NCBI GenBank assembly: GCA_017473705.1
Contig: JAFUJQ010000029.1
Coordinates: 150,054 to 214,053, forward strand
From: Bacteroidales bacterium
Lineage (GTDB): Bacteria; Bacteroidota; Bacteroidia; Bacteroidales; UBA932
Length of the DNA stretch: 64,000 bases
Direction: 5' to 3'
The position numbers and the translations under genes are program-made. Below the pieces are notes generated by a model. The model was not told the DNA's origin, did no database searches, and was given only the letters and a program-made list of their open reading frames with translations. The stretch's first letter is position 1. The number at the start of each line of letters is the position of its first letter. Below, piece by piece: positions 1-64,000 of this stretch.

Positions 1-2206
1 TGTATACAGGCTCGCCGTCAGCATCCTGTCCGACTGCGATACAAGCCGCAACTGTCACCTGGTCGCCTGACCAGTCCTGTGATGTATTGCTGTTTGCACG
101 CATACCGCCGCCGTTGTTCTCGAAGCCACCGGCAACCCAAGAGTAGATACCGTTCCACCATGTCTCATAGTCAATTCCCGACTCTGCAATGTTGTTAAGG
201 TGACCCTGATTGAGGCCAGGGATGAATGCTGCAAGTTCGGTTGTACCCTGAGTATAGCAATACAGGAAGTATTCTACATCGTGGTCGATGTCATACTTGA
301 CCGTCCAGTCGTAAGCATCGCCTCTGCTGTATGGCACAAGAGAAAGGTTCATAGTAGGGTCTGGTCCGACCTGAACCTCTGCTGTCGTGATTGAGGCGAA
401 CTGGAACTGGCTGATGTTTCCGTCAAAGTCCTCTGCGCAGAGGAATACGGTATACTCAGTGTCAGGTTCCATACCTGTCCAAGTGAATGGATCGCTGCCG
501 CTAGGAACGGTAGGCCATGCATTCACATCCAGGCTCGAATATTCTACTGAACCTGTTCCGGAAGAAGACGGAGTAAATATATAATTCACCCAATCGTTCC
601 ACGGACTGTCAATCCAGAGACCAGGATTGGCATCTGCCGTCATATACTGTACATAAACCACAGATACTGTCTCAGGATCATAAGTGATGTCTGCGGTGAA
701 CTGAGTACGTCCCGGATTCTTGAGCACGAGTTTGAGATCCTTCACATTGCACTGGTCAGGAGATGCAAGATTCCTCTCATCCATGACTATTGGATCAGAG
801 AATGTGAGCGGACCTGCCTGGCCATAGCCGTTTCGTCCTGTATATCCTATATAATATGTCGCACCTGGCTGAAGTCCGCCGAAATAATCGAGCTTCACTC
901 TGCCCTGTGCTCCAACAGCCGGTTCATCCGCATTCTTATCCCACGCGAAGTTAGGGTTGTGACATCCGTATCCCTGATTTACGAGATCGATAGCCTCGAG
1001 CTTCTGATCCAGCGAACTTGCATTTTCAAGTGCTTCCTTCTGCTCTGAAGTGTAGACACGATAGAAGATTGTCTGGCAATCCTTCGGCATCTCTGCATAG
1101 AACTCGAAATATGCAGCTGCAATCCTCTCAGGAATGAGCGCCACATTCGGCTCGGCAATTGCAGCATCCTCCGGAATTTCAAGGAGGTGGAAGTCGCTGC
1201 GCGCGTAGTCTTCCTGAGGAGTGAGGTTCGCATCCACCGCCACTGCACATGTTGTGCTGAGGATGTTGTGGTCTGCTCCCTGTCCATAGTCAAATGAGTA
1301 ATAGCAAGAGCCTTCGACATTCGGATCGTAGACTGAAGGTCCTGTCACTCTTGTACGCATGAAGTCACGGAACATAGTGTCGCCGAAAATGTCGATATAC
1401 TCGTCGATCTCCTCTGTAAGACCTCCGAAGAAGTACACTCCCGCTGCGTCAGAGTTAGGATAATGCTGCACACCGAATGCATGGTATCCTGTGGTCACCT
1501 CGATCTCCACCTGAGGGTCGCCGATAAGCGGCTGACTGGTGGTGTGGACGTAGCAGAGGGTGATCTGCTCCTGATTAGCAGTGCTGATTGATGTGTCCGT
1601 ACCTCCGACAACGGCTATGACATAATCGCAGTCAGGAATTGCAATTGCTGAAGCTGGAGCATATGCCGTGCTCATCCAGTCGAGTTCGATCTGGAGGAAG
1701 TCATCCGGATTGTCGAAGTCGTTTATCGAGATTTCATATCCACCGCTTCCCGAAGTATTGAAGAGGAATGTGCGGATATGCTCTTCCATATCAATCGCAT
1801 CTGAGCCTGTGAGAACACCCGCGTTCCTGTCATTGAGGAGGTTGTTGTAGAGCTGCGCGAGCGGATACACATCAAACTTGAAAGACTGCACCATGGCTCC
1901 CGGACGAAGTTCGAACACGAAATTATTGTCTTCGACCTTTGTAACCTCGATGGTCACACCGACATCTGAACCCTCAGCGAAAAGGTTGCCCGGCTCGAGC
2001 GGGAACTCCGCCATGTAAGGGAACTCGAACCTCTGCTGGTCACCTGTCTGGTTTCCACCTTGATTGCCGCCTTCATTCCCGTTTCCGGTGCCAGGAGTCT
2101 GTTCCGGATCGTCACCCTTGTTGTCTTCCGGCTGCGGTTTGTCGCAAGATGCGAAAATACCGAGAACGGCAAGGGACATCAGAAAGAATTTAAAGTTTCT
2201 CTTCAT
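1..2206 (-). CDS. large surface lipoprotein, 3' end outside window
   Basis: The reading frame is open from the ATG at 2206 to the window edge (735 complete codons), so the C-terminus is missing. The N-terminus is a lipoprotein signal peptide with lipobox FASC (Cys at about residue 21), followed by a low-complexity Asp/Gly/Asn/Gln-rich linker (to about residue 55), as is common in exported Bacteroidota lipoproteins. The rest is beta-rich; stretches such as GMEPDTEYTVFLCAED and LQPGATYYIGYTG look like fibronectin type III strands. I recognise no catalytic motif. It is the last visible gene of the tlpA-DUF6029-Omp28 operon, 13 nt after an Omp28-like gene. A second large lipoprotein of similar style (11648-14287) is also paired with an Omp28-like gene. 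A cell-surface binding or adhesion role is possible but is inference. Confidence 0.8.
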   Translation of the reverse strand, partial: MKRNFKFFLMSLAVLGIFASCDKPQPEDNKGDDPEQTPGTGNGNEGGNQGGNQTGDQQRFEFPYMAEFPLEPGNLFAEGSDVGVTIEVTKVEDNNFVFELRPGAMVQSFKFDVYPLAQLYNNLLNDRNAGVLTGSDAIDMEEHIRTFLFNTSGSGGYEISINDFDNPDDFLQIELDWMSTAYAPASAIAIPDCDYVIAVVGGTDTSISTANQEQITLCYVHTTSQPLIGDPQVEIEVTTGYHAFGVQHYPNSDAAGVYFFGGLTEEIDEYIDIFGDTMFRDFMRTRVTGPSVYDPNVEGSCYYSFDYGQGADHNILSTTCAVAVDANLTPQEDYARSDFHLLEIPEDAAIAEPNVALIPERIAAAYFEFYAEMPKDCQTIFYRVYTSEQKEALENASSLDQKLEAIDLVNQGYGCHNPNFAWDKNADEPAVGAQGRVKLDYFGGLQPGATYYIGYTGRNGYGQAGPLTFSDPIVMDERNLASPDQCNVKDLKLVLKNPGRTQFTADITYDPETVSVVYVQYMTADANPGLWIDSPWNDWVNYIFTPSSSGTGSVEYSSLDVNAWPTVPSGSDPFTWTGMEPDTEYTVFLCAEDFDGNISQFQFASITTAEVQVGPDPTMNLSLVPYSRGDAYDWTVKYDIDHDVEYFLYCYTQGTTELAAFIPGLNQGHLNNIAESGIDYETWWNGIYSWVAGGFENNGGGMRANSNTSQDWSGDQVTVAACIAVGQDADGEPVY

Positions 2207-2219
2207 AGTACGATAATTG

Positions 2220-3302
2220 TTATTTCAAATCATATCCAGAATCTCCGCCATCAATGGCGCAGACATTCATGTTGTTTACATAGCCCTCGGCATCGAGCAC
2301 GAGCGCATAGATCTCTGTATTTTCAAGGACCCACCTGCTGTCAAGATCCACATTCCATGTCTTTGAAACTTCCTGACCAGCAGCAACGCGGCCGTCTTCC
2401 GTAAATTTCTCACCGGTAAATGTTCCGGAATAAGAGGTCACGACCTTGCGGACAACATGTCTGTGATTGTAGTCATCCTGTCCCTCAGAATATGTAGGAG
2501 TCTTCTGCCAACCGCGGATCTTGTCCTGGACGACCAGGACCACAACGCGGTACTGCGAAGACTTCTCTGAAGTCAGCCTGACAGTCACCTCTGCCTTGCC
2601 CGATGCGACAGCCGAAGACACTGCGACTCCGCAATGCGGCATATGCTCGGTGAAAGCAGCCTCTATGCTTGGACGGAAGTTGGCCACACCATCATCTGTC
2701 AGCACTCCCGAATCTCTCAGGTCTGTGACGAATGACGGATATGCAAGCCCCTTGAACATCTTGAAGACATCCTGCGTCTGTGCAATCGCAAGCGTATCAG
2801 TTCCCTCGGCATCAGAATGGAATGCACAGAGATGGATATTATCCTTGTATTTCGCCAGCTGAGGATATGCAAGTATTCCCTTCATCTTGTCATATCCCTC
2901 AGGACAATTGATGCACCATGCTCCTGTGAATTCTATCACGCTAACATGACGGTCGAACTTCGATTCCACTACTGCCGGACTTGAATCAGTCACCGTCACC
3001 GTCACCGGTTCGGAAGTCATTCCCGCGTATTCCGCGACAAAGACATGCTCGCCTTCATTTTCAGGAACATATATATTTCCCTGAAGTTCAATGGACGAAA
3101 GGGTGCTGTATATCTTCGACTCAGAAGTAATGTCCTGACCGTTGTATGTCACGGTAAAGACCGCCTGCGACTCTGTCGCAAGGTCTATCTCGCTGTCATC
3201 TACGGTCAGCACCGGAAGCGCTGAAGAATCAAGGTTTCCGGAACAGCCGAAGAAGACTGTTGCTGCTGCCAATACTGATGATATGCAGGTTATTATCTTC
3301 AT
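2220..3302 (-). CDS. Omp28-like thioredoxin-fold lipoprotein (paralogue 3 of the operon)
   Basis: This 360-residue protein starts MKIITCISS and has lipobox FFGC (Cys20). An Ig-like beta domain spans roughly residues 30-105 and a thioredoxin-like domain begins near 118, with the redox motif C130-I-N-C133 in the context FTGAWCINCPEG. This matches the Omp28-related outer-membrane protein family. The ATG shares one base with the upstream stop (TAATG at 3304-3300), so translation is probably coupled; an upstream-extended reading frame exists but would remove the signal peptide from the N-terminus. Two paralogues lie directly upstream. The motif predicts thiol-disulfide activity at the outer membrane, but Omp28 proteins have no settled function. 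Disulfide chemistry is inference from the CxxC and the co-transcribed TlpA. Confidence 0.85.
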   Translation of the reverse strand: MKIITCISSVLAAATVFFGCSGNLDSSALPVLTVDDSEIDLATESQAVFTVTYNGQDITSESKIYSTLSSIELQGNIYVPENEGEHVFVAEYAGMTSEPVTVTVTDSSPAVVESKFDRHVSVIEFTGAWCINCPEGYDKMKGILAYPQLAKYKDNIHLCAFHSDAEGTDTLAIAQTQDVFKMFKGLAYPSFVTDLRDSGVLTDDGVANFRPSIEAAFTEHMPHCGVAVSSAVASGKAEVTVRLTSEKSSQYRVVVLVVQDKIRGWQKTPTYSEGQDDYNHRHVVRKVVTSYSGTFTGEKFTEDGRVAAGQEVSKTWNVDLDSRWVLENTEIYALVLDAEGYVNNMNVCAIDGGDSGYDLK

Positions 3303-4360
3303 TATCTTATCTTGCATTCGCTGACATTGTTTACAGTCCACACATATCCTCCGTCTTCCGAAGTCAGAGCTGCAGCTACAACGCGCATGTTCTCCACATT
3401 CCATTCAGGAGAGAGTGTGAAAGACTTTTTCGCTTTCGCTTCGACGCCGACTGTCAAAGGAAGATTGTCGTTGATCTTGTCTCCGGTCGCACCCGTAAGC
3501 ACTTTGCGTACTACATTATTATGTATATAACCAGACTCCCCGGACTGATCCGCAACGATACCATCCTCTACGAGGAATACTATGTAACGATAAATCGACG
3601 GAAGATTGGAAGTGATGCCGACTTCTACGACTCCATTTTCGGTGCTGACGGTGACTCCGCAGTTCGGAGCATATGCCGCAAGTTCCTCATTGTAGCTTTC
3701 CGTAAATGTCGGGCCGATCAGATGTGTGCCTGTACGCATGTTCCAGAAGAGGCGCGGCAGGCCATCAAAGCCTCCGAGCGCACTGTTGAACTCCGCCGTC
3801 TCTGGGATTGTCATCGGGTCCTGGATGCCGCTCATATGAGAATGGAACGCCACAACGGATATCATTCCCGGATTAGCTTCCTGAAGCGCCTTGATGCCCT
3901 TCGTTGCTGACGGGCAGCTTGTGCATCCTGTAGATGTGAAGTATACTCCCAACACCCTCTGATCATATTCCTTTGCATCACCTGAGAAGAACTGCTTCGC
4001 GTCCACCGTCACGGAATTGTCTGTGTAGTTGTTGCCTGCATAGTAATATTTCGCAGAGAACTTATAGGTTCCGGCTGTAACGGTCGAGAACTTGTTCGCG
4101 CCATATGCCATGTATTTCTCCTCACCGGCATATGCCCTGATGATCTGAAGGGTCTTGGCATTGCTGACATCCTCGCTTCCGTACATTACGGTGAAAGTCA
4201 CCTCATCATTGCCGTCCGCAGAAATCTCAGTCTTGTCCGCAAATATCCTGAGGACTCCCTCAGGAACCTCGTCGATGCCGCTTCCGCCGTTGTCAGGCTC
4301 TACACCTGAGCAGGCAACCGCAGCAAACGCGCAAAGGAGATATCTGAATATATTCTTCAT
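3302..4360 (-). CDS. Omp28-like thioredoxin-fold lipoprotein (paralogue 2 of the operon)
   Basis: This is a 352-residue lipoprotein with lipobox AVAC (Cys17), an Ig-like domain (about residues 35-122) and a thioredoxin-like domain carrying C146-T-S-C149 in the context FTSTGCTSCPSA. It is clearly paralogous to its neighbours on both sides in length, domain order and motif position. A GGAG ribosome-binding site overlaps the upstream gene's stop (TAGGAGATG), supporting the start at 4360. The downstream gene overlaps by one base. Between the CxxC and the C-terminus the sequence is strongly diverged from its paralogues, which suggests different partners or substrates rather than recent duplication. 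Confidence 0.85.
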   Translation of the reverse strand: MKNIFRYLLCAFAAVACSGVEPDNGGSGIDEVPEGVLRIFADKTEISADGNDEVTFTVMYGSEDVSNAKTLQIIRAYAGEEKYMAYGANKFSTVTAGTYKFSAKYYYAGNNYTDNSVTVDAKQFFSGDAKEYDQRVLGVYFTSTGCTSCPSATKGIKALQEANPGMISVVAFHSHMSGIQDPMTIPETAEFNSALGGFDGLPRLFWNMRTGTHLIGPTFTESYNEELAAYAPNCGVTVSTENGVVEVGITSNLPSIYRYIVFLVEDGIVADQSGESGYIHNNVVRKVLTGATGDKINDNLPLTVGVEAKAKKSFTLSPEWNVENMRVVAAALTSEDGGYVWTVNNVSECKIR

Positions 4361-4363
4361 CTC

Positions 4364-5506
4364 CTACTCGTTGTATCTGTAATCCACAGTCTCACCATAA
4401 CCACAGGTCACGATGTTGTCCATCACCGAAGAATCAGAAGCCTTCTTATGTCCCCAGACAGCCACATAGAACTTCTTCAGGTCAGCTTCCGAAGGGACAT
4501 TTCCCTCACCGAAGTCAAATGAGAATTCCCTTTCCATCTCCTCACCCTTTTCAAGCGCCTTTCCTGTCTCGGATGAATATCTGAGGAAATTAGGAGAAAC
4601 GGTCAGAACTACCTCGTCAAACACTCCGTCATTATTGGCAGAGTAGACACCTGGCTCGTCATATACCAGACCATCTCTGAGCACTGCACATGCGAGGTCA
4701 TATCCTCCGCCTGTGCTGGTCTCAAGGGATGCCTTGACCTTGAGCGAGGTTCCCTCGACCTTCACTGAAGACACCTTTATTCCACAGGTTGCAGGATACT
4801 CTACGCGGCGCTCGAATATATTGTCCTCGAGAACAGATGTGCCGACAGCTCCTACAACCGCCTCATCCATGTCATAGACCAGTGTCGGCCATCCGTTGCC
4901 GCCGAATGCACTCATCAGATATGCGCCCAGCGCAACATCACCTGCATAGACAGAGAAAGGATCCCTGTAGTTGAAGTCTCCATGGAAGGCAAGCACCACA
5001 GAATGGTCCTTGGTGTTGTCAGACAATCCATGAAGACTGTTGGCAAGAGAAGGACATGCAACGCACCATACACTTGTAGCCTTGAAAAGGCCCACATTCC
5101 TGTGATAAGCCTCATATGTGGAACGGTTCACCGCTTTCACCTGAACCGTGTTTGCACATTCGTTTCCAAGGTATGTCGCCGTGAACGTGTAAGTCCCGTT
5201 CTCGATGAAGGAGACCGTCCTTTCCATACGAGGAACGCGCACTCCCTTGTCTGAAACGATGTTCACGCTCTGAAGTGTCCTCTTGTCCTCGAGCATCTCC
5301 CGGTCATACTTGTCCTTGAGAGAGAACTTGACGAACTCCTGACCGTCAGCCTCAACCTCTTCGAGGTTTGCCGACAGGGTGAACGGAGCAGTGAACTCCT
5401 CCGGGATATCTCCCGTGCCTGTTCCTTCGCCTCCCTGCTCAGGGTCAATGGTTCCTGAACATGCCGCGAAGGCCATCATTGCTGCGATGTAAAAAAACTT
5501 TTTCAT
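4364..5506 (-). CDS. Omp28-like thioredoxin-fold lipoprotein (paralogue 1 of the operon)
   Basis: This 380-residue protein begins MKKFFYIAAMMAFAAC with lipobox FAAC (Cys16), then a Gly/Glu/Thr-rich tether, an Ig-like domain (about 40-127) and a thioredoxin-like domain with C148-V-A-C151 followed by Pro. It is the first of three consecutive Omp28-like genes. A 34-nt gap separates it from the upstream DUF6029-like gene, and that gap holds a dispersed repeat (5509-5536). The next gene starts 3 nt after its stop. The tether indicates a lipoprotein exposed away from the membrane, though surface versus periplasmic orientation cannot be decided from sequence alone. Confidence 0.85.
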   Translation of the reverse strand: MKKFFYIAAMMAFAACSGTIDPEQGGEGTGTGDIPEEFTAPFTLSANLEEVEADGQEFVKFSLKDKYDREMLEDKRTLQSVNIVSDKGVRVPRMERTVSFIENGTYTFTATYLGNECANTVQVKAVNRSTYEAYHRNVGLFKATSVWCVACPSLANSLHGLSDNTKDHSVVLAFHGDFNYRDPFSVYAGDVALGAYLMSAFGGNGWPTLVYDMDEAVVGAVGTSVLEDNIFERRVEYPATCGIKVSSVKVEGTSLKVKASLETSTGGGYDLACAVLRDGLVYDEPGVYSANNDGVFDEVVLTVSPNFLRYSSETGKALEKGEEMEREFSFDFGEGNVPSEADLKKFYVAVWGHKKASDSSVMDNIVTCGYGETVDYRYNE

Positions 5507-5508
5507 AG

Positions 5509-5536
5509 ATTTCTCGACTTAGCTCGAAATGACAAT
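5509..5536. repeat. short dispersed repeat (TCGAnnnnGCTCGaaATGACAAT type)
   Basis: The gap between two operon genes carries TTCTCGACTTAGCTCGAAAT followed by GACAATG. A related copy lies at 10481-10506, also flanking an Omp28-like gene; both share the pattern TTC-nCGnCT-nnGCTCG-nnATGACAAT. Short imperfectly palindromic repeats of this look are widespread in bacterial intergenic regions. Function is unknown, and assignment as one family rests on only two copies here. Confidence 0.5.
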
Positions 5537-5540
5537 GTGT

Positions 5541-7115
5541 TTAGAACGAAGTTGTGATGCTGAAGTTTGCTCCTGTATACTGAGGAATCTGGCGACATAC
5601 TCCACCTGAGCAGATGAAGCCGTCCTTGTAGCGTCCATAGCCTGCTGCTATGCGCGTACGTCCTTTAGTATAGCTTACTCCAACATTGTAGTAATGCATC
5701 TTTGTCGAACCATGGTTGAACATGTCGCTTCCGAAGATGCTCCAATGTGGTGCAAAGTTGACCTCAAGGAGAGCGGCCATCCAATCCTTCTTATCCTCCT
5801 GAGTAGTCAGATACTGAAGTTCGAGGCGTGTAGAGAAGGTCGGAGTCCACTTATAAAGCAGGTCAGCGACGAATATGTTCGAGAGCCATGTGGTCTTGAA
5901 GCTTCCGTAAGTAGGATTATACTCCTGCATAGAGTACATGAGGAGCATCTTGAACTGCTTTGTCCACTGCTTCTCGACATCAAAGCTGAAATCCCTGAAA
6001 AGGAGGTTTCCAGCCTTTGCCGTGCCTTCCTCTGCTATTGTGTAATATGTAGAGAAGTTTGCGTGGACCTTCATTCCTCTCTTTCCGCCCAGGGCTGTGC
6101 CGCGACGGAAGTTGTAGAACGCGTCGATCTGGCCACCGACCTCACCGCTGTTGAACGAGAACGATGACTCGTCACCGAGCTGAGGGTTGTATGGATGAAG
6201 TGTTGTAAGCATGTAGGTATACTGAGTACTCATCGCAGGGACATACGAGATGAGGTTTGCTGTCGAGAGTGACCTTGCTGTGATCTTCTGGCCCATCCAC
6301 TCGAGACGGCGTCCGGTCACAGTCACTCCGAGGCCTCTGCCGTTGTAACCCACTTCGAGAAGCTGGGCATTACCCCTCTTCTGAGTGAATGACACGAGCT
6401 TCTTGCCGAGGTCCACATATTCTCCCTTGAGGAAAAGTCCGTTCCAGTCGAAGTTGAGCCTTCCTGAAAATCCTACCGAATTCGGTTTTCCGCCGGCCTC
6501 CTCCATATCGATGCTGATCTTCTCGAATCTGTTGAGGACTGATCCTTCCACGGAAAGAAGGATATCGTCAAGGCCTATGATGTTAGAAAGCGAAACGCTG
6601 AGGTCTGCTCCTCTGACCTGGGTGTCAGATATATCCATTCCAAGACGAGGCATGCCCCAGAGAGCCTTGAAGGCGATCTTGTCTTCCCAGTTGTATGCAA
6701 AGCGGGCTCCCATAAGCGCATTGTTGAGACCGAGGAGCCGGTCCTCCCAGCTGCGGAAAAGCAGACCGCTTCCGAACTGGTCGTAGAACGTACCGGCTGT
6801 GATCTGGAAATCCTCATCCTTCCAGTTCACATAGATGTTGCTGAGAGCGAACTTATTCAGGTCATCGGGATATCCGATGGTAGCAGGAGCATAGCCTTCT
6901 ATCTGCAGACCGGCAGAGAAATTGCCGTTGTAGTAGTCCAGCTTGAGGTAGTTGTTCGAACCGAAACGGTCATTGTCAGGGGTGAACCTGTTCTTCTCGT
7001 CCTGGACATAGATATGGTCATTGGTCTCGAAGCTTCCTGTCAGATAACCCTTGTCCTGCGCCGAGGCAGTGATCGACAAGGCTGCGAAGCTTATGATCAG
7101 AATTGCTTTTTTCAT
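5541..7115 (-). CDS. DUF6029-like outer-membrane protein
   Basis: A 524-residue protein with a Sec signal peptide (MKKAILIISFAALSITASAQ) followed by alternating aromatic/hydrophobic beta strands across its full length and a terminal Phe (ITTSF), as expected for an outer-membrane beta barrel. It resembles the DUF6029 family of Bacteroidota, whose function is not established. I chose the ATG at 7115, 11 nt after the tlpA stop; an in-frame ATG at 7139 would overlap tlpA and bury the signal peptide. Its place between a periplasmic thioredoxin and three CxxC lipoproteins suggests a shared outer-membrane function, possibly export or anchoring of the lipoproteins (inference). Confidence 0.75.
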   Translation of the reverse strand: MKKAILIISFAALSITASAQDKGYLTGSFETNDHIYVQDEKNRFTPDNDRFGSNNYLKLDYYNGNFSAGLQIEGYAPATIGYPDDLNKFALSNIYVNWKDEDFQITAGTFYDQFGSGLLFRSWEDRLLGLNNALMGARFAYNWEDKIAFKALWGMPRLGMDISDTQVRGADLSVSLSNIIGLDDILLSVEGSVLNRFEKISIDMEEAGGKPNSVGFSGRLNFDWNGLFLKGEYVDLGKKLVSFTQKRGNAQLLEVGYNGRGLGVTVTGRRLEWMGQKITARSLSTANLISYVPAMSTQYTYMLTTLHPYNPQLGDESSFSFNSGEVGGQIDAFYNFRRGTALGGKRGMKVHANFSTYYTIAEEGTAKAGNLLFRDFSFDVEKQWTKQFKMLLMYSMQEYNPTYGSFKTTWLSNIFVADLLYKWTPTFSTRLELQYLTTQEDKKDWMAALLEVNFAPHWSIFGSDMFNHGSTKMHYYNVGVSYTKGRTRIAAGYGRYKDGFICSGGVCRQIPQYTGANFSITTSF

Positions 7116-7126
7116 CGCCAAAGGGG

Positions 7127-7612
7127 TTATTTGCTGCATTTCTTGATGGCCTCGAAGAGTTCAAGTTCGTTGCCAGGCACATATGAAGTGTGAGAATAGA
7201 CAATCTTGCCAGTACCGTCCAACACGAATACATGTGGAACGACCGACACGTTCATGGCTCTCATGAAGTCTTGGTTCTTGTCGAAGAGGAGGGTATATTC
7301 CTCACCCCAGCCGCGTCCCTCAGCAAATGACTTTGCCTTTGCAAGGAGACGGCTGTCGTCTGTCGAAACTGCAACTACACGGAACTCCACCTCATCAAGC
7401 CAGTCAGGCAGTGCGTCATAGATGGCGTCAAGCTCACGGATGCATGGCTTGCATGATGTAGACCAGAATGAAACGATCATCGGTGTACCTTCCTTGAGGA
7501 GGGACTTTGTGTTCACGGTTTCACCCTTCGCATTCTCAACTGTTACAGAAGGGACCTGGGCAGCGGCGGCTGCGCAGATAAGGAGTGCAAGACTCAAAAG
7601 AAAAGTTCTCAT
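7127..7612 (-). CDS. TlpA-family periplasmic thioredoxin
   Basis: A 161-residue protein with a cleavable signal peptide (about residues 1-19, ending AAAAAQ), then a TlpA/ResA-like thioredoxin fold with the active site C54-K-P-C57 in the context FWSTSCKPC and a likely cis-Pro strand (VSVVPHVFVLD). The frame is open for another 69 codons upstream, but the ATG at 7612 gives a proper signal peptide and lies about 60 nt from a good promoter. It is the first gene of the operon with the DUF6029-like barrel and the Omp28-like lipoproteins. A reductant or oxidant role towards those CxxC proteins is plausible inference. Confidence 0.9.
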   Translation of the reverse strand: MRTFLLSLALLICAAAAAQVPSVTVENAKGETVNTKSLLKEGTPMIVSFWSTSCKPCIRELDAIYDALPDWLDEVEFRVVAVSTDDSRLLAKAKSFAEGRGWGEEYTLLFDKNQDFMRAMNVSVVPHVFVLDGTGKIVYSHTSYVPGNELELFEAIKKCSK

Positions 7613-7671
7613 ATTTTTCGTACTTAAATATTGACTTGAAAACAGACTGATACAACAACCCATAATTCGGA

Positions 7672-7702
7672 CAAAAGTACGGAATAATATTCGAATTACC
7701 AA
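7672..7702 (-). promoter_or_regulatory. promoter of the tlpA-Omp28 operon
   Basis: Read on the minus strand: TTG (7702-7700), a 20-nt spacer, then TACTTTTG (7679-7672). This fits the Bacteroidota vegetative sigma-factor consensus (TTG/TTTG, 19-21 nt, TAnnTTTG). It would give a leader of roughly 55-60 nt ahead of the tlpA ATG. Confidence 0.65.
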
Positions 7703-7745
7703 TAATTTATTATGCAGACGGGGCAAAACCGGGCGCGATTGGCCA

Positions 7746-8552
7746 TTATGACAGCATTTTAAACAAAGAAACAGTACGCACAGCTTCCGCCACATCGTGC
7801 ACACGAAGAATGTCTGCACCCCTCTCGAGAGCAGCCATATGAAGAGCCTGGGTCGCAGGCAGGGACTCCTCTGGAGTGATTCCCAAAAATCGGTATATCA
7901 TGCTTTTGCGGGATAGGCCGACAAGTATCGGACGTGGAGACATCTCTGACTTTATTTTCTCCAATCCTCTCATCAGGGCATAGTTCTGCTCCAAGGTCTT
8001 TGCAAATCCGAAGCCCGGGTCAAGAATCCAGTCACTTATGCCATGAATTTCCGCCTTTTTCGAGAATTTTTTGAAATAATCGAGAACATCTTCAACCACA
8101 TCCTTATAATCTGTAAGTTGCTGCATGTTTTCGGGCGTACCTCGCATGTGCATGGCCACATATTTCAATCCCAGCCGACCGACTGTCGGAAGCATGTCGG
8201 GATCAGCCTCTCCTGCAGAGATATCATTGACTATGAACGAATCCAGAAGTCCGAAGGCCTTCTCTACAACAGACGCCCAATATGTATCTATGGACAAGGT
8301 TACATTTTGAAAGTTACTCCTGAAAGCCGCCAAAACCGGTTCAAGACGGCGCCACTCTTCTTCCGCACCCACCGGAAGCGATCCCGGACGGGTAGAACAT
8401 GCACCTATATCAATGATATCAGCCCCTTCGGCGACCAGTCCGGCAATACGGTCTATGGCCGCCTGCACATTGGCGCAGCGGCTTTCGGCAAAATACGAGT
8501 CATCCGTGAGGTTGACGATGCCCATTATCGATATTTTGCGGTTCAGTTCCAT
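7746..8552 (-). CDS. folP: dihydropteroate synthase
   Basis: FolP condenses p-aminobenzoate with dihydropterin pyrophosphate in cytoplasmic folate synthesis. The family landmarks are present: IMGIVNLTDDSYF near the N-terminus, DIGACSTRPGS, LSIDTY, VNDISAG and DPGFGFAKT. The length (268 aa from the ATG at 8552) is normal. A TTG four codons upstream is a possible alternative start. The gene is divergent from tmk with only 60 nt between start codons, and it ends about 45 nt upstream of the tlpA operon promoter, so it is probably monocistronic. Confidence 0.95.
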   Translation of the reverse strand: MELNRKISIMGIVNLTDDSYFAESRCANVQAAIDRIAGLVAEGADIIDIGACSTRPGSLPVGAEEEWRRLEPVLAAFRSNFQNVTLSIDTYWASVVEKAFGLLDSFIVNDISAGEADPDMLPTVGRLGLKYVAMHMRGTPENMQQLTDYKDVVEDVLDYFKKFSKKAEIHGISDWILDPGFGFAKTLEQNYALMRGLEKIKSEMSPRPILVGLSRKSMIYRFLGITPEESLPATQALHMAALERGADILRVHDVAEAVRTVSLFKMLS

Positions 8553-8561
8553 TTCGGGTGG

Positions 8562-8588
8562 CAAAATTAGTAAATTTGGTTAACTTTG
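8562..8588. promoter_or_regulatory. divergent -7 boxes for folP and tmk
   Basis: Minus strand: TAATTTTG (8569-8562), 9 nt from the folP ATG. Plus strand: TAACTTTG (8581-8588), 24 nt from the tmk ATG. Both match TAnnTTTG, but neither has a clear TTG at the expected upstream distance. Confidence 0.45.
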
Positions 8589-8612
8589 TATGATAAACAA
8601 ATCAACAAATTT

Positions 8613-9293
8613 ATGCTGGTAGTCCTTGAAGGCCTGGACGGTGCAGGTAAATCCACCCAGGTAAAGAAGCTCAGAAACTATCTCGAGAGCATTTTCGGCA
8701 GCCTCGAATACATACATTTCCCAAGATACGACGCTCCCGTATACGGAGAGCTCATCAGCCGCTTCCTGCGCGGAGACTTCGGTTCCAACGAGACCGTGCA
8801 TCCGCAGCTGGTGGCGCTGCTTTTTGCGGAAGACCGTCACGGGGCGGCTCCGCAGATGAAGCGCACGCTTGCCGGAGGAGGCACCGTACTGCTGGACAGG
8901 TATGTATATTCCAACATAGCATACCAGTGCGCAAAGCTCAGCAACCCGGATGAAGCAGACGAGCTCAGAGAATGGATCTTCAACACAGAGTATGGCAATT
9001 TCGACCTTCCAGTTCCCGACCTCAACATATTTCTGGATGTTCCTATAGGATTTGTGGAGTCCAAGCTCAAGAGCCAACGTGGAGGCGCGGACAGGGAATA
9101 TCTTGAAGGAGCGCAGGACATCCACGAGGCTGACATCAAGTTCCAGATCAGAGTCCGTGACATATACAGGAAACAGTGCGAACACGATCCTAAGTTCATC
9201 CGCATAGACTGTTCGGACGAAAAGGGAGAGATGCTCCCTCCTGGCGAAATCTTTGCAAAGGTTCAGGCTGTGGTTGACGCAGCGATAAAGTAA
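8613..9293 (+). CDS. tmk: thymidylate kinase
   Basis: Tmk phosphorylates dTMP to dTDP. The protein (226 aa) opens with the P-loop LEGLDGAGKST, followed by the nucleotide-binding FPRYDAPVYGE segment and the DRY motif (LLDRYVYSN). The ATG at 8613 places the P-loop at residue 5-13, as is usual; an upstream TTG (8586) would overlap the -7 box and is rejected. The next gene starts 11 nt after the stop, so the two may be co-transcribed. Confidence 0.95.
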   Translation: MLVVLEGLDGAGKSTQVKKLRNYLESIFGSLEYIHFPRYDAPVYGELISRFLRGDFGSNETVHPQLVALLFAEDRHGAAPQMKRTLAGGGTVLLDRYVYSNIAYQCAKLSNPDEADELREWIFNTEYGNFDLPVPDLNIFLDVPIGFVESKLKSQRGGADREYLEGAQDIHEADIKFQIRVRDIYRKQCEHDPKFIRIDCSDEKGEMLPPGEIFAKVQAVVDAAIK

Positions 9294-9304
9294 AAGACAT
9301 TCAT

Positions 9305-10480
9305 ATGAGATATCTTCTCCTCAGGATGAAGCGTTTCTGCGGCTTCATCACCGGATTTGTATTCTTCCTGTCCGGAATAGTGAAACTGATGGATCCTGTG
9401 GGCGCAGGACTGGTGATGCAGGAATATTACGCATTCCTGCATCTGGGCTTCCTTGGATTCTCATCAAAGTTCATGGGAGTATTCTTCGCCCTCGCCGAGA
9501 CCGTAATCGGTACAGCACTCATCACAGGCGTATGGCGACGTGTTGCCGCCCAGTGCGCCATCGCTTTGCAAGGCTTCTTCACACTATTGTCCCTCCTGCT
9601 GGTCATATTCAAGCCCGAGATGGACTGCGGATGCTTCGGAGAAGCCATACATCTGACACACGGAGAAACATTCATAAAGAACATAATACTGCTCGCTCTG
9701 CTCCTGACATACTACATTCCCCGCAAGCATCTGGGCGAGACCAGAAAGAAGAAATACGTATCTTTCGCACTCGTCATCTTGTCAGTACTCACTTTTACCG
9801 TCTACTCATGGATATACATACCTATGATCGACTTCACAGCCTACAAGGCAGGTGCCGAGCTCCAGGCCGGCGTGACGGTCAATGCAGACGACCTATACGA
9901 GTCAGTATTCACATATGAGAAAGACGGTGTACAGCAAGATTTCACACTCGGACATCTTCCTGACTCGACATGGACATTCGTAAACGCCAGCACACGCGTT
10001 AAGGAAGGGCACGAAGACTCATTGGTGAGCCTGTCTTTCTTCAACGATGCCACCGGTGAATACATGGACACGCTGGCAGTCGAGGGCAAGGTCATGGTAG
10101 TTTCCGTCTATGACCCTGACATGTCTCACAGAAAGTGGAACAAGACATCAACCTTCATCAGAAGGTCGCAGAAGGCCGGTTTCACGACACTCCTTCTGGT
10201 GACGTCCACAGAAGGAGTCCCTGCAGAGCTTGCCGCATCTGCATTCATCTCCGACTACAAGACACTCATAAGCCTGAACAGGTCCAACGGAGGTGTCACA
10301 TACTTCAATGACGGAGAGCTCGTTCGCAAATGGGCAAGAGTGAACGCTCCGTCCAAGACCGAACTTGACGAGCTCCAGAGCACCGACGCCACAGAGATAG
10401 CCATTGCTAAAGACAGCAAAGGAAGCCTTGGGTTTCAAGGCTTCCTTCTATATGTCTTTGCAGTAATGCTTCTGCTGTAG
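9305..10480 (+). CDS. BT_3928-like DoxX/MauE-family membrane protein
   Basis: A 391-residue inner-membrane protein. The N-terminal half (about 1-165) has four or five hydrophobic helices of the DoxX/MauE fold with the characteristic C-G-C segment (MDCGCFGEAIHLTHGETF, near residue 103). A non-membrane domain of about 200 residues follows, then a final hydrophobic helix at the C-terminus (LLYVFAVMLLL). MauE-type proteins are linked to disulfide formation during methylamine dehydrogenase maturation; whether this family does the same is not known. It lies between two operons rich in CxxC lipoproteins, which is suggestive but may be chance, because its operon partner is tmk. Confidence 0.75.
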   Translation: MRYLLLRMKRFCGFITGFVFFLSGIVKLMDPVGAGLVMQEYYAFLHLGFLGFSSKFMGVFFALAETVIGTALITGVWRRVAAQCAIALQGFFTLLSLLLVIFKPEMDCGCFGEAIHLTHGETFIKNIILLALLLTYYIPRKHLGETRKKKYVSFALVILSVLTFTVYSWIYIPMIDFTAYKAGAELQAGVTVNADDLYESVFTYEKDGVQQDFTLGHLPDSTWTFVNASTRVKEGHEDSLVSLSFFNDATGEYMDTLAVEGKVMVVSVYDPDMSHRKWNKTSTFIRRSQKAGFTTLLLVTSTEGVPAELAASAFISDYKTLISLNRSNGGVTYFNDGELVRKWARVNAPSKTELDELQSTDATEIAIAKDSKGSLGFQGFLLYVFAVMLLL

Positions 10481-10506
10481 TTCCCCGGCTACGCTCGTGA
10501 TGACAA
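10481..10506. repeat. short dispersed repeat, second copy
   Basis: TTCCCCGGCTACGCTCGTGA followed by TGACAAT fills the gap between two convergent stop codons. It aligns with the element at 5509-5536 (shared TTC, CG-CT, GCTCG and ATGACAAT blocks). Confidence 0.5.
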
Positions 10507-11655
10507 TCAGTTGTACTGATATGGGAGAGGGGTGTTGAATGTGACATCCACAGCATTGACGATCGAATATGCGTCGCCGTCAGACTTGGTCACGAACACC
10601 ACCATATTGAGATTTTCAAGCTTGAACTTGTCCCAGTAGATGCTTTCTGGAGCTGCGTCATAGATGTCATCAAGATTCCAGATGAAGATGTAGTCTGCTG
10701 TCTTTCCCTTCTCGATATTGCCCAAAGCATGACCGTAATACACTTCTCTGTTTCCTATCTTGGCAGCGGCATCGATATACCTCACGCAATCATTGTGAGT
10801 ATTCATCCACTCCTGGCCATTTATCTGCTTGGACACTATGCCATCCTCAAGAAGCATGGCGCCAAGGCGATATATACCCGACGTTGAAGCCTTCACATTC
10901 ACCCTTGCAATCACCTGTTTTCCGACAAGCTTCGCATTGACGGCAATACCGCAGGCTGCTCCTTTCTTCGAGTCGTTCTGCTCGAGGATAAGTGACTTGA
11001 AGTTATCAGCAGATGTCTCTGCATACAAAGCATACAGCTGCTTGTAATCGATCACGATTGAAGGGTTTATGGCACCAAGCGCCTGCTGCGCCCAACTCCA
11101 CTGAAGGTATGCATCATCCGGGAAAGATGGAGTATACTGATAGTTATGTATAGCCGCCCTCACATACTCTTCAGCAAAAGCCTCATCATCAAATGCCGGC
11201 TTAAGCCTTTCCATAAACTCCGAACAGTAACTGCAGCCTGTTCCTGTAAACTGCATGCACATGGCCCTTACCTTGAAGTCCGTGCTTTCAGGCTTCGGGT
11301 CTGCCGGCATTTCCGGAATTGGAACCGCAATGGCTCTAAGGGTCACCGGATCGGAATTATGGACACCGTAGCTTGCCCAGACATCATAGTCTCCCGGCTC
11401 AGTAGCAAAGAACTTACCGTCAACCACATCAATGATTGATGTTCCGATATAGAAAGCAAGGTCTTCAGTAACGACCTGACCGTCAAATTTCACGGTCAGA
11501 GTAACATAGTCCTCGCCATCCGACTGCAGAAGGGTCTTGTCCGGAACAATCTCAAGCTTGCCGGATGTTCCTTCATTCCCCGAACCTGTACCTCCGCATG
11601 AGATAAGCATCACTGCCGCTGCCAGCAGTGATGCGAATTTATAAATCCTACTCAT
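10507..11655 (-). CDS. Omp28-like thioredoxin-fold lipoprotein (fourth paralogue)
   Basis: A 382-residue lipoprotein with lipobox LISC (Cys20), a Gly/Ser tether, an Ig-like domain (about 33-108) and a thioredoxin-like domain with C141-S-Y-C144 in FTGTGCSYCSE. Architecture and motif position match the three paralogues at 2220-5506. It overlaps the upstream large lipoprotein gene by 8 nt (ATGAGTAG, 11655-11648), a strong sign of coupled translation. The CSYC dipeptide differs from CINC, CTSC and CVAC in the paralogues, which would be expected to change the redox potential (general thioredoxin knowledge). Confidence 0.85.
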   Translation of the reverse strand: MSRIYKFASLLAAAVMLISCGGTGSGNEGTSGKLEIVPDKTLLQSDGEDYVTLTVKFDGQVVTEDLAFYIGTSIIDVVDGKFFATEPGDYDVWASYGVHNSDPVTLRAIAVPIPEMPADPKPESTDFKVRAMCMQFTGTGCSYCSEFMERLKPAFDDEAFAEEYVRAAIHNYQYTPSFPDDAYLQWSWAQQALGAINPSIVIDYKQLYALYAETSADNFKSLILEQNDSKKGAACGIAVNAKLVGKQVIARVNVKASTSGIYRLGAMLLEDGIVSKQINGQEWMNTHNDCVRYIDAAAKIGNREVYYGHALGNIEKGKTADYIFIWNLDDIYDAAPESIYWDKFKLENLNMVVFVTKSDGDAYSIVNAVDVTFNTPLPYQYN

Positions 11656-14287
11656 TTGTATTGCTTATATTGAAAAGTTTCTCAACCTCACGTGTCATCA
11701 TCCTGTCAAGCTTCTCCTCGGTCATCACGCAGATATCTTCAGCCTTCTGATACTTCACCGGCTGTCCTAAATCAGTCATAGACCTTACGTTGTACTTGAC
11801 CGGAGCAACAGTCTGGGATCCGTCAGGGTTCCTGAGAGGAACAGACATCACCTCAGGCTTTGCAGCCACCTTGGACTTCGGTTCTGTCCATCCGCGGGTA
11901 AGAGTGATCTCTGAAATCACTGGAGCCACGATTTCAACAGTTCCAGACATCAAGGCATCCTGGCTGAGACCAAGAGAGTTCATGTAATATGTCACACCCT
12001 CGATAACCATAGGCTTGATCACAATAGTGTTTCCGTCCTCTGAAATCTCAACAGGGAATCCAGGATATGTCTCATTTGCATCATAGAATGCATTTGCCGA
12101 GCTGTATGCACCGACATAGAACGGATAACCTGGCCAGTTATGCATAGGTGGCAGGTAATATGAGCTGAACGGCACGATTACAGAGCCATCCTCCTGAACC
12201 TCCATGAACCACTTAGGTCCAAAGTCATATATGATCTGTGCCACATCCACAGAAGTATAGTCTCTTGCCACGAAAAGGTCATATGGAGACTTCCAGTCAT
12301 TGCGTCCAACAGTCTTGTGGTAGTCGAAATCCACAAAGCCTGAACAGAGGATACGGCTGTATGGTGCAAGCCTTGCCTCCGAGAACTGCTCGGTGAGAAG
12401 CTGGAGCTCTTCATACATTCCGTCGACCTCATCGGTTGACTTGCCTGCATAAATAGTATATACTGAATCCGGCATAGGCATAGGGAGTTCAGGAAGAGAA
12501 CCTGAAAGTTCAACCCTCGACTTATGCTCGAGATTATAGTGCTCATAGACCGGATCGCCGTTGGCATCCAGACCAACCTGCTGCTTTGCCTGAAGAGTTG
12601 CAGCAGCTGTCCACTCTCCTGCAACCTTTGCAAGGACAGAGCTGTACGCAGCGACCTCACCAGGGCCCTCAGCATAAGGTGCCTTATAATCCGCCCATCC
12701 TCTTGCTATGCCTGCAGCGACGTCTTCATCAGAAGGATCCACCTCATTGAATGTATACTCTGCGTTACATCCGTAAACGGCCATACGAGTAGTCTCGCCA
12801 TCAAGAGTGAATACCGAATAATTGTAACCGGCCTCAGAGTTAATGAGAGCAAGTTCATCAGATGAGAAAGAATAATTTCCCTTGAGGAGAGTCTCATATG
12901 TGTAGTCCTGATTGAACATGAGCTGGAACTCTCTTGCATAGTTGGCTGCATAATATGCTCCTGATATAGGCTGGACGTTGCCGTTCTTGTCTTTGCCTGC
13001 CTTGATGTTGAAAGTAGCAAGGTATGGATTGCCGTCCTGGACAGCAGTCACCTCGATCACCGGTCTTGGCTGAGTAGCCTGCTTGGTTGTGAACTCTGAA
13101 CGAATGAACTTCTGTGTCGTTCCCTGAGCGTCACCCCATGCATTCACGAGAATGTTGTAATGGGTTCCCTTTGCAAGAGGCTCTGTCATGAACTCAGACA
13201 CAACGCTGATTTCGATCGGGCCTCTGAACATTGTGGCACCCTCGAAGTATCCTGCAGTGGAAGCGATGAACCACTGGATATTCTCCTCTCCACCGCAGAG
13301 ATCCACCATGGTAGCATATGTATTGTCATCAAGAACCATACACATGTACTGGTATACATTATCATCAGGGTTGAAGTAAATTGTGGCGTCGAGCTGACCC
13401 ACATCGTAAACTTCGATATCAAACTCAGCATCGAGCTCAGTCGGAGGAGTTGACCTGAAGCTTACCTTCTCGAACTCGCCTGTCCATTTATCGGTTGACC
13501 AGTCATAAAGAGGGATAATGTATGAAGGACCCCATCCTGACATGCCGATCTCGGCCTCCACCTCTTCCTTTGAATTCGCCCATCTGAACTCACCGACCAT
13601 GAAGATGCCCGGCTCGTTAGGGAAGATGTCATCGTGAAGATCCAGCTCCTCACCGTCAGGGAGTGTCTCATAGCAGTTGTCTGTATTATAGACCATAGTA
13701 GAGTCGTTCTTGATGTAACGGCCATAGATGTTACCGTTTGTGATGAGTCTCTCTACATCGATGGTTCCGTACATCTTGGTGGTCTTGTTATAGATAGCCT
13801 GGTTAAGGTATCCGTAGCGAAGGACATTGCCCCTCTCCTTGACCTCCTCTGGAACTGTCACATGCACCTTGAAACCGTCATAATAGGTCTCCACGATCTT
13901 CACAGTCTCCGAGAAATCATATTCCTTCGTAGTGAATTCAAGGGATATCCTGTCGGTATATGCGTCACCTGCCTTACCTACCGCATATAAATGATAGGTG
14001 GTATTTGTGACGATACCTTTATTCACCCTGATCACCTGGGCAGGCTCTACTGTCAGCACTTCTCCTGTATTGAAGATAACTGCTGGAGTGACAAGCTGAG
14101 GCTCCTCAGAAACGACATAAGCCATCTCCATTGAAGAAGGTGCGGTCACGAAAATGTCGACATAATCAGGACCTACCGTCTTGATGGAAAGAGCGAAGTC
14201 ACCATAACCTTCCTTGACACATCCTGAGAAAGTCACGCAGAATGCAAAAATCGAAAGCAGAAGTGACAGATTAAGTAATTTTTTCAT
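11648..14287 (-). CDS. large lipoprotein with FN3-like beta domains
   Basis: An 879-residue protein with signal peptide and lipobox FSGC (Cys23). Two short beta domains near residues 28-200 end in repeats of the type TTYHLYAVGKAGD...LEFTTKE, as in fibronectin type III modules; another such unit ends near FIRSEFTTKQ. The C-terminal half is unfamiliar and rich in Tyr and acidic residues. No catalytic signature is recognised. It heads a two-gene operon with the Omp28-like gene that overlaps it by 8 nt, and is preceded by a near-consensus promoter. It may be a partner or client of the Omp28-like protein (inference). Confidence 0.8.
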   Translation of the reverse strand: MKKLLNLSLLLSIFAFCVTFSGCVKEGYGDFALSIKTVGPDYVDIFVTAPSSMEMAYVVSEEPQLVTPAVIFNTGEVLTVEPAQVIRVNKGIVTNTTYHLYAVGKAGDAYTDRISLEFTTKEYDFSETVKIVETYYDGFKVHVTVPEEVKERGNVLRYGYLNQAIYNKTTKMYGTIDVERLITNGNIYGRYIKNDSTMVYNTDNCYETLPDGEELDLHDDIFPNEPGIFMVGEFRWANSKEEVEAEIGMSGWGPSYIIPLYDWSTDKWTGEFEKVSFRSTPPTELDAEFDIEVYDVGQLDATIYFNPDDNVYQYMCMVLDDNTYATMVDLCGGEENIQWFIASTAGYFEGATMFRGPIEISVVSEFMTEPLAKGTHYNILVNAWGDAQGTTQKFIRSEFTTKQATQPRPVIEVTAVQDGNPYLATFNIKAGKDKNGNVQPISGAYYAANYAREFQLMFNQDYTYETLLKGNYSFSSDELALINSEAGYNYSVFTLDGETTRMAVYGCNAEYTFNEVDPSDEDVAAGIARGWADYKAPYAEGPGEVAAYSSVLAKVAGEWTAAATLQAKQQVGLDANGDPVYEHYNLEHKSRVELSGSLPELPMPMPDSVYTIYAGKSTDEVDGMYEELQLLTEQFSEARLAPYSRILCSGFVDFDYHKTVGRNDWKSPYDLFVARDYTSVDVAQIIYDFGPKWFMEVQEDGSVIVPFSSYYLPPMHNWPGYPFYVGAYSSANAFYDANETYPGFPVEISEDGNTIVIKPMVIEGVTYYMNSLGLSQDALMSGTVEIVAPVISEITLTRGWTEPKSKVAAKPEVMSVPLRNPDGSQTVAPVKYNVRSMTDLGQPVKYQKAEDICVMTEEKLDRMMTREVEKLFNISNTNE

Positions 14288-14340
14288 CTGAATTATTGGT
14301 TTTTAATTAACAATTGTCAATTGATTACAGTATATCATGG

Positions 14341-14370
14341 CAAAGATAAACTTTTTTTGTAAGTTTACAA
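14341..14370 (-). promoter_or_regulatory. promoter of large lipoprotein-Omp28 operon
   Basis: On the minus strand: TTG (14370-14368), a 19-nt spacer, TATCTTTG (14348-14341). This is an exact match to the Bacteroidota promoter pattern. The leader to the ATG at 14287 is about 50 nt. Confidence 0.75.
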
Positions 14371-14420
14371 TCATTCTTTATGTGAGACAGGCATTTATAC
14401 TATTATTTGCTTCTTTTTGC

Positions 14421-14428
14421 TATATTTG
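14421..14428 (+). promoter_or_regulatory. -7 box of purB
   Basis: TATATTTG matches TAnnTTTG and lies 18 nt before the purB ATG. The upstream TTG element is not evident at the standard distance. Confidence 0.5.
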
Positions 14429-14446
14429 CGTCGAAATTGAAAAACG

Positions 14447-15793
14447 ATGGAAATGAACAACACTCCGCTTCTGGCAGTATCACCTGTCGATGGACGCTAC
14501 TCGCGTCAGACTGAACCACTTAGAGAACACTTCAGCGAATATGCGCTCATCAGATACCGCGTCCGCGTAGAGATCGAGTACTTTATCGCTCTCTGCGAGA
14601 TTCCGCTCCCTCAGCTGGCCGACTTCGACCACACGAAGTTCGAAGCTCTCAGGGACATATACAGGAACATGACCCCGGAGGATGCAGCTAAGGTCAAGGA
14701 GATAGAGAAAGTCACCAACCATGACGTAAAGGCTGTGGAGTATTTCATCAAGGACCGCTTCAAGGAGATGGACATCATGAAGTGGGGGGAATTCGTTCAT
14801 TTCGGACTCACCTCGCAGGACATCAACAACACCTCGGTTCCGCTTTCTTTCAAGGAAGCCATCGAGGAATGCTTCATGCCTCTGCTCCAGGAAGTCCTCG
14901 GCCTTATCAAGGGGATGGCGACAGACTGGGCAGAGATCCCGATGCTCGCAAAAACCCATGGCCAGCCGGCATCACCCACCCGGGTAGGCAAGGAATTCAA
15001 CGTGTTCGCAGTCCGTCTTGAGGAGCAGATCCGTCAGTTCTCACAGCTGACCTACCCTGCAAAATTCGGCGGCGCGACCGGAAACATGAATGCCCACAAA
15101 GTGGCGTATCCTGCTATCGACTGGATAGCATTCGGCAACGATTTCGTCGCTTCCCTCGGCCTTAAGAGGTCATTCCCGACCACCCAGATTGAGCACTACG
15201 ACAACCTTGCGTCGCTTTTCGACAGCCTGCGCCGCATCAACACGATCCTCATAGACTTCGCACGCGACATCTGGACATATATTTCAATGGAATATTTCCG
15301 CCAGAAGGTAAAGGCAGGAGAGGTCGGATCTTCTGCAATGCCACATAAGGTAAACCCTATCGATTTCGAGAATGCCGAGGGCAACTTCGGGGTGGCAAAC
15401 GCGCTCTACACTCACCTGTCGATGAAGCTGCCGATTTCACGCCTGCAGCGTGACCTCACAGACTCGACAGTGCTCCGCAACATAGGCATGCCCCTGGCTC
15501 ATTCGATCATTTCGCTCAACTCACTCAAGAAGGGCCTGGGCAAGCTCATCCTCAACGAGGACGCGCTCAGAGCTGACCTGGAGAGAAACTGGGCAGTGGT
15601 GGCAGAGGCGATACAGACCATCCTCCGCAGAGAAAATTACCCGAACCCTTACGAGACGCTCAAGGCGCTCACTCGTACAGGTGCGGGCATCAATCATGAG
15701 GTGATCGCAGAGTTCATCGAGACTCTCGATGTGTCAGAAGAGGTCAAGGAGGAGCTCAGAGGGATTACTCCTTGGAGCTACACGGGATTCTAG
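14447..15793 (+). CDS. purB: adenylosuccinate lyase
   Basis: PurB catalyses two fumarate-releasing steps in purine synthesis (SAICAR to AICAR and adenylosuccinate to AMP). The protein (448 aa) has the family's N-terminal VSPVDGRY segment, the substrate-binding KTHGQPASPT region and the signature loop SSAMPHKVNPIDFENAEGN near residue 300. Length and start match the E. coli-type branch. It is transcribed alone and converges on an FtsB/DivIC-like gene 6 nt beyond its stop. Confidence 0.96.
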   Translation: MEMNNTPLLAVSPVDGRYSRQTEPLREHFSEYALIRYRVRVEIEYFIALCEIPLPQLADFDHTKFEALRDIYRNMTPEDAAKVKEIEKVTNHDVKAVEYFIKDRFKEMDIMKWGEFVHFGLTSQDINNTSVPLSFKEAIEECFMPLLQEVLGLIKGMATDWAEIPMLAKTHGQPASPTRVGKEFNVFAVRLEEQIRQFSQLTYPAKFGGATGNMNAHKVAYPAIDWIAFGNDFVASLGLKRSFPTTQIEHYDNLASLFDSLRRINTILIDFARDIWTYISMEYFRQKVKAGEVGSSAMPHKVNPIDFENAEGNFGVANALYTHLSMKLPISRLQRDLTDSTVLRNIGMPLAHSIISLNSLKKGLGKLILNEDALRADLERNWAVVAEAIQTILRRENYPNPYETLKALTRTGAGINHEVIAEFIETLDVSEEVKEELRGITPWSYTGF

Positions 15794-15799
15794 AAAAAT

Positions 15800-16117
15800 T
15801 TATTTCTCTATAATGTAGATGTCTTCGCCAGGGGCAGAAAAGTTATACTGTTCTCTGGCGAATTTTTCTAATGTGTCGATGTCTGTGACGCGCTGGTCTA
15901 TGCTGCCGTCCATCTCATCGATCTGGCGCTGATACTCTTCCATCTGCGCCTTCTGGTTCCTTATCTCCTTCTTTGCCTTGATCCAGCCAGGAATGGTGTT
16001 ACCGTCTCCCACAAGCCATGAGAAGACGAAAACGATCAACACAACCAGTGTGAACCACGCAAACCTGCGGCGGTCACCGGTAAACTCACTCTTTATCTTT
16101 TCCCAGATTTTCATCAT
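15800..16117 (-). CDS. FtsB/DivIC-like septum formation initiator
   Basis: A 105-residue bitopic protein: a basic cytoplasmic segment, one transmembrane helix (about 20-37, FTLVVLIVFVFSWLV), then a periplasmic coiled coil (about 50-85) and a short tail ending DIYIIEK. This is the FtsB/DivIC arrangement; such proteins join FtsL and FtsQ in the divisome. FtsL-like and FtsQ proteins are encoded at 44998 and 55382. Start taken as ATG 16117; ATG 16114 and a TTG at 16138 are alternatives. Confidence 0.8.
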   Translation of the reverse strand: MMKIWEKIKSEFTGDRRRFAWFTLVVLIVFVFSWLVGDGNTIPGWIKAKKEIRNQKAQMEEYQRQIDEMDGSIDQRVTDIDTLEKFAREQYNFSAPGEDIYIIEK

Positions 16118-16135
16118 ATTTTCATTTAGTCTCGA

Positions 16136-16153
16136 CAAATTTAACTAAATTTG
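16136..16153. promoter_or_regulatory. overlapping divergent -7 boxes
   Basis: TAAATTTG occurs on the minus strand (16143-16136) for the FtsB-like gene and on the plus strand (16146-16153) for the CPBP protease. The two boxes are 2 nt apart, so simultaneous use of both would be hindered. Neither has an obvious TTG partner. Confidence 0.4.
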
Positions 16154-16190
16154 AGTGACTTTGTAAAACTTTCGTCAAATATAAACAGCA

Positions 16191-17081
16191 ATGGGATTTT
16201 TCAAGAGACATCAGGGAAGAGGTTCATACGATTTCTTTTCCACTTATAATTACTTCATGCCAGGCCTTTCCGACATAGTATGGATTGCAATATTATTCTT
16301 CGTAGGAGTATTCCTGGGAGTGCTCATCAGTGCCGGACTCGCGCTGTTCATATCACAGGACTTCGCCTTGACATATGGAATGGTGATAGTATATCCTATC
16401 CAGTTCATCCCTGCAATGCTCTATGCATCAGCGGTCAGCCACAGGAATATGGGATTCGAGCCGGAATATCCTCTTGACAACAGCAACTTCGGGGGAAGAA
16501 GCGGGCTTGGCATGGCCCTGATCGTCAGCGTAATGGCTCTATCCGCAGCATTTGTGATCGAGCCGGTCAGCATGCTGCTTCCAGAAATGTCGGAAGCGAC
16601 TAAGATGGCCATGGAGCAGTTGCTCAATGGGCCTGTATGGCTCGTGCTGCTTTCCGTATCCGTCTTCGCTCCGTTCTTCGAAGAATGGCTCTGCCGAGGC
16701 ATAATCCTCCGCGGACTGCTCAAGAAGATGAAACCGAGCTGGGCAATCGTGATCTCCGCCCTGGTATTCGGCCTCATACACATGAACATTTGGCAGGCGA
16801 TTCCTGCCTTCATCATAGGAACAGTCCTGGGATATGTATATTACAAGACAGGCTCGCTCAAGCTCACCATGCTCATGCACTGTGTAAACAACACGCTCTC
16901 GGTAGTCGTAAGCAAGATTCCCGGCCTCGAGGATGTCGAGTTCTTTGCCGAAATAATGAGTCCTTGGACTTATGTACCCATGCTCATCGCTTTCGCAGTC
17001 GCGCTTACATGCGGTCTGCTGATTATCCGAAGCATTCCTCTCACACAATCTCCTTTCCGAAAGGAACCACAGCAAGTATAG
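16191..17081 (+). CDS. CPBP-family intramembrane glutamic metalloprotease
   Basis: A 296-residue polytopic membrane protein of the CAAX protease/bacteriocin-processing (Abi) family. The conserved motifs are all present: EEWLCRGIILRGLL (EExxxR) near residue 164, FGLIHMN (FxxxH) and HCVNN (HxxxN) on successive helices. Substrate is unknown. Its last 41 nt overlap the end of the convergent yccF-like gene. Confidence 0.88.
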   Translation: MGFFKRHQGRGSYDFFSTYNYFMPGLSDIVWIAILFFVGVFLGVLISAGLALFISQDFALTYGMVIVYPIQFIPAMLYASAVSHRNMGFEPEYPLDNSNFGGRSGLGMALIVSVMALSAAFVIEPVSMLLPEMSEATKMAMEQLLNGPVWLVLLSVSVFAPFFEEWLCRGIILRGLLKKMKPSWAIVISALVFGLIHMNIWQAIPAFIIGTVLGYVYYKTGSLKLTMLMHCVNNTLSVVVSKIPGLEDVEFFAEIMSPWTYVPMLIAFAVALTCGLLIIRSIPLTQSPFRKEPQQV

Positions 17082-17409
17082 CCATCTTGAAGTGCTGCAC
17101 GCCGAACGGAATTCCTATTATCGTGCAGCACAATGCTATACCAAAGGTAACATGAATCAGGGCTATCTCTATTCCGCCCAGCACAATCCACAGAACATTC
17201 ATGAATATGGACAGGCATCCTCCGTCATTGGATGCAGATCGAACCTCACGGCCGAAAGGCCAGAGGGCGAAGCCGGCCATCTTGATGAGCTGGTAACCGA
17301 ACGGCGCGCCTATGATTGTGATGCAGAACAGGAGTCCCACGATAAAGTAGTATGCTGCCACGATAAGTCCTCCGAGGAGGAGCCAGAGTATGTTTCCAAT
17401 AAATTTCAT
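17041..17409 (-). CDS. YccF-domain inner-membrane protein
   Basis: A 122-residue protein made of two repeats of the YccF domain: each has a hydrophobic helix, then the pattern ITIIGAPFGYQ / CTIIGIPFGVQ, then a P-F-G-x-E motif (WPFGREV, VPFGKEI). The role of the family is unknown. Its 3' end overlaps the CPBP protease gene tail-to-tail by 41 nt. The MurU-like gene ends 11 nt upstream of its ATG on the same strand, so it may be the last gene of the kinase-MurU operon. Confidence 0.88.
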   Translation of the reverse strand: MKFIGNILWLLLGGLIVAAYYFIVGLLFCITIIGAPFGYQLIKMAGFALWPFGREVRSASNDGGCLSIFMNVLWIVLGGIEIALIHVTFGIALCCTIIGIPFGVQHFKMAILAVVPFGKEIV

Positions 17410-17420
17410 ATCTATTCAGT

Positions 17421-18188
17421 CTAATTCATATCATTAAACATTTCTTCGGCCTGGGCCAAGGTGTCGAGCTTTCCGACATCCAGGAAGTTGAGGTTTTCCG
17501 CAACGACACCATATATGGGCATTCTCAACGCCGCCCATAGGTAAAAACTCATAATAGGGAATTTCACACCGGCCTCGGGATCCACAGCCAGTCCCCTTTC
17601 CGCAACATATTCATCCATCAGACCAAACACCTTGTCTGACATCACATGTATGCCTGAGAATCCATATGCAAGGCAATCATCAACCTTCAACGATTTGTCC
17701 GCCAGACTGTAATCTCCGGTGTCCGTATTGTGCCATCCGACAAGCCTCATAGTGTCAGGATAAAACAGCAGGAACCTCTTGGTCGGACGGTTGCTTACCA
17801 GCAATGTAGCCAAAGCATCCTCACGTACCTGCTCCTCAAGCCACTTGAGGTCGGCATTCGACATGATGTCCACATTATGGATGAGGAAATGCCCGCAACC
17901 TTCCAGATACTTTCGTGCATGGAGTACAGCCCCTCCGGTCTCAAGAAGCATCTTCCTCTCATCACTCACCTCCATCTTCATTATGTCCTGCTCCCCTACC
18001 CAAGCCTCGACCTTGTCGGCAAAATGATGGACATTCACCACAGACTCTTCCACCCCGGAAGCCTTCAGCTTACGGGCAACATGTTCTATAAGGGGTTTTC
18101 CCCCGACTGGCACCAGCGCTTTCGGAAGCGTATCTGTAATCGGTTTCAGACGGGTGCCGAGACCCGCGGCGAAAATCATGGATTTCAT
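17421..18188 (-). CDS. sugar-1-phosphate nucleotidyltransferase, MurU-like
   Basis: A 255-residue NTP transferase with the N-terminal nucleotide-binding signature AAGLGTRLKPITDTLPKALV (residues about 6-25), the PVGGKPLIEH segment and an Asp-rich metal site (HNVDIMSN). Directly upstream, 11 nt away, is an AmgK-like kinase. In organisms with the AmgK-MurU bypass, AmgK makes MurNAc-1-phosphate and MurU makes UDP-MurNAc, recycling wall sugar. The pairing supports MurU, but another sugar nucleotide product cannot be excluded. ATG 18188 is used; a TTG three codons upstream is less likely. Confidence 0.8.
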   Translation of the reverse strand: MKSMIFAAGLGTRLKPITDTLPKALVPVGGKPLIEHVARKLKASGVEESVVNVHHFADKVEAWVGEQDIMKMEVSDERKMLLETGGAVLHARKYLEGCGHFLIHNVDIMSNADLKWLEEQVREDALATLLVSNRPTKRFLLFYPDTMRLVGWHNTDTGDYSLADKSLKVDDCLAYGFSGIHVMSDKVFGLMDEYVAERGLAVDPEAGVKFPIMSFYLWAALRMPIYGVVAENLNFLDVGKLDTLAQAEEMFNDMN

Positions 18189-18199
18189 ATTTATCAACC

Positions 18200-19669
18200 T
18201 TATTCCTTTATTTTATCGTATTCGTATCTTATCCCTTCCCTCGGGGAATCGGATAGCATCGTATCGATGCCTTGTTCCCGATGGATCAGGCGGAGGCGGA
18301 TGTCTGGGTATTTCTCGCGTAGATGGGCGACGAGGTGCTCCGCGCAGTATACGGAGCGGTGCTGGCCGCCTGTGCAGCCGAAGCTGACCATCAGGCTGGT
18401 GAAGCCTCTGCGGGCATATGTCTCTACATGCGGGTCAACGACTCCGTAGACATGTTCAAGGAAACCGAACACTTCTCCGTCATCCTCCAGGAAGCGGATT
18501 ACAGGCTCATCCATTCCTGTCAGTTTCTTATATGGTTCGTATCTGCCTGGATTATGGATGGAGCGGCAGTCGAAGACGTAGCCGCCTCCGTTGCCTGAAG
18601 CGTCCTGAGGTATTCCTTTCTTGAACGAAAAACTGCACACACGCACTTCCAGGACTCCGTCAGATGTCTGTTCTTCAAAACGAGGGAGAGCGCAGAGCCT
18701 CTCCAGAGTCTGTGTCAGATATGGATATCGCGACGAGAACTTGCCAGTCATTGACTTCAGTTCGGAAATAGCGGCTGGTATGCTGGTAACAAAGTCAGCC
18801 TTGTGCTCGATCAGTCCACGGAAGCCATATGCACCCAGCACCTGAAGCAGGCGGAAGAGAATGAAAAGGTCCAGCCTCTTCATGAATGCTCCGCGGTCTA
18901 TAGGACGATATCCGGCCAGCGCGTCAAGATAGTTGTCAAGCATCCTTTCCTTCAGGGCTAAAGGATATTTCGCCCGCGCCTGCCACACGAAAGAGGCCAC
19001 ATCATAATATACAGGACCACGCCTTCCTCCCTGGAAATCAACAAAATACGGATCCTCTCCACAGACCATCACATTACGTGCATTGAAATCGCGGTACAGG
19101 AAAGTGTCGGTATTATCTTCAAGCAGGGCATCAGCAAATCTTTCAAAGTCATCCTGAAGCAGAACTTCGTTGAACTCCAGGCCAGAAGGCTTCAGGAAAC
19201 AGTACTTGAAATAGTTAAGGTCAAACATCACCATCCTTCTGTCAAAAGAAGGCTGAGGATAGCACACCGAGAAGTCAAGCCCCTCGGCTCCGCCATGCTG
19301 GATTGCAGGAAGCATTGACATGGTCTTGTTCAGCAGAGCGTCGACACGTACCATATCTTCATCACCACGGCGGGCCGCAGAAAGCAGATCGAACAGCACG
19401 CAGTCTCCCAGATCCTGCTGCAGATATGAAGACATGTCATCGCTCACAGCATAGACCTCAGGCACATTAATGCCTTTGGCGCGGAAGTGGCGCGCGATCG
19501 TCACGAATGCATTGTTTTCCTTCACATCAGTTCCGATGACGCCGATGCAGGACCCTGCATCAGAGGCCAGTCTGTAGTATCGACGGTTGCTGGCAGAGCC
19601 GGTAAGAGGGGTGACGGAAGCAGGCATGCATCCGTATTTCGACTTATATAATATGCTTAAGCGCTCCAT
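18200..19669 (-). CDS. AmgK-like sugar kinase fused to a RapZ C-terminal domain
   Basis: A 489-residue two-domain protein. Residues 1-330 are an aminoglycoside-phosphotransferase-type kinase: nucleotide-binding region near SASNRRYYRL, catalytic loop YRDFNARNVM (Asp194, Asn199) and the metal motif DFQGG (211). Residues 341-463 match the C-terminal domain of RapZ, including FSFKKGIP, the LTGMDEPV segment and the hallmark GCTGGQHRSV (431-440); the RapZ ATPase half is absent. In E. coli that domain binds glucosamine-6-phosphate and governs GlmS levels through small RNAs. Here it may make a cell-wall recycling kinase responsive to amino-sugar supply (inference). It is followed by the MurU-like gene. 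Confidence 0.85.
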   Translation of the reverse strand: MERLSILYKSKYGCMPASVTPLTGSASNRRYYRLASDAGSCIGVIGTDVKENNAFVTIARHFRAKGINVPEVYAVSDDMSSYLQQDLGDCVLFDLLSAARRGDEDMVRVDALLNKTMSMLPAIQHGGAEGLDFSVCYPQPSFDRRMVMFDLNYFKYCFLKPSGLEFNEVLLQDDFERFADALLEDNTDTFLYRDFNARNVMVCGEDPYFVDFQGGRRGPVYYDVASFVWQARAKYPLALKERMLDNYLDALAGYRPIDRGAFMKRLDLFILFRLLQVLGAYGFRGLIEHKADFVTSIPAAISELKSMTGKFSSRYPYLTQTLERLCALPRFEEQTSDGVLEVRVCSFSFKKGIPQDASGNGGGYVFDCRSIHNPGRYEPYKKLTGMDEPVIRFLEDDGEVFGFLEHVYGVVDPHVETYARRGFTSLMVSFGCTGGQHRSVYCAEHLVAHLREKYPDIRLRLIHREQGIDTMLSDSPREGIRYEYDKIKE

Positions 19670-19718
19670 TTACAATCAATTTATTGGCGAATTTACGAAA
19701 TAGTTGAACAAAAAAGAT

Positions 19719-19726
19719 TAAATTTG
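19719..19726 (+). promoter_or_regulatory. -7 box of pncB-pncA
   Basis: TAAATTTG matches TAnnTTTG, 22 nt before the pncB ATG. No clear TTG partner. Confidence 0.45.
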
Positions 19727-19748
19727 TTGGATTTAAAACATAATTGCA

Positions 19749-21242
19749 ATGCACAATTACGCATATTGCTCGGACAAGTACCAGTACACAATGGGAAAAT
19801 CCTTCTTTGACAGCGGAATGAAGGATCAGCACGCTGTCTTCAACCTTTTCTACAGAAAGGCTCCGGAAAACAACAACTGGGCTGTGGTAAGCGGCGTGGA
19901 CGAAGTCATCGAGATGGTGCAGAACCTCGGAAACATGGACCCTGCATTCTTCGAGAAATTCCTCCCTGGCGATGAATACACCGATTTCAGAGGATATCTC
20001 TCGACCATGAAATTCACAGGAAACATCTACGCGATGCGCGAAGGTGAGATCGTCTTCCCTAACCAGCCTATAATAATAATAGAAGGGCCGCTCATCGAGG
20101 CCCAGGTCCTGGAGACGCCGATGCTCTGCATCATGAATCACCAGATGGCAGTAGCCACAAAGGCATCGAGAGTCTGCCGCGCAACCAACCGTCCGGTCAG
20201 CGAGTTCGGCTCGCGCAGGGCGCACGGCCCATGGGCCGCGACCTACGGCGCCAAGGCCGCCATCATCGCCGGATGTGCAGCCACATCGAACATCCTCACA
20301 GGAGCTCTGTTCGACTACGGTTCGACAGGAACCATGGCGCATAGCTATGTAACGTCATTCGGATGCAGCGTAAAGGGCGAATACAATGCTTTCGACACAT
20401 ACATCAAGACTCACAGGAACGAACCTCTCATCCTCCTTATCGACACATACGACACTCTCAAGTGCGGTGTGCGCAATGCCATAAAGGCATTCAAGGACAA
20501 CGGCATAGACGACAGTTATGCTGCAGGATACGGAGTCAGGCTCGACAGCGGAGACCTCGCATATCTGTCGATCGAGTGCCGTGCCATCCTTGACGAAAGC
20601 GGTCTGAAGAACTGCAAGATATTCGCGACCAACTCCTTGGATGAATACCTCATCACAGACCTCGAGCGTCAGGGAGCATGTATCGATTCGTACGGTGTCG
20701 GAGACGCCATCGCCACCAGCAAGGCAAATCCATGCTTCGGCAATGTATACAAGCTGGTTGAAATCGAAGGAGAAGCCGTGCTCAAACGTTCCGAGGACAA
20801 GATCAAGCTCATCAATCCGGGATTCCAGATCACCTACAGGATCATGATCAATGACCCGTCAAAGGGAGAGATATACAAGGTGGACGTCACCTGTCTCAGA
20901 GGCGACGAACTCAGCAGGAAGATAGAAGCCGGCGAGACATTCACCGTCTGCGACGAGTACGACCGCTACAAGAGCAAGACCTTCGAAGCAGGTGAATATG
21001 TTGCGCTGACTCTCCAGCATATGGTCATCGAGAACGGCAGACGCTGCGCTCCGACCCATACATTGGCAGAGAAAAAGGCATACTACAACAATACATTGAT
21101 GCACTTCAGCCCGAGCGAGCGCCGACTGATCAATCCGCACTACTACAAGGTGGATATTTCTGACGACCTCTATAACCTCAAGATGGGCATCATCAACAGA
21201 ATCGTACAGGAGATCAGAGATTTCTCGACAAGCTCTAAATGA
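19749..21242 (+). CDS. pncB: nicotinate phosphoribosyltransferase
   Basis: PncB converts nicotinate and PRPP to nicotinate mononucleotide in NAD salvage. The 497-residue protein shows the family N-terminus (TMGKSFFDSGMKDQHAVFNLFYRK), the EFGSRRAHGP motif near residue 155 and the phosphate-binding YGVRLDSGDLA segment. It overlaps pncA by 4 nt (ATGA), so nicotinamide deamidation and nicotinate capture are co-expressed. Confidence 0.95.
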   Translation: MHNYAYCSDKYQYTMGKSFFDSGMKDQHAVFNLFYRKAPENNNWAVVSGVDEVIEMVQNLGNMDPAFFEKFLPGDEYTDFRGYLSTMKFTGNIYAMREGEIVFPNQPIIIIEGPLIEAQVLETPMLCIMNHQMAVATKASRVCRATNRPVSEFGSRRAHGPWAATYGAKAAIIAGCAATSNILTGALFDYGSTGTMAHSYVTSFGCSVKGEYNAFDTYIKTHRNEPLILLIDTYDTLKCGVRNAIKAFKDNGIDDSYAAGYGVRLDSGDLAYLSIECRAILDESGLKNCKIFATNSLDEYLITDLERQGACIDSYGVGDAIATSKANPCFGNVYKLVEIEGEAVLKRSEDKIKLINPGFQITYRIMINDPSKGEIYKVDVTCLRGDELSRKIEAGETFTVCDEYDRYKSKTFEAGEYVALTLQHMVIENGRRCAPTHTLAEKKAYYNNTLMHFSPSERRLINPHYYKVDISDDLYNLKMGIINRIVQEIRDFSTSSK

Positions 21243-21838
21243 CAGTCACTATGAATAACAGCGCATTGGTCGTCGTGGACATGCTCTACGACTTCATCGA
21301 CGGCAGCCTTGCATGCCAGAATGCCGACATGGCCGTACAGGAGACCCTCAAGTTCATCGGCAGACAGACCAAGGGTCAAGGCAGCGAGGATCACGAGATC
21401 CTGGACACATTCCCTATCCTGTTCATCCGCGACCATCATCCTTCAGACCATTCCTCATTCAAGGAACAGGGAGGAATATGGCCGGCACACTGCGTTGCAG
21501 GCACCCGCGGAGGCGATATCCATGAGGAGCTTGCGCCATATGCCAGAGAGGAGCTCACATTCGACAAGGGATGTGACAGAAATGTCGAGCAGTATTCGGG
21601 ATTCGAAGGCGTAAACTGCGCGGATCAATCTCTCGGGGAGGTGCTCGAGCTGCTTGACTGCGCAGATGTATATGTGGCGGGCATCGCGACAGAATACTGC
21701 GTCAGGAACACCTGCGAAGATCTGCTGAAGGCCGGATTCAAAGTGCATCTGCTCAAAGACTGCATAGCATATGTAGACCATGACGGACACGTCAAGGCAC
21801 TCGCAGAGATGGCGCAGGAGGGCATAAGCATTGAATAA
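21239..21838 (+). CDS. pncA: nicotinamidase
   Basis: A 199-residue isochorismatase-fold amidohydrolase that makes nicotinate from nicotinamide. The catalytic triad is visible as VVDMLYDF (Asp), the Lys in FDKGCDRN, and the nucleophile Cys in ATEYCVRNT; the metal site is IRDHHPSDH. The ATG at 21239 overlaps the pncB stop by 4 nt; ATG 21251 is an alternative. The -33 element of the porin promoter lies inside its last codons. Confidence 0.93.
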   Translation: MTVTMNNSALVVVDMLYDFIDGSLACQNADMAVQETLKFIGRQTKGQGSEDHEILDTFPILFIRDHHPSDHSSFKEQGGIWPAHCVAGTRGGDIHEELAPYAREELTFDKGCDRNVEQYSGFEGVNCADQSLGEVLELLDCADVYVAGIATEYCVRNTCEDLLKAGFKVHLLKDCIAYVDHDGHVKALAEMAQEGISIE

Positions 21839-21860
21839 TAAATAATTATTCGTACCTTTG
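21831..21860 (+). promoter_or_regulatory. promoter of porin-transglycosylase operon
   Basis: TTG (21831-21833), 19-nt spacer, TACCTTTG (21853-21860): full match to the Bacteroidota pattern. The ATG follows 10 nt after the -7 box, so the leader is very short. The -33 element is within pncA. Confidence 0.7.
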
Positions 21861-21870
21861 CCGTCTTGTT

Positions 21871-24702
21871 ATGAAGAAATTCGTGTCAAAAATATGGGTA
21901 CCGGCACTGCTGGTGATGGTGGCTGCGGCGCAGTCATTCGGCATTGACGCAGGCAGGGCCGTCGGTCTGAGAAGGCTGGCGGACTCGCTTGTCCTTACCC
22001 GTGTGACTCCGGACACTACTTCCGCAGGCATCGACACGACAGCTGCAGACACAGCAGCAGCCGACACCCTGCCGGCAGACTCGATGGTTCTTGACAGTCT
22101 TCTGACAGATTCACTGCAGAGAGACTCCGCAAAGGTCGATACACTTATCCTTTCACCAAGAGACACGATCAAGATTCCTGACTCCCTCGAGTTCAAGGAT
22201 CCTTTCTTCTTCAAATACTACATAGCAGTCAAGGACTCCACCACCAGAAGGATAGTCCGCGACTCGCTGATGCTTGCAGGAGACACCCTTGAGCTGATGA
22301 AGCTCGACTCGCTTTACATCAAGGATTCCACAGAAGTTGCCAAGGCGAAATTCGACGCATGGTACGCTTCCCTGACCAGAAAGGAGCGCAAGAGATATGA
22401 CGCAGAGCAGAAGCTCCCCGCCCTGATCGCCGAAGCCAACAGGAAGATGGCCAGAAAGGACAGCATCAAGGCAGTGAAGGACAGCATCATAGAGGCGACT
22501 CCACGCATACTTGAGACATTCGCGTTCCCGGATTCTCTCCATTACAAGAGGATTGTGACATGGACACACGACAGAAGGTTCCACGAGATCGTCGGCCTCC
22601 GTGACCAGTCCACAGACTCATCATTCAACTACAACTTCCACGACTACAAGTTCTACAATGAAGATCTGAATGCGACATGGCTTGGAACCATCGGTTCGCC
22701 AGTACAGCTGTATGACTATTTCAAGAGACAGGAGGAAGACAACGCGATATTCTATACTCCATATCAGATCTACTCATACACTCCGGCCACACTTCCGAAG
22801 TACAACACAAAGACCCCATACACAGAGCTGTGCTACTGGGGCACCTTGTTCGCCAACACGGAAAAGGAGGAGTCGAACATAAAGATCCTCACCACTCAGA
22901 ACATCACTCCCGAGCTCAACATCATGCTCCAGTATACCAGGAACGGTACAAGGGGAATGCTCAGGAACGAGGATGTGGACAACAGGAACTTCGTTGCAGC
23001 CACCAACTACACCGGCAAGAAATACCTGATGCACGCCGGATTCATATACAACAGGATCAGGCGTGGAGAAAACGGAGGTATTATTGATGAATCATGGATA
23101 CGAGACACCACCGTGGATGCTCGAGAAATCGAGGTATACCTCAACAATGCACGAAGCAACCTCAAGAAAAACACTGTCTTTCTTGACCAGAGCCTCCGTA
23201 TTCCTTTCACATTCCTTGACAAGGAGGTAAGGGCGAAGAAGAAGGAAGACAAGAGACAGGCGTTCCTTCGCGACAGCATCATGGCAACAGGTGATTCGGC
23301 TGCGATTGCAGCATTCTCGGCGGCAGAGGAGGCCCGTCTGGCAAAAGAGGCAAAGGAGGCCGAGAGCGGAGACACCCTCAAGACAGACATCACCACTGCA
23401 TTCATCGGACATAGCAGCGAATACACGGTCATCAGGAAGTCATACGAAGACCAGATCACTTCGTCAGACAACCATGCCCGTGAATTCTTCGGCGACAGGT
23501 TCTTCATCAACCCGACCACAAGTCATGACTCCCTCAGAGTCATGAGGTTGGAAAACAGAGTCTTCTTACGCCTGCAGCCATGGAAGAGCGACGGCATCAT
23601 TTCCAAACTTGACGTCGGAGTCGGAGACAAACTCCTGAACTACTTCAGCTTCAAGCCGACCGACTACATCCAGGGCAGCACGAATGTGATTCAGAATTCC
23701 ATGTATCTGTATGCCGGAGCCCAGGGACAATACAAGAAATACCTCACATGGAACGCCAAGGGACAGTACACATTCCTCGGACACGAAATCAACGATTTCG
23801 GCATCGAGGCGAACATGTCCTTCAGCGCATATCCATTCAGAAGGGACAGAAAGAGCCCGCTTACGCTGAACGTACACTTCGAGACCAACCTCAAGGAGCC
23901 TGACTACTATCAGCAGCACCTCTTCACAAACCACTACAAGTGGAACAACGATTTCGGAAAGATATCGACAACAAAGCTTCAGGCGGCCGTCCTCGTGCCG
24001 AAGTGGGACCTTTACGGCTCCTTCGGATACGGCCTGCTGAGCAACAACATATATTACGACACCGACGGAACGGCCCGTCAGAACGACAAGGCAATGAGTG
24101 TGATCACCGCCAACCTGCAGAAGGACTTCAAGCTGTGGAAGTTCCATCTGGAAAACAGAGCGATGCTCCAGTTCTCGTCCAACCCGGAAGTGATGCCTCT
24201 GCCACTGCTGTCCCTGAACCTCAGGTACTATTTCCAGTTCGATGTCGTCAAGAACGTGATGAAGATGCAGATCGGAGCGAATGCCCTCTTCACCACAAAA
24301 TGGAACGCACCGGCATACAACCCGGTACTCGGAGTGTTCCACAACCAGACAGATCGCGAATACGGCAACTGTCCATATATAGATGCATTTGTAAACATCC
24401 AGTGGAAGAGAGTCTCAGTCTTCGTCAAGGCAACCAATGTAAATATGGGATGGCCTAACAAACAGGCTGACTATTTCACTGCAGCCGGATACATCGCTCC
24501 GCAGAGGGGCATCAAGTTCGGCATCAAGTGGCCGTTCTGGGTGTTTGCAGGAAAGAACAGTTCAACCAGTGCTTCCAAAGCCGGAACCGCGGGAGGCGGT
24601 ATGGGTGGAGGACGCCCGAGCTCAGGACGTCCCGGATCAGGCTCCGGACGACCTGGATCCGGCATGTCCGGCGGGCTGCAAAGCAATTTAAACAGAAGAT
24701 AA
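21871..24702 (+). CDS. putative porin (Porin_10-type outer-membrane protein)
   Basis: A 943-residue protein with a signal peptide (about 1-24), a long Asp/Ser/Thr/Ala-rich segment with repeated D-T/D-S motifs (about 40-190), a Lys/Glu-rich stretch, and a C-terminal half of amphipathic beta strands typical of large Bacteroidota outer-membrane proteins (putative porin, PF14121-like). The last 40 residues form a Gly/Ser/Arg/Pro-rich tail after the final barrel-like strand (GIKWPFWVFAGK), so the protein does not end on the usual aromatic residue. Its stop overlaps the next ATG by one base (TAATG). Confidence 0.82.
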   Translation: MKKFVSKIWVPALLVMVAAAQSFGIDAGRAVGLRRLADSLVLTRVTPDTTSAGIDTTAADTAAADTLPADSMVLDSLLTDSLQRDSAKVDTLILSPRDTIKIPDSLEFKDPFFFKYYIAVKDSTTRRIVRDSLMLAGDTLELMKLDSLYIKDSTEVAKAKFDAWYASLTRKERKRYDAEQKLPALIAEANRKMARKDSIKAVKDSIIEATPRILETFAFPDSLHYKRIVTWTHDRRFHEIVGLRDQSTDSSFNYNFHDYKFYNEDLNATWLGTIGSPVQLYDYFKRQEEDNAIFYTPYQIYSYTPATLPKYNTKTPYTELCYWGTLFANTEKEESNIKILTTQNITPELNIMLQYTRNGTRGMLRNEDVDNRNFVAATNYTGKKYLMHAGFIYNRIRRGENGGIIDESWIRDTTVDAREIEVYLNNARSNLKKNTVFLDQSLRIPFTFLDKEVRAKKKEDKRQAFLRDSIMATGDSAAIAAFSAAEEARLAKEAKEAESGDTLKTDITTAFIGHSSEYTVIRKSYEDQITSSDNHAREFFGDRFFINPTTSHDSLRVMRLENRVFLRLQPWKSDGIISKLDVGVGDKLLNYFSFKPTDYIQGSTNVIQNSMYLYAGAQGQYKKYLTWNAKGQYTFLGHEINDFGIEANMSFSAYPFRRDRKSPLTLNVHFETNLKEPDYYQQHLFTNHYKWNNDFGKISTTKLQAAVLVPKWDLYGSFGYGLLSNNIYYDTDGTARQNDKAMSVITANLQKDFKLWKFHLENRAMLQFSSNPEVMPLPLLSLNLRYYFQFDVVKNVMKMQIGANALFTTKWNAPAYNPVLGVFHNQTDREYGNCPYIDAFVNIQWKRVSVFVKATNVNMGWPNKQADYFTAAGYIAPQRGIKFGIKWPFWVFAGKNSSTSASKAGTAGGGMGGGRPSSGRPGSGSGRPGSGMSGGLQSNLNRR

Positions 24703-25784
24703 TGCTATTTACAGAAAAAAGAATCAGAAGAACAAGGAACGTCCTGATATCTTTGCTCATCATCTGCCTTACACCAGTATGCGAAAAGGGCCGTCTCCTC
24801 AGTGGAGCAAAAGCGGATGATGTATTTGCAGGTCAGGAACTGGTCTGCGCAATAGACCTCGGCAAAGACATGCGCAGCGGACATTGGCTGGAAACCGGAT
24901 TCAACTACGAACTGGTCAGGAGATTTGCGCAGGACAACGGATGTACTGTAAGAATAATCGCAACCGGATCAAGGGATGAGGCTGAATACATGGATTCCCT
25001 CAGATGCGGGAAGGCAGACATCGTCATAACACATATCGAGGACGGAGCCATCCCGGAAGGAGTGCTTGCATCCTGTGCAATCAATGAATGCTCAGCGTGG
25101 ATGACGGACGATGACAATCCGAGAGAAATCCTAGAAATCAGGAAATGGATCAGATATTACTCTGAAACCGCGGAATATGAGGCCCTCAAGAAGAGGTTCC
25201 ATGCAGCAACAAGCCCTGTCAAGAGGGCGTCGCAAGGCGTAATTGCAGGAAATGTCAGCCCATATGACAGCTTGATCAAGGCACATGCCGCAAAACTTGG
25301 ATGGGACTGGAGACTGCTTGCAGCCGTGATATATCAGGAATCAAAATTCTCTATCTGCTCCGAGTCCCCTCGAGGAGCAAAGGGTCTGATGCAGGTCATG
25401 CCGAGGAATGCCGCCAAATACGGCATATACGACCTTACCGATCCTGAGAGCAACATAATTGCCGGAACAACACACCTGGCGAAGATACAGGACAGGTTCA
25501 AGGATATCGGATTTACTCATGACGAAATGATCAAGTTCACCCTCGCAGCATACAACGCAGGGGCGGGACGCATCACCGACTGCCGAAGGCTTGCGGCCGC
25601 ACAGGGACTTGACAACTGCAAGTGGGAGAATGTCGTAAAGGTCATCCCGATGATGAGGGAAGATTCCATACTCGAAGAAGAAAGCGTGAAGCTTGGAAAG
25701 TTCCACGGTCACGAGACCATCGCATATGTCGAAAATGTGATGATGATATATAGGTCCATCTGCGCCATCTGCCCGAAAGCATAG
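24702..25784 (+). CDS. MltF-like lytic transglycosylase
   Basis: A 360-residue exported protein with an N-terminal hydrophobic segment (about 12-25), a solute-binding-like domain (about 45-170) and a C-terminal lysozyme-like SLT domain (about 190-330). The catalytic Glu is in AAVIYQESKF, followed by GAKGLMQVMP and LAAYNAGAGRI, the standard SLT motifs. This is MembraneFts-type MltF architecture; the enzyme would cleave peptidoglycan glycan strands to 1,6-anhydro products. The binding domain is short (about 125 residues versus roughly 220 in E. coli MltF). Start ATG 24702 overlaps the porin stop; a longer frame from 24528 lies entirely within the porin gene. Confidence 0.88.
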   Translation: MLFTEKRIRRTRNVLISLLIICLTPVCEKGRLLSGAKADDVFAGQELVCAIDLGKDMRSGHWLETGFNYELVRRFAQDNGCTVRIIATGSRDEAEYMDSLRCGKADIVITHIEDGAIPEGVLASCAINECSAWMTDDDNPREILEIRKWIRYYSETAEYEALKKRFHAATSPVKRASQGVIAGNVSPYDSLIKAHAAKLGWDWRLLAAVIYQESKFSICSESPRGAKGLMQVMPRNAAKYGIYDLTDPESNIIAGTTHLAKIQDRFKDIGFTHDEMIKFTLAAYNAGAGRITDCRRLAAAQGLDNCKWENVVKVIPMMREDSILEEESVKLGKFHGHETIAYVENVMMIYRSICAICPKA

Positions 25785-26978
25785 CTATTTCACCCTCACG
25801 GTCTCGGCCGGATCGACTTTGGAGATGAACAGGGTCGGTATTAGAAGGAGGAGGAGAATGGCGACGAAGGCGACGATGTCCGCAATCAGGACCGGCAGGA
25901 AATCAAGATGTACAGGCACATATGACACAAAGTAATTCTCAGGGTCAAGCTTGAGGACATGTGTCGTACCCTGCACTATGCAGAAAAGCACGGCAAGGAG
26001 ATTTCCGGCAATCATTCCCTTGGCCACCAGGACAGCAGCACTCGAAAGGAACACCTTGGAAATAGACCGGTCAGTCATGCCGACCGCCTTGAGAAGACCT
26101 ATGGTGGAAATATTCTCAAAGAGCATTATGAGCAGACCTGATATCATATTGAATCCTGCCACAATTATCATGAGAAGCAGGATGAAGAATACATTGAAAT
26201 CAATCAGGGACAGCCAACCGAAGACCTGCGGATATCTTGAGACAGCAGACACAGCAACAAGGGCATCATCTTCTTCTGACGCATATGCATTGAGAATGAA
26301 TCCTATTTCGGCGGCTGCAGCCTCCATAGACTCCTCGTCCCTGTTCGAAGGAGTCAGCATCACCTCCATCATGGATGTCTGGTCCTGTCCCCAGCCGTTC
26401 AGACGACGCATGTCCTCTATGTCAGCATATACCAGGAATCTTCCGTCCGGATCAGCTCCGGACTCATATGTGTCCACTATGTTGAACTGCCTCACCTTCA
26501 TCCTCTCTCCCACGAAATAGGTCAGCATCCGGTTCCCTGGGCCAAGTCCTGACGCTTCTGCAAAGGACTTAGGCACGGCGACAGCGAGCTTCACAGTGTC
26601 AACGTCTTCAGTACCCACAGCAGCATGCACCCCGCCAGGCATTCCCTTTACCAGCACACCATATATCTGATCCTCATGTTTGACTATTCCTGCCCTGAAT
26701 ATTGCCGGACGCACTTCAGACACTTCATTCATGCCTTCCAGAACACCCATATAAGAAGGGTTGGCATTTATCGGATCCGACTCGTCCAGATAGCTCATCG
26801 TCGGATGAGTAAGAAGCACATCGCCAGTCATGGCGGACAGGCCGTCTCGAAGTTCGGTCCTGAAACCGGAAGACACGGCTACGGCGATAATGATCACAAG
26901 AAAGCTTATCGCAACGGAAACCATTGCGATACGGCCCTTGAAGCGGAGCCTTCTTCCTATGAAAAGTGATGCATCCAT
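25785..26978 (-). CDS. FtsX-like ABC transporter permease (LolC/E type)
   Basis: A 397-residue protein with one N-terminal transmembrane helix (about 20-36), a large periplasmic domain (about 40-255) and three helices at about 265-290, 315-340 and 355-385. The arrangement and GMTDRSISKVFL segment fit the MacB/FtsX family permeases, including LolC/LolE. No ATPase gene is adjacent. The ATG directly abuts the stop of the upstream TPR gene, and the stop codon abuts that of the convergent MltF-like gene. Confidence 0.85.
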   Translation of the reverse strand: MDASLFIGRRLRFKGRIAMVSVAISFLVIIIAVAVSSGFRTELRDGLSAMTGDVLLTHPTMSYLDESDPINANPSYMGVLEGMNEVSEVRPAIFRAGIVKHEDQIYGVLVKGMPGGVHAAVGTEDVDTVKLAVAVPKSFAEASGLGPGNRMLTYFVGERMKVRQFNIVDTYESGADPDGRFLVYADIEDMRRLNGWGQDQTSMMEVMLTPSNRDEESMEAAAAEIGFILNAYASEEDDALVAVSAVSRYPQVFGWLSLIDFNVFFILLLMIIVAGFNMISGLLIMLFENISTIGLLKAVGMTDRSISKVFLSSAAVLVAKGMIAGNLLAVLFCIVQGTTHVLKLDPENYFVSYVPVHLDFLPVLIADIVAFVAILLLLLIPTLFISKVDPAETVRVK

Positions 26979-27899
26979 CTACTTGTTCAATGCCTCCAGT
27001 CTTGCTTTTGCCTGCATTTTCTCCACATCTGTCCCATGCTCCTGAAGCATTGCCAGATATTTCTTCTCCATCTTGACGTTGCCGAGCTTTCTTGCTGCAA
27101 GGCAGCTGTTCTTGATTGCAGTGTAGTCTGAAGGATTCTTCTTCAACACCTTGTTGTAATATTTAAGCGCCGTCTTGCAATCGTCCTTCACAAGCATATG
27201 GTATGTACCTATATTGCTGACGAATGCCATATTTGTCGGATATATGCCGGTCATGACCTCAGAAAGCTTTCTGAAGGCCTCATACGAAGACGGAGTCGCA
27301 AGAGTATAGAAACTGATGCAGTATTCCTGCATGGCGTCGGCGAAGAACTCCGCATCGGCAGGATTGCCGTCATATGTCCACTCTTCGGTTCCCTTCACAA
27401 AGTCATTTGTCAGACCAATGAGGTTTGCAAGCGCAATGTCAGGACTCTCTCTCTCATATGACACATACGCATTGGTCTTCATGAAACGGAAATCCAGTCT
27501 TTCGGGATACACCTCGATAGCCCTGTCAACCGCATCTATCGCCTCGCGGAAAAGTTCGTCATCATACACCAGAACCTGAAAATAGAACACGTCCGCCCCG
27601 GTCGAATCCTTAAGCGTCAGGACGGGATCCATTCCCAGGTATTTCTTTGTCTGTCTGGTTACAACCTCCGTGCTCTGAGCCTTGGTCAGATAATAATGAA
27701 ACCTGGCCGTCAGCATCCTGTCATTGTCCTGATCGGCCTTCGCCCAGTTGTTTATGAGCGTCTCGATGCCGACTCCGGCAGGACCCACCTGAGAGACCAG
27801 CAGATTGTATCTGCGCTCGAAGTCCTGAGTCTGGGCAGTCATCTGCAATGCGGTCAGAATCACCGCGAGTGTTGTCAATATCCTTTTTGTCATAGTCAT
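26979..27899 (-). CDS. exported TPR-repeat protein
   Basis: A 306-residue protein with a signal peptide (MTMTKRILTTLAVILTALQMTAQ) and helical repeats; the segment around CKTALKYYNKVLKKNPSDYTA is a canonical TPR unit. No enzyme motif. The ATG at 27899 overlaps the upstream methyltransferase stop (ATGA), and its own stop abuts the permease ATG, so it sits in a tightly coupled operon. It probably acts as a periplasmic or outer-membrane scaffold; the partner is unknown. Confidence 0.78.
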   Translation of the reverse strand: MTMTKRILTTLAVILTALQMTAQTQDFERRYNLLVSQVGPAGVGIETLINNWAKADQDNDRMLTARFHYYLTKAQSTEVVTRQTKKYLGMDPVLTLKDSTGADVFYFQVLVYDDELFREAIDAVDRAIEVYPERLDFRFMKTNAYVSYERESPDIALANLIGLTNDFVKGTEEWTYDGNPADAEFFADAMQEYCISFYTLATPSSYEAFRKLSEVMTGIYPTNMAFVSNIGTYHMLVKDDCKTALKYYNKVLKKNPSDYTAIKNSCLAARKLGNVKMEKKYLAMLQEHGTDVEKMQAKARLEALNK

Positions 27900-29275
27900 C
27901 TTATATCCATTCTTATCCTTCTGCTTTGCGGATGCAGGCTGTTGCACCGGTTGCCAAGATTCTTCACAAAACCCAGAGGCAATCCCTGGAACCTGACAAC
28001 CAGATACCCAAGAGGGGCTTCCGGGAAGGCAACATTGTCCCTGTGCAGATATGCAAGGGCTGTCTGTCTGTCAACATCTACTGACGGGAAAGCATCCTCG
28101 GCAAGCATCAGAGAAAGCGCAAGGTCCGCATCCGGCACCAGATTCTTTCCCTTGACGATTCCGACAGCACATCCAGCTGCAGTCATATGAAGCACCTGTT
28201 CCACCATGGCCACATCCGTTGCGATATTCTTCGGCACGGCTGTCACGGTCTCCCCTTTCATCCTTATTACGCACTCTGTCCCCAGCAGCCTGTCCACTCC
28301 GGACGGAAGCGGCGCTTCCTTTCCAGGACGTGATGATCTTGAACCCTTCGTGCGCACCTGACGGAACTCAACCTCAGAAGTCTTGCGGACAGCGGAACAA
28401 TACTGTCCCTCACCTTCCACATGACCGGGCACAAGGCTGTATCCCAGCTCTGTCTTCAGCACCCCCGGCATTCCGGGCAGGACATCTTCATGCATCAGAT
28501 ATTCTGCGCCCAGTTCCTCTGACACCCAGCGCACATTGCCGTCATTCTCCCTCCTGTTGAACGTGCAGGTGGAATACACCATCACACCTCCTTGAGCGAG
28601 CGTCGGCCATACATCCGCAAGAATTCTCCGCTGGCGGGCCTCGCAAAGAGCCACATTGTCCTCAGACCACTGACACAGCGCCTCTTCATCCTTCCTGAAC
28701 ATGCCTTCTCCAGAACATGGCACATCGGCCAATATCATGTCGAAGAAGCCGGGAAGCGCGGCAAATGCGCTCGGATCGTCAGAGACGACGGTCACATTGG
28801 GATCTCCCCAAAGGGCGACATTGTCAGCAAGGACACCTACCCTGGCCTTCATGACCTCATTGGAAACCAGAAGAAACTCATCTCCGAAAGCCTCCCTCAG
28901 CGACGCCGCAAGATCCGTGGTCTTACCTCCCGGAGCCGCACACAGGTCCAGCACCCTGAAAGGACGGCCGACCGGCCTGACCATGTCCTTAAGCAATGTA
29001 CGGAATGCATGGCCGACAAACATGGAGGACGAATCCTGCACATAGTATGCTCCGGCATGAAAGAGAGGGTCCAAGGTGAACACTGGGCGCTCGGTCAGAA
29101 TACGGCCATGATTGTTCCAAGGCACCTGGCGTCCCAGAGGCCCCGCCTCACCCTTGAAAGGGTTCAGTCGCACGGCCACCGACGCCGGCTCCTCAAACGC
29201 AGAAAAAGCGACAAGGGCATTTTCGCTCCCTATCGCCTCTTCCATATACTTCCTGAATGACGGGTCTATTATCAT
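27896..29275 (-). CDS. RsmF-like RNA m5C methyltransferase
   Basis: A 459-residue S-adenosylmethionine-dependent RNA cytosine-5 methyltransferase of the NOL1/NOP2/Sun family. The SAM-binding motif LDLCAAPGGKTTDLA (near 110), the Cys motif DVPCSGEGMFRKD (near 190) and the second catalytic Cys in YSTCTFNRREN are all present. A C-terminal region (about 300-459) resembles the extra PUA-like part of RsmF/YebU. It is likely to act on 16S rRNA, but the exact site cannot be read from sequence. It overlaps both neighbours by 4 nt. Confidence 0.88.
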   Translation of the reverse strand: MIIDPSFRKYMEEAIGSENALVAFSAFEEPASVAVRLNPFKGEAGPLGRQVPWNNHGRILTERPVFTLDPLFHAGAYYVQDSSSMFVGHAFRTLLKDMVRPVGRPFRVLDLCAAPGGKTTDLAASLREAFGDEFLLVSNEVMKARVGVLADNVALWGDPNVTVVSDDPSAFAALPGFFDMILADVPCSGEGMFRKDEEALCQWSEDNVALCEARQRRILADVWPTLAQGGVMVYSTCTFNRRENDGNVRWVSEELGAEYLMHEDVLPGMPGVLKTELGYSLVPGHVEGEGQYCSAVRKTSEVEFRQVRTKGSRSSRPGKEAPLPSGVDRLLGTECVIRMKGETVTAVPKNIATDVAMVEQVLHMTAAGCAVGIVKGKNLVPDADLALSLMLAEDAFPSVDVDRQTALAYLHRDNVAFPEAPLGYLVVRFQGLPLGFVKNLGNRCNSLHPQSRRIRMDIR

Positions 29276-29718
29276 TTATTGAACATTGACGGGTCTACGC
29301 CTTCGGGCATCCTGCCCTCCGACATGGCCACAAGAGCATCCACGACCTTGTCAAGACCGTCCTTGATCTTTCCACCAAGTAGAGTCTTCATCATGAAATT
29401 GAGCTCCGCATCCACCACGATCTGGAAATCCGTCTTATACGGATCAACTGCAGGATCGAAATGCAGAGTCAGATGGAACTGGAACGGAGCGCCGTCATCG
29501 GCATATTCCAGCCTTGAATAAGGGACACGGTTCACCACCTTTACTCCGATGTTGAACCCCTGCACCTCTGCATGGATGGTATCGTAATCGGCAGTAACTC
29601 CCTGCTTCTTTTCTTCAGGAAGGAACTGCACGAAATTACGCATGTCGACGAATGTCATGTAAAGCTCGTACGGAGCCTTGGACACAACAGCGCGCTTGCT
29701 CTTTATCTCTACTGCCAT
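29272..29718 (-). CDS. SRPBCC-fold small protein
   Basis: A 148-residue protein with the START/SRPBCC helix-grip pattern: an N-terminal strand (VEIKSKRAVVSKAPYELYMTFVDMRNF), a run of antiparallel strands, and a long C-terminal helix (KIKDGLDKVVDALVAM). No signal peptide. Its ligand is unknown. It lies 1 nt after pyrE and overlaps the methyltransferase gene by 4 nt. Confidence 0.75.
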   Translation of the reverse strand: MAVEIKSKRAVVSKAPYELYMTFVDMRNFVQFLPEEKKQGVTADYDTIHAEVQGFNIGVKVVNRVPYSRLEYADDGAPFQFHLTLHFDPAVDPYKTDFQIVVDAELNFMMKTLLGGKIKDGLDKVVDALVAMSEGRMPEGVDPSMFNK

Positions 29719-29719
29719 A

Positions 29720-30358
29720 TTACTCTGTCTTTCCCCAGGTTGAAGGCGAGAATCTCCACTCCTTGAGAACCTCCTTGTCGGACTCCTTGATGTAGCCTGT
29801 CTCTGAAGCGACCTCCACGAGAGTGTCGTAGTTTGACAGTGTAGTGAGCTCTACATTGCTGTCTTCGAAGGCCTTGCGCGCCTGATTGAAGTTGTATGAG
29901 AAGATCGCCACCATTCCGAGGATGTCAGCTCCTGCATTGACGAGAGCGTTCTTTGCCGCGAGGCTGCTCATTCCTGTAGAAATCAGGTCTTCCACGATGA
30001 CCACCTTTGCTCCTGTCTCGAGGAGTCCCTCTATCTGCGAGCCTGTTCCATGATCCTTTGGTTTAGGCCTCACATAGCAGAAAGGCTTGCCGAGGATGTG
30101 CGCCACGAGATATCCATGAGCGATCGCTCCTGTCGCCACGCCTGCAATAACCTCAACATCAGGATACTGCTTCATGATGATCTCCGCCATCCACTTGCAG
30201 ATGTTCTCGCGGATCTCAGGGTATGAGAGCACCTTTCTGTTGTCACAATATATAGGTGATTTCCAACCTGAAGCCCATGTGAACGGGTTTTCCGGTCTCA
30301 ACATGACGGCCTTGATGTCCAGAAGGGACTTGGCCACTGCTTTCTCAATTACTTCCAT
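29720..30358 (-). CDS. pyrE: orotate phosphoribosyltransferase
   Basis: PyrE joins orotate and PRPP to give OMP in pyrimidine synthesis. The 212-residue protein has the PRPP-binding signature VVIVEDLISTGMSS near residue 120 and the KSPIYCDNRK segment of the orotate site. It is the first gene of the five-gene operon pyrE-SRPBCC-rsmF-like-TPR-permease. Confidence 0.95.
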   Translation of the reverse strand: MEVIEKAVAKSLLDIKAVMLRPENPFTWASGWKSPIYCDNRKVLSYPEIRENICKWMAEIIMKQYPDVEVIAGVATGAIAHGYLVAHILGKPFCYVRPKPKDHGTGSQIEGLLETGAKVVIVEDLISTGMSSLAAKNALVNAGADILGMVAIFSYNFNQARKAFEDSNVELTTLSNYDTLVEVASETGYIKESDKEVLKEWRFSPSTWGKTE

Positions 30359-30379
30359 AAGTCTTTTATTTAATTTTCA

Positions 30380-30408
30380 TATATTTGCGAACACATTCCG
30401 CAAAGTTA
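30380..30408. promoter_or_regulatory. divergent -7 boxes for the Nudix gene and pyrE operon
   Basis: Plus strand TATATTTG (30380-30387), about 49 nt before the Nudix ATG. Minus strand TAACTTTG (30408-30401), about 42 nt before the pyrE ATG. Both match TAnnTTTG; neither has a clear TTG partner. Confidence 0.45.
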
Positions 30409-30436
30409 ATAAATTTATAATAAAATTATAGGTGTA

Positions 30437-31048
30437 ATGCGCAAAATATACTTCGAAAAACGCTGCATCATAATATGCCCTCCTGAAGAACAGGCCCTGT
30501 CTGATCCCAACGCGATACTCTACAACATTGGTACCAGCGTGGACATACACTCTCTGGTGGGAATGTTCGAGACATCCGACTCGCTCATGAAGGTCTACAT
30601 CCCGACCGAAGACCCGGAGGGAACATACAGCAGGATATGCAGTGAATTTGTCGAAGTGAATGCCGGTGGAGGTCTGGTGTCAAACCGCAGGGGGGATTAC
30701 CTGCTGATCAGCCGCAACGGTCTCTGGGACCTGCCCAAAGGGCACCAGGACCCGGGCGAGGAGATCAGCGTGACGGCTCTGCGCGAGGTGAGCGAGGAGA
30801 CCGGCATAGACCAGCTGATGCTGCGGGACCTCATATGCGTGACGGACCATTGCTACAGAAGAGACGGGAAATGGCACCTGAAACACACATGGTGGTATGA
30901 CATGCTCTACACAGACCCGACCGATCTGACTCCTCAGACAGAGGAGGACATATCCAAGGCGGCATGGGTGGCAAAGTCCAGCCTTACGCCATATCTTCTG
31001 AACACATATCCGTCCATCATAGAGGTCTTTCGAGAGGCAAAAGTGTGA
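30437..31048 (+). CDS. Nudix hydrolase
   Basis: A 203-residue protein whose C-terminal half holds a complete Nudix box (GHQDPGEEISVTALREVSEETGI pattern, Gx5Ex7REUxEExGU, around residues 101-123). The N-terminal 75 residues are a separate small domain with no motif I recognise. It hydrolyses nucleoside diphosphate-linked substrates, but the substrate cannot be assigned. A stand-alone gene divergent from pyrE. Confidence 0.85.
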   Translation: MRKIYFEKRCIIICPPEEQALSDPNAILYNIGTSVDIHSLVGMFETSDSLMKVYIPTEDPEGTYSRICSEFVEVNAGGGLVSNRRGDYLLISRNGLWDLPKGHQDPGEEISVTALREVSEETGIDQLMLRDLICVTDHCYRRDGKWHLKHTWWYDMLYTDPTDLTPQTEEDISKAAWVAKSSLTPYLLNTYPSIIEVFREAKV

Positions 31049-31137
31049 TTCTTCAACAATTCTGCACGAATATTGAAACAAAAACCACAAAATTTCGTAT
31101 AATAATATGATTTTGCAGTTTAAAATTTACAAAATAT

Positions 31138-32187
31138 ATGAAACTTTCACAATTCCAGTTCAATCTTCCTGCCGAGAAGATAGCATCTGAACCGCCGAGA
31201 TGGCGTGACGAGTGCAAGCTCATGGTTCTCAACAAAAAGACAGGAGAGATCGAGCACAAGCTCTTCAAGGACATTCTTGACTATTTCGAAAAAGGCGACA
31301 CTTTCGTTCTCAACGACACAAAGGTGTTCCCTGCAAAACTTCGCGGAAACAAGGAAAAGACAGGAGCTGACATCGAAGTGTTCCTCCTCAGGGAGCTCAA
31401 CCGCGAGCAGAGGCTCTGGGACGTCATCGTCGAGCCTGCAAGGAAGATCAGGATAGGCAACAAGCTATACTTCGGAGAAGACGAGAGCCTCGTTGCAGAG
31501 GTCATCGACAACACGACATCGAGAGGCCGTACTCTCCGCTTCCTCTACGACGGAAGCTACGAGGACTTCAAGGAAACCCTTTTCGGACTCGGCCAGACAC
31601 CTGTCCCTGACTGGGTAAAGAAGGAAGTGACACCCGAAGACGCTGAGAATTTCCAGACAATCTTCGCAAAGCACGAAGGTGCGGTTTCAGCTCCGGCTGC
31701 CGGCCTTCACTTCAGCCGCGAGCTATTCAACAGAATGATCCTCAAGGACATAAACAAGGCATTCATAACACTTCACATGGGCATAGGCCATTTCAGGGAA
31801 GTGGATGTCGAAGATCTCTCGAAGCACAAGATGGATTCGGAAAGGCTCATCATCACCGAGGAGACAGCTGACCTCATCAACAGCACCAGAAAGAACGGAC
31901 ACAAAGTACTCGCAGTGGGTATCACAGTGATCAGAGGCCTCGAGACCTACACCACGACAAACGATGAGGTGAACGCATATGACGGATGGACAAACAAGTT
32001 CATCTTCCCGCCTTACAGATTCGCCATTCCAGACGCGATTGTATCCAACTTCCACCGTCCGGGCTCGACGATGCTCATGTCGGTAGCGGCATTCGGAGGA
32101 TACGAAAATGTGATGAAGGCATATAAGATGGCTCTTGAAATGGACTACAAGTTCGGTCCATACGGAGATGCTCTTCTCATCATCTGA
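31138..32187 (+). CDS. queA: tRNA preQ1(34) S-adenosylmethionine ribosyltransferase-isomerase
   Basis: QueA transfers the ribose of SAM to preQ1 in tRNA, making epoxyqueuosine. The 349-residue protein has the family N-terminus ([13 protein letters not shown]), [15 protein letters not shown], the AAGLHFS segment and HMGIGHFR plus a C-terminal [11 protein letters not shown] block. Full length. A strong terminator hairpin follows. Confidence 0.94.
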
Positions 32188-32243
32188 TGATAATAAAAAG
32201 AAAAAGTTTTAAAATTCGTAAAAACTTTTGCTAAAATAAATAA

Positions 32244-32280
32244 AAAGATGGCTCCCGGACTTTCCGGCAGCCATCTTTGT
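32244..32280 (+). terminator. intrinsic terminator after queA
   Basis: A 10-bp perfect stem AAAGATGGCT / AGCCATCTTT (32244-32253 and 32269-32278) with an inner CCGG/CCGG pairing, followed by TTTGTTTA. Confidence 0.75.
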
Positions 32281-32295
32281 TTATAATATTGCGCC

Positions 32296-33462
32296 ATGAA
32301 GAATTTTGAAGAGAAAGCTTGTCTGTGCGCACTGAACAGGGTTTTCGGCTTCGAGCCGAAAAGCGCGCTGGCACTCATCTCGCATCTCGGATGCGCAAGC
32401 ACCCTGTTCACTTTGGGTGAAAAGGAATTGGAAGAGCTGCTCGGTCCATATTCCAGATACAGGCATCATATCAGGCGCAATGCCGTATATGAAGCCGCCG
32501 CAGAACTGGAGTCTCTTGAGAAATCAGGGATTCAGTTCATCGGATGGGGCGAAGAAGGGTATCCTCCCTTGCTTGCCGAATGCCAGGATCCTCCCATAGG
32601 ATTATATATAAAAAGCTGCACACCGGCTTCGCAATTGTGGACACCGGACAAGAGCATAGCGATTGTCGGTACGAGAGACATATCCCCTTATGGCAAAGAC
32701 TGGTGCAGGAAGACCGTCGAAAGTCTGGCTGCCACGCGGGAGAAGCCACTGATTGTCAGCGGGCTGGCATTAGGCACCGACATCTGCGCCCATAAAGCGG
32801 CAGTGGAAAGCGGCCTGCCGACCATCGGAGTCATGGCCACCGGACCTGACAGCGTATACCCATACAGACATCTTGCTTTCGCCGATCAGATATGCCACAC
32901 GCCTGGCTGCGCCCTTATAACAGACTATCCGCCCGGAACCCCTCCTCTGCCGGTCCACTTTTTAAGACGCAACAGGATCATCGCCGGCCTGAGCGATGCG
33001 ACCATATTGATAGAATCCAAGCTCAAGGGCGGAGGAATGATGACCGCACGACTCGCTTTTTCCTACGACAGGGACGTTTATGCGCTTCCCGGAAGGGCTG
33101 ACGACATAAGGTCTCAGGGATGCAACTACCTGATTGGTAACAAGATCGCCGAACCGATCATATCAACAGAATCTCTGATCAGGAGCATCGGGATGAAGTA
33201 TGCAGGAAGGAGCAGGAAGGACAATGTATCGGAGGAGCTGACGTCGGTGTTTGGAGGTCGTATTCAGGCAGACATGATAGAAGAGATGGCCGGCATACTG
33301 TCTGTCGTCCAAAGATGCAGGGGGATCACGGTTGAAGCCATGTGCGGCGAGACTGGCATGAGCTACGGAAGGTTGTCGTCATTAGTCTCGATGCTGGAAG
33401 CTGAAGGCTTCTTGTCCATCGACCTGCTCAGGAGATGCAGCATATGCAGGAGAACTAAATGA
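32296..33462 (+). CDS. dprA: DNA-processing protein DprA
   Basis: DprA loads RecA on incoming single-stranded DNA during natural transformation. The 388-residue protein has an N-terminal helix-hairpin-helix-like part, the Rossmann-type core with SIAIVGTR (about 115), SGLALGTDICAHKAA, RRNRIIAGLS and YALPGR, and a C-terminal winged-helix segment (about 315-388). The ATG at 32296 lies 18 nt after the queA terminator. Confidence 0.93.
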   Translation: MKNFEEKACLCALNRVFGFEPKSALALISHLGCASTLFTLGEKELEELLGPYSRYRHHIRRNAVYEAAAELESLEKSGIQFIGWGEEGYPPLLAECQDPPIGLYIKSCTPASQLWTPDKSIAIVGTRDISPYGKDWCRKTVESLAATREKPLIVSGLALGTDICAHKAAVESGLPTIGVMATGPDSVYPYRHLAFADQICHTPGCALITDYPPGTPPLPVHFLRRNRIIAGLSDATILIESKLKGGGMMTARLAFSYDRDVYALPGRADDIRSQGCNYLIGNKIAEPIISTESLIRSIGMKYAGRSRKDNVSEELTSVFGGRIQADMIEEMAGILSVVQRCRGITVEAMCGETGMSYGRLSSLVSMLEAEGFLSIDLLRRCSICRRTK

Positions 33463-33470
33463 CACAGATG

Positions 33471-33500
33471 TTGGGCATTTGGTGAAAATGTTTAAATTTG
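33471..33500 (+). promoter_or_regulatory. promoter of tatD-asparaginase operon
   Basis: TTG (33471-33473), 19-nt spacer, TAAATTTG (33493-33500): full match. The ATG is 20 nt downstream of the box. Confidence 0.7.
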
Positions 33501-33520
33501 CAAAGATATATCTATAAGAT

Positions 33521-34288
33521 ATGGTTTTCACCGACACCCATACTCATCTATATGACGAAGCCTTTGCCGGCGAGGAAGATCTCGCTGTCGAGAGGGCCGT
33601 AGCCGCAGGTGTCACCAGGATGATCCTGCCCGACATCGACTCGCAGACACGCAATGCTATGTTCTCGCTCGCTGAAAGGCATGAGGGCGTGCTTTTCCCT
33701 TGCCTCGGCCTGCATCCCACATCCGTAGACGCACGCTGGAAGGAAGAAATGATGCTCATGGAGCAGAATCTCGAAAGGAAGATCCGGGCCATAGGGGAAA
33801 TAGGAATGGACTGCTACTGGTCCCGTGAATTCGTCAAGGAACAGGAGGAGGTGTTCCGCATCCAGCTGGAGATGGCATCCGGAATGGATCTTCCTGTCAT
33901 CATACACTCACGCGAATCCACAGAACTGATACTGAAGATTCTGAAAGACTGCAGCCACCTTGGCCTGCGAGGCGTGTTCCACGCATTTAGCGGCAGCATT
34001 GAAACATTCCGCGAGCTCCAGAAGCTCGGAGACTGGTACATAGGCATAGGCGGAGTCCTCACCTATAAGAAAGCGTCCATTGCAGAAACTGTAAGACAGA
34101 TACCATTGGAGCGGATTCTGCTTGAGACCGACTCGCCATACCTCACGCCGGTACCGTTCCGAGGGAAGCGCAATGAAAGCGCATACATCCCCCATATAGC
34201 CGCAAGGCTGTCCGAACTGACAGGCAGGACAATGGAAGAGACCGCAGCAATAACGACAGACAACGCACAAAAACTATTCGGCATATGA
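33521..34288 (+). CDS. TatD-family metal-dependent hydrolase
   Basis: A 255-residue TIM-barrel hydrolase with the metal-binding HTHLYD at the N-terminus, IGEIGMDCYW, IIHSRES, FHAFSGS and ETDSPYL motifs of the TatD DNase family. Members act as 3'-5' nucleases or D-aminoacyl-related hydrolases; the exact role is not readable here. It overlaps the asparaginase gene by 4 nt. Confidence 0.9.
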   Translation: MVFTDTHTHLYDEAFAGEEDLAVERAVAAGVTRMILPDIDSQTRNAMFSLAERHEGVLFPCLGLHPTSVDARWKEEMMLMEQNLERKIRAIGEIGMDCYWSREFVKEQEEVFRIQLEMASGMDLPVIIHSRESTELILKILKDCSHLGLRGVFHAFSGSIETFRELQKLGDWYIGIGGVLTYKKASIAETVRQIPLERILLETDSPYLTPVPFRGKRNESAYIPHIAARLSELTGRTMEETAAITTDNAQKLFGI

Positions 34289-35319
34289 AAAAGTCCGCGA
34301 TTCTCCTCATATATACAGGAGGAACAATAGGCATGAAGGTGGATGAGGACCTGCAAGCCCTCACACCTTTCGACTTCAGCCAGATTCTGGATGAAGTTCC
34401 AGAACTGAAGAAATTCGCATACAGGATCGACTCATACACATTCTCGCCGCTGATCGACTCATCAGATGTCGAGCCCTCCCTTTGGGTTTCCCTCGCAGAT
34501 CTGATCGAGCGCAAATATGACGACTACGACGGATTCGTCATCCTGCACGGAACAGACACCATGGCCTACTCGGCATCCGCATTAAGCTTCATGATAGAAG
34601 GACTGACCAAGCCTGTCATATTCACCGGAAGCCAGCTCCCTATCGGCAGTCCGAGGACGGACGGAAAGGAAAACCTCATTTCATCAGTAGAGATTGCTGC
34701 GGCAAAGGACGAAGATGGACATGCGCTTGTGCCGGAAGTGTGCATATGCTTCGACAGCATCCTGATGAGAGGATGTCGCACGAGCAAGATGAACGCAGAC
34801 AACTTCAGAGCCTTCCGTTCGGAGAATCTGCAGCCTCTGGCCGAGGCCGGCATCAACATCAGATACAACACCGCCATTATCCTCAAACCGTCCGACTGGG
34901 ATGCCAGACCGATATTCAGAAAGAACCTCGACACGCGGGTGTCGATTCTGAAGATGCACCCTGGAATAACACCTCAGATCGTCAGGGAAATCCTCTGCAG
35001 CAGCGACACCAGGGCGGTCATCATCGAGACATACGGCGCCGGAAACGCACCTTCGAAAGAATGGTTCCTGGAAACGGTCAAGAACGCCGACGCAATGGGC
35101 AAGATCATACTCAATGTGACCCAATGCATAGCAGGCAGCGTGAACATGGACATATACGCCACGGGCAAATGCCTGAAGGACATAGGCGTGATCAGCGGAT
35201 ATGACAGCACGACCGAAAGCGCCCTGGCGAAACTCTTCTATCTCATGGGCGTATGCCAGGACAATGCCACTGTAAAAGACCTTCTGAAACTGAACCTGAG
35301 GGGAGAAATATCAAAATAA
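34285..35319 (+). CDS. ansA: type I (cytoplasmic) L-asparaginase
   Basis: A 344-residue asparaginase with the two threonine motifs of the family: YTGGTIGM at the N-terminus and LHGTDTMAYSAS near residue 92. There is no signal peptide, which points to the cytoplasmic AnsA type. Substrate preference (Asn versus Gln) cannot be stated. Co-transcribed with tatD (ATGA overlap at 34285-34288). Confidence 0.9.
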   Translation: MKKSAILLIYTGGTIGMKVDEDLQALTPFDFSQILDEVPELKKFAYRIDSYTFSPLIDSSDVEPSLWVSLADLIERKYDDYDGFVILHGTDTMAYSASALSFMIEGLTKPVIFTGSQLPIGSPRTDGKENLISSVEIAAAKDEDGHALVPEVCICFDSILMRGCRTSKMNADNFRAFRSENLQPLAEAGINIRYNTAIILKPSDWDARPIFRKNLDTRVSILKMHPGITPQIVREILCSSDTRAVIIETYGAGNAPSKEWFLETVKNADAMGKIILNVTQCIAGSVNMDIYATGKCLKDIGVISGYDSTTESALAKLFYLMGVCQDNATVKDLLKLNLRGEISK

Positions 35320-35453
35320 TTATTGCCGATTGAAAATAAATTGCTAAATTGCACCGCATTTTATGAGGCGGTATGTGTTACCCGCTCGATAAAAGAGATA
35401 TTAACTAAAAACAAATCAATAACTTTATTAATCAAAAACACACAAAAACAATT
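35320..35453 (+). promoter_or_regulatory. promoter and structured leader of the exb operon
   Basis: TTG (35324-35326) followed by 19 nt and TAAATTGC, a near match to the usual -7 box. The transcribed leader (roughly 85 nt) contains ACCGC (35353-35357) pairing with GCGGT (35368-35372), then an A-rich single-stranded stretch up to the ATG. No known riboswitch class is recognised. Confidence 0.4.
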
Positions 35454-36242
35454 ATGAAAAAAATTTTCATGTTTTTGGCAGTAATGGGCGTTATGGCCTT
35501 TTCTGCACAGAACGCAGCAGCTCAGGACGAGCAGCCTGCTGACACTACAGCAACTGAGGTAGTAGCTGAGACTACTGAGGCTACTGACGCACTTCCTGAG
35601 GAGGTTCCTATGCACCAGGCCCTCAAGACAAAGTTCATTGAAGGTGGTGCAGGCTTCATGGCACTCGTAATCGCCTGCCTTATCCTCGGTCTCGCTCTCT
35701 GTATCGAGCGTATCCTTTACCTCTCATTCTCAAAGACCAACACCAAGAAGCTTCTCGCTAAGATCGAGGAGGCTCTCAAGAACGGTGGCGTTGAGGCTGC
35801 AACAGAGGTTTGCCGCAACACTCGCGGTCCTGTAGCATCTATCTTCACTCAGGCATTCCTTCGTCTTGCTGACGGCCAGAGCCTTGAGGAGGTTGAGAAG
35901 TCAGTGGTTTCTTATGGCGGAGTTGCTGCAAGCCAGATGGAGCAGAACCTTTCATGGATCTCTCTCTTCATCGCTATCGCTCCTTCACTCGGATTCTTGG
36001 GTACAGTTATCGGTATGATCCAGGCATTCGACGCCATCATGGTTGCAGGTGACATGTCTCCAGCAGTCGTAGCAGGTGGTATGAAGGTCGCTTTGATTAC
36101 TACAGTCGGCGGTTTGATCGTTGCCGTTATCCTTCAGATCTTCTACAACTACATCCTTTCACAGGTTGAGTCTCTCACAATCGACATGGAGGACGCAACT
36201 ATCTCATTGATGGATATCTTGGTAAAGTATCAGGGAAAATAA
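35454..36242 (+). CDS. exbB: ExbB/TolQ/MotA-family proton channel protein
   Basis: A 262-residue protein with an N-terminal signal-like hydrophobic segment, an acidic Thr/Glu-rich stretch (about 24-50), and three transmembrane helices (about 67-88, 158-182, 200-225). The APSLGFLGTVIGMIQAF and ALITTVGGLIVAVILQ helices are the MotA/TolQ/ExbB channel signature. With the two ExbD proteins downstream it forms the proton-driven motor that energises TonB-dependent transport. The N-terminal extension before the first core helix is typical of Bacteroidota ExbB. Confidence 0.92.
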   Translation: MKKIFMFLAVMGVMAFSAQNAAAQDEQPADTTATEVVAETTEATDALPEEVPMHQALKTKFIEGGAGFMALVIACLILGLALCIERILYLSFSKTNTKKLLAKIEEALKNGGVEAATEVCRNTRGPVASIFTQAFLRLADGQSLEEVEKSVVSYGGVAASQMEQNLSWISLFIAIAPSLGFLGTVIGMIQAFDAIMVAGDMSPAVVAGGMKVALITTVGGLIVAVILQIFYNYILSQVESLTIDMEDATISLMDILVKYQGK

Positions 36243-36261
36243 CAATTGACTTTTCTTTAAA

Positions 36262-36693
36262 ATGAAATACACAAAAATCTTAAAATGGGTCCTGGCGGTA
36301 TTGTTCGCAGTGGGCGTTGTGTTCAGCTTCTACGGCTTCCTCGTAGGATTTGAGACCAACGGAAACGCTCCTGTCGACAACATGCTCTACTGCGCCTATG
36401 GATTTGCACTTGTCGCAATCCTCTCCGTTCTTTTCGGTGTGGTTGTGATTGGTGGAATCAACGATCCGAAGAGCCTTCTCAAGCTCCTCATCGGTCTCGT
36501 TGCAGTGGTTGCAGTGGTTGCAGTTGCATACGTACTTGCTCCAGGAACACCAGCCGTAGGATATCTCGGCGACCCTGTTTCAGACGCAACACTTAAAATG
36601 ACCGACACATTCCTCAACCTTACATACTTCCTCTTCGGAGGCGCTATCCTTGCGCTTATCGTAGGATGGATTGTCGGTGCAACTCGTAAATAA
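36262..36693 (+). CDS. small membrane protein of the exb operon
   Basis: A 143-residue protein with four predicted membrane helices (about 7-28, 41-65, 72-92, 115-138). I recognise no family motif. It lies 19 nt after exbB and 8 nt before exbD, so it is almost certainly translated from the same message. A role in assembly or tuning of the ExbBD motor is inference from position only. Confidence 0.75.
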   Translation: MKYTKILKWVLAVLFAVGVVFSFYGFLVGFETNGNAPVDNMLYCAYGFALVAILSVLFGVVVIGGINDPKSLLKLLIGLVAVVAVVAVAYVLAPGTPAVGYLGDPVSDATLKMTDTFLNLTYFLFGGAILALIVGWIVGATRK

Positions 36694-36701
36694 TTGACAC
36701 C

Positions 36702-37277
36702 ATGGGTAAGAAAACACCAGAAATCAATTCAAGTTCAACGGCGGATATGGCATTCCTCCTGCTCTGCTTCTTCATGATGACAACCACCATGGATCAGGAC
36801 AAGGGTCTGCAGCGTCGTCTCCCTCCTATGCCTGACCCAAATCAGAAGGTAGAGGATCAGAAGGTTAATCGCCGCAACATCATCATTGTGAAGATTAACT
36901 CAGCCGATAGACTTCTTGCTGGTACTGAACCTATGCACGTCAGCCAACTCAAAGACAAGATCAAAGAGTTCCTCACAAACCCTGCAGACGATCCGAATCT
37001 TCCAGAGAAGGAAGAAATCGAAATCGAAGGATTCGGCCCTTGTATGGTTTCCAAGGGAGTCATCTCACTCCAGAACGACCGTGGTACCAGCTACCAGGCA
37101 TATATGGCAGTTCAGAACGAGCTCGTAAAGGCCGTTAACGAACTCCGTGACGAGTGGGCCATGGCAAACTTCGGAAAGCTCTATATCAAGTGCGACGAAG
37201 ACGAGCAGGTCATTGTAAGAAAGGCAGTTCCTCAGAACATTTCAGAGGCAGAGCCTAAGGATGTTTCCAAGAAATAA
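36702..37277 (+). CDS. exbD: ExbD/TolR-family protein 1
   Basis: A 191-residue protein with a short cytoplasmic N-terminus, one transmembrane helix (about 14-30) that contains the channel Asp in STADMAFLLLCFFM, and a periplasmic domain. It is longer than typical ExbD (about 140 aa), with an inserted loop near residues 80-115. It pairs with ExbB and the second ExbD. Confidence 0.9.
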   Translation: MGKKTPEINSSSTADMAFLLLCFFMMTTTMDQDKGLQRRLPPMPDPNQKVEDQKVNRRNIIIVKINSADRLLAGTEPMHVSQLKDKIKEFLTNPADDPNLPEKEEIEIEGFGPCMVSKGVISLQNDRGTSYQAYMAVQNELVKAVNELRDEWAMANFGKLYIKCDEDEQVIVRKAVPQNISEAEPKDVSKK

Positions 37278-37294
37278 AATAGGAGAATAGCAAT

Positions 37295-37765
37295 ATGTCA
37301 AGATTCAAGAATAAAGAGAAAAGGACAGTACCACAGCCACCTTCAGGCTCTCTGTCCGACATCGTCTTCATGCTGTTGTTCTTCTTCATGGTGACAACCA
37401 CAATGCGTGAGACTGAGAATAAAGTCGTAGTAAGGCTTCCGGAAGCTTCCGAGATCGCCAAGCTGGAAAGAAAGGACCTTTCTTCATACATCAACATCGG
37501 TACCCCTATCAGAAGCCTCCAGGGCCAGTATGGTAACGATTCACGTATCCAGCTCAACGACTCATTCAAGACAGTGAACGAGATCCGCGACTTCATCGCT
37601 GCAGAGCGTGACGCGATGTCTGAGGCTGACAGGTCATTCATGACAGTAGTGATCAAGGCTGACGAAAGCACCCGTATGGGTATCGTTACTGATGTTAAGC
37701 AGGAGCTCCGTAAGTGCTCTGCCCTTAAGATCATGTACACAGCCAGAAAACCGGCAGATGAGTAA
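37295..37765 (+). CDS. exbD: ExbD/TolR-family protein 2
   Basis: A 156-residue paralogue of the preceding gene. The single transmembrane helix with the channel Asp is SLSDIVFMLLFFFMV (about 20-36), followed by a periplasmic domain ending in the family's VTDVKQELRKCSALKI helix-strand. Tandem ExbD genes are usual in Bacteroidota. A strong terminator follows 20 nt after the stop. Confidence 0.9.
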   Translation: MSRFKNKEKRTVPQPPSGSLSDIVFMLLFFFMVTTTMRETENKVVVRLPEASEIAKLERKDLSSYINIGTPIRSLQGQYGNDSRIQLNDSFKTVNEIRDFIAAERDAMSEADRSFMTVVIKADESTRMGIVTDVKQELRKCSALKIMYTARKPADE

Positions 37766-37785
37766 TTTACTTATGCATACTGAAG

Positions 37786-37814
37786 AAAGCAGTCCTCAAG
37801 GGCTGCTTTTTTTT
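37786..37814 (+). terminator. intrinsic terminator of the exb operon
   Basis: Stem AAAGCAG / CTGCTTT (37786-37792 and 37803-37809) extended by CC/GG around a TCAA loop, followed by five or more T. Confidence 0.85.
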
Positions 37815-37848
37815 GTGTATCACAGGTACAGATTTTAAAGAAAATAGA

Positions 37849-37856
37849 TAAATTTG
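37849..37856 (+). promoter_or_regulatory. -7 box of alkaline phosphatase gene
   Basis: TAAATTTG, 36 nt before the ATG. Confidence 0.45.
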
Positions 37857-37892
37857 TAGGATTGATAGAATAATCCGACAAACAATAACACA

Positions 37893-39098
37893 ATGAAAAA
37901 GATTTTACTTATCGTCGCAGTAATTGCAGCAGCCATGTCACTGAACGGTTGTGCAAATGAATCGAAGAAAGAAAGCCCAAGGGCAAAATACATCTTCCTG
38001 TTCATAGGAGACGGCATGGGCGCCACACACGTAGCTGTTACTGAGTCATATCTGTCTCACAAGGCAGGCAAGCTTGGCGGAGAGCAGCTGCAGATAACCC
38101 AGTTCCCTTATTACGGAACAGCTACGACACATTCTGCTGACAGGCATATTACATGTTCTTCGGCAGCCGGAACAGCCATCGCGTGTGGAGAGAAAGCGAA
38201 CAATGGTACAGTCGGCATAAACAAGGACAGTGTCGAGATACAGAGTGTTGCATATGCGCTCAAGGAAGACGGATACAAAATAGGAATCATGTCGACAGTT
38301 CCGATCAACCATGCAACTCCGGCATCTTTCTATGCACATAGCCACAACAGAGGAAACTATTACGAGATCAGCAGCCAGATTCCTGCCAGCGGATTTGATC
38401 TCTTTGCAGGAGCCGGATTCCTTGACCACAAGGGCAAGGCCGGGGACAAAGAAGCGACCGATGCATATCTTGAAAAGAACGGATACGTTGTCAGCTATGG
38501 CATCGAAGAGTTCAAGGCAGAGTCGGAGGGAGCTGACAAGGTGGTGTTCTGCCAGGCAAGCAACAGGAATGAGAGCGCAGACAATTATGTCAGCGACGGA
38601 GTAGAGGAAGAGGATGCGAGCATGGCTCAGATGCTTCAGCTTGCACTTGATTTCCTTGGCGACGAGCAGCCATTCTTCATCATGGGCGAAGGCGGAGCGA
38701 TCGACTGGTCAGCTCATGACAACAGGACAATGTCCATGGTTGAGAATGTAATAGATTTCGATAATGCAGTCAAGGTTGCATACCAGTTCTATCTGGAACA
38801 TCCGGACGAGACACTGATAGTCGTTACTGCTGACCATGAGACCGGAGGTCTGACTCTCGGATGCGGAAGCAGCACAGTCAACTGGGAAAAGATGGAGAAT
38901 CAGTGGATCGAGAGCGGCAAGAAGAATGTCCTGGACCACAAGGCTAATGCGGACTTCAACAGAAGCTGCTCTATAGGATGGACAACCGGTTCGCACACAG
39001 GCGGAGCCGTTCCTGTATTTGCTGTGGGTGTGGGAGCGGAAGATTTCGCAGGCAGAATCGACAATACTGACATTAAGGGTAAAATTTTAGGCAAATAG
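37893..39098 (+). CDS. alkaline phosphatase, lipoprotein
   Basis: A 401-residue phosphomonoesterase with lipobox LNGC (Cys20), so it should be membrane-anchored. The metal site FIGDGMG (Asp40), the nucleophile region T87-C-S-S-A-A-G-T-A, and VTADHETGG near residue 310 place it in the alkaline phosphatase superfamily. The usual Asp before the nucleophile Ser (TDSAA) is replaced by Cys. The protein is short for the family (no large crown insert). No PhoB-type box was recognised upstream. Confidence 0.88.
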   Translation: MKKILLIVAVIAAAMSLNGCANESKKESPRAKYIFLFIGDGMGATHVAVTESYLSHKAGKLGGEQLQITQFPYYGTATTHSADRHITCSSAAGTAIACGEKANNGTVGINKDSVEIQSVAYALKEDGYKIGIMSTVPINHATPASFYAHSHNRGNYYEISSQIPASGFDLFAGAGFLDHKGKAGDKEATDAYLEKNGYVVSYGIEEFKAESEGADKVVFCQASNRNESADNYVSDGVEEEDASMAQMLQLALDFLGDEQPFFIMGEGGAIDWSAHDNRTMSMVENVIDFDNAVKVAYQFYLEHPDETLIVVTADHETGGLTLGCGSSTVNWEKMENQWIESGKKNVLDHKANADFNRSCSIGWTTGSHTGGAVPVFAVGVGAEDFAGRIDNTDIKGKILGK

Positions 39099-39110
39099 GT
39101 CTAAATCAAT

Positions 39111-39118
39111 TATCTTTG
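39111..39118 (+). promoter_or_regulatory. -7 box of asnS
   Basis: TATCTTTG, 27 nt before the asnS ATG. Confidence 0.5.
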
Positions 39119-39145
39119 CAAAGTTTGTAAAATCACTATATCACA

Positions 39146-40540
39146 ATGGAAACAGTTATCAGAACCAAAGTCAAAGACCTGCTCAAGAGCGAGGCGGGAA
39201 GAGAGGTTCTTGCCAAAGGATGGGTAAGAACCAAGAGAGGAAACAAGAATGTGGCATTCATAGCACTCAATGACGGTTCTACAATAAATAATATTCAGAT
39301 TGTAGTTGACAAGACCCCGGAGAACGAGGCAGTTCTTGCAAAGGTTACGACAGGAGCCTGCATCGCAGTAAGAGGCATGCTCGTAGAGTCTGTCGGCGGC
39401 GGCCAGAGCACCGAGATCCAGGCTGCTGAGATCGAGATCTATGGAGAGTGCGACCCTGTACGCTACCCTCTTCAGAAGAAGGACACTTCTTTCGAATTCC
39501 TCAGAAGCGTGGCACACCTTCGTCCAAGGACGAATACATTCGGAGCGATATACCGCATCAGAAGCAAGATGGCTTATGCTATCCACCAGTTCTTCAATGA
39601 GAAAGGATTCGTATACATCCACACTCCGCTCATCACAGCTTCAGACTGTGAGGGTGCAGGACAGATGTTCCGTGTGACTACTCTCGACATGGAGAACCTT
39701 CCACGCAACAAGAAGGGTGGAATCGACTATTCGAAGGATTTCTTCGGAAAGGAGACCAGCCTCACAGTGAGCGGTCAGCTCGAGGGTGAGCTCGGAGCGA
39801 TGGCTCTCGGCGACATCTATACATTCGGACCTACATTCCGCGCTGAGAATTCAAACACTCCTCGTCACCTCGCAGAGTTCTGGATGATCGAGCCGGAGAT
39901 GGCCTTCTATGACATCAAGGACAACATGGACCTCGCTGAGGAGTTCATCAAGTATCTCGTGAAGTATGCGCTTGACAACTGCTACGACGACATCAAGTTC
40001 CTCAACGACAGATATGACAACGAGCTCATCGAACGTCTCGAAGGTGTTGCTGATACAGAGTTCGTACGCCTTACATACACAGAGGGTGTAAAGATACTTG
40101 AGGCCGCAGGCGTAGAGTGGGAATATCCTGTAAGCTGGGGTACAGACCTTCAGAGCGAGCATGAGAGATACCTCGTGGAGAAGCATTTCAAGAAGCCTGT
40201 GATCCTGACCGACTATCCTAAGGACATAAAGGCGTTCTATATGAAGCAGAACGAGGACGGAAAGACTGTACGCGCGATGGACGTCCTCTTCCCTAAGATC
40301 GGTGAGATCATCGGAGGTTCAGAGCGTGAGGCATCTCTCCAGAAGCTTGAGGCACGCATAGAAGAGACCGGCATGAGCCGCAAGGGTCTTGAGTGGTACC
40401 TTGACACACGTCGTTTCGGATCTGCTCCTCACAGCGGATTCGGCCTCGGATTCGAGCGTCTGCTTCTCTTCGTGACCGGCATGTCAAACATCCGTGACGT
40501 GATCCCATTCCCTCGCACACCAAAGAACGCAGAATACTAA
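39146..40540 (+). CDS. asnS: asparaginyl-tRNA synthetase
   Basis: A 464-residue class II synthetase with an N-terminal OB-fold (about 17-105) and the catalytic domain: motif 2 [21 protein letters not shown] near residue 230 and motif 3 [12 protein letters not shown] near the C-terminus. The [11 protein letters not shown] segment and lack of bacterial-AspRS insert support AsnRS. It is followed by a palindromic dispersed repeat and then udk. Confidence 0.94.
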
Positions 40541-40542
40541 AA

Positions 40543-40570
40543 CGTCATCCCCGGCCTGACCGGGGATCTC
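40543..40570. repeat. palindromic dispersed repeat (ATCCCCGG-CCTGA-CCGGGGAT)
   Basis: A perfect 8-bp inverted repeat, ATCCCCGG (40547-40554) and CCGGGGAT (40560-40567), with the loop CCTGA, in the context CGTCATCCCC...GGGATCTC. Repeats of this appearance are scattered in many bacterial genomes. It lies between asnS and udk on the same strand and could also act as an mRNA-stabilising hairpin; there is no T-run. Confidence 0.65.
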
Positions 40571-40583
40571 AAACAATAATGTA

Positions 40584-41204
40584 ATGTTGATAATAGGCAT
40601 CGCCGGAGGATCCGGCTCAGGCAAGACCACCGTAGTCAAGGCCATAACAGAGCAGCTTCAGGAAAATGTAGTTGTAATCCCTCAGGATTCATACTACAAG
40701 GACCTCAGCCACTACACTGAAGAGCAGAAAAGGGTACATAACTTCGACCATCCTGACTCTATTGACTTCGATCTTCTGAGAGCACAGCTCCAGGACCTGA
40801 GAGAAGGCAAGACAGTGGACCAGCCTGTGTATTCATACATCACCTGCGGCCGCTCGAAGCATGAGACCGTGACCGTAAGGCCGGCAGATGTCATCATCGT
40901 TGAAGGTATCCTCATCTTCACTGATCCCGAGTTGCGTAAGCTCATGGATATCAAGATATTCGTAGACGCGGACGACGACGACAGGCTCATGAGAGTAATG
41001 GCAAGGGATATTGTCGAAAGAGGAAAGACAGTGGAGTGGGTGATCGAAAGATATTCCAAGACTGTCAAGCCTATGTACCTTCAGTTCATTGAGCCTAGCA
41101 AGAGATATGCTGACATCATCATCCCTCAGGGAGGACACAACAAGGTGGCCATTGACATCATCTCTGCTACAATCGAGAAATCATTGGCAAACTGCAAGAA
41201 ATAA
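40584..41204 (+). CDS. udk: uridine kinase
   Basis: A 206-residue P-loop kinase with GIAGGSGSGKTT at residues 4-15, the QDSYYKDLSHYT substrate segment and NFDHPDSIDFDLL. It phosphorylates uridine and cytidine in salvage. The TonB-like gene starts 2 nt after its stop. Confidence 0.94.
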   Translation: MLIIGIAGGSGSGKTTVVKAITEQLQENVVVIPQDSYYKDLSHYTEEQKRVHNFDHPDSIDFDLLRAQLQDLREGKTVDQPVYSYITCGRSKHETVTVRPADVIIVEGILIFTDPELRKLMDIKIFVDADDDDRLMRVMARDIVERGKTVEWVIERYSKTVKPMYLQFIEPSKRYADIIIPQGGHNKVAIDIISATIEKSLANCKK

Positions 41205-41206
41205 AC

Positions 41207-41944
41207 TTGAGTAGAAAAGGCGAAAATAATGCAGGAATCCTGATCACCGTGATATTCCATCTCACGGTGATTATTGTCTTGCTCCTCTACCAGATCGACG
41301 CTACGGTCAGGAGGGAGGAGACTTTCGTCATAGACTTCTCGAAGCAGGAAGAGATTGAGAGGCAGATCCAGGAGATGGAGGAGCTGGAGAAGGAATTATC
41401 AAAGATGGAAGCCATAAGGCAGAGACTTGAAGAGAAGATTGCCGGCACTACGACACCTGAAGTCAGGAATATAGCTGTTGACAGGGGTGGATACCTCAAA
41501 GATGACAGGGGGACAGATGCAGAGCAGCTCTACAAGGATGCCGAAAGACTTGCGCAAGACCTGAAGAACGGCAAGAGCAATGCCATCGAAGAGGACGCAC
41601 GAGGAGAGACTGTCGACCTCGGTGGCGGAGGCAAGCAGGACAGCAAGTCTGATAAGGTATACAGCGGTCCGTCTGTTCTATCATACACATTGGACGGCCG
41701 CAAGGCCAGCAAGCTGCCGATTCCGGCATACAGATGCTATGCTGGCGGCGAGGTGACTGTGATAATCGTGGTGAATCCGCAGGGTATGGTGGTGGATGCC
41801 AGGGTTATGGAGGATGTTTCATCCGGTGATCAGTGCCTGAGGAATTTCGCGGTAAGGGCGGCGAGGCTGTCACGATTCTCGCAGTCTTCTACGGCGCCGG
41901 CTCGACAGACCGGAGAAATAGTCTATAGATTCATAGCACAGTAA
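41207..41944 (+). CDS. TonB-family energy transducer
   Basis: A 245-residue protein: a transmembrane helix (about 10-27, ILITVIFHLTVIIVLLLY), a charged coiled coil (about 44-86), a linker, and a C-terminal TonB-type domain (about 170-245) with GEVTVIIVVNPQGMVVDARV and an Arg/Ser/Phe C-terminal strand. The only start that keeps the membrane helix is a TTG at 41207, 2 nt after the udk stop; no in-frame ATG precedes the helix. It is not next to the exbBD operon (4 kb away), but would be its logical partner. Confidence 0.82.
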   Translation: MSRKGENNAGILITVIFHLTVIIVLLLYQIDATVRREETFVIDFSKQEEIERQIQEMEELEKELSKMEAIRQRLEEKIAGTTTPEVRNIAVDRGGYLKDDRGTDAEQLYKDAERLAQDLKNGKSNAIEEDARGETVDLGGGGKQDSKSDKVYSGPSVLSYTLDGRKASKLPIPAYRCYAGGEVTVIIVVNPQGMVVDARVMEDVSSGDQCLRNFAVRAARLSRFSQSSTAPARQTGEIVYRFIAQ

Positions 41945-41956
41945 AATCTGTTTTAC

Positions 41957-42053
41957 ATCCCATAGGGTTATAAAAACAATCCCTGTCGCTCCTTTCGTCG
42001 CTTGTTCCCTCTGCGGCCAGAGGGGTAGCACGGTTTTTATAACCCTATGGGAT
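41957..42053. repeat. long palindromic element, copy 1 (intergenic)
   Basis: Perfect 21-bp inverted arms (41957-41977 and 42033-42053; the left arm begins ATCCCATAGGG) surround a 55-nt GC-rich core. The core contains its own stem CCCTCTG-CGGC-CAGAGGG and ends in GGGTAGCACG directly against the right arm. The core's last 26 nt are nearly identical to those of the element at 63459-63570, whose arms are entirely different. There is no T-run, so it is not an obvious terminator although it follows the TonB-like gene. Confidence 0.8.
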
Positions 42054-42153
42054 TGCGTGGGACAATGTGTGTGAATCTATAGGAGGAAGAAACGCAGGTG
42101 CCGAGGGTGGAAGAAAGCCTGGCGCATAACTATCTATGTATCAGCCAAATACG

Positions 42154-42189
42154 AAAACCTCGTGCCGACTTTGGGGAGCACGAGGTTTT
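42154..42189. terminator. bidirectional terminator-like palindrome
   Basis: Perfect 12-bp arms AAAACCTCGTGC (42154-42165) and GCACGAGGTTTT (42178-42189) around a 12-nt loop, with an A-run and T-run at the two ends, between two convergent genes. It is preceded by CCTGGCGCA (from 42117). The same left arm, prefix and CTTT-GGG loop recur at 63805-63858. The remainder of 41945-42226 holds no gene that I can see. Confidence 0.7.
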
Positions 42190-42226
42190 ATGATGTTAGT
42201 GATAGTCAACGAGTTAGGGGCCAAGG

Positions 42227-43492
42227 CTAGAGGAGGTTCAGGAGGGTTGAGGCTACTGCACTGGCATTGATAGTGTTGATCTGGTGTTGGTAGTCTGCCG
42301 CCGCTGCGGCGAAGGCGTCTTTGTGGTCTGGCTGGATCGGTTCTGCCGGTGGGGAGTCCATTTTGAGCGGGTTGATCGGGGTGCCGTTCTTCCAGACTCT
42401 GAAGTCGAGGTGCGGGCCTGTCGAGCGTCCTGTCGAACCTACATATCCAATTACATCGCCCTGGCGGACGCGCTGGCCGGCTTTGAGACCTTTGGCGTAT
42501 TTCGACAAATGGAGATAGGCTGTAGAGTAGACTGAATTGTGTCGGATCCTTACTGTGTTTCCTCCGGCACCTTCATACTTCACGCTGGTAACGACACCGT
42601 CTCCGATTGTCATTACAGGAGTTCCCTTCGGAGCTGCATAATCTACTCCAGTATGAGGCTGGACCTTTCGTGTCACAGGATGTTTGCGCGCATATGAGAA
42701 TCCCGAACTGATGCGCGAGTATTTCAGAGGAGCCTTGAGGAATGCCTTCCTCATGCTCTCCCCTTTCTCGTTCCACCATATGTTTCCGCCGTCTCCCTGG
42801 TCATACATTATTGCCGGAAAATCGTCTCCATTATGGGTGAAGACCGCATACTTTACGGTGTCGACAGCTATTACTTCACCATCATAGACCTTTTCCTGAT
42901 AGAGCACTCTGAACCTGTCTCCCTTCTGTAGTCCGAAGAAGTCCACCGTCCACGCGTAAATATCTGATAATGTGAGGATAAGCAGCGGAGAAACATCAGC
43001 TGCAATCATGTCGTTCCACAATGAGGAATTGATGGTCACATCTGCATATCTCTCATTGTATTCGATCGGTTTTTCATACACCCAGGCATCGTAAGGCTCA
43101 GAGCAGTCAAAGACTATGCAGCTCTTCCTGTCGCGGTCGTAAACCAGGTATTCCAACTTGTCTTCTGCCGAATAATAAGCCCTGTATGACTGTCCCACAC
43201 GGAGAGTCCTTACGTCAAAGACCGAGTCACAAGCCTGAGTCAGTCTGTAGGCTTCCTGAACTGTCATTCCGAGCGAAGTGAGCAGCGGGGAAAAGAACTG
43301 TCCGGACTTGACTTTTCCCTCAGAGCAGCGGTATGAATCAGGGTTGAATCCCATAAGGAGAGAATCTTGTGAAACTTGCTTCACAACTTGCACTTCTTCT
43401 TGAGGTAAAGTGGAAGATTCCGAGCTTCCGCATGAAGCGAATACAGCCGACACGATTATCAACAATATGCTGATTTTCAATACTTTATCCAT
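42227..43492 (-). CDS. M23-family peptidoglycan endopeptidase, lipoprotein
   Basis: A 421-residue lipoprotein (lipobox FASC, Cys20) with a helical/LysM-like middle part and a C-terminal LytM/M23 domain (about 270-385). The zinc motifs are HTGVDYAAPKGTPV and HLDFRV, plus the Hx-H-like AYLHLS strand. It would cut cross-linking peptides in the periplasm. An Ala-rich tail of about 40 residues follows the domain. ATG 43492 is used; a GTG at 43501 would add three residues. It is divergent from the division cluster. Confidence 0.88.
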   Translation of the reverse strand: MDKVLKISILLIIVSAVFASCGSSESSTLPQEEVQVVKQVSQDSLLMGFNPDSYRCSEGKVKSGQFFSPLLTSLGMTVQEAYRLTQACDSVFDVRTLRVGQSYRAYYSAEDKLEYLVYDRDRKSCIVFDCSEPYDAWVYEKPIEYNERYADVTINSSLWNDMIAADVSPLLILTLSDIYAWTVDFFGLQKGDRFRVLYQEKVYDGEVIAVDTVKYAVFTHNGDDFPAIMYDQGDGGNIWWNEKGESMRKAFLKAPLKYSRISSGFSYARKHPVTRKVQPHTGVDYAAPKGTPVMTIGDGVVTSVKYEGAGGNTVRIRHNSVYSTAYLHLSKYAKGLKAGQRVRQGDVIGYVGSTGRSTGPHLDFRVWKNGTPINPLKMDSPPAEPIQPDHKDAFAAAAADYQHQINTINASAVASTLLNLL

Positions 43493-43541
43493 AACTGACA
43501 CAATTAGCTAGATTGTTTTGCACAAAGGTAAATAAAATTTG

Positions 43542-43615
43542 GTGGAAAAAAATGTAAGAAAATGTAATAAAGTGGGAAAATATTTTATAATTTTGCAGAA
43601 CATTTAAGAAAGTGG
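43542..43615 (+). promoter_or_regulatory. dcw cluster promoter with putative MraZ boxes
   Basis: Three GTGG(G)AAAA boxes lie at 43542, 43572 and 43612, spaced by exactly 30 and 40 nt; two share AAAGTGG (43569-43575 and 43609-43615). A -7 box TAATTTTG (43588-43595) lies between the second and third. MraZ proteins are known to bind short direct repeats with GTGG/TGGG cores in their own promoters. The layout predicts autorepression of the whole division cluster; binding is not shown. Confidence 0.55.
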
Positions 43616-43619
43616 AAAA

Positions 43620-44072
43620 ATGGCAGGCTTCTTCGGAAAATATACAGCAAAAATTGATGACAAAGGGAGAGTTGTGATCCCTTCTGCCATCAAGAGCGCT
43701 GTGCCTGCTGAACAGATGGAGTTCATCATCAGGAAAGACATGTACAAGAACTGCCTCGAGATGTACACAAGACAGGAGTGGGCAGAAATGTCTCAGAACC
43801 TGAGATCCAAGCTCGATCTCGTGTTCAACGAGGAACATATGGAGTATTGGAGAACCCATATGAGCGACACTGTACTCGCTGTTCCAGATCCAAAGATCGG
43901 AAGAATCACCATACCCAAGGAGCTCATGAAGGACTGCGGCATCGTCAAGGAAGTCGTATTCCAGTGCCTTGACTTCAAGGTAGAGATCTGGGCAAAAGAA
44001 GACAGCAGATGCGGAAAGATGGATTCTGAATCATACCGCAACATGGGAAGAAAGATGGCCGGACTTCTTTAA
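43620..44072 (+). CDS. mraZ: transcriptional regulator MraZ
   Basis: A 150-residue AbrB-like DNA-binding protein with two MraZ repeats; the first has FFGKYTAKIDDKGRVVIPSAI and the second VPDPKIGRITIPKELM. MraZ forms a ring and controls the division and cell-wall cluster from its own promoter. It is the first of 14 close-packed genes. The start codon follows the third putative MraZ box directly. Confidence 0.95.
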   Translation: MAGFFGKYTAKIDDKGRVVIPSAIKSAVPAEQMEFIIRKDMYKNCLEMYTRQEWAEMSQNLRSKLDLVFNEEHMEYWRTHMSDTVLAVPDPKIGRITIPKELMKDCGIVKEVVFQCLDFKVEIWAKEDSRCGKMDSESYRNMGRKMAGLL

Positions 44073-44087
44073 GCAAAGGAGGTAAAA

Positions 44088-44993
44088 ATGTCCGAATATC
44101 ATAACCCCGTACTGCTTGATGAAAGCGTTTCCGCTTTAATCAGCTCACCATCAGGAATATACGCAGACGCCACATTCGGTGGCGGAGGACACACCTCGGA
44201 GATTCTCAGAAGACTGTCTCCCGAGGGAAGAGTCGTCTCCTTCGACCGCGATAGCGACGCGATAGCAAACAGGCCGGATGACAGCAGGCTCACACTGATC
44301 AGAAGCGACTTCCGATGGATACACAATCATCTGATCCACCAGGGATACGGAGACGGAATAGACGGAATACTCGCTGACCTGGGAGTGTCATCACATCAGT
44401 TTGACACAGCGGAGAGAGGATTTTCCTTCAGATACGACGCCCCGCTTGACATGAGGATGAACCAGGAAGCGGCGATGACAGCGGCAGACATCGTCAACAG
44501 CTATGAGATGGAGGAACTGGAAAAGATTCTGAGAATATACGGTGAGGTCGACAACAGCAGAAGGATCGCGCAGCTGATCTGCAAGGCAAGAGAGACTGCC
44601 CCGATCAACACGACGACAGAGTTGGGAAAGGCCATAGAAAGCGTACTGCCGAAGTTCGCGGAACACAAGTTCCTCGCAAAGGTCTACCAGGCACTGAGAA
44701 TCGAGGTCAACCAGGAGATGAAATCACTTGAGAAGTTCCTCTCCGGAGCTTCGAAGGCCTTGAAGCCGGGCGGCAAGATGGTGATCATCACCTACCATTC
44801 GCTTGAAGACAGGATGGTGAAGAACTTCATCAAGGCCGGCAACATAGAAGGAAAGGTGGAGAAGGATTTTTACGGAAACGCGACTGCGCCGCTGAAGGCA
44901 GTCAACCGCAAGCCGATTCTTCCGCAGGAAGAGGAGATTGCAGCAAACACAAGAGCACGAAGCGCAAAGTTGAGGATAGCAGAAAAGATCTGA
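44088..44993 (+). CDS. rsmH: 16S rRNA m4C1402 methyltransferase
   Basis: A 301-residue SAM-dependent methyltransferase (MraW). Family landmarks: HNPVLLDESV at the N-terminus, ATFGGGGHTSEIL (SAM loop), DGILADLGVSSHQFD, RGFSF and TYHSLEDRMVK. It methylates C1402 in the decoding centre with RsmI. A good AAAGGAGG-type ribosome-binding site precedes the ATG. Confidence 0.95.
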   Translation: MSEYHNPVLLDESVSALISSPSGIYADATFGGGGHTSEILRRLSPEGRVVSFDRDSDAIANRPDDSRLTLIRSDFRWIHNHLIHQGYGDGIDGILADLGVSSHQFDTAERGFSFRYDAPLDMRMNQEAAMTAADIVNSYEMEELEKILRIYGEVDNSRRIAQLICKARETAPINTTTELGKAIESVLPKFAEHKFLAKVYQALRIEVNQEMKSLEKFLSGASKALKPGGKMVIITYHSLEDRMVKNFIKAGNIEGKVEKDFYGNATAPLKAVNRKPILPQEEEIAANTRARSAKLRIAEKI

Positions 44994-44997
44994 CAAA

Positions 44998-45327
44998 ATG
45001 GAAAAGGTGACATTCAAGAAGGTTATTGAGTCAATCCTGAGCGGAGACATACTTCTCCTGCTGAGGGTGGACAGGCTGCTTCCTTACATCCTCGTCCTGT
45101 TTGCGCTTGGATGGATAAACATCTTCCTCAACTACAAGATCGAGAGAACGCTGGTGGAGGTGGAGAACAACAAGGTCCTGCTGGAGAACTATAAAATATA
45201 TCACGCGCAGAAGACATATCAGTTCGTAAAGATGGGCAGGATAAGCACAATCGAGGAAATGCTCGAGAACGGAGGATCAAAGGTCGGCACCCCTGAAAAG
45301 CCGGCAGAAACGATAACTGTGAAATAG
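44998..45327 (+). CDS. FtsL-like division protein
   Basis: A 109-residue bitopic protein between rsmH and ftsI, the fixed place of ftsL. It has a transmembrane helix (about 29-48, YILVLFALGWINIFL) and a periplasmic coiled-coil-like segment (about 49-85). The cytoplasmic part is longer than in E. coli FtsL. Sequence similarity alone is weak, so the call rests mainly on position and topology. Confidence 0.8.
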   Translation: MEKVTFKKVIESILSGDILLLLRVDRLLPYILVLFALGWINIFLNYKIERTLVEVENNKVLLENYKIYHAQKTYQFVKMGRISTIEEMLENGGSKVGTPEKPAETITVK

Positions 45328-45329
45328 AA

Positions 45330-47468
45330 ATGGCAAACAACGAGAGAACAGAGTCGAAGATTGAAAGGGACAAGAAAAAGCCCAGCAGGTGGTTGATGTA
45401 TTTCTACCTCCTGTTCTTGTTGTTGTCTGTAGTGATCATAGGCAGGATCATATACATCCAGTATATCTGGAAGCCGATTCCGGAACACGTGAAGCACTTC
45501 CGTCCGTCAAAGCATAAGGACGTGATCGACCCTGAGAGAGGATCGATCCTCGACCACAACGGAAGACTTCTGGCAATCTCTACACCTCTATATGATATAT
45601 ATATGGACTGCTACGTCCAGAAGGAGGCGAACGAGAAGAACAGCAAGAACGGAACGGAAGAGGAAGACAAATGGATGAACAATGCCAGAAAGCTTTCGCA
45701 GGGCCTGGCCGAAATCCTCAGGGAGGAGGGAAAGGACTCCGCTTACTATTGGAACAGGATACGCAACGGAAGAGCGAACAAGAGAAGATATGTCAGCATG
45801 GCCAAAGGCATTGACCATGGCACACTGCTCGAGCTCAAGGAACTCCCTCTTTTTAACCTGCCGGGTCACAAGGGCGGCCTGATCGTGGAAAAAAACGAGA
45901 AGAGACTGTATCCATATGGCGAACTCGCAAGACGAGTGATAGGATATGTCAAGAACAATGACGACACCAGCGCCATCCATGTTGGAATAGAAGGCAAATA
46001 CCACTACCTGCTCCATGGAAAGAAAGGACAGTCATGGGAAAAGAGGACAGACAAGTCAGGATGGATTCCTGACGCAGACAGCCTCTACAAACCGGCAGAA
46101 GACGGTTTTGACGTCAAGACTACGCTTGACATAAACCTTCAGGACATTGCTGACAAGGCTCTCAGGAAGAATATTGGAGAGAACGACAAGATCAAGGCCG
46201 GGTGCGTTGTGATACTGGATGTCGAGACAGGAGCAGTCCGCGCAATGGTAAATCTGCAGAAAGACAGCACAGGAAGACTGTACGAGTCTTTCAACATGGC
46301 CGCAGGACAGCCTGCAGAGCCTGGCTCAGTCTTCAAGACCATGACCCTTGCCACTCTTCTCGAGGACGGGAAGACGACTCTTGAGAAGCAGATTCCGACA
46401 AACCATGGAATCATGCAGGACATGGCTCACCTGGTCAACCAGGATCAGTATATCGTAAACTACGAGAACAGATACCATAAGAATACGATATCCGTCATCC
46501 ACGGATTCCAGATATCGTCAAACTATGTGTTCCGTCGCCTTGTCCAGGATGCCTACGGAGCGAACCCGGAAGAGTTCACCAGCAGACTGCATTCATACAA
46601 TCTCGGTGCGAACTTCGATTTCGAGCTCACTGAAAGAGGAAGCGGAAAGCCAAGCATACCGAGTCCTGACGAGGCCGGCTGGAGCGGCACAAGCCTCGTG
46701 TCAACAGCCATCGGATACTCCGTGAAAGTGACACCGCTGCAGGTTGCGGCCTTCTACAATGCAATAGCAAACGACGGCAAGATGATGAAGCCGTACATTG
46801 TCGAAAGAATAGAGAAAGACGGAGTGGCACAGCAGGAATTCAAACCTGTCCTTCTTAATTCTGTATGCTCGAAGGCCACCGCCGACACTCTCACAAGGGC
46901 ACTCAAGCAGGTGACCACAGAAGGAACGGCCAAAAGGCTCAACAAGGCAAAGTGCCAGGTTGCAGGAAAGACAGGAACGGCGAGAATGCACCTGACCGTC
47001 GCAGAGCAGAACGGAAGCAGTAACCCATACGAGGACAACCTTGGAAGGAAGAAGCATCAGGGAACATTCGTCGGATTCTTCCCGGCAGACAATCCGAAAT
47101 ACACCGCGATTGTCGTCACATACACAAGGAAACTCGACATGGGCGTGAATGTATACGGAGGAGAAGCTCCGGCAGCCACATTCAAGGATATCGTTGACGA
47201 GATATGGGCATACGAGACAGACTGGAGCAGAGAGATCAAGGCGGACGGGGACATGCCCGACATGAAGGCAAAGAACATATTCCCGGACAAGACGGAAGGT
47301 TCCCTCGTACCTGACGTCACAGGAATGGGACTGAAGGACGCAATGTTCGCCATAGAGAACAGCGGATATGTCTGCGAATACACCGGATCAGGACACGTCT
47401 GCAATCAGACACCGAAAGCCGGAGCGGCAGCAAGGAAAGGACAAAAGATAAACATAGTGCTCAGATGA
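45330..47468 (+). CDS. ftsI: septal penicillin-binding protein (FtsI/PBP2B type) with PASTA domain
   Basis: A 712-residue class B transpeptidase. One transmembrane helix (about 21-45), a dimerisation domain (about 65-230), and a transpeptidase domain with the nucleophile S333-V-F-K, the SSN motif (QISSNYVF) and KTG (AGKTGTAR). A single PASTA domain (about 653-712, LVPDVTGMGLKDAMFAIE) closes the protein. It makes septal cross-links with FtsW. It overlaps murE by 4 nt. Confidence 0.94.
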   Translation: MANNERTESKIERDKKKPSRWLMYFYLLFLLLSVVIIGRIIYIQYIWKPIPEHVKHFRPSKHKDVIDPERGSILDHNGRLLAISTPLYDIYMDCYVQKEANEKNSKNGTEEEDKWMNNARKLSQGLAEILREEGKDSAYYWNRIRNGRANKRRYVSMAKGIDHGTLLELKELPLFNLPGHKGGLIVEKNEKRLYPYGELARRVIGYVKNNDDTSAIHVGIEGKYHYLLHGKKGQSWEKRTDKSGWIPDADSLYKPAEDGFDVKTTLDINLQDIADKALRKNIGENDKIKAGCVVILDVETGAVRAMVNLQKDSTGRLYESFNMAAGQPAEPGSVFKTMTLATLLEDGKTTLEKQIPTNHGIMQDMAHLVNQDQYIVNYENRYHKNTISVIHGFQISSNYVFRRLVQDAYGANPEEFTSRLHSYNLGANFDFELTERGSGKPSIPSPDEAGWSGTSLVSTAIGYSVKVTPLQVAAFYNAIANDGKMMKPYIVERIEKDGVAQQEFKPVLLNSVCSKATADTLTRALKQVTTEGTAKRLNKAKCQVAGKTGTARMHLTVAEQNGSSNPYEDNLGRKKHQGTFVGFFPADNPKYTAIVVTYTRKLDMGVNVYGGEAPAATFKDIVDEIWAYETDWSREIKADGDMPDMKAKNIFPDKTEGSLVPDVTGMGLKDAMFAIENSGYVCEYTGSGHVCNQTPKAGAAARKGQKINIVLR

Positions 47469-48937
47469 GACTGGACAGAATCATAAGGAACACCGGCGGA
47501 ATATTCACCGCAGGCGACAGTGCCGCAGAGATCGACTCGATCTGCTGTGATTCAAGGAAAGTGACCCGCGGGTCGCTTTTCGTGGCTGTCAAAGGCTTTG
47601 CCGCCGACGGCCATGAATACATATCCCGCGCTATCGGGAAGGGAGCCAGAGCCGTGGTGTATGAAGACCAGGAACTAGCTGATTTCCAGACATCTGCAAT
47701 GGCACTTGAAGGTGTCGCGTTGATAAAGGTTGAGTCTTCAAGAAAGGCTCTGGCCATAATGGCCGCCAACTTCTATGACAATCCTTCCGAGAAGCTGACC
47801 CTCGTGGGAATCACCGGAACAAACGGAAAGACGACCACTGTGACACTCCTCTACAGGATGTTCATGGCCCTGGGCTACAACTGCGGACTTCTGTCCACCA
47901 TAGCCAACTATGTAGGCACAAAGGGAACAGAAGCAGTCAACACCACCTCAGACCCGATCACCATAAACTCGCTGCTCTGCGAGATGGTGAATGCAGGATG
48001 TGAATACTGCTTCATGGAGGTAAGTTCGATCGGCGTAGAGCAGGACAGGGTTGCAGGCCTGAAGTTCAAGGCGGGCATATTCTCCAACCTGACTCATGAC
48101 CATCTTGACTACCACAAGACATTCGCCGAGTACCTCAGATGCAAGAAGCTGTTCTTCGACACGCTGCCGGCTGACGCATACGCAATCACCAACATCGACG
48201 ACAGGAACGGAACGGTGATGCTGCAGAATACAAAGGCACAGGTGGTCACATATTCATGCAGAAGCATCGCGGACCACACCTGCAGGGTGATGGAGCAAAG
48301 CTTCGAGGGAATGCTCGTAAAGATCGACGGCAGAGAGGCGTGGAGCAGGCTCATAGGAATGCACAACGCATATAACCTGCTTGCCATATACGCCACAGCG
48401 GTGACGCTCGGGACAGACCCTGAAGAAGTGCTGACAGCAATGAGCACCCTTCTCCCTGCACCGGGAAGACTCGAGAACATCAGAGGACCGAGGGACATTT
48501 CAGTGATCATCGACTACGCGCACACTCCTGATGCTCTGGAGAACGTACTGTCGACACTGAGGGAGATAGCGCCCGAGAGACAGCTAATCTGCCTCTTCGG
48601 CTGCGGTGGTGACAGAGACAGGAGCAAGAGGCCGGAGATGGGAAGGATAGCCCAGAAGATGGCCGACAGAATAATCGTGACATCGGACAACAGCAGAAGC
48701 GAGAATACGGCTGACATCATGGCCGACATAAAGGAGGGCATGGATGTCAGCGGCAGAGCAAAGTCGCTGTTCATCGAAGACCGTGAGCAGGCCATCCGCA
48801 CAGCGATAATGATAGCAGACCAGGGAGCGACAATACTTCTGGCAGGAAAGGGACACGAGACCTACCAGATAAACGGAAGCGAAAAGAAGCATTTTGACGA
48901 AAGAGAAATAGTTACGGAAATTTTTAACGGACAGTAA
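47465..48937 (+). CDS. murE: UDP-MurNAc-L-Ala-D-Glu ligase (MurE)
   Basis: A 490-residue Mur ligase that adds the third stem-peptide residue. The ATP loop GITGTNGKTTTVT (near 115-127) and the second-domain EVSSIGVEQDR are present. The motif that contacts meso-diaminopimelate in DAP-type enzymes, DNPR, reads DNSR here (SDNSRSENT). The retained Arg suggests DAP, which is expected in Bacteroidota, but the Pro-to-Ser change is unusual. Confidence 0.93.
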   Translation: MRLDRIIRNTGGIFTAGDSAAEIDSICCDSRKVTRGSLFVAVKGFAADGHEYISRAIGKGARAVVYEDQELADFQTSAMALEGVALIKVESSRKALAIMAANFYDNPSEKLTLVGITGTNGKTTTVTLLYRMFMALGYNCGLLSTIANYVGTKGTEAVNTTSDPITINSLLCEMVNAGCEYCFMEVSSIGVEQDRVAGLKFKAGIFSNLTHDHLDYHKTFAEYLRCKKLFFDTLPADAYAITNIDDRNGTVMLQNTKAQVVTYSCRSIADHTCRVMEQSFEGMLVKIDGREAWSRLIGMHNAYNLLAIYATAVTLGTDPEEVLTAMSTLLPAPGRLENIRGPRDISVIIDYAHTPDALENVLSTLREIAPERQLICLFGCGGDRDRSKRPEMGRIAQKMADRIIVTSDNSRSENTADIMADIKEGMDVSGRAKSLFIEDREQAIRTAIMIADQGATILLAGKGHETYQINGSEKKHFDEREIVTEIFNGQ

Positions 48938-48941
48938 AGCA

Positions 48942-50225
48942 ATGATATACCACCTTATAAACCTGCTTGAAGACTTTGACTTTCCCGGACAGGGATTGTT
49001 CCAGTACCTTTCATTCAGAGCCATAGCAGCATTCACTCTTGCACTGCTGATTTCGATCTTCGCAGGCAAGAGGATCATAGGATGGCTCCAGAAGAAGCAG
49101 ATAGGAGAGACTATCCGCGACCTCGGACTTGAGGGACAGATGCAGAAGAAAGGCACTCCGACCATGGGTGGCATCATCATTTACATGTCTGTTATGATAC
49201 CGGTGCTGCTGCTGGCCAACCTCACCAACATATACATCATCCTTCTTCTTGTCAGTACCACATGGTTCTTCCTCATCGGATTTACAGATGACTACATCAA
49301 GGTGTTCAAGAAGAACAAGGAAGGATTGAGCGAGAAGGGCAAGCTGGCGGCACAGGGAGCTATGGCGCTTGCAATCGGACTTGCCGTATGCTTCAGCAAC
49401 GACATCGTGGTCCGTGAGAACGTAGCCGTAAGCGAGACTATCGAGACTGTTTCTCCGGACAGCACAGCCTCAGCAACCGGCATAAGCCAGATAGAGAAGC
49501 ACGACATTGTAAAAAGCACAAAGACCACCATACCGTTCGTGAAGAATCACGAATTCGACTACAAGTGGCTCTCCCCTTTCAAGGGAACATTAGGATGGTA
49601 CTGCAAGTGGGCGATATACGCGCTCATGATCGTGATCGTGATCACGGCATGCTCGAACGGAGTCAACCTCACTGACGGCCTGGACGGCCTTGCAGCCGGC
49701 ACATCGGCCATAGTCGGAGTCGTGCTGGGTATCTTTGCATGGTTGGGAGGCAACATTGTCAATGCGGAATATCTGAACATAATGTACATACCAGGCAGCG
49801 GAGAGATCGCAGTATTCATGTCTGCACTGGTCGGAGCTCTGATCGGATTCCTGTGGTACAACATGTATCCGGCACAGGTGTTCATGGGGGACACCGGAAG
49901 CCTGATGCTCGGTGGAATCATCGGAGTGACAGCAGTCCTCATCAGAAAGGAGCTGCTCATCCCGATCCTCTGCGGAATATTCTTCGCCGAGAGCGTGTCG
50001 GTACTTATGCAGAGATTCTATTTCAAGTATACAAAGAAGAAGTATGGCGAGGGCAGAAGGATATTCAAGATGGCTCCTCTGCACCACCACTACCAGAAGG
50101 AAGGGATACCGGCGCTGATACAGAAACCGGTCAGAGGAATGCATGAAGCCAAGATCGTATCAAGATTCTGGATCGTCGGAATGCTCCTCGCAGTAATTAC
50201 AATAGCATTATTAAAGGTAAGATAG
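48942..50225 (+). CDS. mraY: phospho-MurNAc-pentapeptide transferase
   Basis: A 427-residue polytopic enzyme that makes lipid I. Motifs include KKGTPTMGGIIIY, GFTDDYIKVFKKN, the NLTDGLDGLA segment and a His-rich C-terminal loop (APLHHHYQKEG). A roughly 50-residue charged insert (about 155-205) between membrane helices is larger than in E. coli MraY and is a Bacteroidota trait. Start lies 4 nt after murE. Confidence 0.95.
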   Translation: MIYHLINLLEDFDFPGQGLFQYLSFRAIAAFTLALLISIFAGKRIIGWLQKKQIGETIRDLGLEGQMQKKGTPTMGGIIIYMSVMIPVLLLANLTNIYIILLLVSTTWFFLIGFTDDYIKVFKKNKEGLSEKGKLAAQGAMALAIGLAVCFSNDIVVRENVAVSETIETVSPDSTASATGISQIEKHDIVKSTKTTIPFVKNHEFDYKWLSPFKGTLGWYCKWAIYALMIVIVITACSNGVNLTDGLDGLAAGTSAIVGVVLGIFAWLGGNIVNAEYLNIMYIPGSGEIAVFMSALVGALIGFLWYNMYPAQVFMGDTGSLMLGGIIGVTAVLIRKELLIPILCGIFFAESVSVLMQRFYFKYTKKKYGEGRRIFKMAPLHHHYQKEGIPALIQKPVRGMHEAKIVSRFWIVGMLLAVITIALLKVR

Positions 50226-50235
50226 TCATATAGTC

Positions 50236-51570
50236 ATGTCAAGAGTAGTAGTATTAGGCGGCGGAGAAAGCGGAGTAGGCTCTGCAGTTCTCGCAAAGAC
50301 AAAGGGATTCGACGTATTCCTCTCGGATATGGGAAATATCGCAGAGAAGTATGTTGCAGTGCTCGAAGAATGGGACATTCCGTACGAGCAGGGCAGGCAT
50401 TCGGAAGAGCTGATCCTCAACGCTGACGAGGTCATCAAGAGCCCGGGCATCCCGTCAACAGCCCCGATGGTGAAGAAGATCATGGAAGGAGGCATAAATG
50501 TGATCTCGGAGATCGAGTTCGCAGGACGCTATGACTCAGCCAAGAAGGTGTGCATCACAGGAAGTAACGGAAAGACCACGACGACATCACTGATCTACCA
50601 TCTCCTCAAGAACGCCGGCCTCAATGTAGGTCTGGGTGGAAACATCGGCAAGAGCTACGCCTACCAGGTGGCTACCGAGCAGCACGACATCTACGTGCTC
50701 GAGCTAAGCAGCTTCCAGCTTGACAACGTATATGACTTCAAAGCTGACATCGCCATCATCACCAACATAACTCCAGACCACCTCGACAGATATGACTACA
50801 AGATGGAGAACTATGTGAAGGCGAAGTTCCGCATAACACGCAACATGTCCAGCGAGGACTGTTTCATATTCTGCTCCGATGACGACATCACCATCAGACA
50901 CCTTGACCAGATCGTGATGAAGGCACAGAAGCTTCCGTTCTCACAGAAGGAAGAAGTCAAGCAGGGAGCCTTCGTCCAGGGCGACAAGATGATCGTACGC
51001 TACAAGGAGGAAGAGTGTGACATGTTCCTTCAGGAACTCGCCCTCGGCGGAAGACACAACGTATATAATTCAATGGCCGCAGCCATAGCCGCAAAGGTGA
51101 TGGAGATAGACAACGAGGCCATCAGAGAAGGTCTTGCAACATTCCAGGCAGTGGAACACAGACTCGAGAAGGTGCTCAGCATCAGAGATGTGCTTTACAT
51201 CAATGATTCAAAGGCCACAAATGTAGACTCGGCATGGTATGCACTTGAGTGCCAGACAAGACCTGTCGTATGGATTGTCGGAGGAACAGACAAAGGCAAT
51301 GACTATACAAGTCTCATCCCTCTCGCTCAGGAGAAGGTGAAGGCTATGATCTGCATGGGACTTGACAACGCGAAGTTCCACGAGTCCTTCGGAGGAGTTG
51401 TCCCTGAGATTCACGACGTGACATCAGCACAGGAGGCGGTTCAGCTGGCGAGCCAGCTTGCTGAAAGCGGGGACGTAGTCCTGCTTTCGCCATGCTGCGC
51501 AAGCTTCGACCTGTTCAAGAACTACGAAGACAGAGGAAGACAATTCAAGGAGGCGGTAAGAAGACTATAA
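50236..51570 (+). CDS. murD: UDP-MurNAc-L-Ala D-glutamate ligase
   Basis: A 444-residue Mur ligase with an N-terminal UDP-binding domain (VVVLGGGESGVGSAVLA), the ATP loop ITGSNGKTTTTSL (near 111), ELSSFQLDNV and the C-terminal NDSKATN motif. It adds D-Glu to the stem peptide. Ten nt separate it from mraY. Confidence 0.95.
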   Translation: MSRVVVLGGGESGVGSAVLAKTKGFDVFLSDMGNIAEKYVAVLEEWDIPYEQGRHSEELILNADEVIKSPGIPSTAPMVKKIMEGGINVISEIEFAGRYDSAKKVCITGSNGKTTTTSLIYHLLKNAGLNVGLGGNIGKSYAYQVATEQHDIYVLELSSFQLDNVYDFKADIAIITNITPDHLDRYDYKMENYVKAKFRITRNMSSEDCFIFCSDDDITIRHLDQIVMKAQKLPFSQKEEVKQGAFVQGDKMIVRYKEEECDMFLQELALGGRHNVYNSMAAAIAAKVMEIDNEAIREGLATFQAVEHRLEKVLSIRDVLYINDSKATNVDSAWYALECQTRPVVWIVGGTDKGNDYTSLIPLAQEKVKAMICMGLDNAKFHESFGGVVPEIHDVTSAQEAVQLASQLAESGDVVLLSPCCASFDLFKNYEDRGRQFKEAVRRL

Positions 51571-51574
51571 GACT

Positions 51575-52897
51575 ATGGAGACTGAGAATAAAGAGAGCCG
51601 GCTGAGCGTCTGGCTGAACAAACTGAAAGATTTCCAAGGGGATAAGGTCATATTGATCATCGTCCTCTTGCTTATCCTCATATCGTTCCTTGCGATATTC
51701 TCGTCGACTCCTCTGCTGCCTTCGCAGGCCAGCAGGATTGCGACGATGAAGGAGCATGGAATCATTGCGATATTCGGCATCCTGGTGATGTTCCTGCTCT
51801 ATCGTTTTGACTTCAAATGGATAAAATACCTGTCTCAGGCCGGATTTGCAGTGTCATTCGTCCTGCTGCTGCTTCTGCTGCTGAGAGTGGACTTCAATAT
51901 CCTCAAGGTGGAGGTCAGGAACTCCGCAGTACGAAACTTCGTGTTCCTCGGCAAGCAGATCCACGTCTTCGAGATTGTGAAGGTCGCCATGGTAATGTAT
52001 CTCGCATGGGCCATGAACGCCATCAAAGAAGACATGAACGCCAGAAGAGAGAAGAGAAAGAGCGAGACACTGAGGTTCGGCAACTGGCTTGCCGAGCAGA
52101 GTCCGAAGCTCAGGTTCATGAAGAAGACCCGCGGAAAGAGAATCCTCTATGTATACATACCGTCGATCATCATAGTCATGATGCTCTTCTTCGGAAGCGG
52201 ATCAAGCTCACTGTTCGTGGGAGCCGTGCTGATCGCCCTGATGATTGTAGGAGGAGTTCCGCTCAAGGAGCTGGCACTTGCCGGATTCATAGGACTGGTC
52301 GGCATCGGAAGCCTTGTCGGAATACACGAGCTGAGCGACGGAAAATATGTGAAGCGAGTTGCTACCATCATCAACAGACTGAAGGCCGACTATGACATGG
52401 AAAGGCTCAACGGTCTTAAAGGAGACGAATACTTCAACATGCTGGATACTTTAAGACAGCCGATTTCCGCCAAGATGGCCGTACATGAAGGCAAGCTTAT
52501 AGGAAAAGGCATCGGCAACAGTACGCAGAAATACAAGGTGGACAACATCTACGGTGACTACATGTACAGCTTCATCATCGAGGAATACGGACTGATAGGC
52601 GGAATACTGGTACTGATCCTGTATGTGAGTCTGCTGGCAAGAAGTTCGATCATAGCAAGGATGTGCGAGGACGAGTTTGCAAAGTTTGCAATAGGTGGAC
52701 TCGCGATACTTGTGAGTGGTCAGGCATTCATGCACATCCTGGTGAATGTGGACATCGGGCCTATGACGGGACAGACACTGCCATTGATCAGTCACGGTGC
52801 AAGTGCCTTCCTGGTGTTCTGCGTAGCATTCGGCATAATGCTTTCGATAAGCAGGATGGCAAGAAGCAAGATGGAAAAAATTGAGAATGACATATGA
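51575..52897 (+). CDS. ftsW: lipid II polymerase FtsW (SEDS family)
   Basis: A 440-residue SEDS protein with about ten membrane helices. The conserved GQTLPLISHGASAFLVF block near residue 396 and EEYGLIGGILVLILY are the family signature. An inserted charged loop (about 150-190) lies between helices. It polymerises glycan at the septum with FtsI. It overlaps murG by 4 nt. Confidence 0.94.
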   Translation: METENKESRLSVWLNKLKDFQGDKVILIIVLLLILISFLAIFSSTPLLPSQASRIATMKEHGIIAIFGILVMFLLYRFDFKWIKYLSQAGFAVSFVLLLLLLLRVDFNILKVEVRNSAVRNFVFLGKQIHVFEIVKVAMVMYLAWAMNAIKEDMNARREKRKSETLRFGNWLAEQSPKLRFMKKTRGKRILYVYIPSIIIVMMLFFGSGSSSLFVGAVLIALMIVGGVPLKELALAGFIGLVGIGSLVGIHELSDGKYVKRVATIINRLKADYDMERLNGLKGDEYFNMLDTLRQPISAKMAVHEGKLIGKGIGNSTQKYKVDNIYGDYMYSFIIEEYGLIGGILVLILYVSLLARSSIIARMCEDEFAKFAIGGLAILVSGQAFMHILVNVDIGPMTGQTLPLISHGASAFLVFCVAFGIMLSISRMARSKMEKIENDI

Positions 52898-54027
52898 TGT
52901 ACAGAAAGATCCGAGCAATCATCAGTGGAGGCGGCACTGGAGGACATATATTCCCGGCACTCTCGATCGCAGGCAAGCTGAAGGAACTTAATCCGGAAAC
53001 CGAAATCCTGTTCGTCGGAGCCGACGGAAGGATGGAGATGGAGAAGGTTCCTGCTGCCGGCTATAAGATAGTAGGTCTTCCTGTAGCAGGACTGCAGAGG
53101 AAACTTACCTTGTCTAACTTCGCCCTGCCATTCAAGGTCATCAAGAGTGTAAGCATGGCGAAGAAGGTGATCCGCGAGTTCAGGCCGGACATCGCCATCG
53201 GCGTGGGCGGCTATGCAAGTGCTCCCCTTCTGTGGGCTGCAAGCCGTATGGGGATTCCTACCCTGATCCAGGAGCAGAACGGATTCGCAGGCCTCACCAA
53301 CAAGATTCTCGGCAAGAAGGCCAGGAGCATCTGCGTGGCCTATGAGGGAATGGAGAGATTCTTCCCTGCTGACAGGATAGTTCTTTCTGGAAACCCGATC
53401 AGGAAGGAGATCGTGGCGGCTGACGAAAAGATGAAGGCAGAGGCAATGGAATTCTATGGCCTCAACCCTGAAATGAAGCACATATTCATCGTCGGAGGCA
53501 GTCTGGGCAGCGCAACGCTTAACAATGCGATGAAGAAATGGATCGAGGACGGATGTCCTGGCGGAGAGAACATAGAGGTCATCTGGCAGTGCGGCAAGTA
53601 CTACAAACCGTCCATCGACGCGTTCATGGCCGAAGCGAAGGCATCCGGCAAGGATATCAGCCGTATACAGCACTCGGAGTTCATAAGCAGGATGGACCTG
53701 GCATATGCTGCCGCAGACGTAGTCATAAGCCGTTCAGGCGCAAGCTCCGTATCAGAACTCTGCGCAGCGCACAAGGCATCCATTTTCGTTCCGTCACCAA
53801 ATGTGACTGAAGACCATCAGACACATAACGCAATGGCGCTTGTGAGAAAGGATGCAGGATTGATAGTAAAGGACAGCGAGGCGGCAGAAAAACTCATGAA
53901 GACCGCTTGCGGACTGATAGAAAATCCGGAGAAGATTGCTCTGATGGAGAAGAACATCGCAGCTCTGGCGAAGACAGATGCAGCACAGACCATAGCGGAC
54001 GAGGTATATAGAATAATCTCGAAATAA
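52894..54027 (+). CDS. murG: UDP-GlcNAc: lipid I GlcNAc transferase
   Basis: A 377-residue GT-B glycosyltransferase making lipid II. The glycine loop ISGGGTGGHIFPALS is at residues about 9-23, with GVGGYASAPLLWAA, QEQNGFAG and the donor-site RSGASSVSEL motif. Two adjacent ATG codons (52894 and 52897) can serve as starts; the first overlaps the ftsW stop. Confidence 0.95.
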   Translation: MMYRKIRAIISGGGTGGHIFPALSIAGKLKELNPETEILFVGADGRMEMEKVPAAGYKIVGLPVAGLQRKLTLSNFALPFKVIKSVSMAKKVIREFRPDIAIGVGGYASAPLLWAASRMGIPTLIQEQNGFAGLTNKILGKKARSICVAYEGMERFFPADRIVLSGNPIRKEIVAADEKMKAEAMEFYGLNPEMKHIFIVGGSLGSATLNNAMKKWIEDGCPGGENIEVIWQCGKYYKPSIDAFMAEAKASGKDISRIQHSEFISRMDLAYAAADVVISRSGASSVSELCAAHKASIFVPSPNVTEDHQTHNAMALVRKDAGLIVKDSEAAEKLMKTACGLIENPEKIALMEKNIAALAKTDAAQTIADEVYRIISK

Positions 54028-54030
54028 GGT

Positions 54031-55380
54031 ATGAAGAACATATATTTCATAGGAATCGGAGGCATCGGCATGAGTGCGATCGCCAGATATTACAACGTGA
54101 AGGGATACGCCGTCAGCGGATATGACAAGACCCCTTCACCGCTCACCCACGCCCTTGAGGACGAGGGAATCGGCGTACACTATACCGATGACATTTCATT
54201 CATACCAAAGGACAAGGAGGAGACTCTGGTCGTATATACCCCTGCGGTTCCGAAGAACATGGGAGAACTCGTGTATGTCCAGGAGAACGGATACAGGGTC
54301 ATCAAGCGTTCAAGAATGCTTGGAGAGATTGCAGCAGGACAGAGATGTCTGGCAGTTGCCGGAACACACGGAAAGACGACTACCAGCACACTTGTAAGCC
54401 ATCTTTTCACAGACTGCGGAGAAGGATGTTCAGCATTTCTTGGCGGCATTTCCAAGAACTATGACAGCAATCTCCTGACACACAGCAACGACGTCATTGT
54501 TGCTGAGGCTGACGAGTTCGACCGGTCGTTCCTGCAGCTCTTCCCTGAGATTGCAGTGATAACTTCCATGGACGCCGATCACCTTGACATCTATGGTGAT
54601 GAGGCACACATCGTGGAAGCCTTCAAGGCCTTCGCCTCACAGGTGAGCGGCTCAGTGATCATCAAGCATGGACTTGACATCACACCGCAAGATACCAAGG
54701 CGAAGATATACACATATGCATATGACAACCCCGATGCTGATTTCCATGCAGAGCCTTTGGAGAACGGTCATTTCAACCTGCACTACCCTGGCGGAGTGAT
54801 AGAAGACTGTGTCGTGGGAATTCCGGGATGGGTCAATATCGAGAACGGAGTCGGCGCATCGGCGATAGCGCTCACATACGGACTTGACCCGCAGAAGATC
54901 CGCAAGGCCCTTGCGAGCTTCTCGGGAGTGAAGAGAAGATTCGACATGCAGGTGGACATGGACGGACTGGTCTACATAGATGACTATGCGCACCATCCTA
55001 ATGAAATCGCTGCCGCAATCAGTTCGATAAAGGGACGTTACCCTGAATATAGATATACAGCCATATTCCAGCCTCACCTATACACCAGGACAAGAGACTT
55101 TGCTGACGAATTTGCAGAAGCTCTCAGCCTGGCAGACAGAGTGATACTTCTGGACATCTATCCGGCAAGAGAGGAACCGATTCCGGGTGTGACCTCGGAG
55201 ATAATATTCAGAGGAATCACAGCACCGGAGAAAGTGCTGATAAAGAAGGAGGAACTGCTGGAATATCTGCAGGGACAGCCTCTGGAAGCCAGAGAGCTGT
55301 TCATCACGCTCGGAGCCGGCGACATAGACAGGCTCGTAGGCCCTATTGGAAAACTTCTGACCGACAAACACGACAGATAA
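54031..55380 (+). CDS. murC: UDP-MurNAc L-alanine ligase
   Basis: A 449-residue Mur ligase with GIGGIGMSAIARYY (UDP-binding), AGTHGKTTTSTL (ATP loop, near 108), EADEFDRSFL and the DDYAHHPNEI motif. It adds the first alanine to UDP-MurNAc. It lies 3 nt from murG and 1 nt from ftsQ. Confidence 0.95.
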   Translation: MKNIYFIGIGGIGMSAIARYYNVKGYAVSGYDKTPSPLTHALEDEGIGVHYTDDISFIPKDKEETLVVYTPAVPKNMGELVYVQENGYRVIKRSRMLGEIAAGQRCLAVAGTHGKTTTSTLVSHLFTDCGEGCSAFLGGISKNYDSNLLTHSNDVIVAEADEFDRSFLQLFPEIAVITSMDADHLDIYGDEAHIVEAFKAFASQVSGSVIIKHGLDITPQDTKAKIYTYAYDNPDADFHAEPLENGHFNLHYPGGVIEDCVVGIPGWVNIENGVGASAIALTYGLDPQKIRKALASFSGVKRRFDMQVDMDGLVYIDDYAHHPNEIAAAISSIKGRYPEYRYTAIFQPHLYTRTRDFADEFAEALSLADRVILLDIYPAREEPIPGVTSEIIFRGITAPEKVLIKKEELLEYLQGQPLEARELFITLGAGDIDRLVGPIGKLLTDKHDR

Positions 55381-55381
55381 G

Positions 55382-56164
55382 ATGAAAAACATCTGGAAAC
55401 ATATAATAAACATAGCATTTGCCATACTGCTGGTCTGCGTGCTCACTGCCGCTTTCCTTCTGGGGTCGTCATCCAGGAAGGACATACGTTGCAAAGGTGT
55501 GACGATAACCGTCACTGACAGTGCCACGAACCAGTTCATCACCCCTCAGGAAATCAGGAAATTTCTTGAGGAAGAATATACCGACGGATATATAGGAGAG
55601 CCTATTGACAGCATAAACCTGACAAGAATCGAGGAGATACTGGACAGCAAGAGCGCCATCCTGAAGAGCCAGGCATTCACGACCAAAGACAGTCTGCTCA
55701 ACATCATTGTCACCCAGAGGAAGCCTGTCGTGAGATTCCAGAAATCCTATGGAGGCTTCTACGCTGACAAGGACGGACATCTCTTCCCTCTACAAAGCAC
55801 CTATGCCTCGCATGTCATCATAGTAGACGGACACATACCGCTGAAGCTGGAATACTGTTACACCGGCAAGCTGGAAAACGACGAGGAAAAGAAATGGCTC
55901 AACGACATGGTCGCCATGGTGAATCATATAGAAGAGAGCAGGATCTGGAAGGACAAGATAGTGCAGATGACAGTCGGAGAGGACGGAGAACTGACTCTTG
56001 TTCCACGTGAAGGCAATGAAAAGTTCCTGTTCGGACAGCCTGATGACCTGAAGGGCAAATTCGAAAGAATGGAAATATATTACAAGAGTGTACGCAAGGA
56101 CAAGGGAGAGGATTACTATTCTCTCGTAGATGTCAGATACGAAGGACAATTGGTTTGCAGATAG
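55382..56164 (+). CDS. ftsQ: cell division protein FtsQ
   Basis: A 260-residue bitopic protein with a transmembrane helix (about 9-31) and a periplasmic POTRA-like beta domain followed by the FtsQ/DivIB domain; the TQRKPVVRFQKSYGGFYADKDGHLFP segment is typical. It bridges the FtsB/FtsL-like proteins. Position between murC and ftsA supports the call. Confidence 0.9.
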   Translation: MKNIWKHIINIAFAILLVCVLTAAFLLGSSSRKDIRCKGVTITVTDSATNQFITPQEIRKFLEEEYTDGYIGEPIDSINLTRIEEILDSKSAILKSQAFTTKDSLLNIIVTQRKPVVRFQKSYGGFYADKDGHLFPLQSTYASHVIIVDGHIPLKLEYCYTGKLENDEEKKWLNDMVAMVNHIEESRIWKDKIVQMTVGEDGELTLVPREGNEKFLFGQPDDLKGKFERMEIYYKSVRKDKGEDYYSLVDVRYEGQLVCR

Positions 56165-56176
56165 AATATAAGAGAT

Positions 56177-57772
56177 ATGAGTGATCTTACTGAAAAACAC
56201 ATAGTGGCGATCGATCTTGGAACATCCAAGATCGCACTTACCGTAGCAAAGGTGAGCGGGGATGATGTACAGATAGTATATCACAACTGGAAGGACACCC
56301 CGCCGGCTGGAATCAAGTACAGCGGCGTGTATAACATACGTGAGGCGTATGGACCTCTCGCATTCCTCATCAAGGATGCGGAAGAGGCTCTCTGCATAAA
56401 GATCAACCAGGCGGTCATCGGAATGCCAAAGTACCCTATCCGCCACGAAACCAACAGCGGAAAGATCCAGGACCGAGGCGAGGACACCGAAATCACTGCA
56501 GAGGACATCGCAAACCTCAAGAGGTTCGCACAGGAGACCTACCCTTTGAATGACCCCAAGAAGGAGGCCATCTACGGAGCAGTGGCTCAGTCTTTCTCTG
56601 ACGGAGAATATTTCCAGATCATCGAGGATGAGATCATCGGAATGACCAGCGACGTGCTCGAAGGACATTTCAAGATATTCATCGGACGCAAGAGAGACCT
56701 CAAGAACGCAGACGAACTTCTGAAGAGGGCAGGCATTTCATCGAAGAAGAAATACTTTACCGCCGAAACCACTGCCAAGGCCGTCCTCACAGACATCGAG
56801 ATGGAGAACGGAGTCGCACATATCGACTTCGGAGGAGGCAGCACATCCGTGACCATATATCACGGAAACATCATGCGCCACTACGCATCGATTCCATTCG
56901 GAGGAAAGAACATCACTCATGACATAAAGAACGAGCTTCAGATATCGGAGAGACTTGCAGAGAACATCAAGCTCGCATTCGGCGCCTGCCTGCCTGACAA
57001 GCTCCAGAGCCTGAGCGAGAAGGTGCTTGTCATCAGCGGCCAGACTGCAGTGCAGCAGAAGGAAGTCACTGTGAAGTACCTCTCGGAAATCATCACTGCC
57101 CGTGTAGAGGAAATCATGCAGGCCATACTCTATGAAATCAGCGAAAGCGGTCTTGCAGAGCATCTCAGAGGCGGAATCGTCATCACAGGAGGAGGCGCCC
57201 GCACAGCAAATCTGGGTCTTCTCATAAGCCAGATGTCAGGATACAAGGTAAGAATCGGCTATCCTCTTACCGGATATTCATTCCAGGGCATAGAAGGTGT
57301 CACCGACAGCAGCGCCGCGACTTCGATGGGTCTGATAAAGGCCGCCCTTGAAGAGGAAGGTATGAACTGTGCAGTCTATGAGGAAGGCTATCACACTGAG
57401 GTGGAGGAGCAGGATGAGGTCATTACAGCTGAAATCCCGTCTGAGGCAATGCCTGTCGAGTATGTGGCGGAAGAGGTAGTGGAAGTCGCACCAGAGGCCC
57501 AGGAAGTGGTGCCCGAGCCTGAGGATACCTTTGTAGAGACGATTGTTCCGGAGGTTGTGGAAGAAGAGAGCCAGGAACTCTATGGTCCGGAGTCTGAACC
57601 TGACGAAGCACCGGAAGAGGAGGCTGAAGAAGACGACTATGATCCGGAATTGGAGGATGACGACGAGAAGACAGGACACAGCTTCATAGATATCTTCTGG
57701 GGCGGAATCAGAAAAAGAATCAGGAAGGTTGAAGAAAAGACCGACGAAATTATCGATGGCATGGCGAAATAG
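56177..57772 (+). CDS. ftsA: cell division protein FtsA with long acidic C-terminal extension
   Basis: A 531-residue actin-fold ATPase that ties FtsZ to the membrane. Phosphate loops: AIDLGTSKIAL (about 11-21) and HIDFGGGSTSVTI (about 216-228); adenosine site GGIVITGGGAR. The core ends near residue 395. A 110-residue linker of Glu/Val/Pro/Asp follows, then the basic amphipathic segment FIDIFWGGIRKRIRKVEEK near the C-terminus, which fits the membrane-targeting helix. The length and acidity of the linker are unusual compared with E. coli FtsA (420 aa). Confidence 0.93.
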   Translation: MSDLTEKHIVAIDLGTSKIALTVAKVSGDDVQIVYHNWKDTPPAGIKYSGVYNIREAYGPLAFLIKDAEEALCIKINQAVIGMPKYPIRHETNSGKIQDRGEDTEITAEDIANLKRFAQETYPLNDPKKEAIYGAVAQSFSDGEYFQIIEDEIIGMTSDVLEGHFKIFIGRKRDLKNADELLKRAGISSKKKYFTAETTAKAVLTDIEMENGVAHIDFGGGSTSVTIYHGNIMRHYASIPFGGKNITHDIKNELQISERLAENIKLAFGACLPDKLQSLSEKVLVISGQTAVQQKEVTVKYLSEIITARVEEIMQAILYEISESGLAEHLRGGIVITGGGARTANLGLLISQMSGYKVRIGYPLTGYSFQGIEGVTDSSAATSMGLIKAALEEEGMNCAVYEEGYHTEVEEQDEVITAEIPSEAMPVEYVAEEVVEVAPEAQEVVPEPEDTFVETIVPEVVEEESQELYGPESEPDEAPEEEAEEDDYDPELEDDDEKTGHSFIDIFWGGIRKRIRKVEEKTDEIIDGMAK

Positions 57773-57786
57773 GAGGAGACAAAGAG

Positions 57787-59055
57787 ATGACAGACATAAA
57801 CTTATCAGAACTTGAGGTGACCTTTACAGACTGGTTGCCTGAAAATTCGATAATCAAGGTTATCGGAGTAGGCGGCGGAGGATGCAACGCTGTCAACTAC
57901 ATGTACAACAAGAGGATCCAGGGATGCATATTCATCGTATGCAACACTGACTCGCAGTCCCTCAAGAAGAGCCCTGTACCTATCAGGATACAGCTCGGTA
58001 CTGGTCTCGGCGCAGGATGCAATCCTACCGAGGGACGCAATTGCGCACTCAACTCCCAGCAGGAGATTGAGGAGAAGGTGTTCAGCACCAAGACAGACAT
58101 GCTCTTCATCACTGCCGGTATGGGTGGCGGAACCGGTACCGGAGCCGCACCAGTGATTGCCGCAATGGCAAAGAACAAGGGCATCCTCACGGTAGGAGTC
58201 GTGACACTGCCTTTCAAGAATGAAGGCAACGAGTCCCTTGCAAAGGCAATCGACGGCATCTATGAGCTTCAGAAGAATGTGGACAGCCTCATAATCATAA
58301 ACAACGAGAAGATATACACCCATTACGGCGGGCTCCTCATTCATGAGGCCTTCCCTAAGACTGACGAGGTGCTTTCGACTGCTGTCCAGGGCATCATCGA
58401 GATTATCAACAAGCCTGGTTACGTCAATGTAGACTTCAAGGATGTGAAGTCCATGATGACAAACAGCGGCATGGCTCTGATGGGTTGCGGCAAGGGCGAA
58501 GGCAAAGACCGCATAAGGGAGGCCGTCACTGGTGCCATCGCATCGCCGCTCCTCAACGACTTTGACATCAAGACAGCGAAGAATGTGCTCTTGAACATCA
58601 CATGTGGATATAATGAGAAAGGACTCCTCATGGATGACCTGGCCGAAATCGACCGCCTTATGTCCGAGCAGCTCGGAGAGAAGACCAACAGATTCAAGAG
58701 AGGTATCGTCTACGAGATGGATCCGGAGTTCGCTGACAAGGTGACAATTACTATGATCGCAACCGGATTCGAGATGCAGCGCCTCAGTGAAATCACCGAT
58801 GTGAACCTCGGAAACATAATCAGGATAGATCAGAACTTCAGATATGAAAGAGGCAGCACGGTCGGCTGCGAAGCGATCGAGACTCCGGAGATGCCGAGCG
58901 AGAAGATCGGTTTCAACACCGCGAGCATCAAGACCGAATTCGACTTCGGCAAGAGCGGAAAGCCTGTCCTGCTTGTAGGAGAATTCGACGACAAGAGCGA
59001 GCTGGAGAACACGGCAGCCATCAGAAGAAAAGGTAAGAAAGATAAAACAGAATAA
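57787..59055 (+). CDS. ftsZ: cell division GTPase FtsZ
   Basis: A 422-residue tubulin-fold GTPase forming the division ring. GTP-binding elements: GVGGGGCNAV (about 24-33), the tubulin signature GGGTGTGAAP (about 116-125) and the catalytic-loop region near NVDFKDVKSMM. The C-terminal tail ends SELENTAAIRRKGKKDKTE. The position corresponds to the conserved tail peptide that binds FtsA, but the usual Pro-hydrophobic-Leu-Arg core is degenerate. A GGAGG ribosome-binding site precedes the ATG. A 417-codon open frame lies antisense to it and is not considered a gene. Confidence 0.95.
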   Translation: MTDINLSELEVTFTDWLPENSIIKVIGVGGGGCNAVNYMYNKRIQGCIFIVCNTDSQSLKKSPVPIRIQLGTGLGAGCNPTEGRNCALNSQQEIEEKVFSTKTDMLFITAGMGGGTGTGAAPVIAAMAKNKGILTVGVVTLPFKNEGNESLAKAIDGIYELQKNVDSLIIINNEKIYTHYGGLLIHEAFPKTDEVLSTAVQGIIEIINKPGYVNVDFKDVKSMMTNSGMALMGCGKGEGKDRIREAVTGAIASPLLNDFDIKTAKNVLLNITCGYNEKGLLMDDLAEIDRLMSEQLGEKTNRFKRGIVYEMDPEFADKVTITMIATGFEMQRLSEITDVNLGNIIRIDQNFRYERGSTVGCEAIETPEMPSEKIGFNTASIKTEFDFGKSGKPVLLVGEFDDKSELENTAAIRRKGKKDKTE

Positions 59056-59058
59056 CAT

Positions 59059-60693
59059 ATGACAAGGAAAACAAGAGTAAGGTTTGCACCTTCACCTACA
59101 GGCCCTCTCCACATGGGAGGAGTCAGAACTGCTCTTTACAACTATCTCTTCGCCAAACAGCATGGAGGAGACTTCATCATCCGTATCGAAGATACAGACT
59201 CACAGAGATTCGTTCCGGGAGCAGAGAAGTATATCATCGAAGCCCTCAACTGGTGCGGCATCATTCCTGACGAAGGAGTAGACGCAGAGGGCAATGTAGT
59301 GGAGACCGCTTCAGAGCGTCATCCGCATGCTCCGTACAGACAGAGCCAGAGAAAGCCTATCTATCGTCAGTATGCCGAGCAGCTCGTGGCTGACGGATTT
59401 GCATACTATGCATTCGACACAGCCGAAGAGCTCGGAGCAAAGCGCGCCGAGATGGAGGCTGCCGGCCAGACATTCATCTATGGTCAGACAACACGCCTGG
59501 GCCTTCGCAACTCGCTTTCGATGCATGAAGAGGAATGGCGTCCACTGCTCGAGAGCCGCACAGACTGGACCATCCGTTTCAAGATGCCGGAGAACAGGGT
59601 TGTGAAGATGGATGACCTCATCCGTGGACACGTTGAGGTGAATACTTCGACTCTCGACGACAAGGTGCTCTGGAAGAGGACTGATGAGCTTCCTACATAC
59701 CACCTTGCAAACATCGTGGACGACCATCTCATGGAGATTACTGAGGTGATCCGTGGAGAAGAGTGGCTTCCTTCGCTTCCTCTTCACTATCTGCTCTACG
59801 AGGCATTCGGATGGACAGAGACTCAGCCTCGCTTCGCCCACCTTTCGCTTCTCCTGAAGCCTGACGGAAAGGGTAAGCTCAGCAAGCGCGACGGCGACCG
59901 CCTCGGATTCCCTGTATTCCCGCTCAAGTGGGTAAATGCAGAGGGAGAGATCTCACGCGGATATCGTGAGGACGGATACTTCCCTGAGGCATTCGTGAAT
60001 CTCCTGGCGATGCTCGGATGGAATCCGGGAACAGAGCAGGAGCTCTTCTCGCTCGAGGAACTCATCGGAGCGTTCTCGCTGGAGAGAGTCATCAAGTCAG
60101 GTGCCCGTTTCAATGCAGACAAGGCCAAGTGGTACAACAAGGAATATCTCCGCACAAAGAGCGTGGAGGAGCTCACTTCGCTCTATATTCCTATTCTCGA
60201 ATCACATGGTCTTCAGATCGTAGACTGCCCGGCATGCGCGCTGACTGCAGGTTCAGAGATGACAGTTACAGGTGCTGACTTCGAAAATAAGATCTTCTCA
60301 CGCCAGTATGTGGAGAGAATCGTGGCATTGATCCAGGAAAGAGCCACATTCGTGGCCGACTTCTGGGATATCGCTCCATACCTCTTCGTCGCTCCTGTGG
60401 AATTCGTGGAGAAGGATGCTGCAAAGTTCTGGAAGGAAGAGAACTATACTCTTGCTCTCCAGGTTGCCGACTTCATCCTCGGCTTTGAGGGAGAATTCAC
60501 CAAGGAAGCTCTCGAAGGACCGCTCGAGGAGTTCATACGCGGCAACGAATGGCCTATGGGCAAGGTGATGAACTGCCTGAGACTCGCAATGGTCGGCGGC
60601 TCGAACGGCCTGGGCATCGCAGACATCGTGACCCTCATAGGAAAGAAAGAATTCGCAAAACGAATCGAATACATAAAGAGCAAGCTTTGCTAA
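59059..60693 (+). CDS. gltX: glutamyl-tRNA synthetase
   Basis: A 544-residue class I synthetase with the HIGH-type motif APSPTGPLHMGG (residues about 10-21), RIEDTD, and the KMSKS-type motif GKLSKRDG near 275. It starts 3 nt after the ftsZ stop and ends at a strong terminator, so it appears to be part of the division cluster transcript. It could charge both tRNA-Glu and tRNA-Gln if no GlnRS exists; that cannot be judged here. Confidence 0.95.
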   Translation: MTRKTRVRFAPSPTGPLHMGGVRTALYNYLFAKQHGGDFIIRIEDTDSQRFVPGAEKYIIEALNWCGIIPDEGVDAEGNVVETASERHPHAPYRQSQRKPIYRQYAEQLVADGFAYYAFDTAEELGAKRAEMEAAGQTFIYGQTTRLGLRNSLSMHEEEWRPLLESRTDWTIRFKMPENRVVKMDDLIRGHVEVNTSTLDDKVLWKRTDELPTYHLANIVDDHLMEITEVIRGEEWLPSLPLHYLLYEAFGWTETQPRFAHLSLLLKPDGKGKLSKRDGDRLGFPVFPLKWVNAEGEISRGYREDGYFPEAFVNLLAMLGWNPGTEQELFSLEELIGAFSLERVIKSGARFNADKAKWYNKEYLRTKSVEELTSLYIPILESHGLQIVDCPACALTAGSEMTVTGADFENKIFSRQYVERIVALIQERATFVADFWDIAPYLFVAPVEFVEKDAAKFWKEENYTLALQVADFILGFEGEFTKEALEGPLEEFIRGNEWPMGKVMNCLRLAMVGGSNGLGIADIVTLIGKKEFAKRIEYIKSKLC

Positions 60694-60699
60694 ACAAAG

Positions 60700-60728
60700 G
60701 AGGCTGGTTTCGAAAACCAGCCTCTTTT
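60700..60728. terminator. terminator of the dcw-gltX transcript
   Basis: Perfect 11-bp stem GAGGCTGGTTT (60700-60710) and AAACCAGCCTC (60714-60724) around CGA, followed by TTTT on the plus strand. On the minus strand the same hairpin is followed by CTTTGTTT, so it may serve the small-protein operon too. Confidence 0.85.
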
Positions 60729-60832
60729 CAGTTATTATTCTTTTCTTCTTTCTTCATCTTGATATATTCGACAGTAATGCCGATGATGCTGACTATCGCC
60801 ATAAAACTTAGAATTGCCACAGATGGTCCCAT
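60728..60832 (-). CDS. 34-residue single-helix membrane peptide
   Basis: An open frame from ATG 60832 to TGA 60728 encodes 34 residues: a hydrophobic helix (SVAILSFMAIVSIIGITVEY) followed by a strongly charged Lys/Glu/Asn tail. It begins 1 nt after the stop of the 64-residue membrane protein upstream (TGATATG), which argues for a real coupled gene. No family is recognised. It ends at the bidirectional terminator. Confidence 0.55.
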   Translation of the reverse strand: MGPSVAILSFMAIVSIIGITVEYIKMKKEEKNNN

Positions 60833-60833
60833 A

Positions 60834-61028
60834 TCACTTCTTTTTTCTAAAATAAAACAAACCCCACAACAAAGTCAAGACAGCTACGGAAACTCCTATG
60901 ACATACATCAGCACTCTTGAAGATGAAATGTCATTAAAGGATGCCGTTATCAATACTGCCGTAATGACATACTTGGATACATCTATCAGATAATCTCCAA
61001 ATTTTTCTTTAGTCCCCTCTTTATCCAT
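60834..61028 (-). CDS. 64-residue two-helix membrane protein
   Basis: A small protein with a charged N-terminus (MDKEGTKEKFGDYL) and two hydrophobic helices (about 17-30 and 40-57), ending FYFRKKK. It may belong to one of the small Bacteroidota DUF families, which I cannot name with confidence. A full-consensus promoter ends 2 nt before its ATG. It is followed directly by a 34-codon membrane peptide gene. Confidence 0.7.
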   Translation of the reverse strand: MDKEGTKEKFGDYLIDVSKYVITAVLITASFNDISSSRVLMYVIGVSVAVLTLLWGLFYFRKKK

Positions 61029-61030
61029 CA

Positions 61031-61060
61031 CAAAAATAGTTTAAAATTATTTCTCTGCAA
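61031..61060 (-). promoter_or_regulatory. promoter of the small membrane protein operon
   Basis: Minus strand TTG (61060-61058), 19-nt spacer, TATTTTTG (61038-61031). Exact consensus. The box ends only 2 nt from the ATG at 61028, implying a leaderless message or a different start codon. The rest of 61061-61142 is T-rich and holds nothing else I can support. Confidence 0.7.
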
Positions 61061-61142
61061 AATTACAGACGGGACCAATATATTAACTCTTCTGATAATA
61101 TCTGTTGTTTTTGTATGATACAACTGCAGTTTTTTCTTTTTC

Positions 61143-62282
61143 TTATAATTTTTTCTCTTTTTTATAGATTCTGGAGAGTGTATTCATGATGTTGAGAGTG
61201 GCTACTGATGGCTGCAGGGCTGTCTGAAGAGGTGTTTCCGGGGGTGTTATAGGGCAGATTGCTGTGAATGACGGATGGGACCGGATCTCTGCTCTGCCGC
61301 ATATCGCCAACACCGGTATGCCTCGTATTCCGGCACGCCGTGCCACTGCATAAGGCAGTTTTCCTGTCATGGTCTGGGCATCAATTCTACCCTCACCCGT
61401 TATGACAAGATCTGCATCCTTGATGATCTCGTCAAACCCTATGGCGTCCAGGACCATCTCGGCACCCCTCCGGAGCTCGGCATTCAGGAATGCCTTGAAC
61501 GCTCCTCCCAAACCTCCGGCAGCGCCTGCTCCGGGCATATCTGCCACCTGAATCCCCATTTCACGGGCTATCAGATCCGCCATATTCCTCAACCCGTCGT
61601 CCAGACGGATGACCATTTCAGGTGTGGCGCCCTTTTGAGGCGCATATACATATGCAGCCCCTTTCGTTCCATGGAAAGGCGAGTCGACATCGCATGCGAC
61701 AATGAACTCTGACCGCATCGCATCCGTACGGATATGTGACAAATCTATTGTCACCACTTTTGAAAGGGATTCTCCGCATCCAGCCAAATCATTTCCGTTC
61801 TGGTCAAGAAAACGGCATCCCAGGACTTTCATCATGCCCATTCCGGCATCATTGGTCGCACTTCCGCCTATCCCGATCAGGAACCTGCGGCATCCGCGGT
61901 CCAATGCATCGGCAATCATCTGACCGGTGCCATATGTCGAAGCCAGCAACGGATTCCTTTCTTCATGTTTGAGCAATGTCAGACCGCTTGCCGATGACAT
62001 TTCCATAACTGCTGTATAACCATCACTCAATATGGCATATTCCGCCATGCACGGCCTTCCAAGCGGGTCTGACACCTCGGCAGAGACGCGACGGCCTCCC
62101 ATAGTCTCGAGCAAAGCATCAACGGTCCCCTCGCCTCCGTCGGCGACCGCAAGCTTGACTACCTGACAGTCGGGACAGCACTTGCGGATACCCGCCTCAA
62201 CCCCTTCAGCGACCTGCATCGAGGTGAGGCAGCCTTTGAAAGAGTCAGAGGCTACAACAACTTTATGAAATATTCCCGACAT
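61143..62282 (-). CDS. glycerate kinase (type 1)
   Basis: A 379-residue GlxK/GarK-family kinase with VVASDSFKGCLTS at the N-terminus, ADGGEGTVDAL, GIGGSATNDAGMGMM and ITGEGRIDAQT. It phosphorylates glycerate to 2- or 3-phosphoglycerate. Monocistronic, divergent from rpiB. A TATATTTG box lies 5 nt before the ATG. Confidence 0.92.
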   Translation of the reverse strand: MSGIFHKVVVASDSFKGCLTSMQVAEGVEAGIRKCCPDCQVVKLAVADGGEGTVDALLETMGGRRVSAEVSDPLGRPCMAEYAILSDGYTAVMEMSSASGLTLLKHEERNPLLASTYGTGQMIADALDRGCRRFLIGIGGSATNDAGMGMMKVLGCRFLDQNGNDLAGCGESLSKVVTIDLSHIRTDAMRSEFIVACDVDSPFHGTKGAAYVYAPQKGATPEMVIRLDDGLRNMADLIAREMGIQVADMPGAGAAGGLGGAFKAFLNAELRRGAEMVLDAIGFDEIIKDADLVITGEGRIDAQTMTGKLPYAVARRAGIRGIPVLAICGRAEIRSHPSFTAICPITPPETPLQTALQPSVATLNIMNTLSRIYKKEKKL

Positions 62283-62440
62283 CCTTGCAAATATACTCTT
62301 TTTACTACTAAATTTGCATAATCATACAACTTTAGAGCGAAGCGAAGGCAAGTCCTTTCCCCGAGGGAAAGGATTTTGCACGACCTTCCACAAAGCACAA
62401 GAAAAACAAAACTTTACCACTACATACTACTTTAGAAAAT
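62283..62440. promoter_or_regulatory. divergent intergenic region with palindrome
   Basis: Contains TATATTTG on the minus strand (62295-62288) for glycerate kinase and a perfect 9-bp hairpin TCCTTTCCC-CGA-GGGAAAGGA (62353-62373) between the two divergent genes. The hairpin cannot be a terminator for either neighbour. It may be another dispersed repeat or an operator. I see no gene here. Confidence 0.5.
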
Positions 62441-62872
62441 ATGAAGATCGGGATTTGTAACGACCACGCTGGAGTAGACTACAAGAACCAGCTGTCAGAG
62501 TATCTTAAAGGAAAAGGCTTCGAGATCGTTAACTTCGGCACTGACACAACCGCGAGCATGGACTATCCGGATGTCGCTCATCCGCTCGCGTCAGCTGTGG
62601 AGAACGGAGATGTTGACCTCGGCATCGCATTCTGCGGCACCGGAAATGGCATGGCCATGGCCCTCAACAAGCACCAGGGCATCCGCGCAGGACTCTGCTG
62701 GTCAGCGGAGATCGGCAAGCTCATCAAGCAGCACAACAACGCTAACGTGCTCGTGATGCCTGCACGCTTCATTCCTTTCGATACTGTCATCGAGATTGTT
62801 GACGCATGGCTTGGCGAGACTTTCGAGGGCGGACGTCACCAGAACCGCATCGACAAGATACCTTGTAAATAA
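62441..62872 (+). CDS. rpiB: ribose-5-phosphate isomerase B
   Basis: A 143-residue RpiB/LacAB-family isomerase interconverting ribose-5-phosphate and ribulose-5-phosphate. The catalytic Cys is in GIAFCGTGNGMAMA (about 66-79), with DHAG near the N-terminus and the HNNANVLVMPAR segment. truB starts 6 nt after the stop. Confidence 0.93.
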   Translation: MKIGICNDHAGVDYKNQLSEYLKGKGFEIVNFGTDTTASMDYPDVAHPLASAVENGDVDLGIAFCGTGNGMAMALNKHQGIRAGLCWSAEIGKLIKQHNNANVLVMPARFIPFDTVIEIVDAWLGETFEGGRHQNRIDKIPCK

Positions 62873-62878
62873 TTCATT

Positions 62879-63802
62879 TTGGAAGCATTGATATTAGGTC
62901 CGGAGTCGGCACCGCTCACCAGAAGCATCGACGACTATCCGGAAGGGATAATAATCCCGATAGACAAGCCATACAGGTGGACCTCGGCGGACGTGATCAG
63001 AAAGGTCAAGTTCGCCGCGATCCGTCATTTCGGCAAGAAGAACCTCAAGGTGGGACATGCCGGCACGCTGGATCCGTTGGCCACTGGCGTGCTGCTGGTG
63101 TGCATCGGCAAGGCGACGAAGCTTGCGGAGGAGCTGCAGTCTCATGACAAGGAATATGTGGCCGGCATCACTTTCGGAGCCACCACACCGTCGTACGACC
63201 TGGAGAAGGAGATCGACAGGTTCTTCCCGCATGAACATATAACAGCAGAGGCTGTGGCTGAGGCACTTCCGGCATTCATCGGAGAGCAGGACCAGATCGC
63301 TCCCCTCTTCTCTGCCAAGTCGGTAGACGGAGTGCGTGCCTATGAGCTGGCGCGCAAGCTATATAAGTCAGACGGATCCCTGGACGAAGCAGCCCGCGAG
63401 CTGATCAGGGTGTCGCGCATCAACATCACGGAACTGGAAATTTTGGCATTCTATGGAAGCTGTCGTAACAGCACTATTCAGGACAACCCCTCCCACTTCG
63501 CGTTGCTCGTGGGCCCCACCCCCTGCGGCCAGGGGGGTAGCACGGTCCTGAATAGTGCTGTTACGACAGCATCAAGCAGGATCAATGTCACAGACAATTC
63601 CGCATTGGGACTGCCTCGGGCCGTGGTCAGGATGGCCTGCAGCAAGGGCACTTACGTGCGTGCCTTCGCGCGCGACCTCGGCGAGGCACTGGGCTCAGGA
63701 GCCCACCTCGACTCGCTCCAACGCAGCCGCAGCGGCATCTTCCGCGTAGAAAACGCCCTGACCGTCGACCAGACCCTCACCCTGCTGTCAAAACCCCAAT
63801 AA
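62879..63802 (+). CDS. truB: tRNA pseudouridine-55 synthase with palindromic element inserted in frame
   Basis: TruB makes pseudouridine 55 in the T-loop of tRNAs. The catalytic Asp65 is in GHAGTLDPLATGVL; SCKGTY-type region VRMACSKGTYVRAFARDLG is at the C-terminal end of the fold. The protein is 307 aa, about 60 longer than usual. Residues about 194-231 are encoded by a long palindromic element (63459-63570) lying between two conserved strands (ELEILAFY and LPRAVVRMACSKG). The frame stays open through it. The start is a TTG at 62879; no in-frame ATG precedes the catalytic motif. Activity with the insert is likely but untested. Confidence 0.88.
   Translation: MEALILGPESAPLTRSIDDYPEGIIIPIDKPYRWTSADVIRKVKFAAIRHFGKKNLKVGHAGTLDPLATGVLLVCIGKATKLAEELQSHDKEYVAGITFGATTPSYDLEKEIDRFFPHEHITAEAVAEALPAFIGEQDQIAPLFSAKSVDGVRAYELARKLYKSDGSLDEAARELIRVSRINITELEILAFYGSCRNSTIQDNPSHFALLVGPTPCGQGGSTVLNSAVTTASSRINVTDNSALGLPRAVVRMACSKGTYVRAFARDLGEALGSGAHLDSLQRSRSGIFRVENALTVDQTLTLLSKPQ
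63459..63570. repeat. long palindromic element, copy 2 (inside truB)
   Basis: Perfect 26-bp arms (63459-63484 and 63545-63570; the left arm begins GCTGTCGTAACAGC) surround a 60-nt core. The core has stems CCCAC/GTGGG and CCCCCTG-CGGC-CAGGGGG and ends GGGTAGCACG directly against the right arm, as in copy 1 (41957-42053). The arms are unrelated to those of copy 1. Both left arms end in AC followed by AA, and both right arms begin with GT. Confidence 0.85.
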
Positions 63803-63804
63803 AC

Positions 63805-63858
63805 CCTGGCGCACAACACCCTGCAAACCAACAACTTACAAAAACCTCGTGCTCCCTT
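63805..63858 (+). repeat. truncated terminator-type repeat after truB
   Basis: CCTGGCGCA...AAAACCTCGTGC (63841-63852) then TCCCTTTCGGGAG aligns with 42117-42177, including the AAAACCTCGTGC arm. The matching right arm GCACGAGGTTTT expected next is absent and the sequence switches to ACCGCTGAAAAAG, suggesting an insertion at this point. Confidence 0.55.
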
Positions 63859-64000
63859 TCGGGAGACCGCTGAAAAAGTCCCCTCAGAACTTGCAGGTCC
63901 AGCAATTATTTTTGGATAGTTGCTGGACTTTTTGTATCTTTATATTGCTGATTAACAATAAGATATATGCTACCAACACAAGGTGTGATAAGATTTTCAG
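63859..64000 (+). mobile_element. probable left end of an insertion sequence
   Basis: Starts where the repeat at 63805 is interrupted. It contains inverted arms GTCCAGCAA (63897-63905) and TTGCTGGAC around a 14-nt loop, a T-rich stretch with TATCTTTA resembling a -7 box, and a new reading frame starting at 63967. The element runs off the window, so family and right end are unknown. Confidence 0.4.
63967..64000 (+). CDS. start of an unidentified gene, possibly transposase
   Basis: ATG at 63967 opens a frame beginning MLPTQGVIRFS and continuing past the window edge. Only 11 residues are visible. A transposase is suggested by the apparent insertion of this DNA into a terminator repeat, not by the residues themselves. 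Confidence 0.35.
   Translation, partial: MLPTQGVIRFS

Follow-up and report, generated by a model that had tools for sequence, protein, structure and literature searches.

The window analysed here, a 64-kb stretch of a Bacteroidales genome, carries two copies of a palindromic element. One, of 112 bp, lies inside truB, where it spans approximately 37 codons and leaves the reading frame open throughout; the other, of 97 bp, is intergenic and lies approximately 21 kb upstream (table 1). The arms of the truB copy match perfectly over 26 bp, 60 nt apart (29 nt at 97% as the search tool extends them), and those of the intergenic copy over 21 bp (100%), 55 nt apart; the two pairs are the first and third among nine inverted repeats listed with arms up to 150 nt apart. 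The core sequence CTGCGGCCAGRGGGGTAGCA has two exact matches in the window and, because shuffled sequences would be expected to yield 0.01 matches even at three mismatches, the common 3′ part of the cores is not a chance likeness. RNA folding gave −71.6 kcal/mol (z −8.5) for positions 63455–63575 and −52.0 kcal/mol (z −8.0) for 41950–42060, in each case equalled by none of 200 shuffles. The folds of copies L001 and L005 (z −1.65 and −0.72) had most of the left arm outside the folded span and do not inform on the whole element. A sequence-only reading of this DNA had proposed that the two elements share one build and a near-identical 3′ core, and both proposals are confirmed.

Table 1. The two element copies and adjoining features in the window (positions 5′ to 3′; position 1 is the first nucleotide of the window).
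Feature	Position	Strand	Remarks
ORF upstream of intergenic copy	41207..41944	+	stops 12 nt short of element
Intergenic copy, left arm	41957..41977	+	from inverted-repeat listing
Intergenic copy, core, 55 nt	41978..42032	+	not a multiple of 3; from core comparison
Intergenic copy, conserved 22-mer CTGCGGCCAGAGGGGTAGCACG	42011..42032	+	T-A variant of covarying pair; from core pattern and alignment
Intergenic copy, right arm	42033..42053	+	left arm inverted, perfect match
truB (tRNA pseudouridine-55 synthase) ORF	62879..63802	+	open across element; TIGR00431, 174.7 bits, cut-off 151.45
truB copy, left arm	63459..63484	+	from inverted-repeat listing; weak likeness to native truB of element-free relative G317
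truB copy, core, 60 nt	63485..63544	+	two inner hairpins and conserved 3′ 22-mer
truB copy, inner hairpin 1 (CCCAC..GTGGG)	63492..63513	+	sequence variable, covarying among copies
truB copy, inner hairpin 2 (CCCCCTG CGGC CAGGGGG)	63519..63536	+	almost no variation
truB copy, conserved 22-mer CTGCGGCCAGGGGGGTAGCACG	63523..63544	+	used in core pattern searches
truB copy, right arm	63545..63570	+	left arm inverted, perfect match

The stretch from FSAK to GTYVRA is 119 residues long in the window TruB and 102 and 98 residues in two relatives without the element (G317 and G288, respectively). TruB was modelled with AlphaFold from the window protein and 18 of the 20 relatives prepared. Confidence in the model is low (mean pLDDT 65); residues 169–211 fall below pLDDT 50 and overlap the insert (approx. 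167–204), which is placed between strands at 150–165 and 220–227. Not every TruB orthologue has such an insert; the site is a variable loop, in which several relatives free of the element have other sequence, of varying length. For the intergenic copy there is no clean empty site: the upstream gene was matched in four of eight relatives (approx. 69%) and the spacer could not be aligned. Downstream of this copy lies a terminator-like hairpin, AAAACCTCGTGC..GCACGAGGTTTT, at positions 42154–42189, and a stretch related to AAAACCTCGTGC occurs near 63840, behind truB.

The core pattern gave seven matches in the genome of origin at up to three mismatches, against none for a reversed-pattern control, and all seven have arms of 21–26 bp with at most one mismatch. 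Among 299 genomes of the same family, 15 were positive at up to three mismatches, of which nine are real as judged by arms; the other six lack arms, look like chance core matches and were rejected. Scanning named genomes returned 107 stretches; all 80 titles listed are Bacteroidales metagenome bins, and in many of them the title names goat, sheep, buffalo, yak or deer gut samples. Of 200 genomes of the same genus, 17 were positive for the element under a covariance model (R1; E 1e-7, strict filters); among 295 sampled genomes of the order (E 1e-5, strict filters), the genome of origin was the only one. On this last result, from a sample with few genomes of the same bacterial family, we dropped the idea of a wide spread across the order. 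A viral origin was also dropped, as viral contigs held no exact 22-mer core.

In all, 108 distinct copies were collected from related Bacteroidales genomes, leaving out nine loci (L011, L012, L014, L019, L020, L021, L025, L184 and L202) and four copies at locus edges (L104, L105, L117 and L128); near-identical records may persist among them, such as L073 and L118, which have the same arms. Clear arms (score ≥12, mean 25 bp) are present in 82 copies, of which 39 are perfect, 21 have one mismatch and 22 have two to five. The remaining 26 have weak arms by score; 13 of these are every copy from another genus (g12), whose arms are disrupted by an inner mismatch or indel, and several of the others are truncated. 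The core search thus bears out the family proposed in the sequence-only reading, and its members carry arms in the majority of cases. A second subfamily in the genome of origin (G000), with the core end TTCACRAGGCCACGGGCGGCC, has eight matches of the same build (L345–L348 and L350; also L349, L351 and L352), five of them with paired arms of 21–24 bp that have 0–2 mismatches and differ between copies. Two pairs of copies from different places in one genome, L010/L029 (G011) and L008/L022 (G049), have arms in common over 15–30 nt, unlike the rest, and are possible recent duplications.

The anatomy of the element was derived from an alignment of 70 of the 108 copies. All were picked because their cores are short and distinct, and 63 of them also because their arms are scored. 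The usual core is 51–60 nt long and holds two inner hairpins between the paired arms. In the outer arms (10 nt per side), 96.6% of cells are paired, a percentage biased upward because 63 of the 70 copies were picked for scored arms, and all 10 pairs have two-sided changes. Inner hairpin 1 (helix 2) is paired in 85.1% of cells, with two-sided changes in five of five pairs; inner hairpin 2 (helix 3) is paired in 99.2% and has a single covarying pair (C-G in 46 of 70 copies, T-A in 22). Covariation of the whole structure is 0.489, compared with 0.158 for shuffled alignments (none of 500 as high) and at most 0.142 with slid partners. The first arm bases follow a loose consensus, GTYYY and then CC at positions 11–12, while the 3′ part of the core is almost invariant among the copies found, the search patterns having required that part. 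In a longer core, of 90–99 nt, a further hairpin separates the two inner ones. This long form, of the ..CTGCTCGCTG..CGCTCACGACC type, occurs in two genera (L034, L035, L054, L056, L074 and L132, and the g12 copies L022, L023, L028, L031 and L032). Columns 13, 48 and 59 of alignment A1 covary, as C-C-G in 58 of 82 copies and T-T-A in 21; columns 48 and 59 pair, and column 13 runs parallel to 59 in the pattern of a pyrimidine triple strand, although two subfamilies by descent explain this joint variation as well. The T-T-A type makes up 15 of 23 copies unassigned to a gene and six of 59 coding copies, five of the six in aroK.

Sixty-nine copies were placed in eight housekeeping genes: hutI (14), lpxB (13), an M20 peptidase gene (10), aroE (9), miaA (9), truB (6), aroK (5) and tilS (3). 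When one protein of each was checked for family membership, TruB, HutI, TilS and MiaA scored above the curated cut-off; for LpxB, AroE, AroK and the M20 peptidase the expected family was the best match but fell below the cut-off (several queries are partial, and the insert breaks the match). Three of the eight hosts modify tRNA (truB, tilS and miaA) and two belong to the shikimate pathway (aroE and aroK). The core reads in the sense direction in 34 copies and antisense in 35, and the frame is open in either orientation: sense copies encode NNPSH..GPSPCGQGGSTV and antisense copies RATPLAAGGG.., with aroE using another phase. Outside aroK, every one of the 54 scored-arm coding copies has a core length divisible by three, a rate biased upward because an open frame across the element helped to decide whether a copy was assigned to a gene; the five aroK cores all leave a remainder of two. 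Among unassigned copies with scored arms, 14 of 23 have such a length, and two of these 23 (L007 and L073) do sit in genes. The insertion sites look like variable loops, and the encoded peptide is probably a tolerated disordered loop. The hutI loop also contains other palindromic repeat-like stretches, with or without the element (L272 in G319, L279 in G321, L088 and L268); those of G319, of the GTCATTCTGA.. type, and those in the second hutI of G321 are unrelated repeats. We read this loop as a putative general landing pad for palindromic stretches.

Left arms in different genes have a mean identity of 45% over 22 nt, the shared inner consensus included; the claim that arms differ between copies yet remain paired is borne out. 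Change at shared sites was followed in disjoint closest pairs, in which each copy was used once, flank identity was at least 75% and both arms were scored (n = 25, 75–96%). One genome per species was used for these comparisons across relatives, and pairs retain some common ancestry beyond the disjoint choice. Fifteen pairs have alignable arms, with 38 compensated, 11 one-sided and two other differences. The seven with flank identity above 86% have two compensated and nine one-sided differences, and the eight below it have 36 compensated, two one-sided and two other; young differences are therefore mostly one-sided and old ones mostly compensated, which means that a single mismatch, once it appears, is resolved before long. 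The arms of the other 10 pairs are unalignable, and each copy is still paired within itself. When the unalignable pairs are included and differences are counted at each position, the pairs below 86% number 18 and have 147 compensated, 11 one-sided and 11 other differences. Among the hutI copies, L080 has two right-arm mismatches that are absent from its relative L106, with an identical left arm. The disjoint pairs and the arm pairing in the alignment show arm homogenization, a published mark of template switching; the balance is weaker in a larger, overlapping set of 26 same-gene pairs (56 compensated, 30 one-sided and nine other).

Cores lie in opposite orientations in 10 of the 25 disjoint pairs, and in six of the 10 the arms can be aligned. 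Of the six, three align over at least 25 nt (L041/L071, L037/L137 and L084/L125) and three over only the 13 nt beside the core (L015/L026, L066/L138 and L034/L131), where identity is inflated because the arm consensus adjoins the core. Under a stricter arm criterion, with the threshold taken from between-gene pairs, 10 of the 26 overlapping pairs are flipped. Sense and antisense copies in lpxB lie some codons apart, so three of the ten flips among the disjoint pairs may be separate insertions. One of the best cases is hutI L037/L137, in which the core is reversed while the 110 nt to either side align ungapped; the arms belong to this alignment and differ by five compensated changes. The hutI pair L103/L106 is gapless over 60 nt including the arms, again with a reversed core. 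Both pairs carry a second mark of template switching, inversion of the spacer with the arms retained. The M20 pair L060/L065 is ungapped over 110 nt, with arms less alike near the core and below the stricter threshold, and in aroK L005/L043 the inner hairpin is an exact reverse complement (loop TTC/GAA), a loop inversion that counts towards the same mark. Both orientations at one site were seen between species only.

Direct support for a host origin of one arm comes from hutI, where the left arm of L040, over its outer 18 nt, matches the empty site of G288 (L273) at 16 positions, continuous with the aligned flank. The outer 18 nt of the right arm match at 10, within the range of 8–13 given by 90 outer arm ends of other genes. 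Between the host-like parts lies TTCAAAAC-core-GTTTTGAA, whose short stem we take to be borne by the element; past it, the right arm repeats the host sequence in inverted orientation, with a single mismatch. This is the one clean site for an inverted copy of neighbouring sequence, and the signal is weaker elsewhere. The aroE left arm encodes W-L-x-E-V, and the same residues are present in element-free G317; aroE and lpxB, though divergent, are supportive of a native arm as in hutI. The truB left arm has a placement score of 17/24 against G317, with an ambiguous end-to-end alignment. A native arm always on the 5′ side of the gene, as in aroE, lpxB and hutI L040, was considered and dropped because M20 L075 speaks against it: compared with the empty M20 gene of the genome of origin, the other arm matches (11/16), which suggests that this arm is the native one. 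There is no clear target site duplication at hutI L040 and a possible partial one at M20 L075. At the position of the outer arms of L070, lpxB of G327 carries an inverted repeat that may be a pre-existing hairpin or the trace of a deletion. The aroE of G344 (L229) was rejected as an empty site, having kept an in-frame left arm and approximately 12 nt of core, and looks like a deletion of an antisense copy. L007, in the same gene as L210 and L313, is a copy with a mutated core and was excluded from the empty-site comparison.

The explanation we favour, and regard as probable, is that this is a dispersed palindromic element, protein-coding and akin to the Rickettsia palindromic elements, and that template switching rebuilds its arms, partly from host DNA. 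It is proposed because arm homogenization, spacer inversion and an inverted flank copy are all present. The arms would not be inherited terminal repeats. The element would start from a short stem of its own (approx. 8–12 bp, GTTTTGAA-like), with arms lengthened and repeatedly re-matched as the DNA polymerase switches template: the nascent strand would fold back, take the adjacent arm or flanking host DNA as a template for inverted copying, and return to the original template. Host flank could in this way be turned into one arm and mismatches repaired, and a switch bracketing the spacer would leave the core inverted. The core would sit in loops of housekeeping enzymes, survivors being those that keep the frame open, and new protein stretches may arise via such inserts. 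Template switching has been described as causing arm homogenization and spacer inversion in coding DNA, including yeast genes (PMC8604942, in excerpt), and a role in the origin and repair of hairpins has been proposed for it (PMC8794818, in excerpt). Weighing against the favoured explanation, arms are weak in 26 of the 108 copies and a native arm is clear at one site; in the excerpted yeast account, inverted spacers change 2–5 bp (PMC8604942), compared with spacers of 51–60 nt here. The arm-base consensus means that pure host copying is insufficient and that identities over short arms are inflated. Template switching also leaves the near-constant 3′ core unaccounted for, a part that the search patterns required. 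A stronger version, in which only the core is inherited, arms are remade at each site from the host gene and the core flips in place with no fixed ends, is put forward tentatively, as somewhat less than an even bet.

The sequence-only reading had offered two accounts of the arms, one flank copied in inverted orientation or arms that co-evolve to keep a hairpin. The first has direct support at hutI L040 against G288 and weak to moderate support elsewhere. The two are probably one process, template switching, at two times, because the same sites show inversion of the whole core, which neither predicts alone. Beyond that reading, the present analysis adds the eight recurrent hosts, both orientations, the inversion, the second subfamily and the decayed or lost copies.

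Other explanations, which are not mutually exclusive, were weighed against the same observations. An active transposable element might re-insert at a few loops, with an inverted target duplication forming the arms and fresh insertions producing the flips. The arms and orientation of the hutI, lpxB and aroE copies do differ between G000 and its relative G321, and within g12 genomes long arms are common to copies at different places; nevertheless, flipped pairs with alignable arms and gapless on both sides, together with the excess of compensated changes in the 15 disjoint alignable pairs, favour change in place, and re-insertion is unlikely. Slightly more doubtful is a hairpin kept by selection, in which a stem in mRNA or single-stranded DNA is functional and compensating mutations are selected. 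This would predict neither inversion of the whole core nor the inverted host-flank copy; some relatives seem to have lost the element or to retain it in decayed form (truB of G305 and G327, aroE of G344), and no Rfam family was matched at gathering score within the window. It does accommodate the strong covariation of the arms and inner hairpin 1, the nearly fixed hairpin 2, the nearly invariant 3′ core among the copies found and the maintenance of arms in copies outside the eight genes.

A site-specific invertase that flips cores to give phase-variable protein loops would fit the near balance of orientations and the common occurrence of opposite orientations at one site, and in the excerpted description of gut-bacterial invertons (PMC11892184) the DNA between inverted repeats turns round, as here. 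However, the present arms have no common sequence for recognition past the loose inner consensus, and all eight recurrent hosts are housekeeping enzymes; we consider an invertase very improbable. Removal or skipping of the element at the level of RNA or the ribosome, by splicing or byp-like bypassing, has still less to recommend it: a closed-stem insert in genes recalls the yeast mitochondrial palindromes bypassed in translation (PMC6649704, in excerpt), but here the frame is open and scored-arm coding cores outside aroK are multiples of three, with the bias from open-frame recognition given above. An assembly artefact can be practically dismissed, since identical sites and frames are repeated across the sheep, goat, buffalo, yak and deer records, even though the copy-bearing named records are metagenome bins (80 of 107 titles listed) and the carrier genomes of the covariance-model search are in at least 30 contigs.

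A MITE has terminal inverted repeats common to its copies, which the present family lacks, as had been foreseen from the window. The GTAG REP/BIMEs, in the excerpted source (PMC3733652), are likewise short dispersed stem-loops, at times within genes, with an unpaired GTAG at the end; here GTAG is internal, between the inner hairpin and the arm (GTAG, then CACG, then the outer arm, with no unpaired GTAG at the element end), and the outer arms are longer and not fixed in sequence. The likeness to Rickettsia palindromic elements (RPEs) raised in the sequence-only reading is sustained: RPEs are described as palindromic repeats of approximately 150 bp, in frame inside unrelated protein genes (PMC10969869, in excerpt), and the present family is, by description, a dispersed palindrome in frame in eight gene families. 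RPEs are said to encode a conserved peptide (PMC10969869), whereas the present core is read both ways with no conserved peptide, and RPE repeat identity decays with time (PMC6649704, in excerpt), whereas here the arms differ between copies and are kept matched. Nematomorpha mitochondrial genes contain perfect coding inverted repeats that are gained and lost, possibly kept matched by conversion or template switching, according to the excerpted account (PMC6649704); in those genes, conserved regions of the protein are encoded by both arms, and the excerpt makes no mention of a shared core that is dispersed, while here one arm is extra peptide at the clean site and the core is dispersed over genes. 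Template-switch products, as excerpted from PMC8604942 and PMC8794818, combine arm homogenization, inversion of the loop or spacer and inverted copies of neighbouring sequence, the same features as here, but in those excerpts they concern short spacers and hairpins of the rRNA type rather than a dispersed family with spacers of 51–60 nt. Our literature search, covering titles and abstract openings of open-licence papers, found no description of the present family.

In this one dispersed family, arms that stay matched, an arm derived from the host and the inversion of a coding spacer of 51–60 nt occur together, at sites shared by many related genomes. It offers a natural series from which to read how fast and in which direction template switching proceeds, and what it contributes to new protein segments. 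If the stronger version is true, the element would supply housekeeping enzymes with either of two in-frame loop peptides and renew its own hairpin, living off a mutational process and not an end-recognizing transposase.
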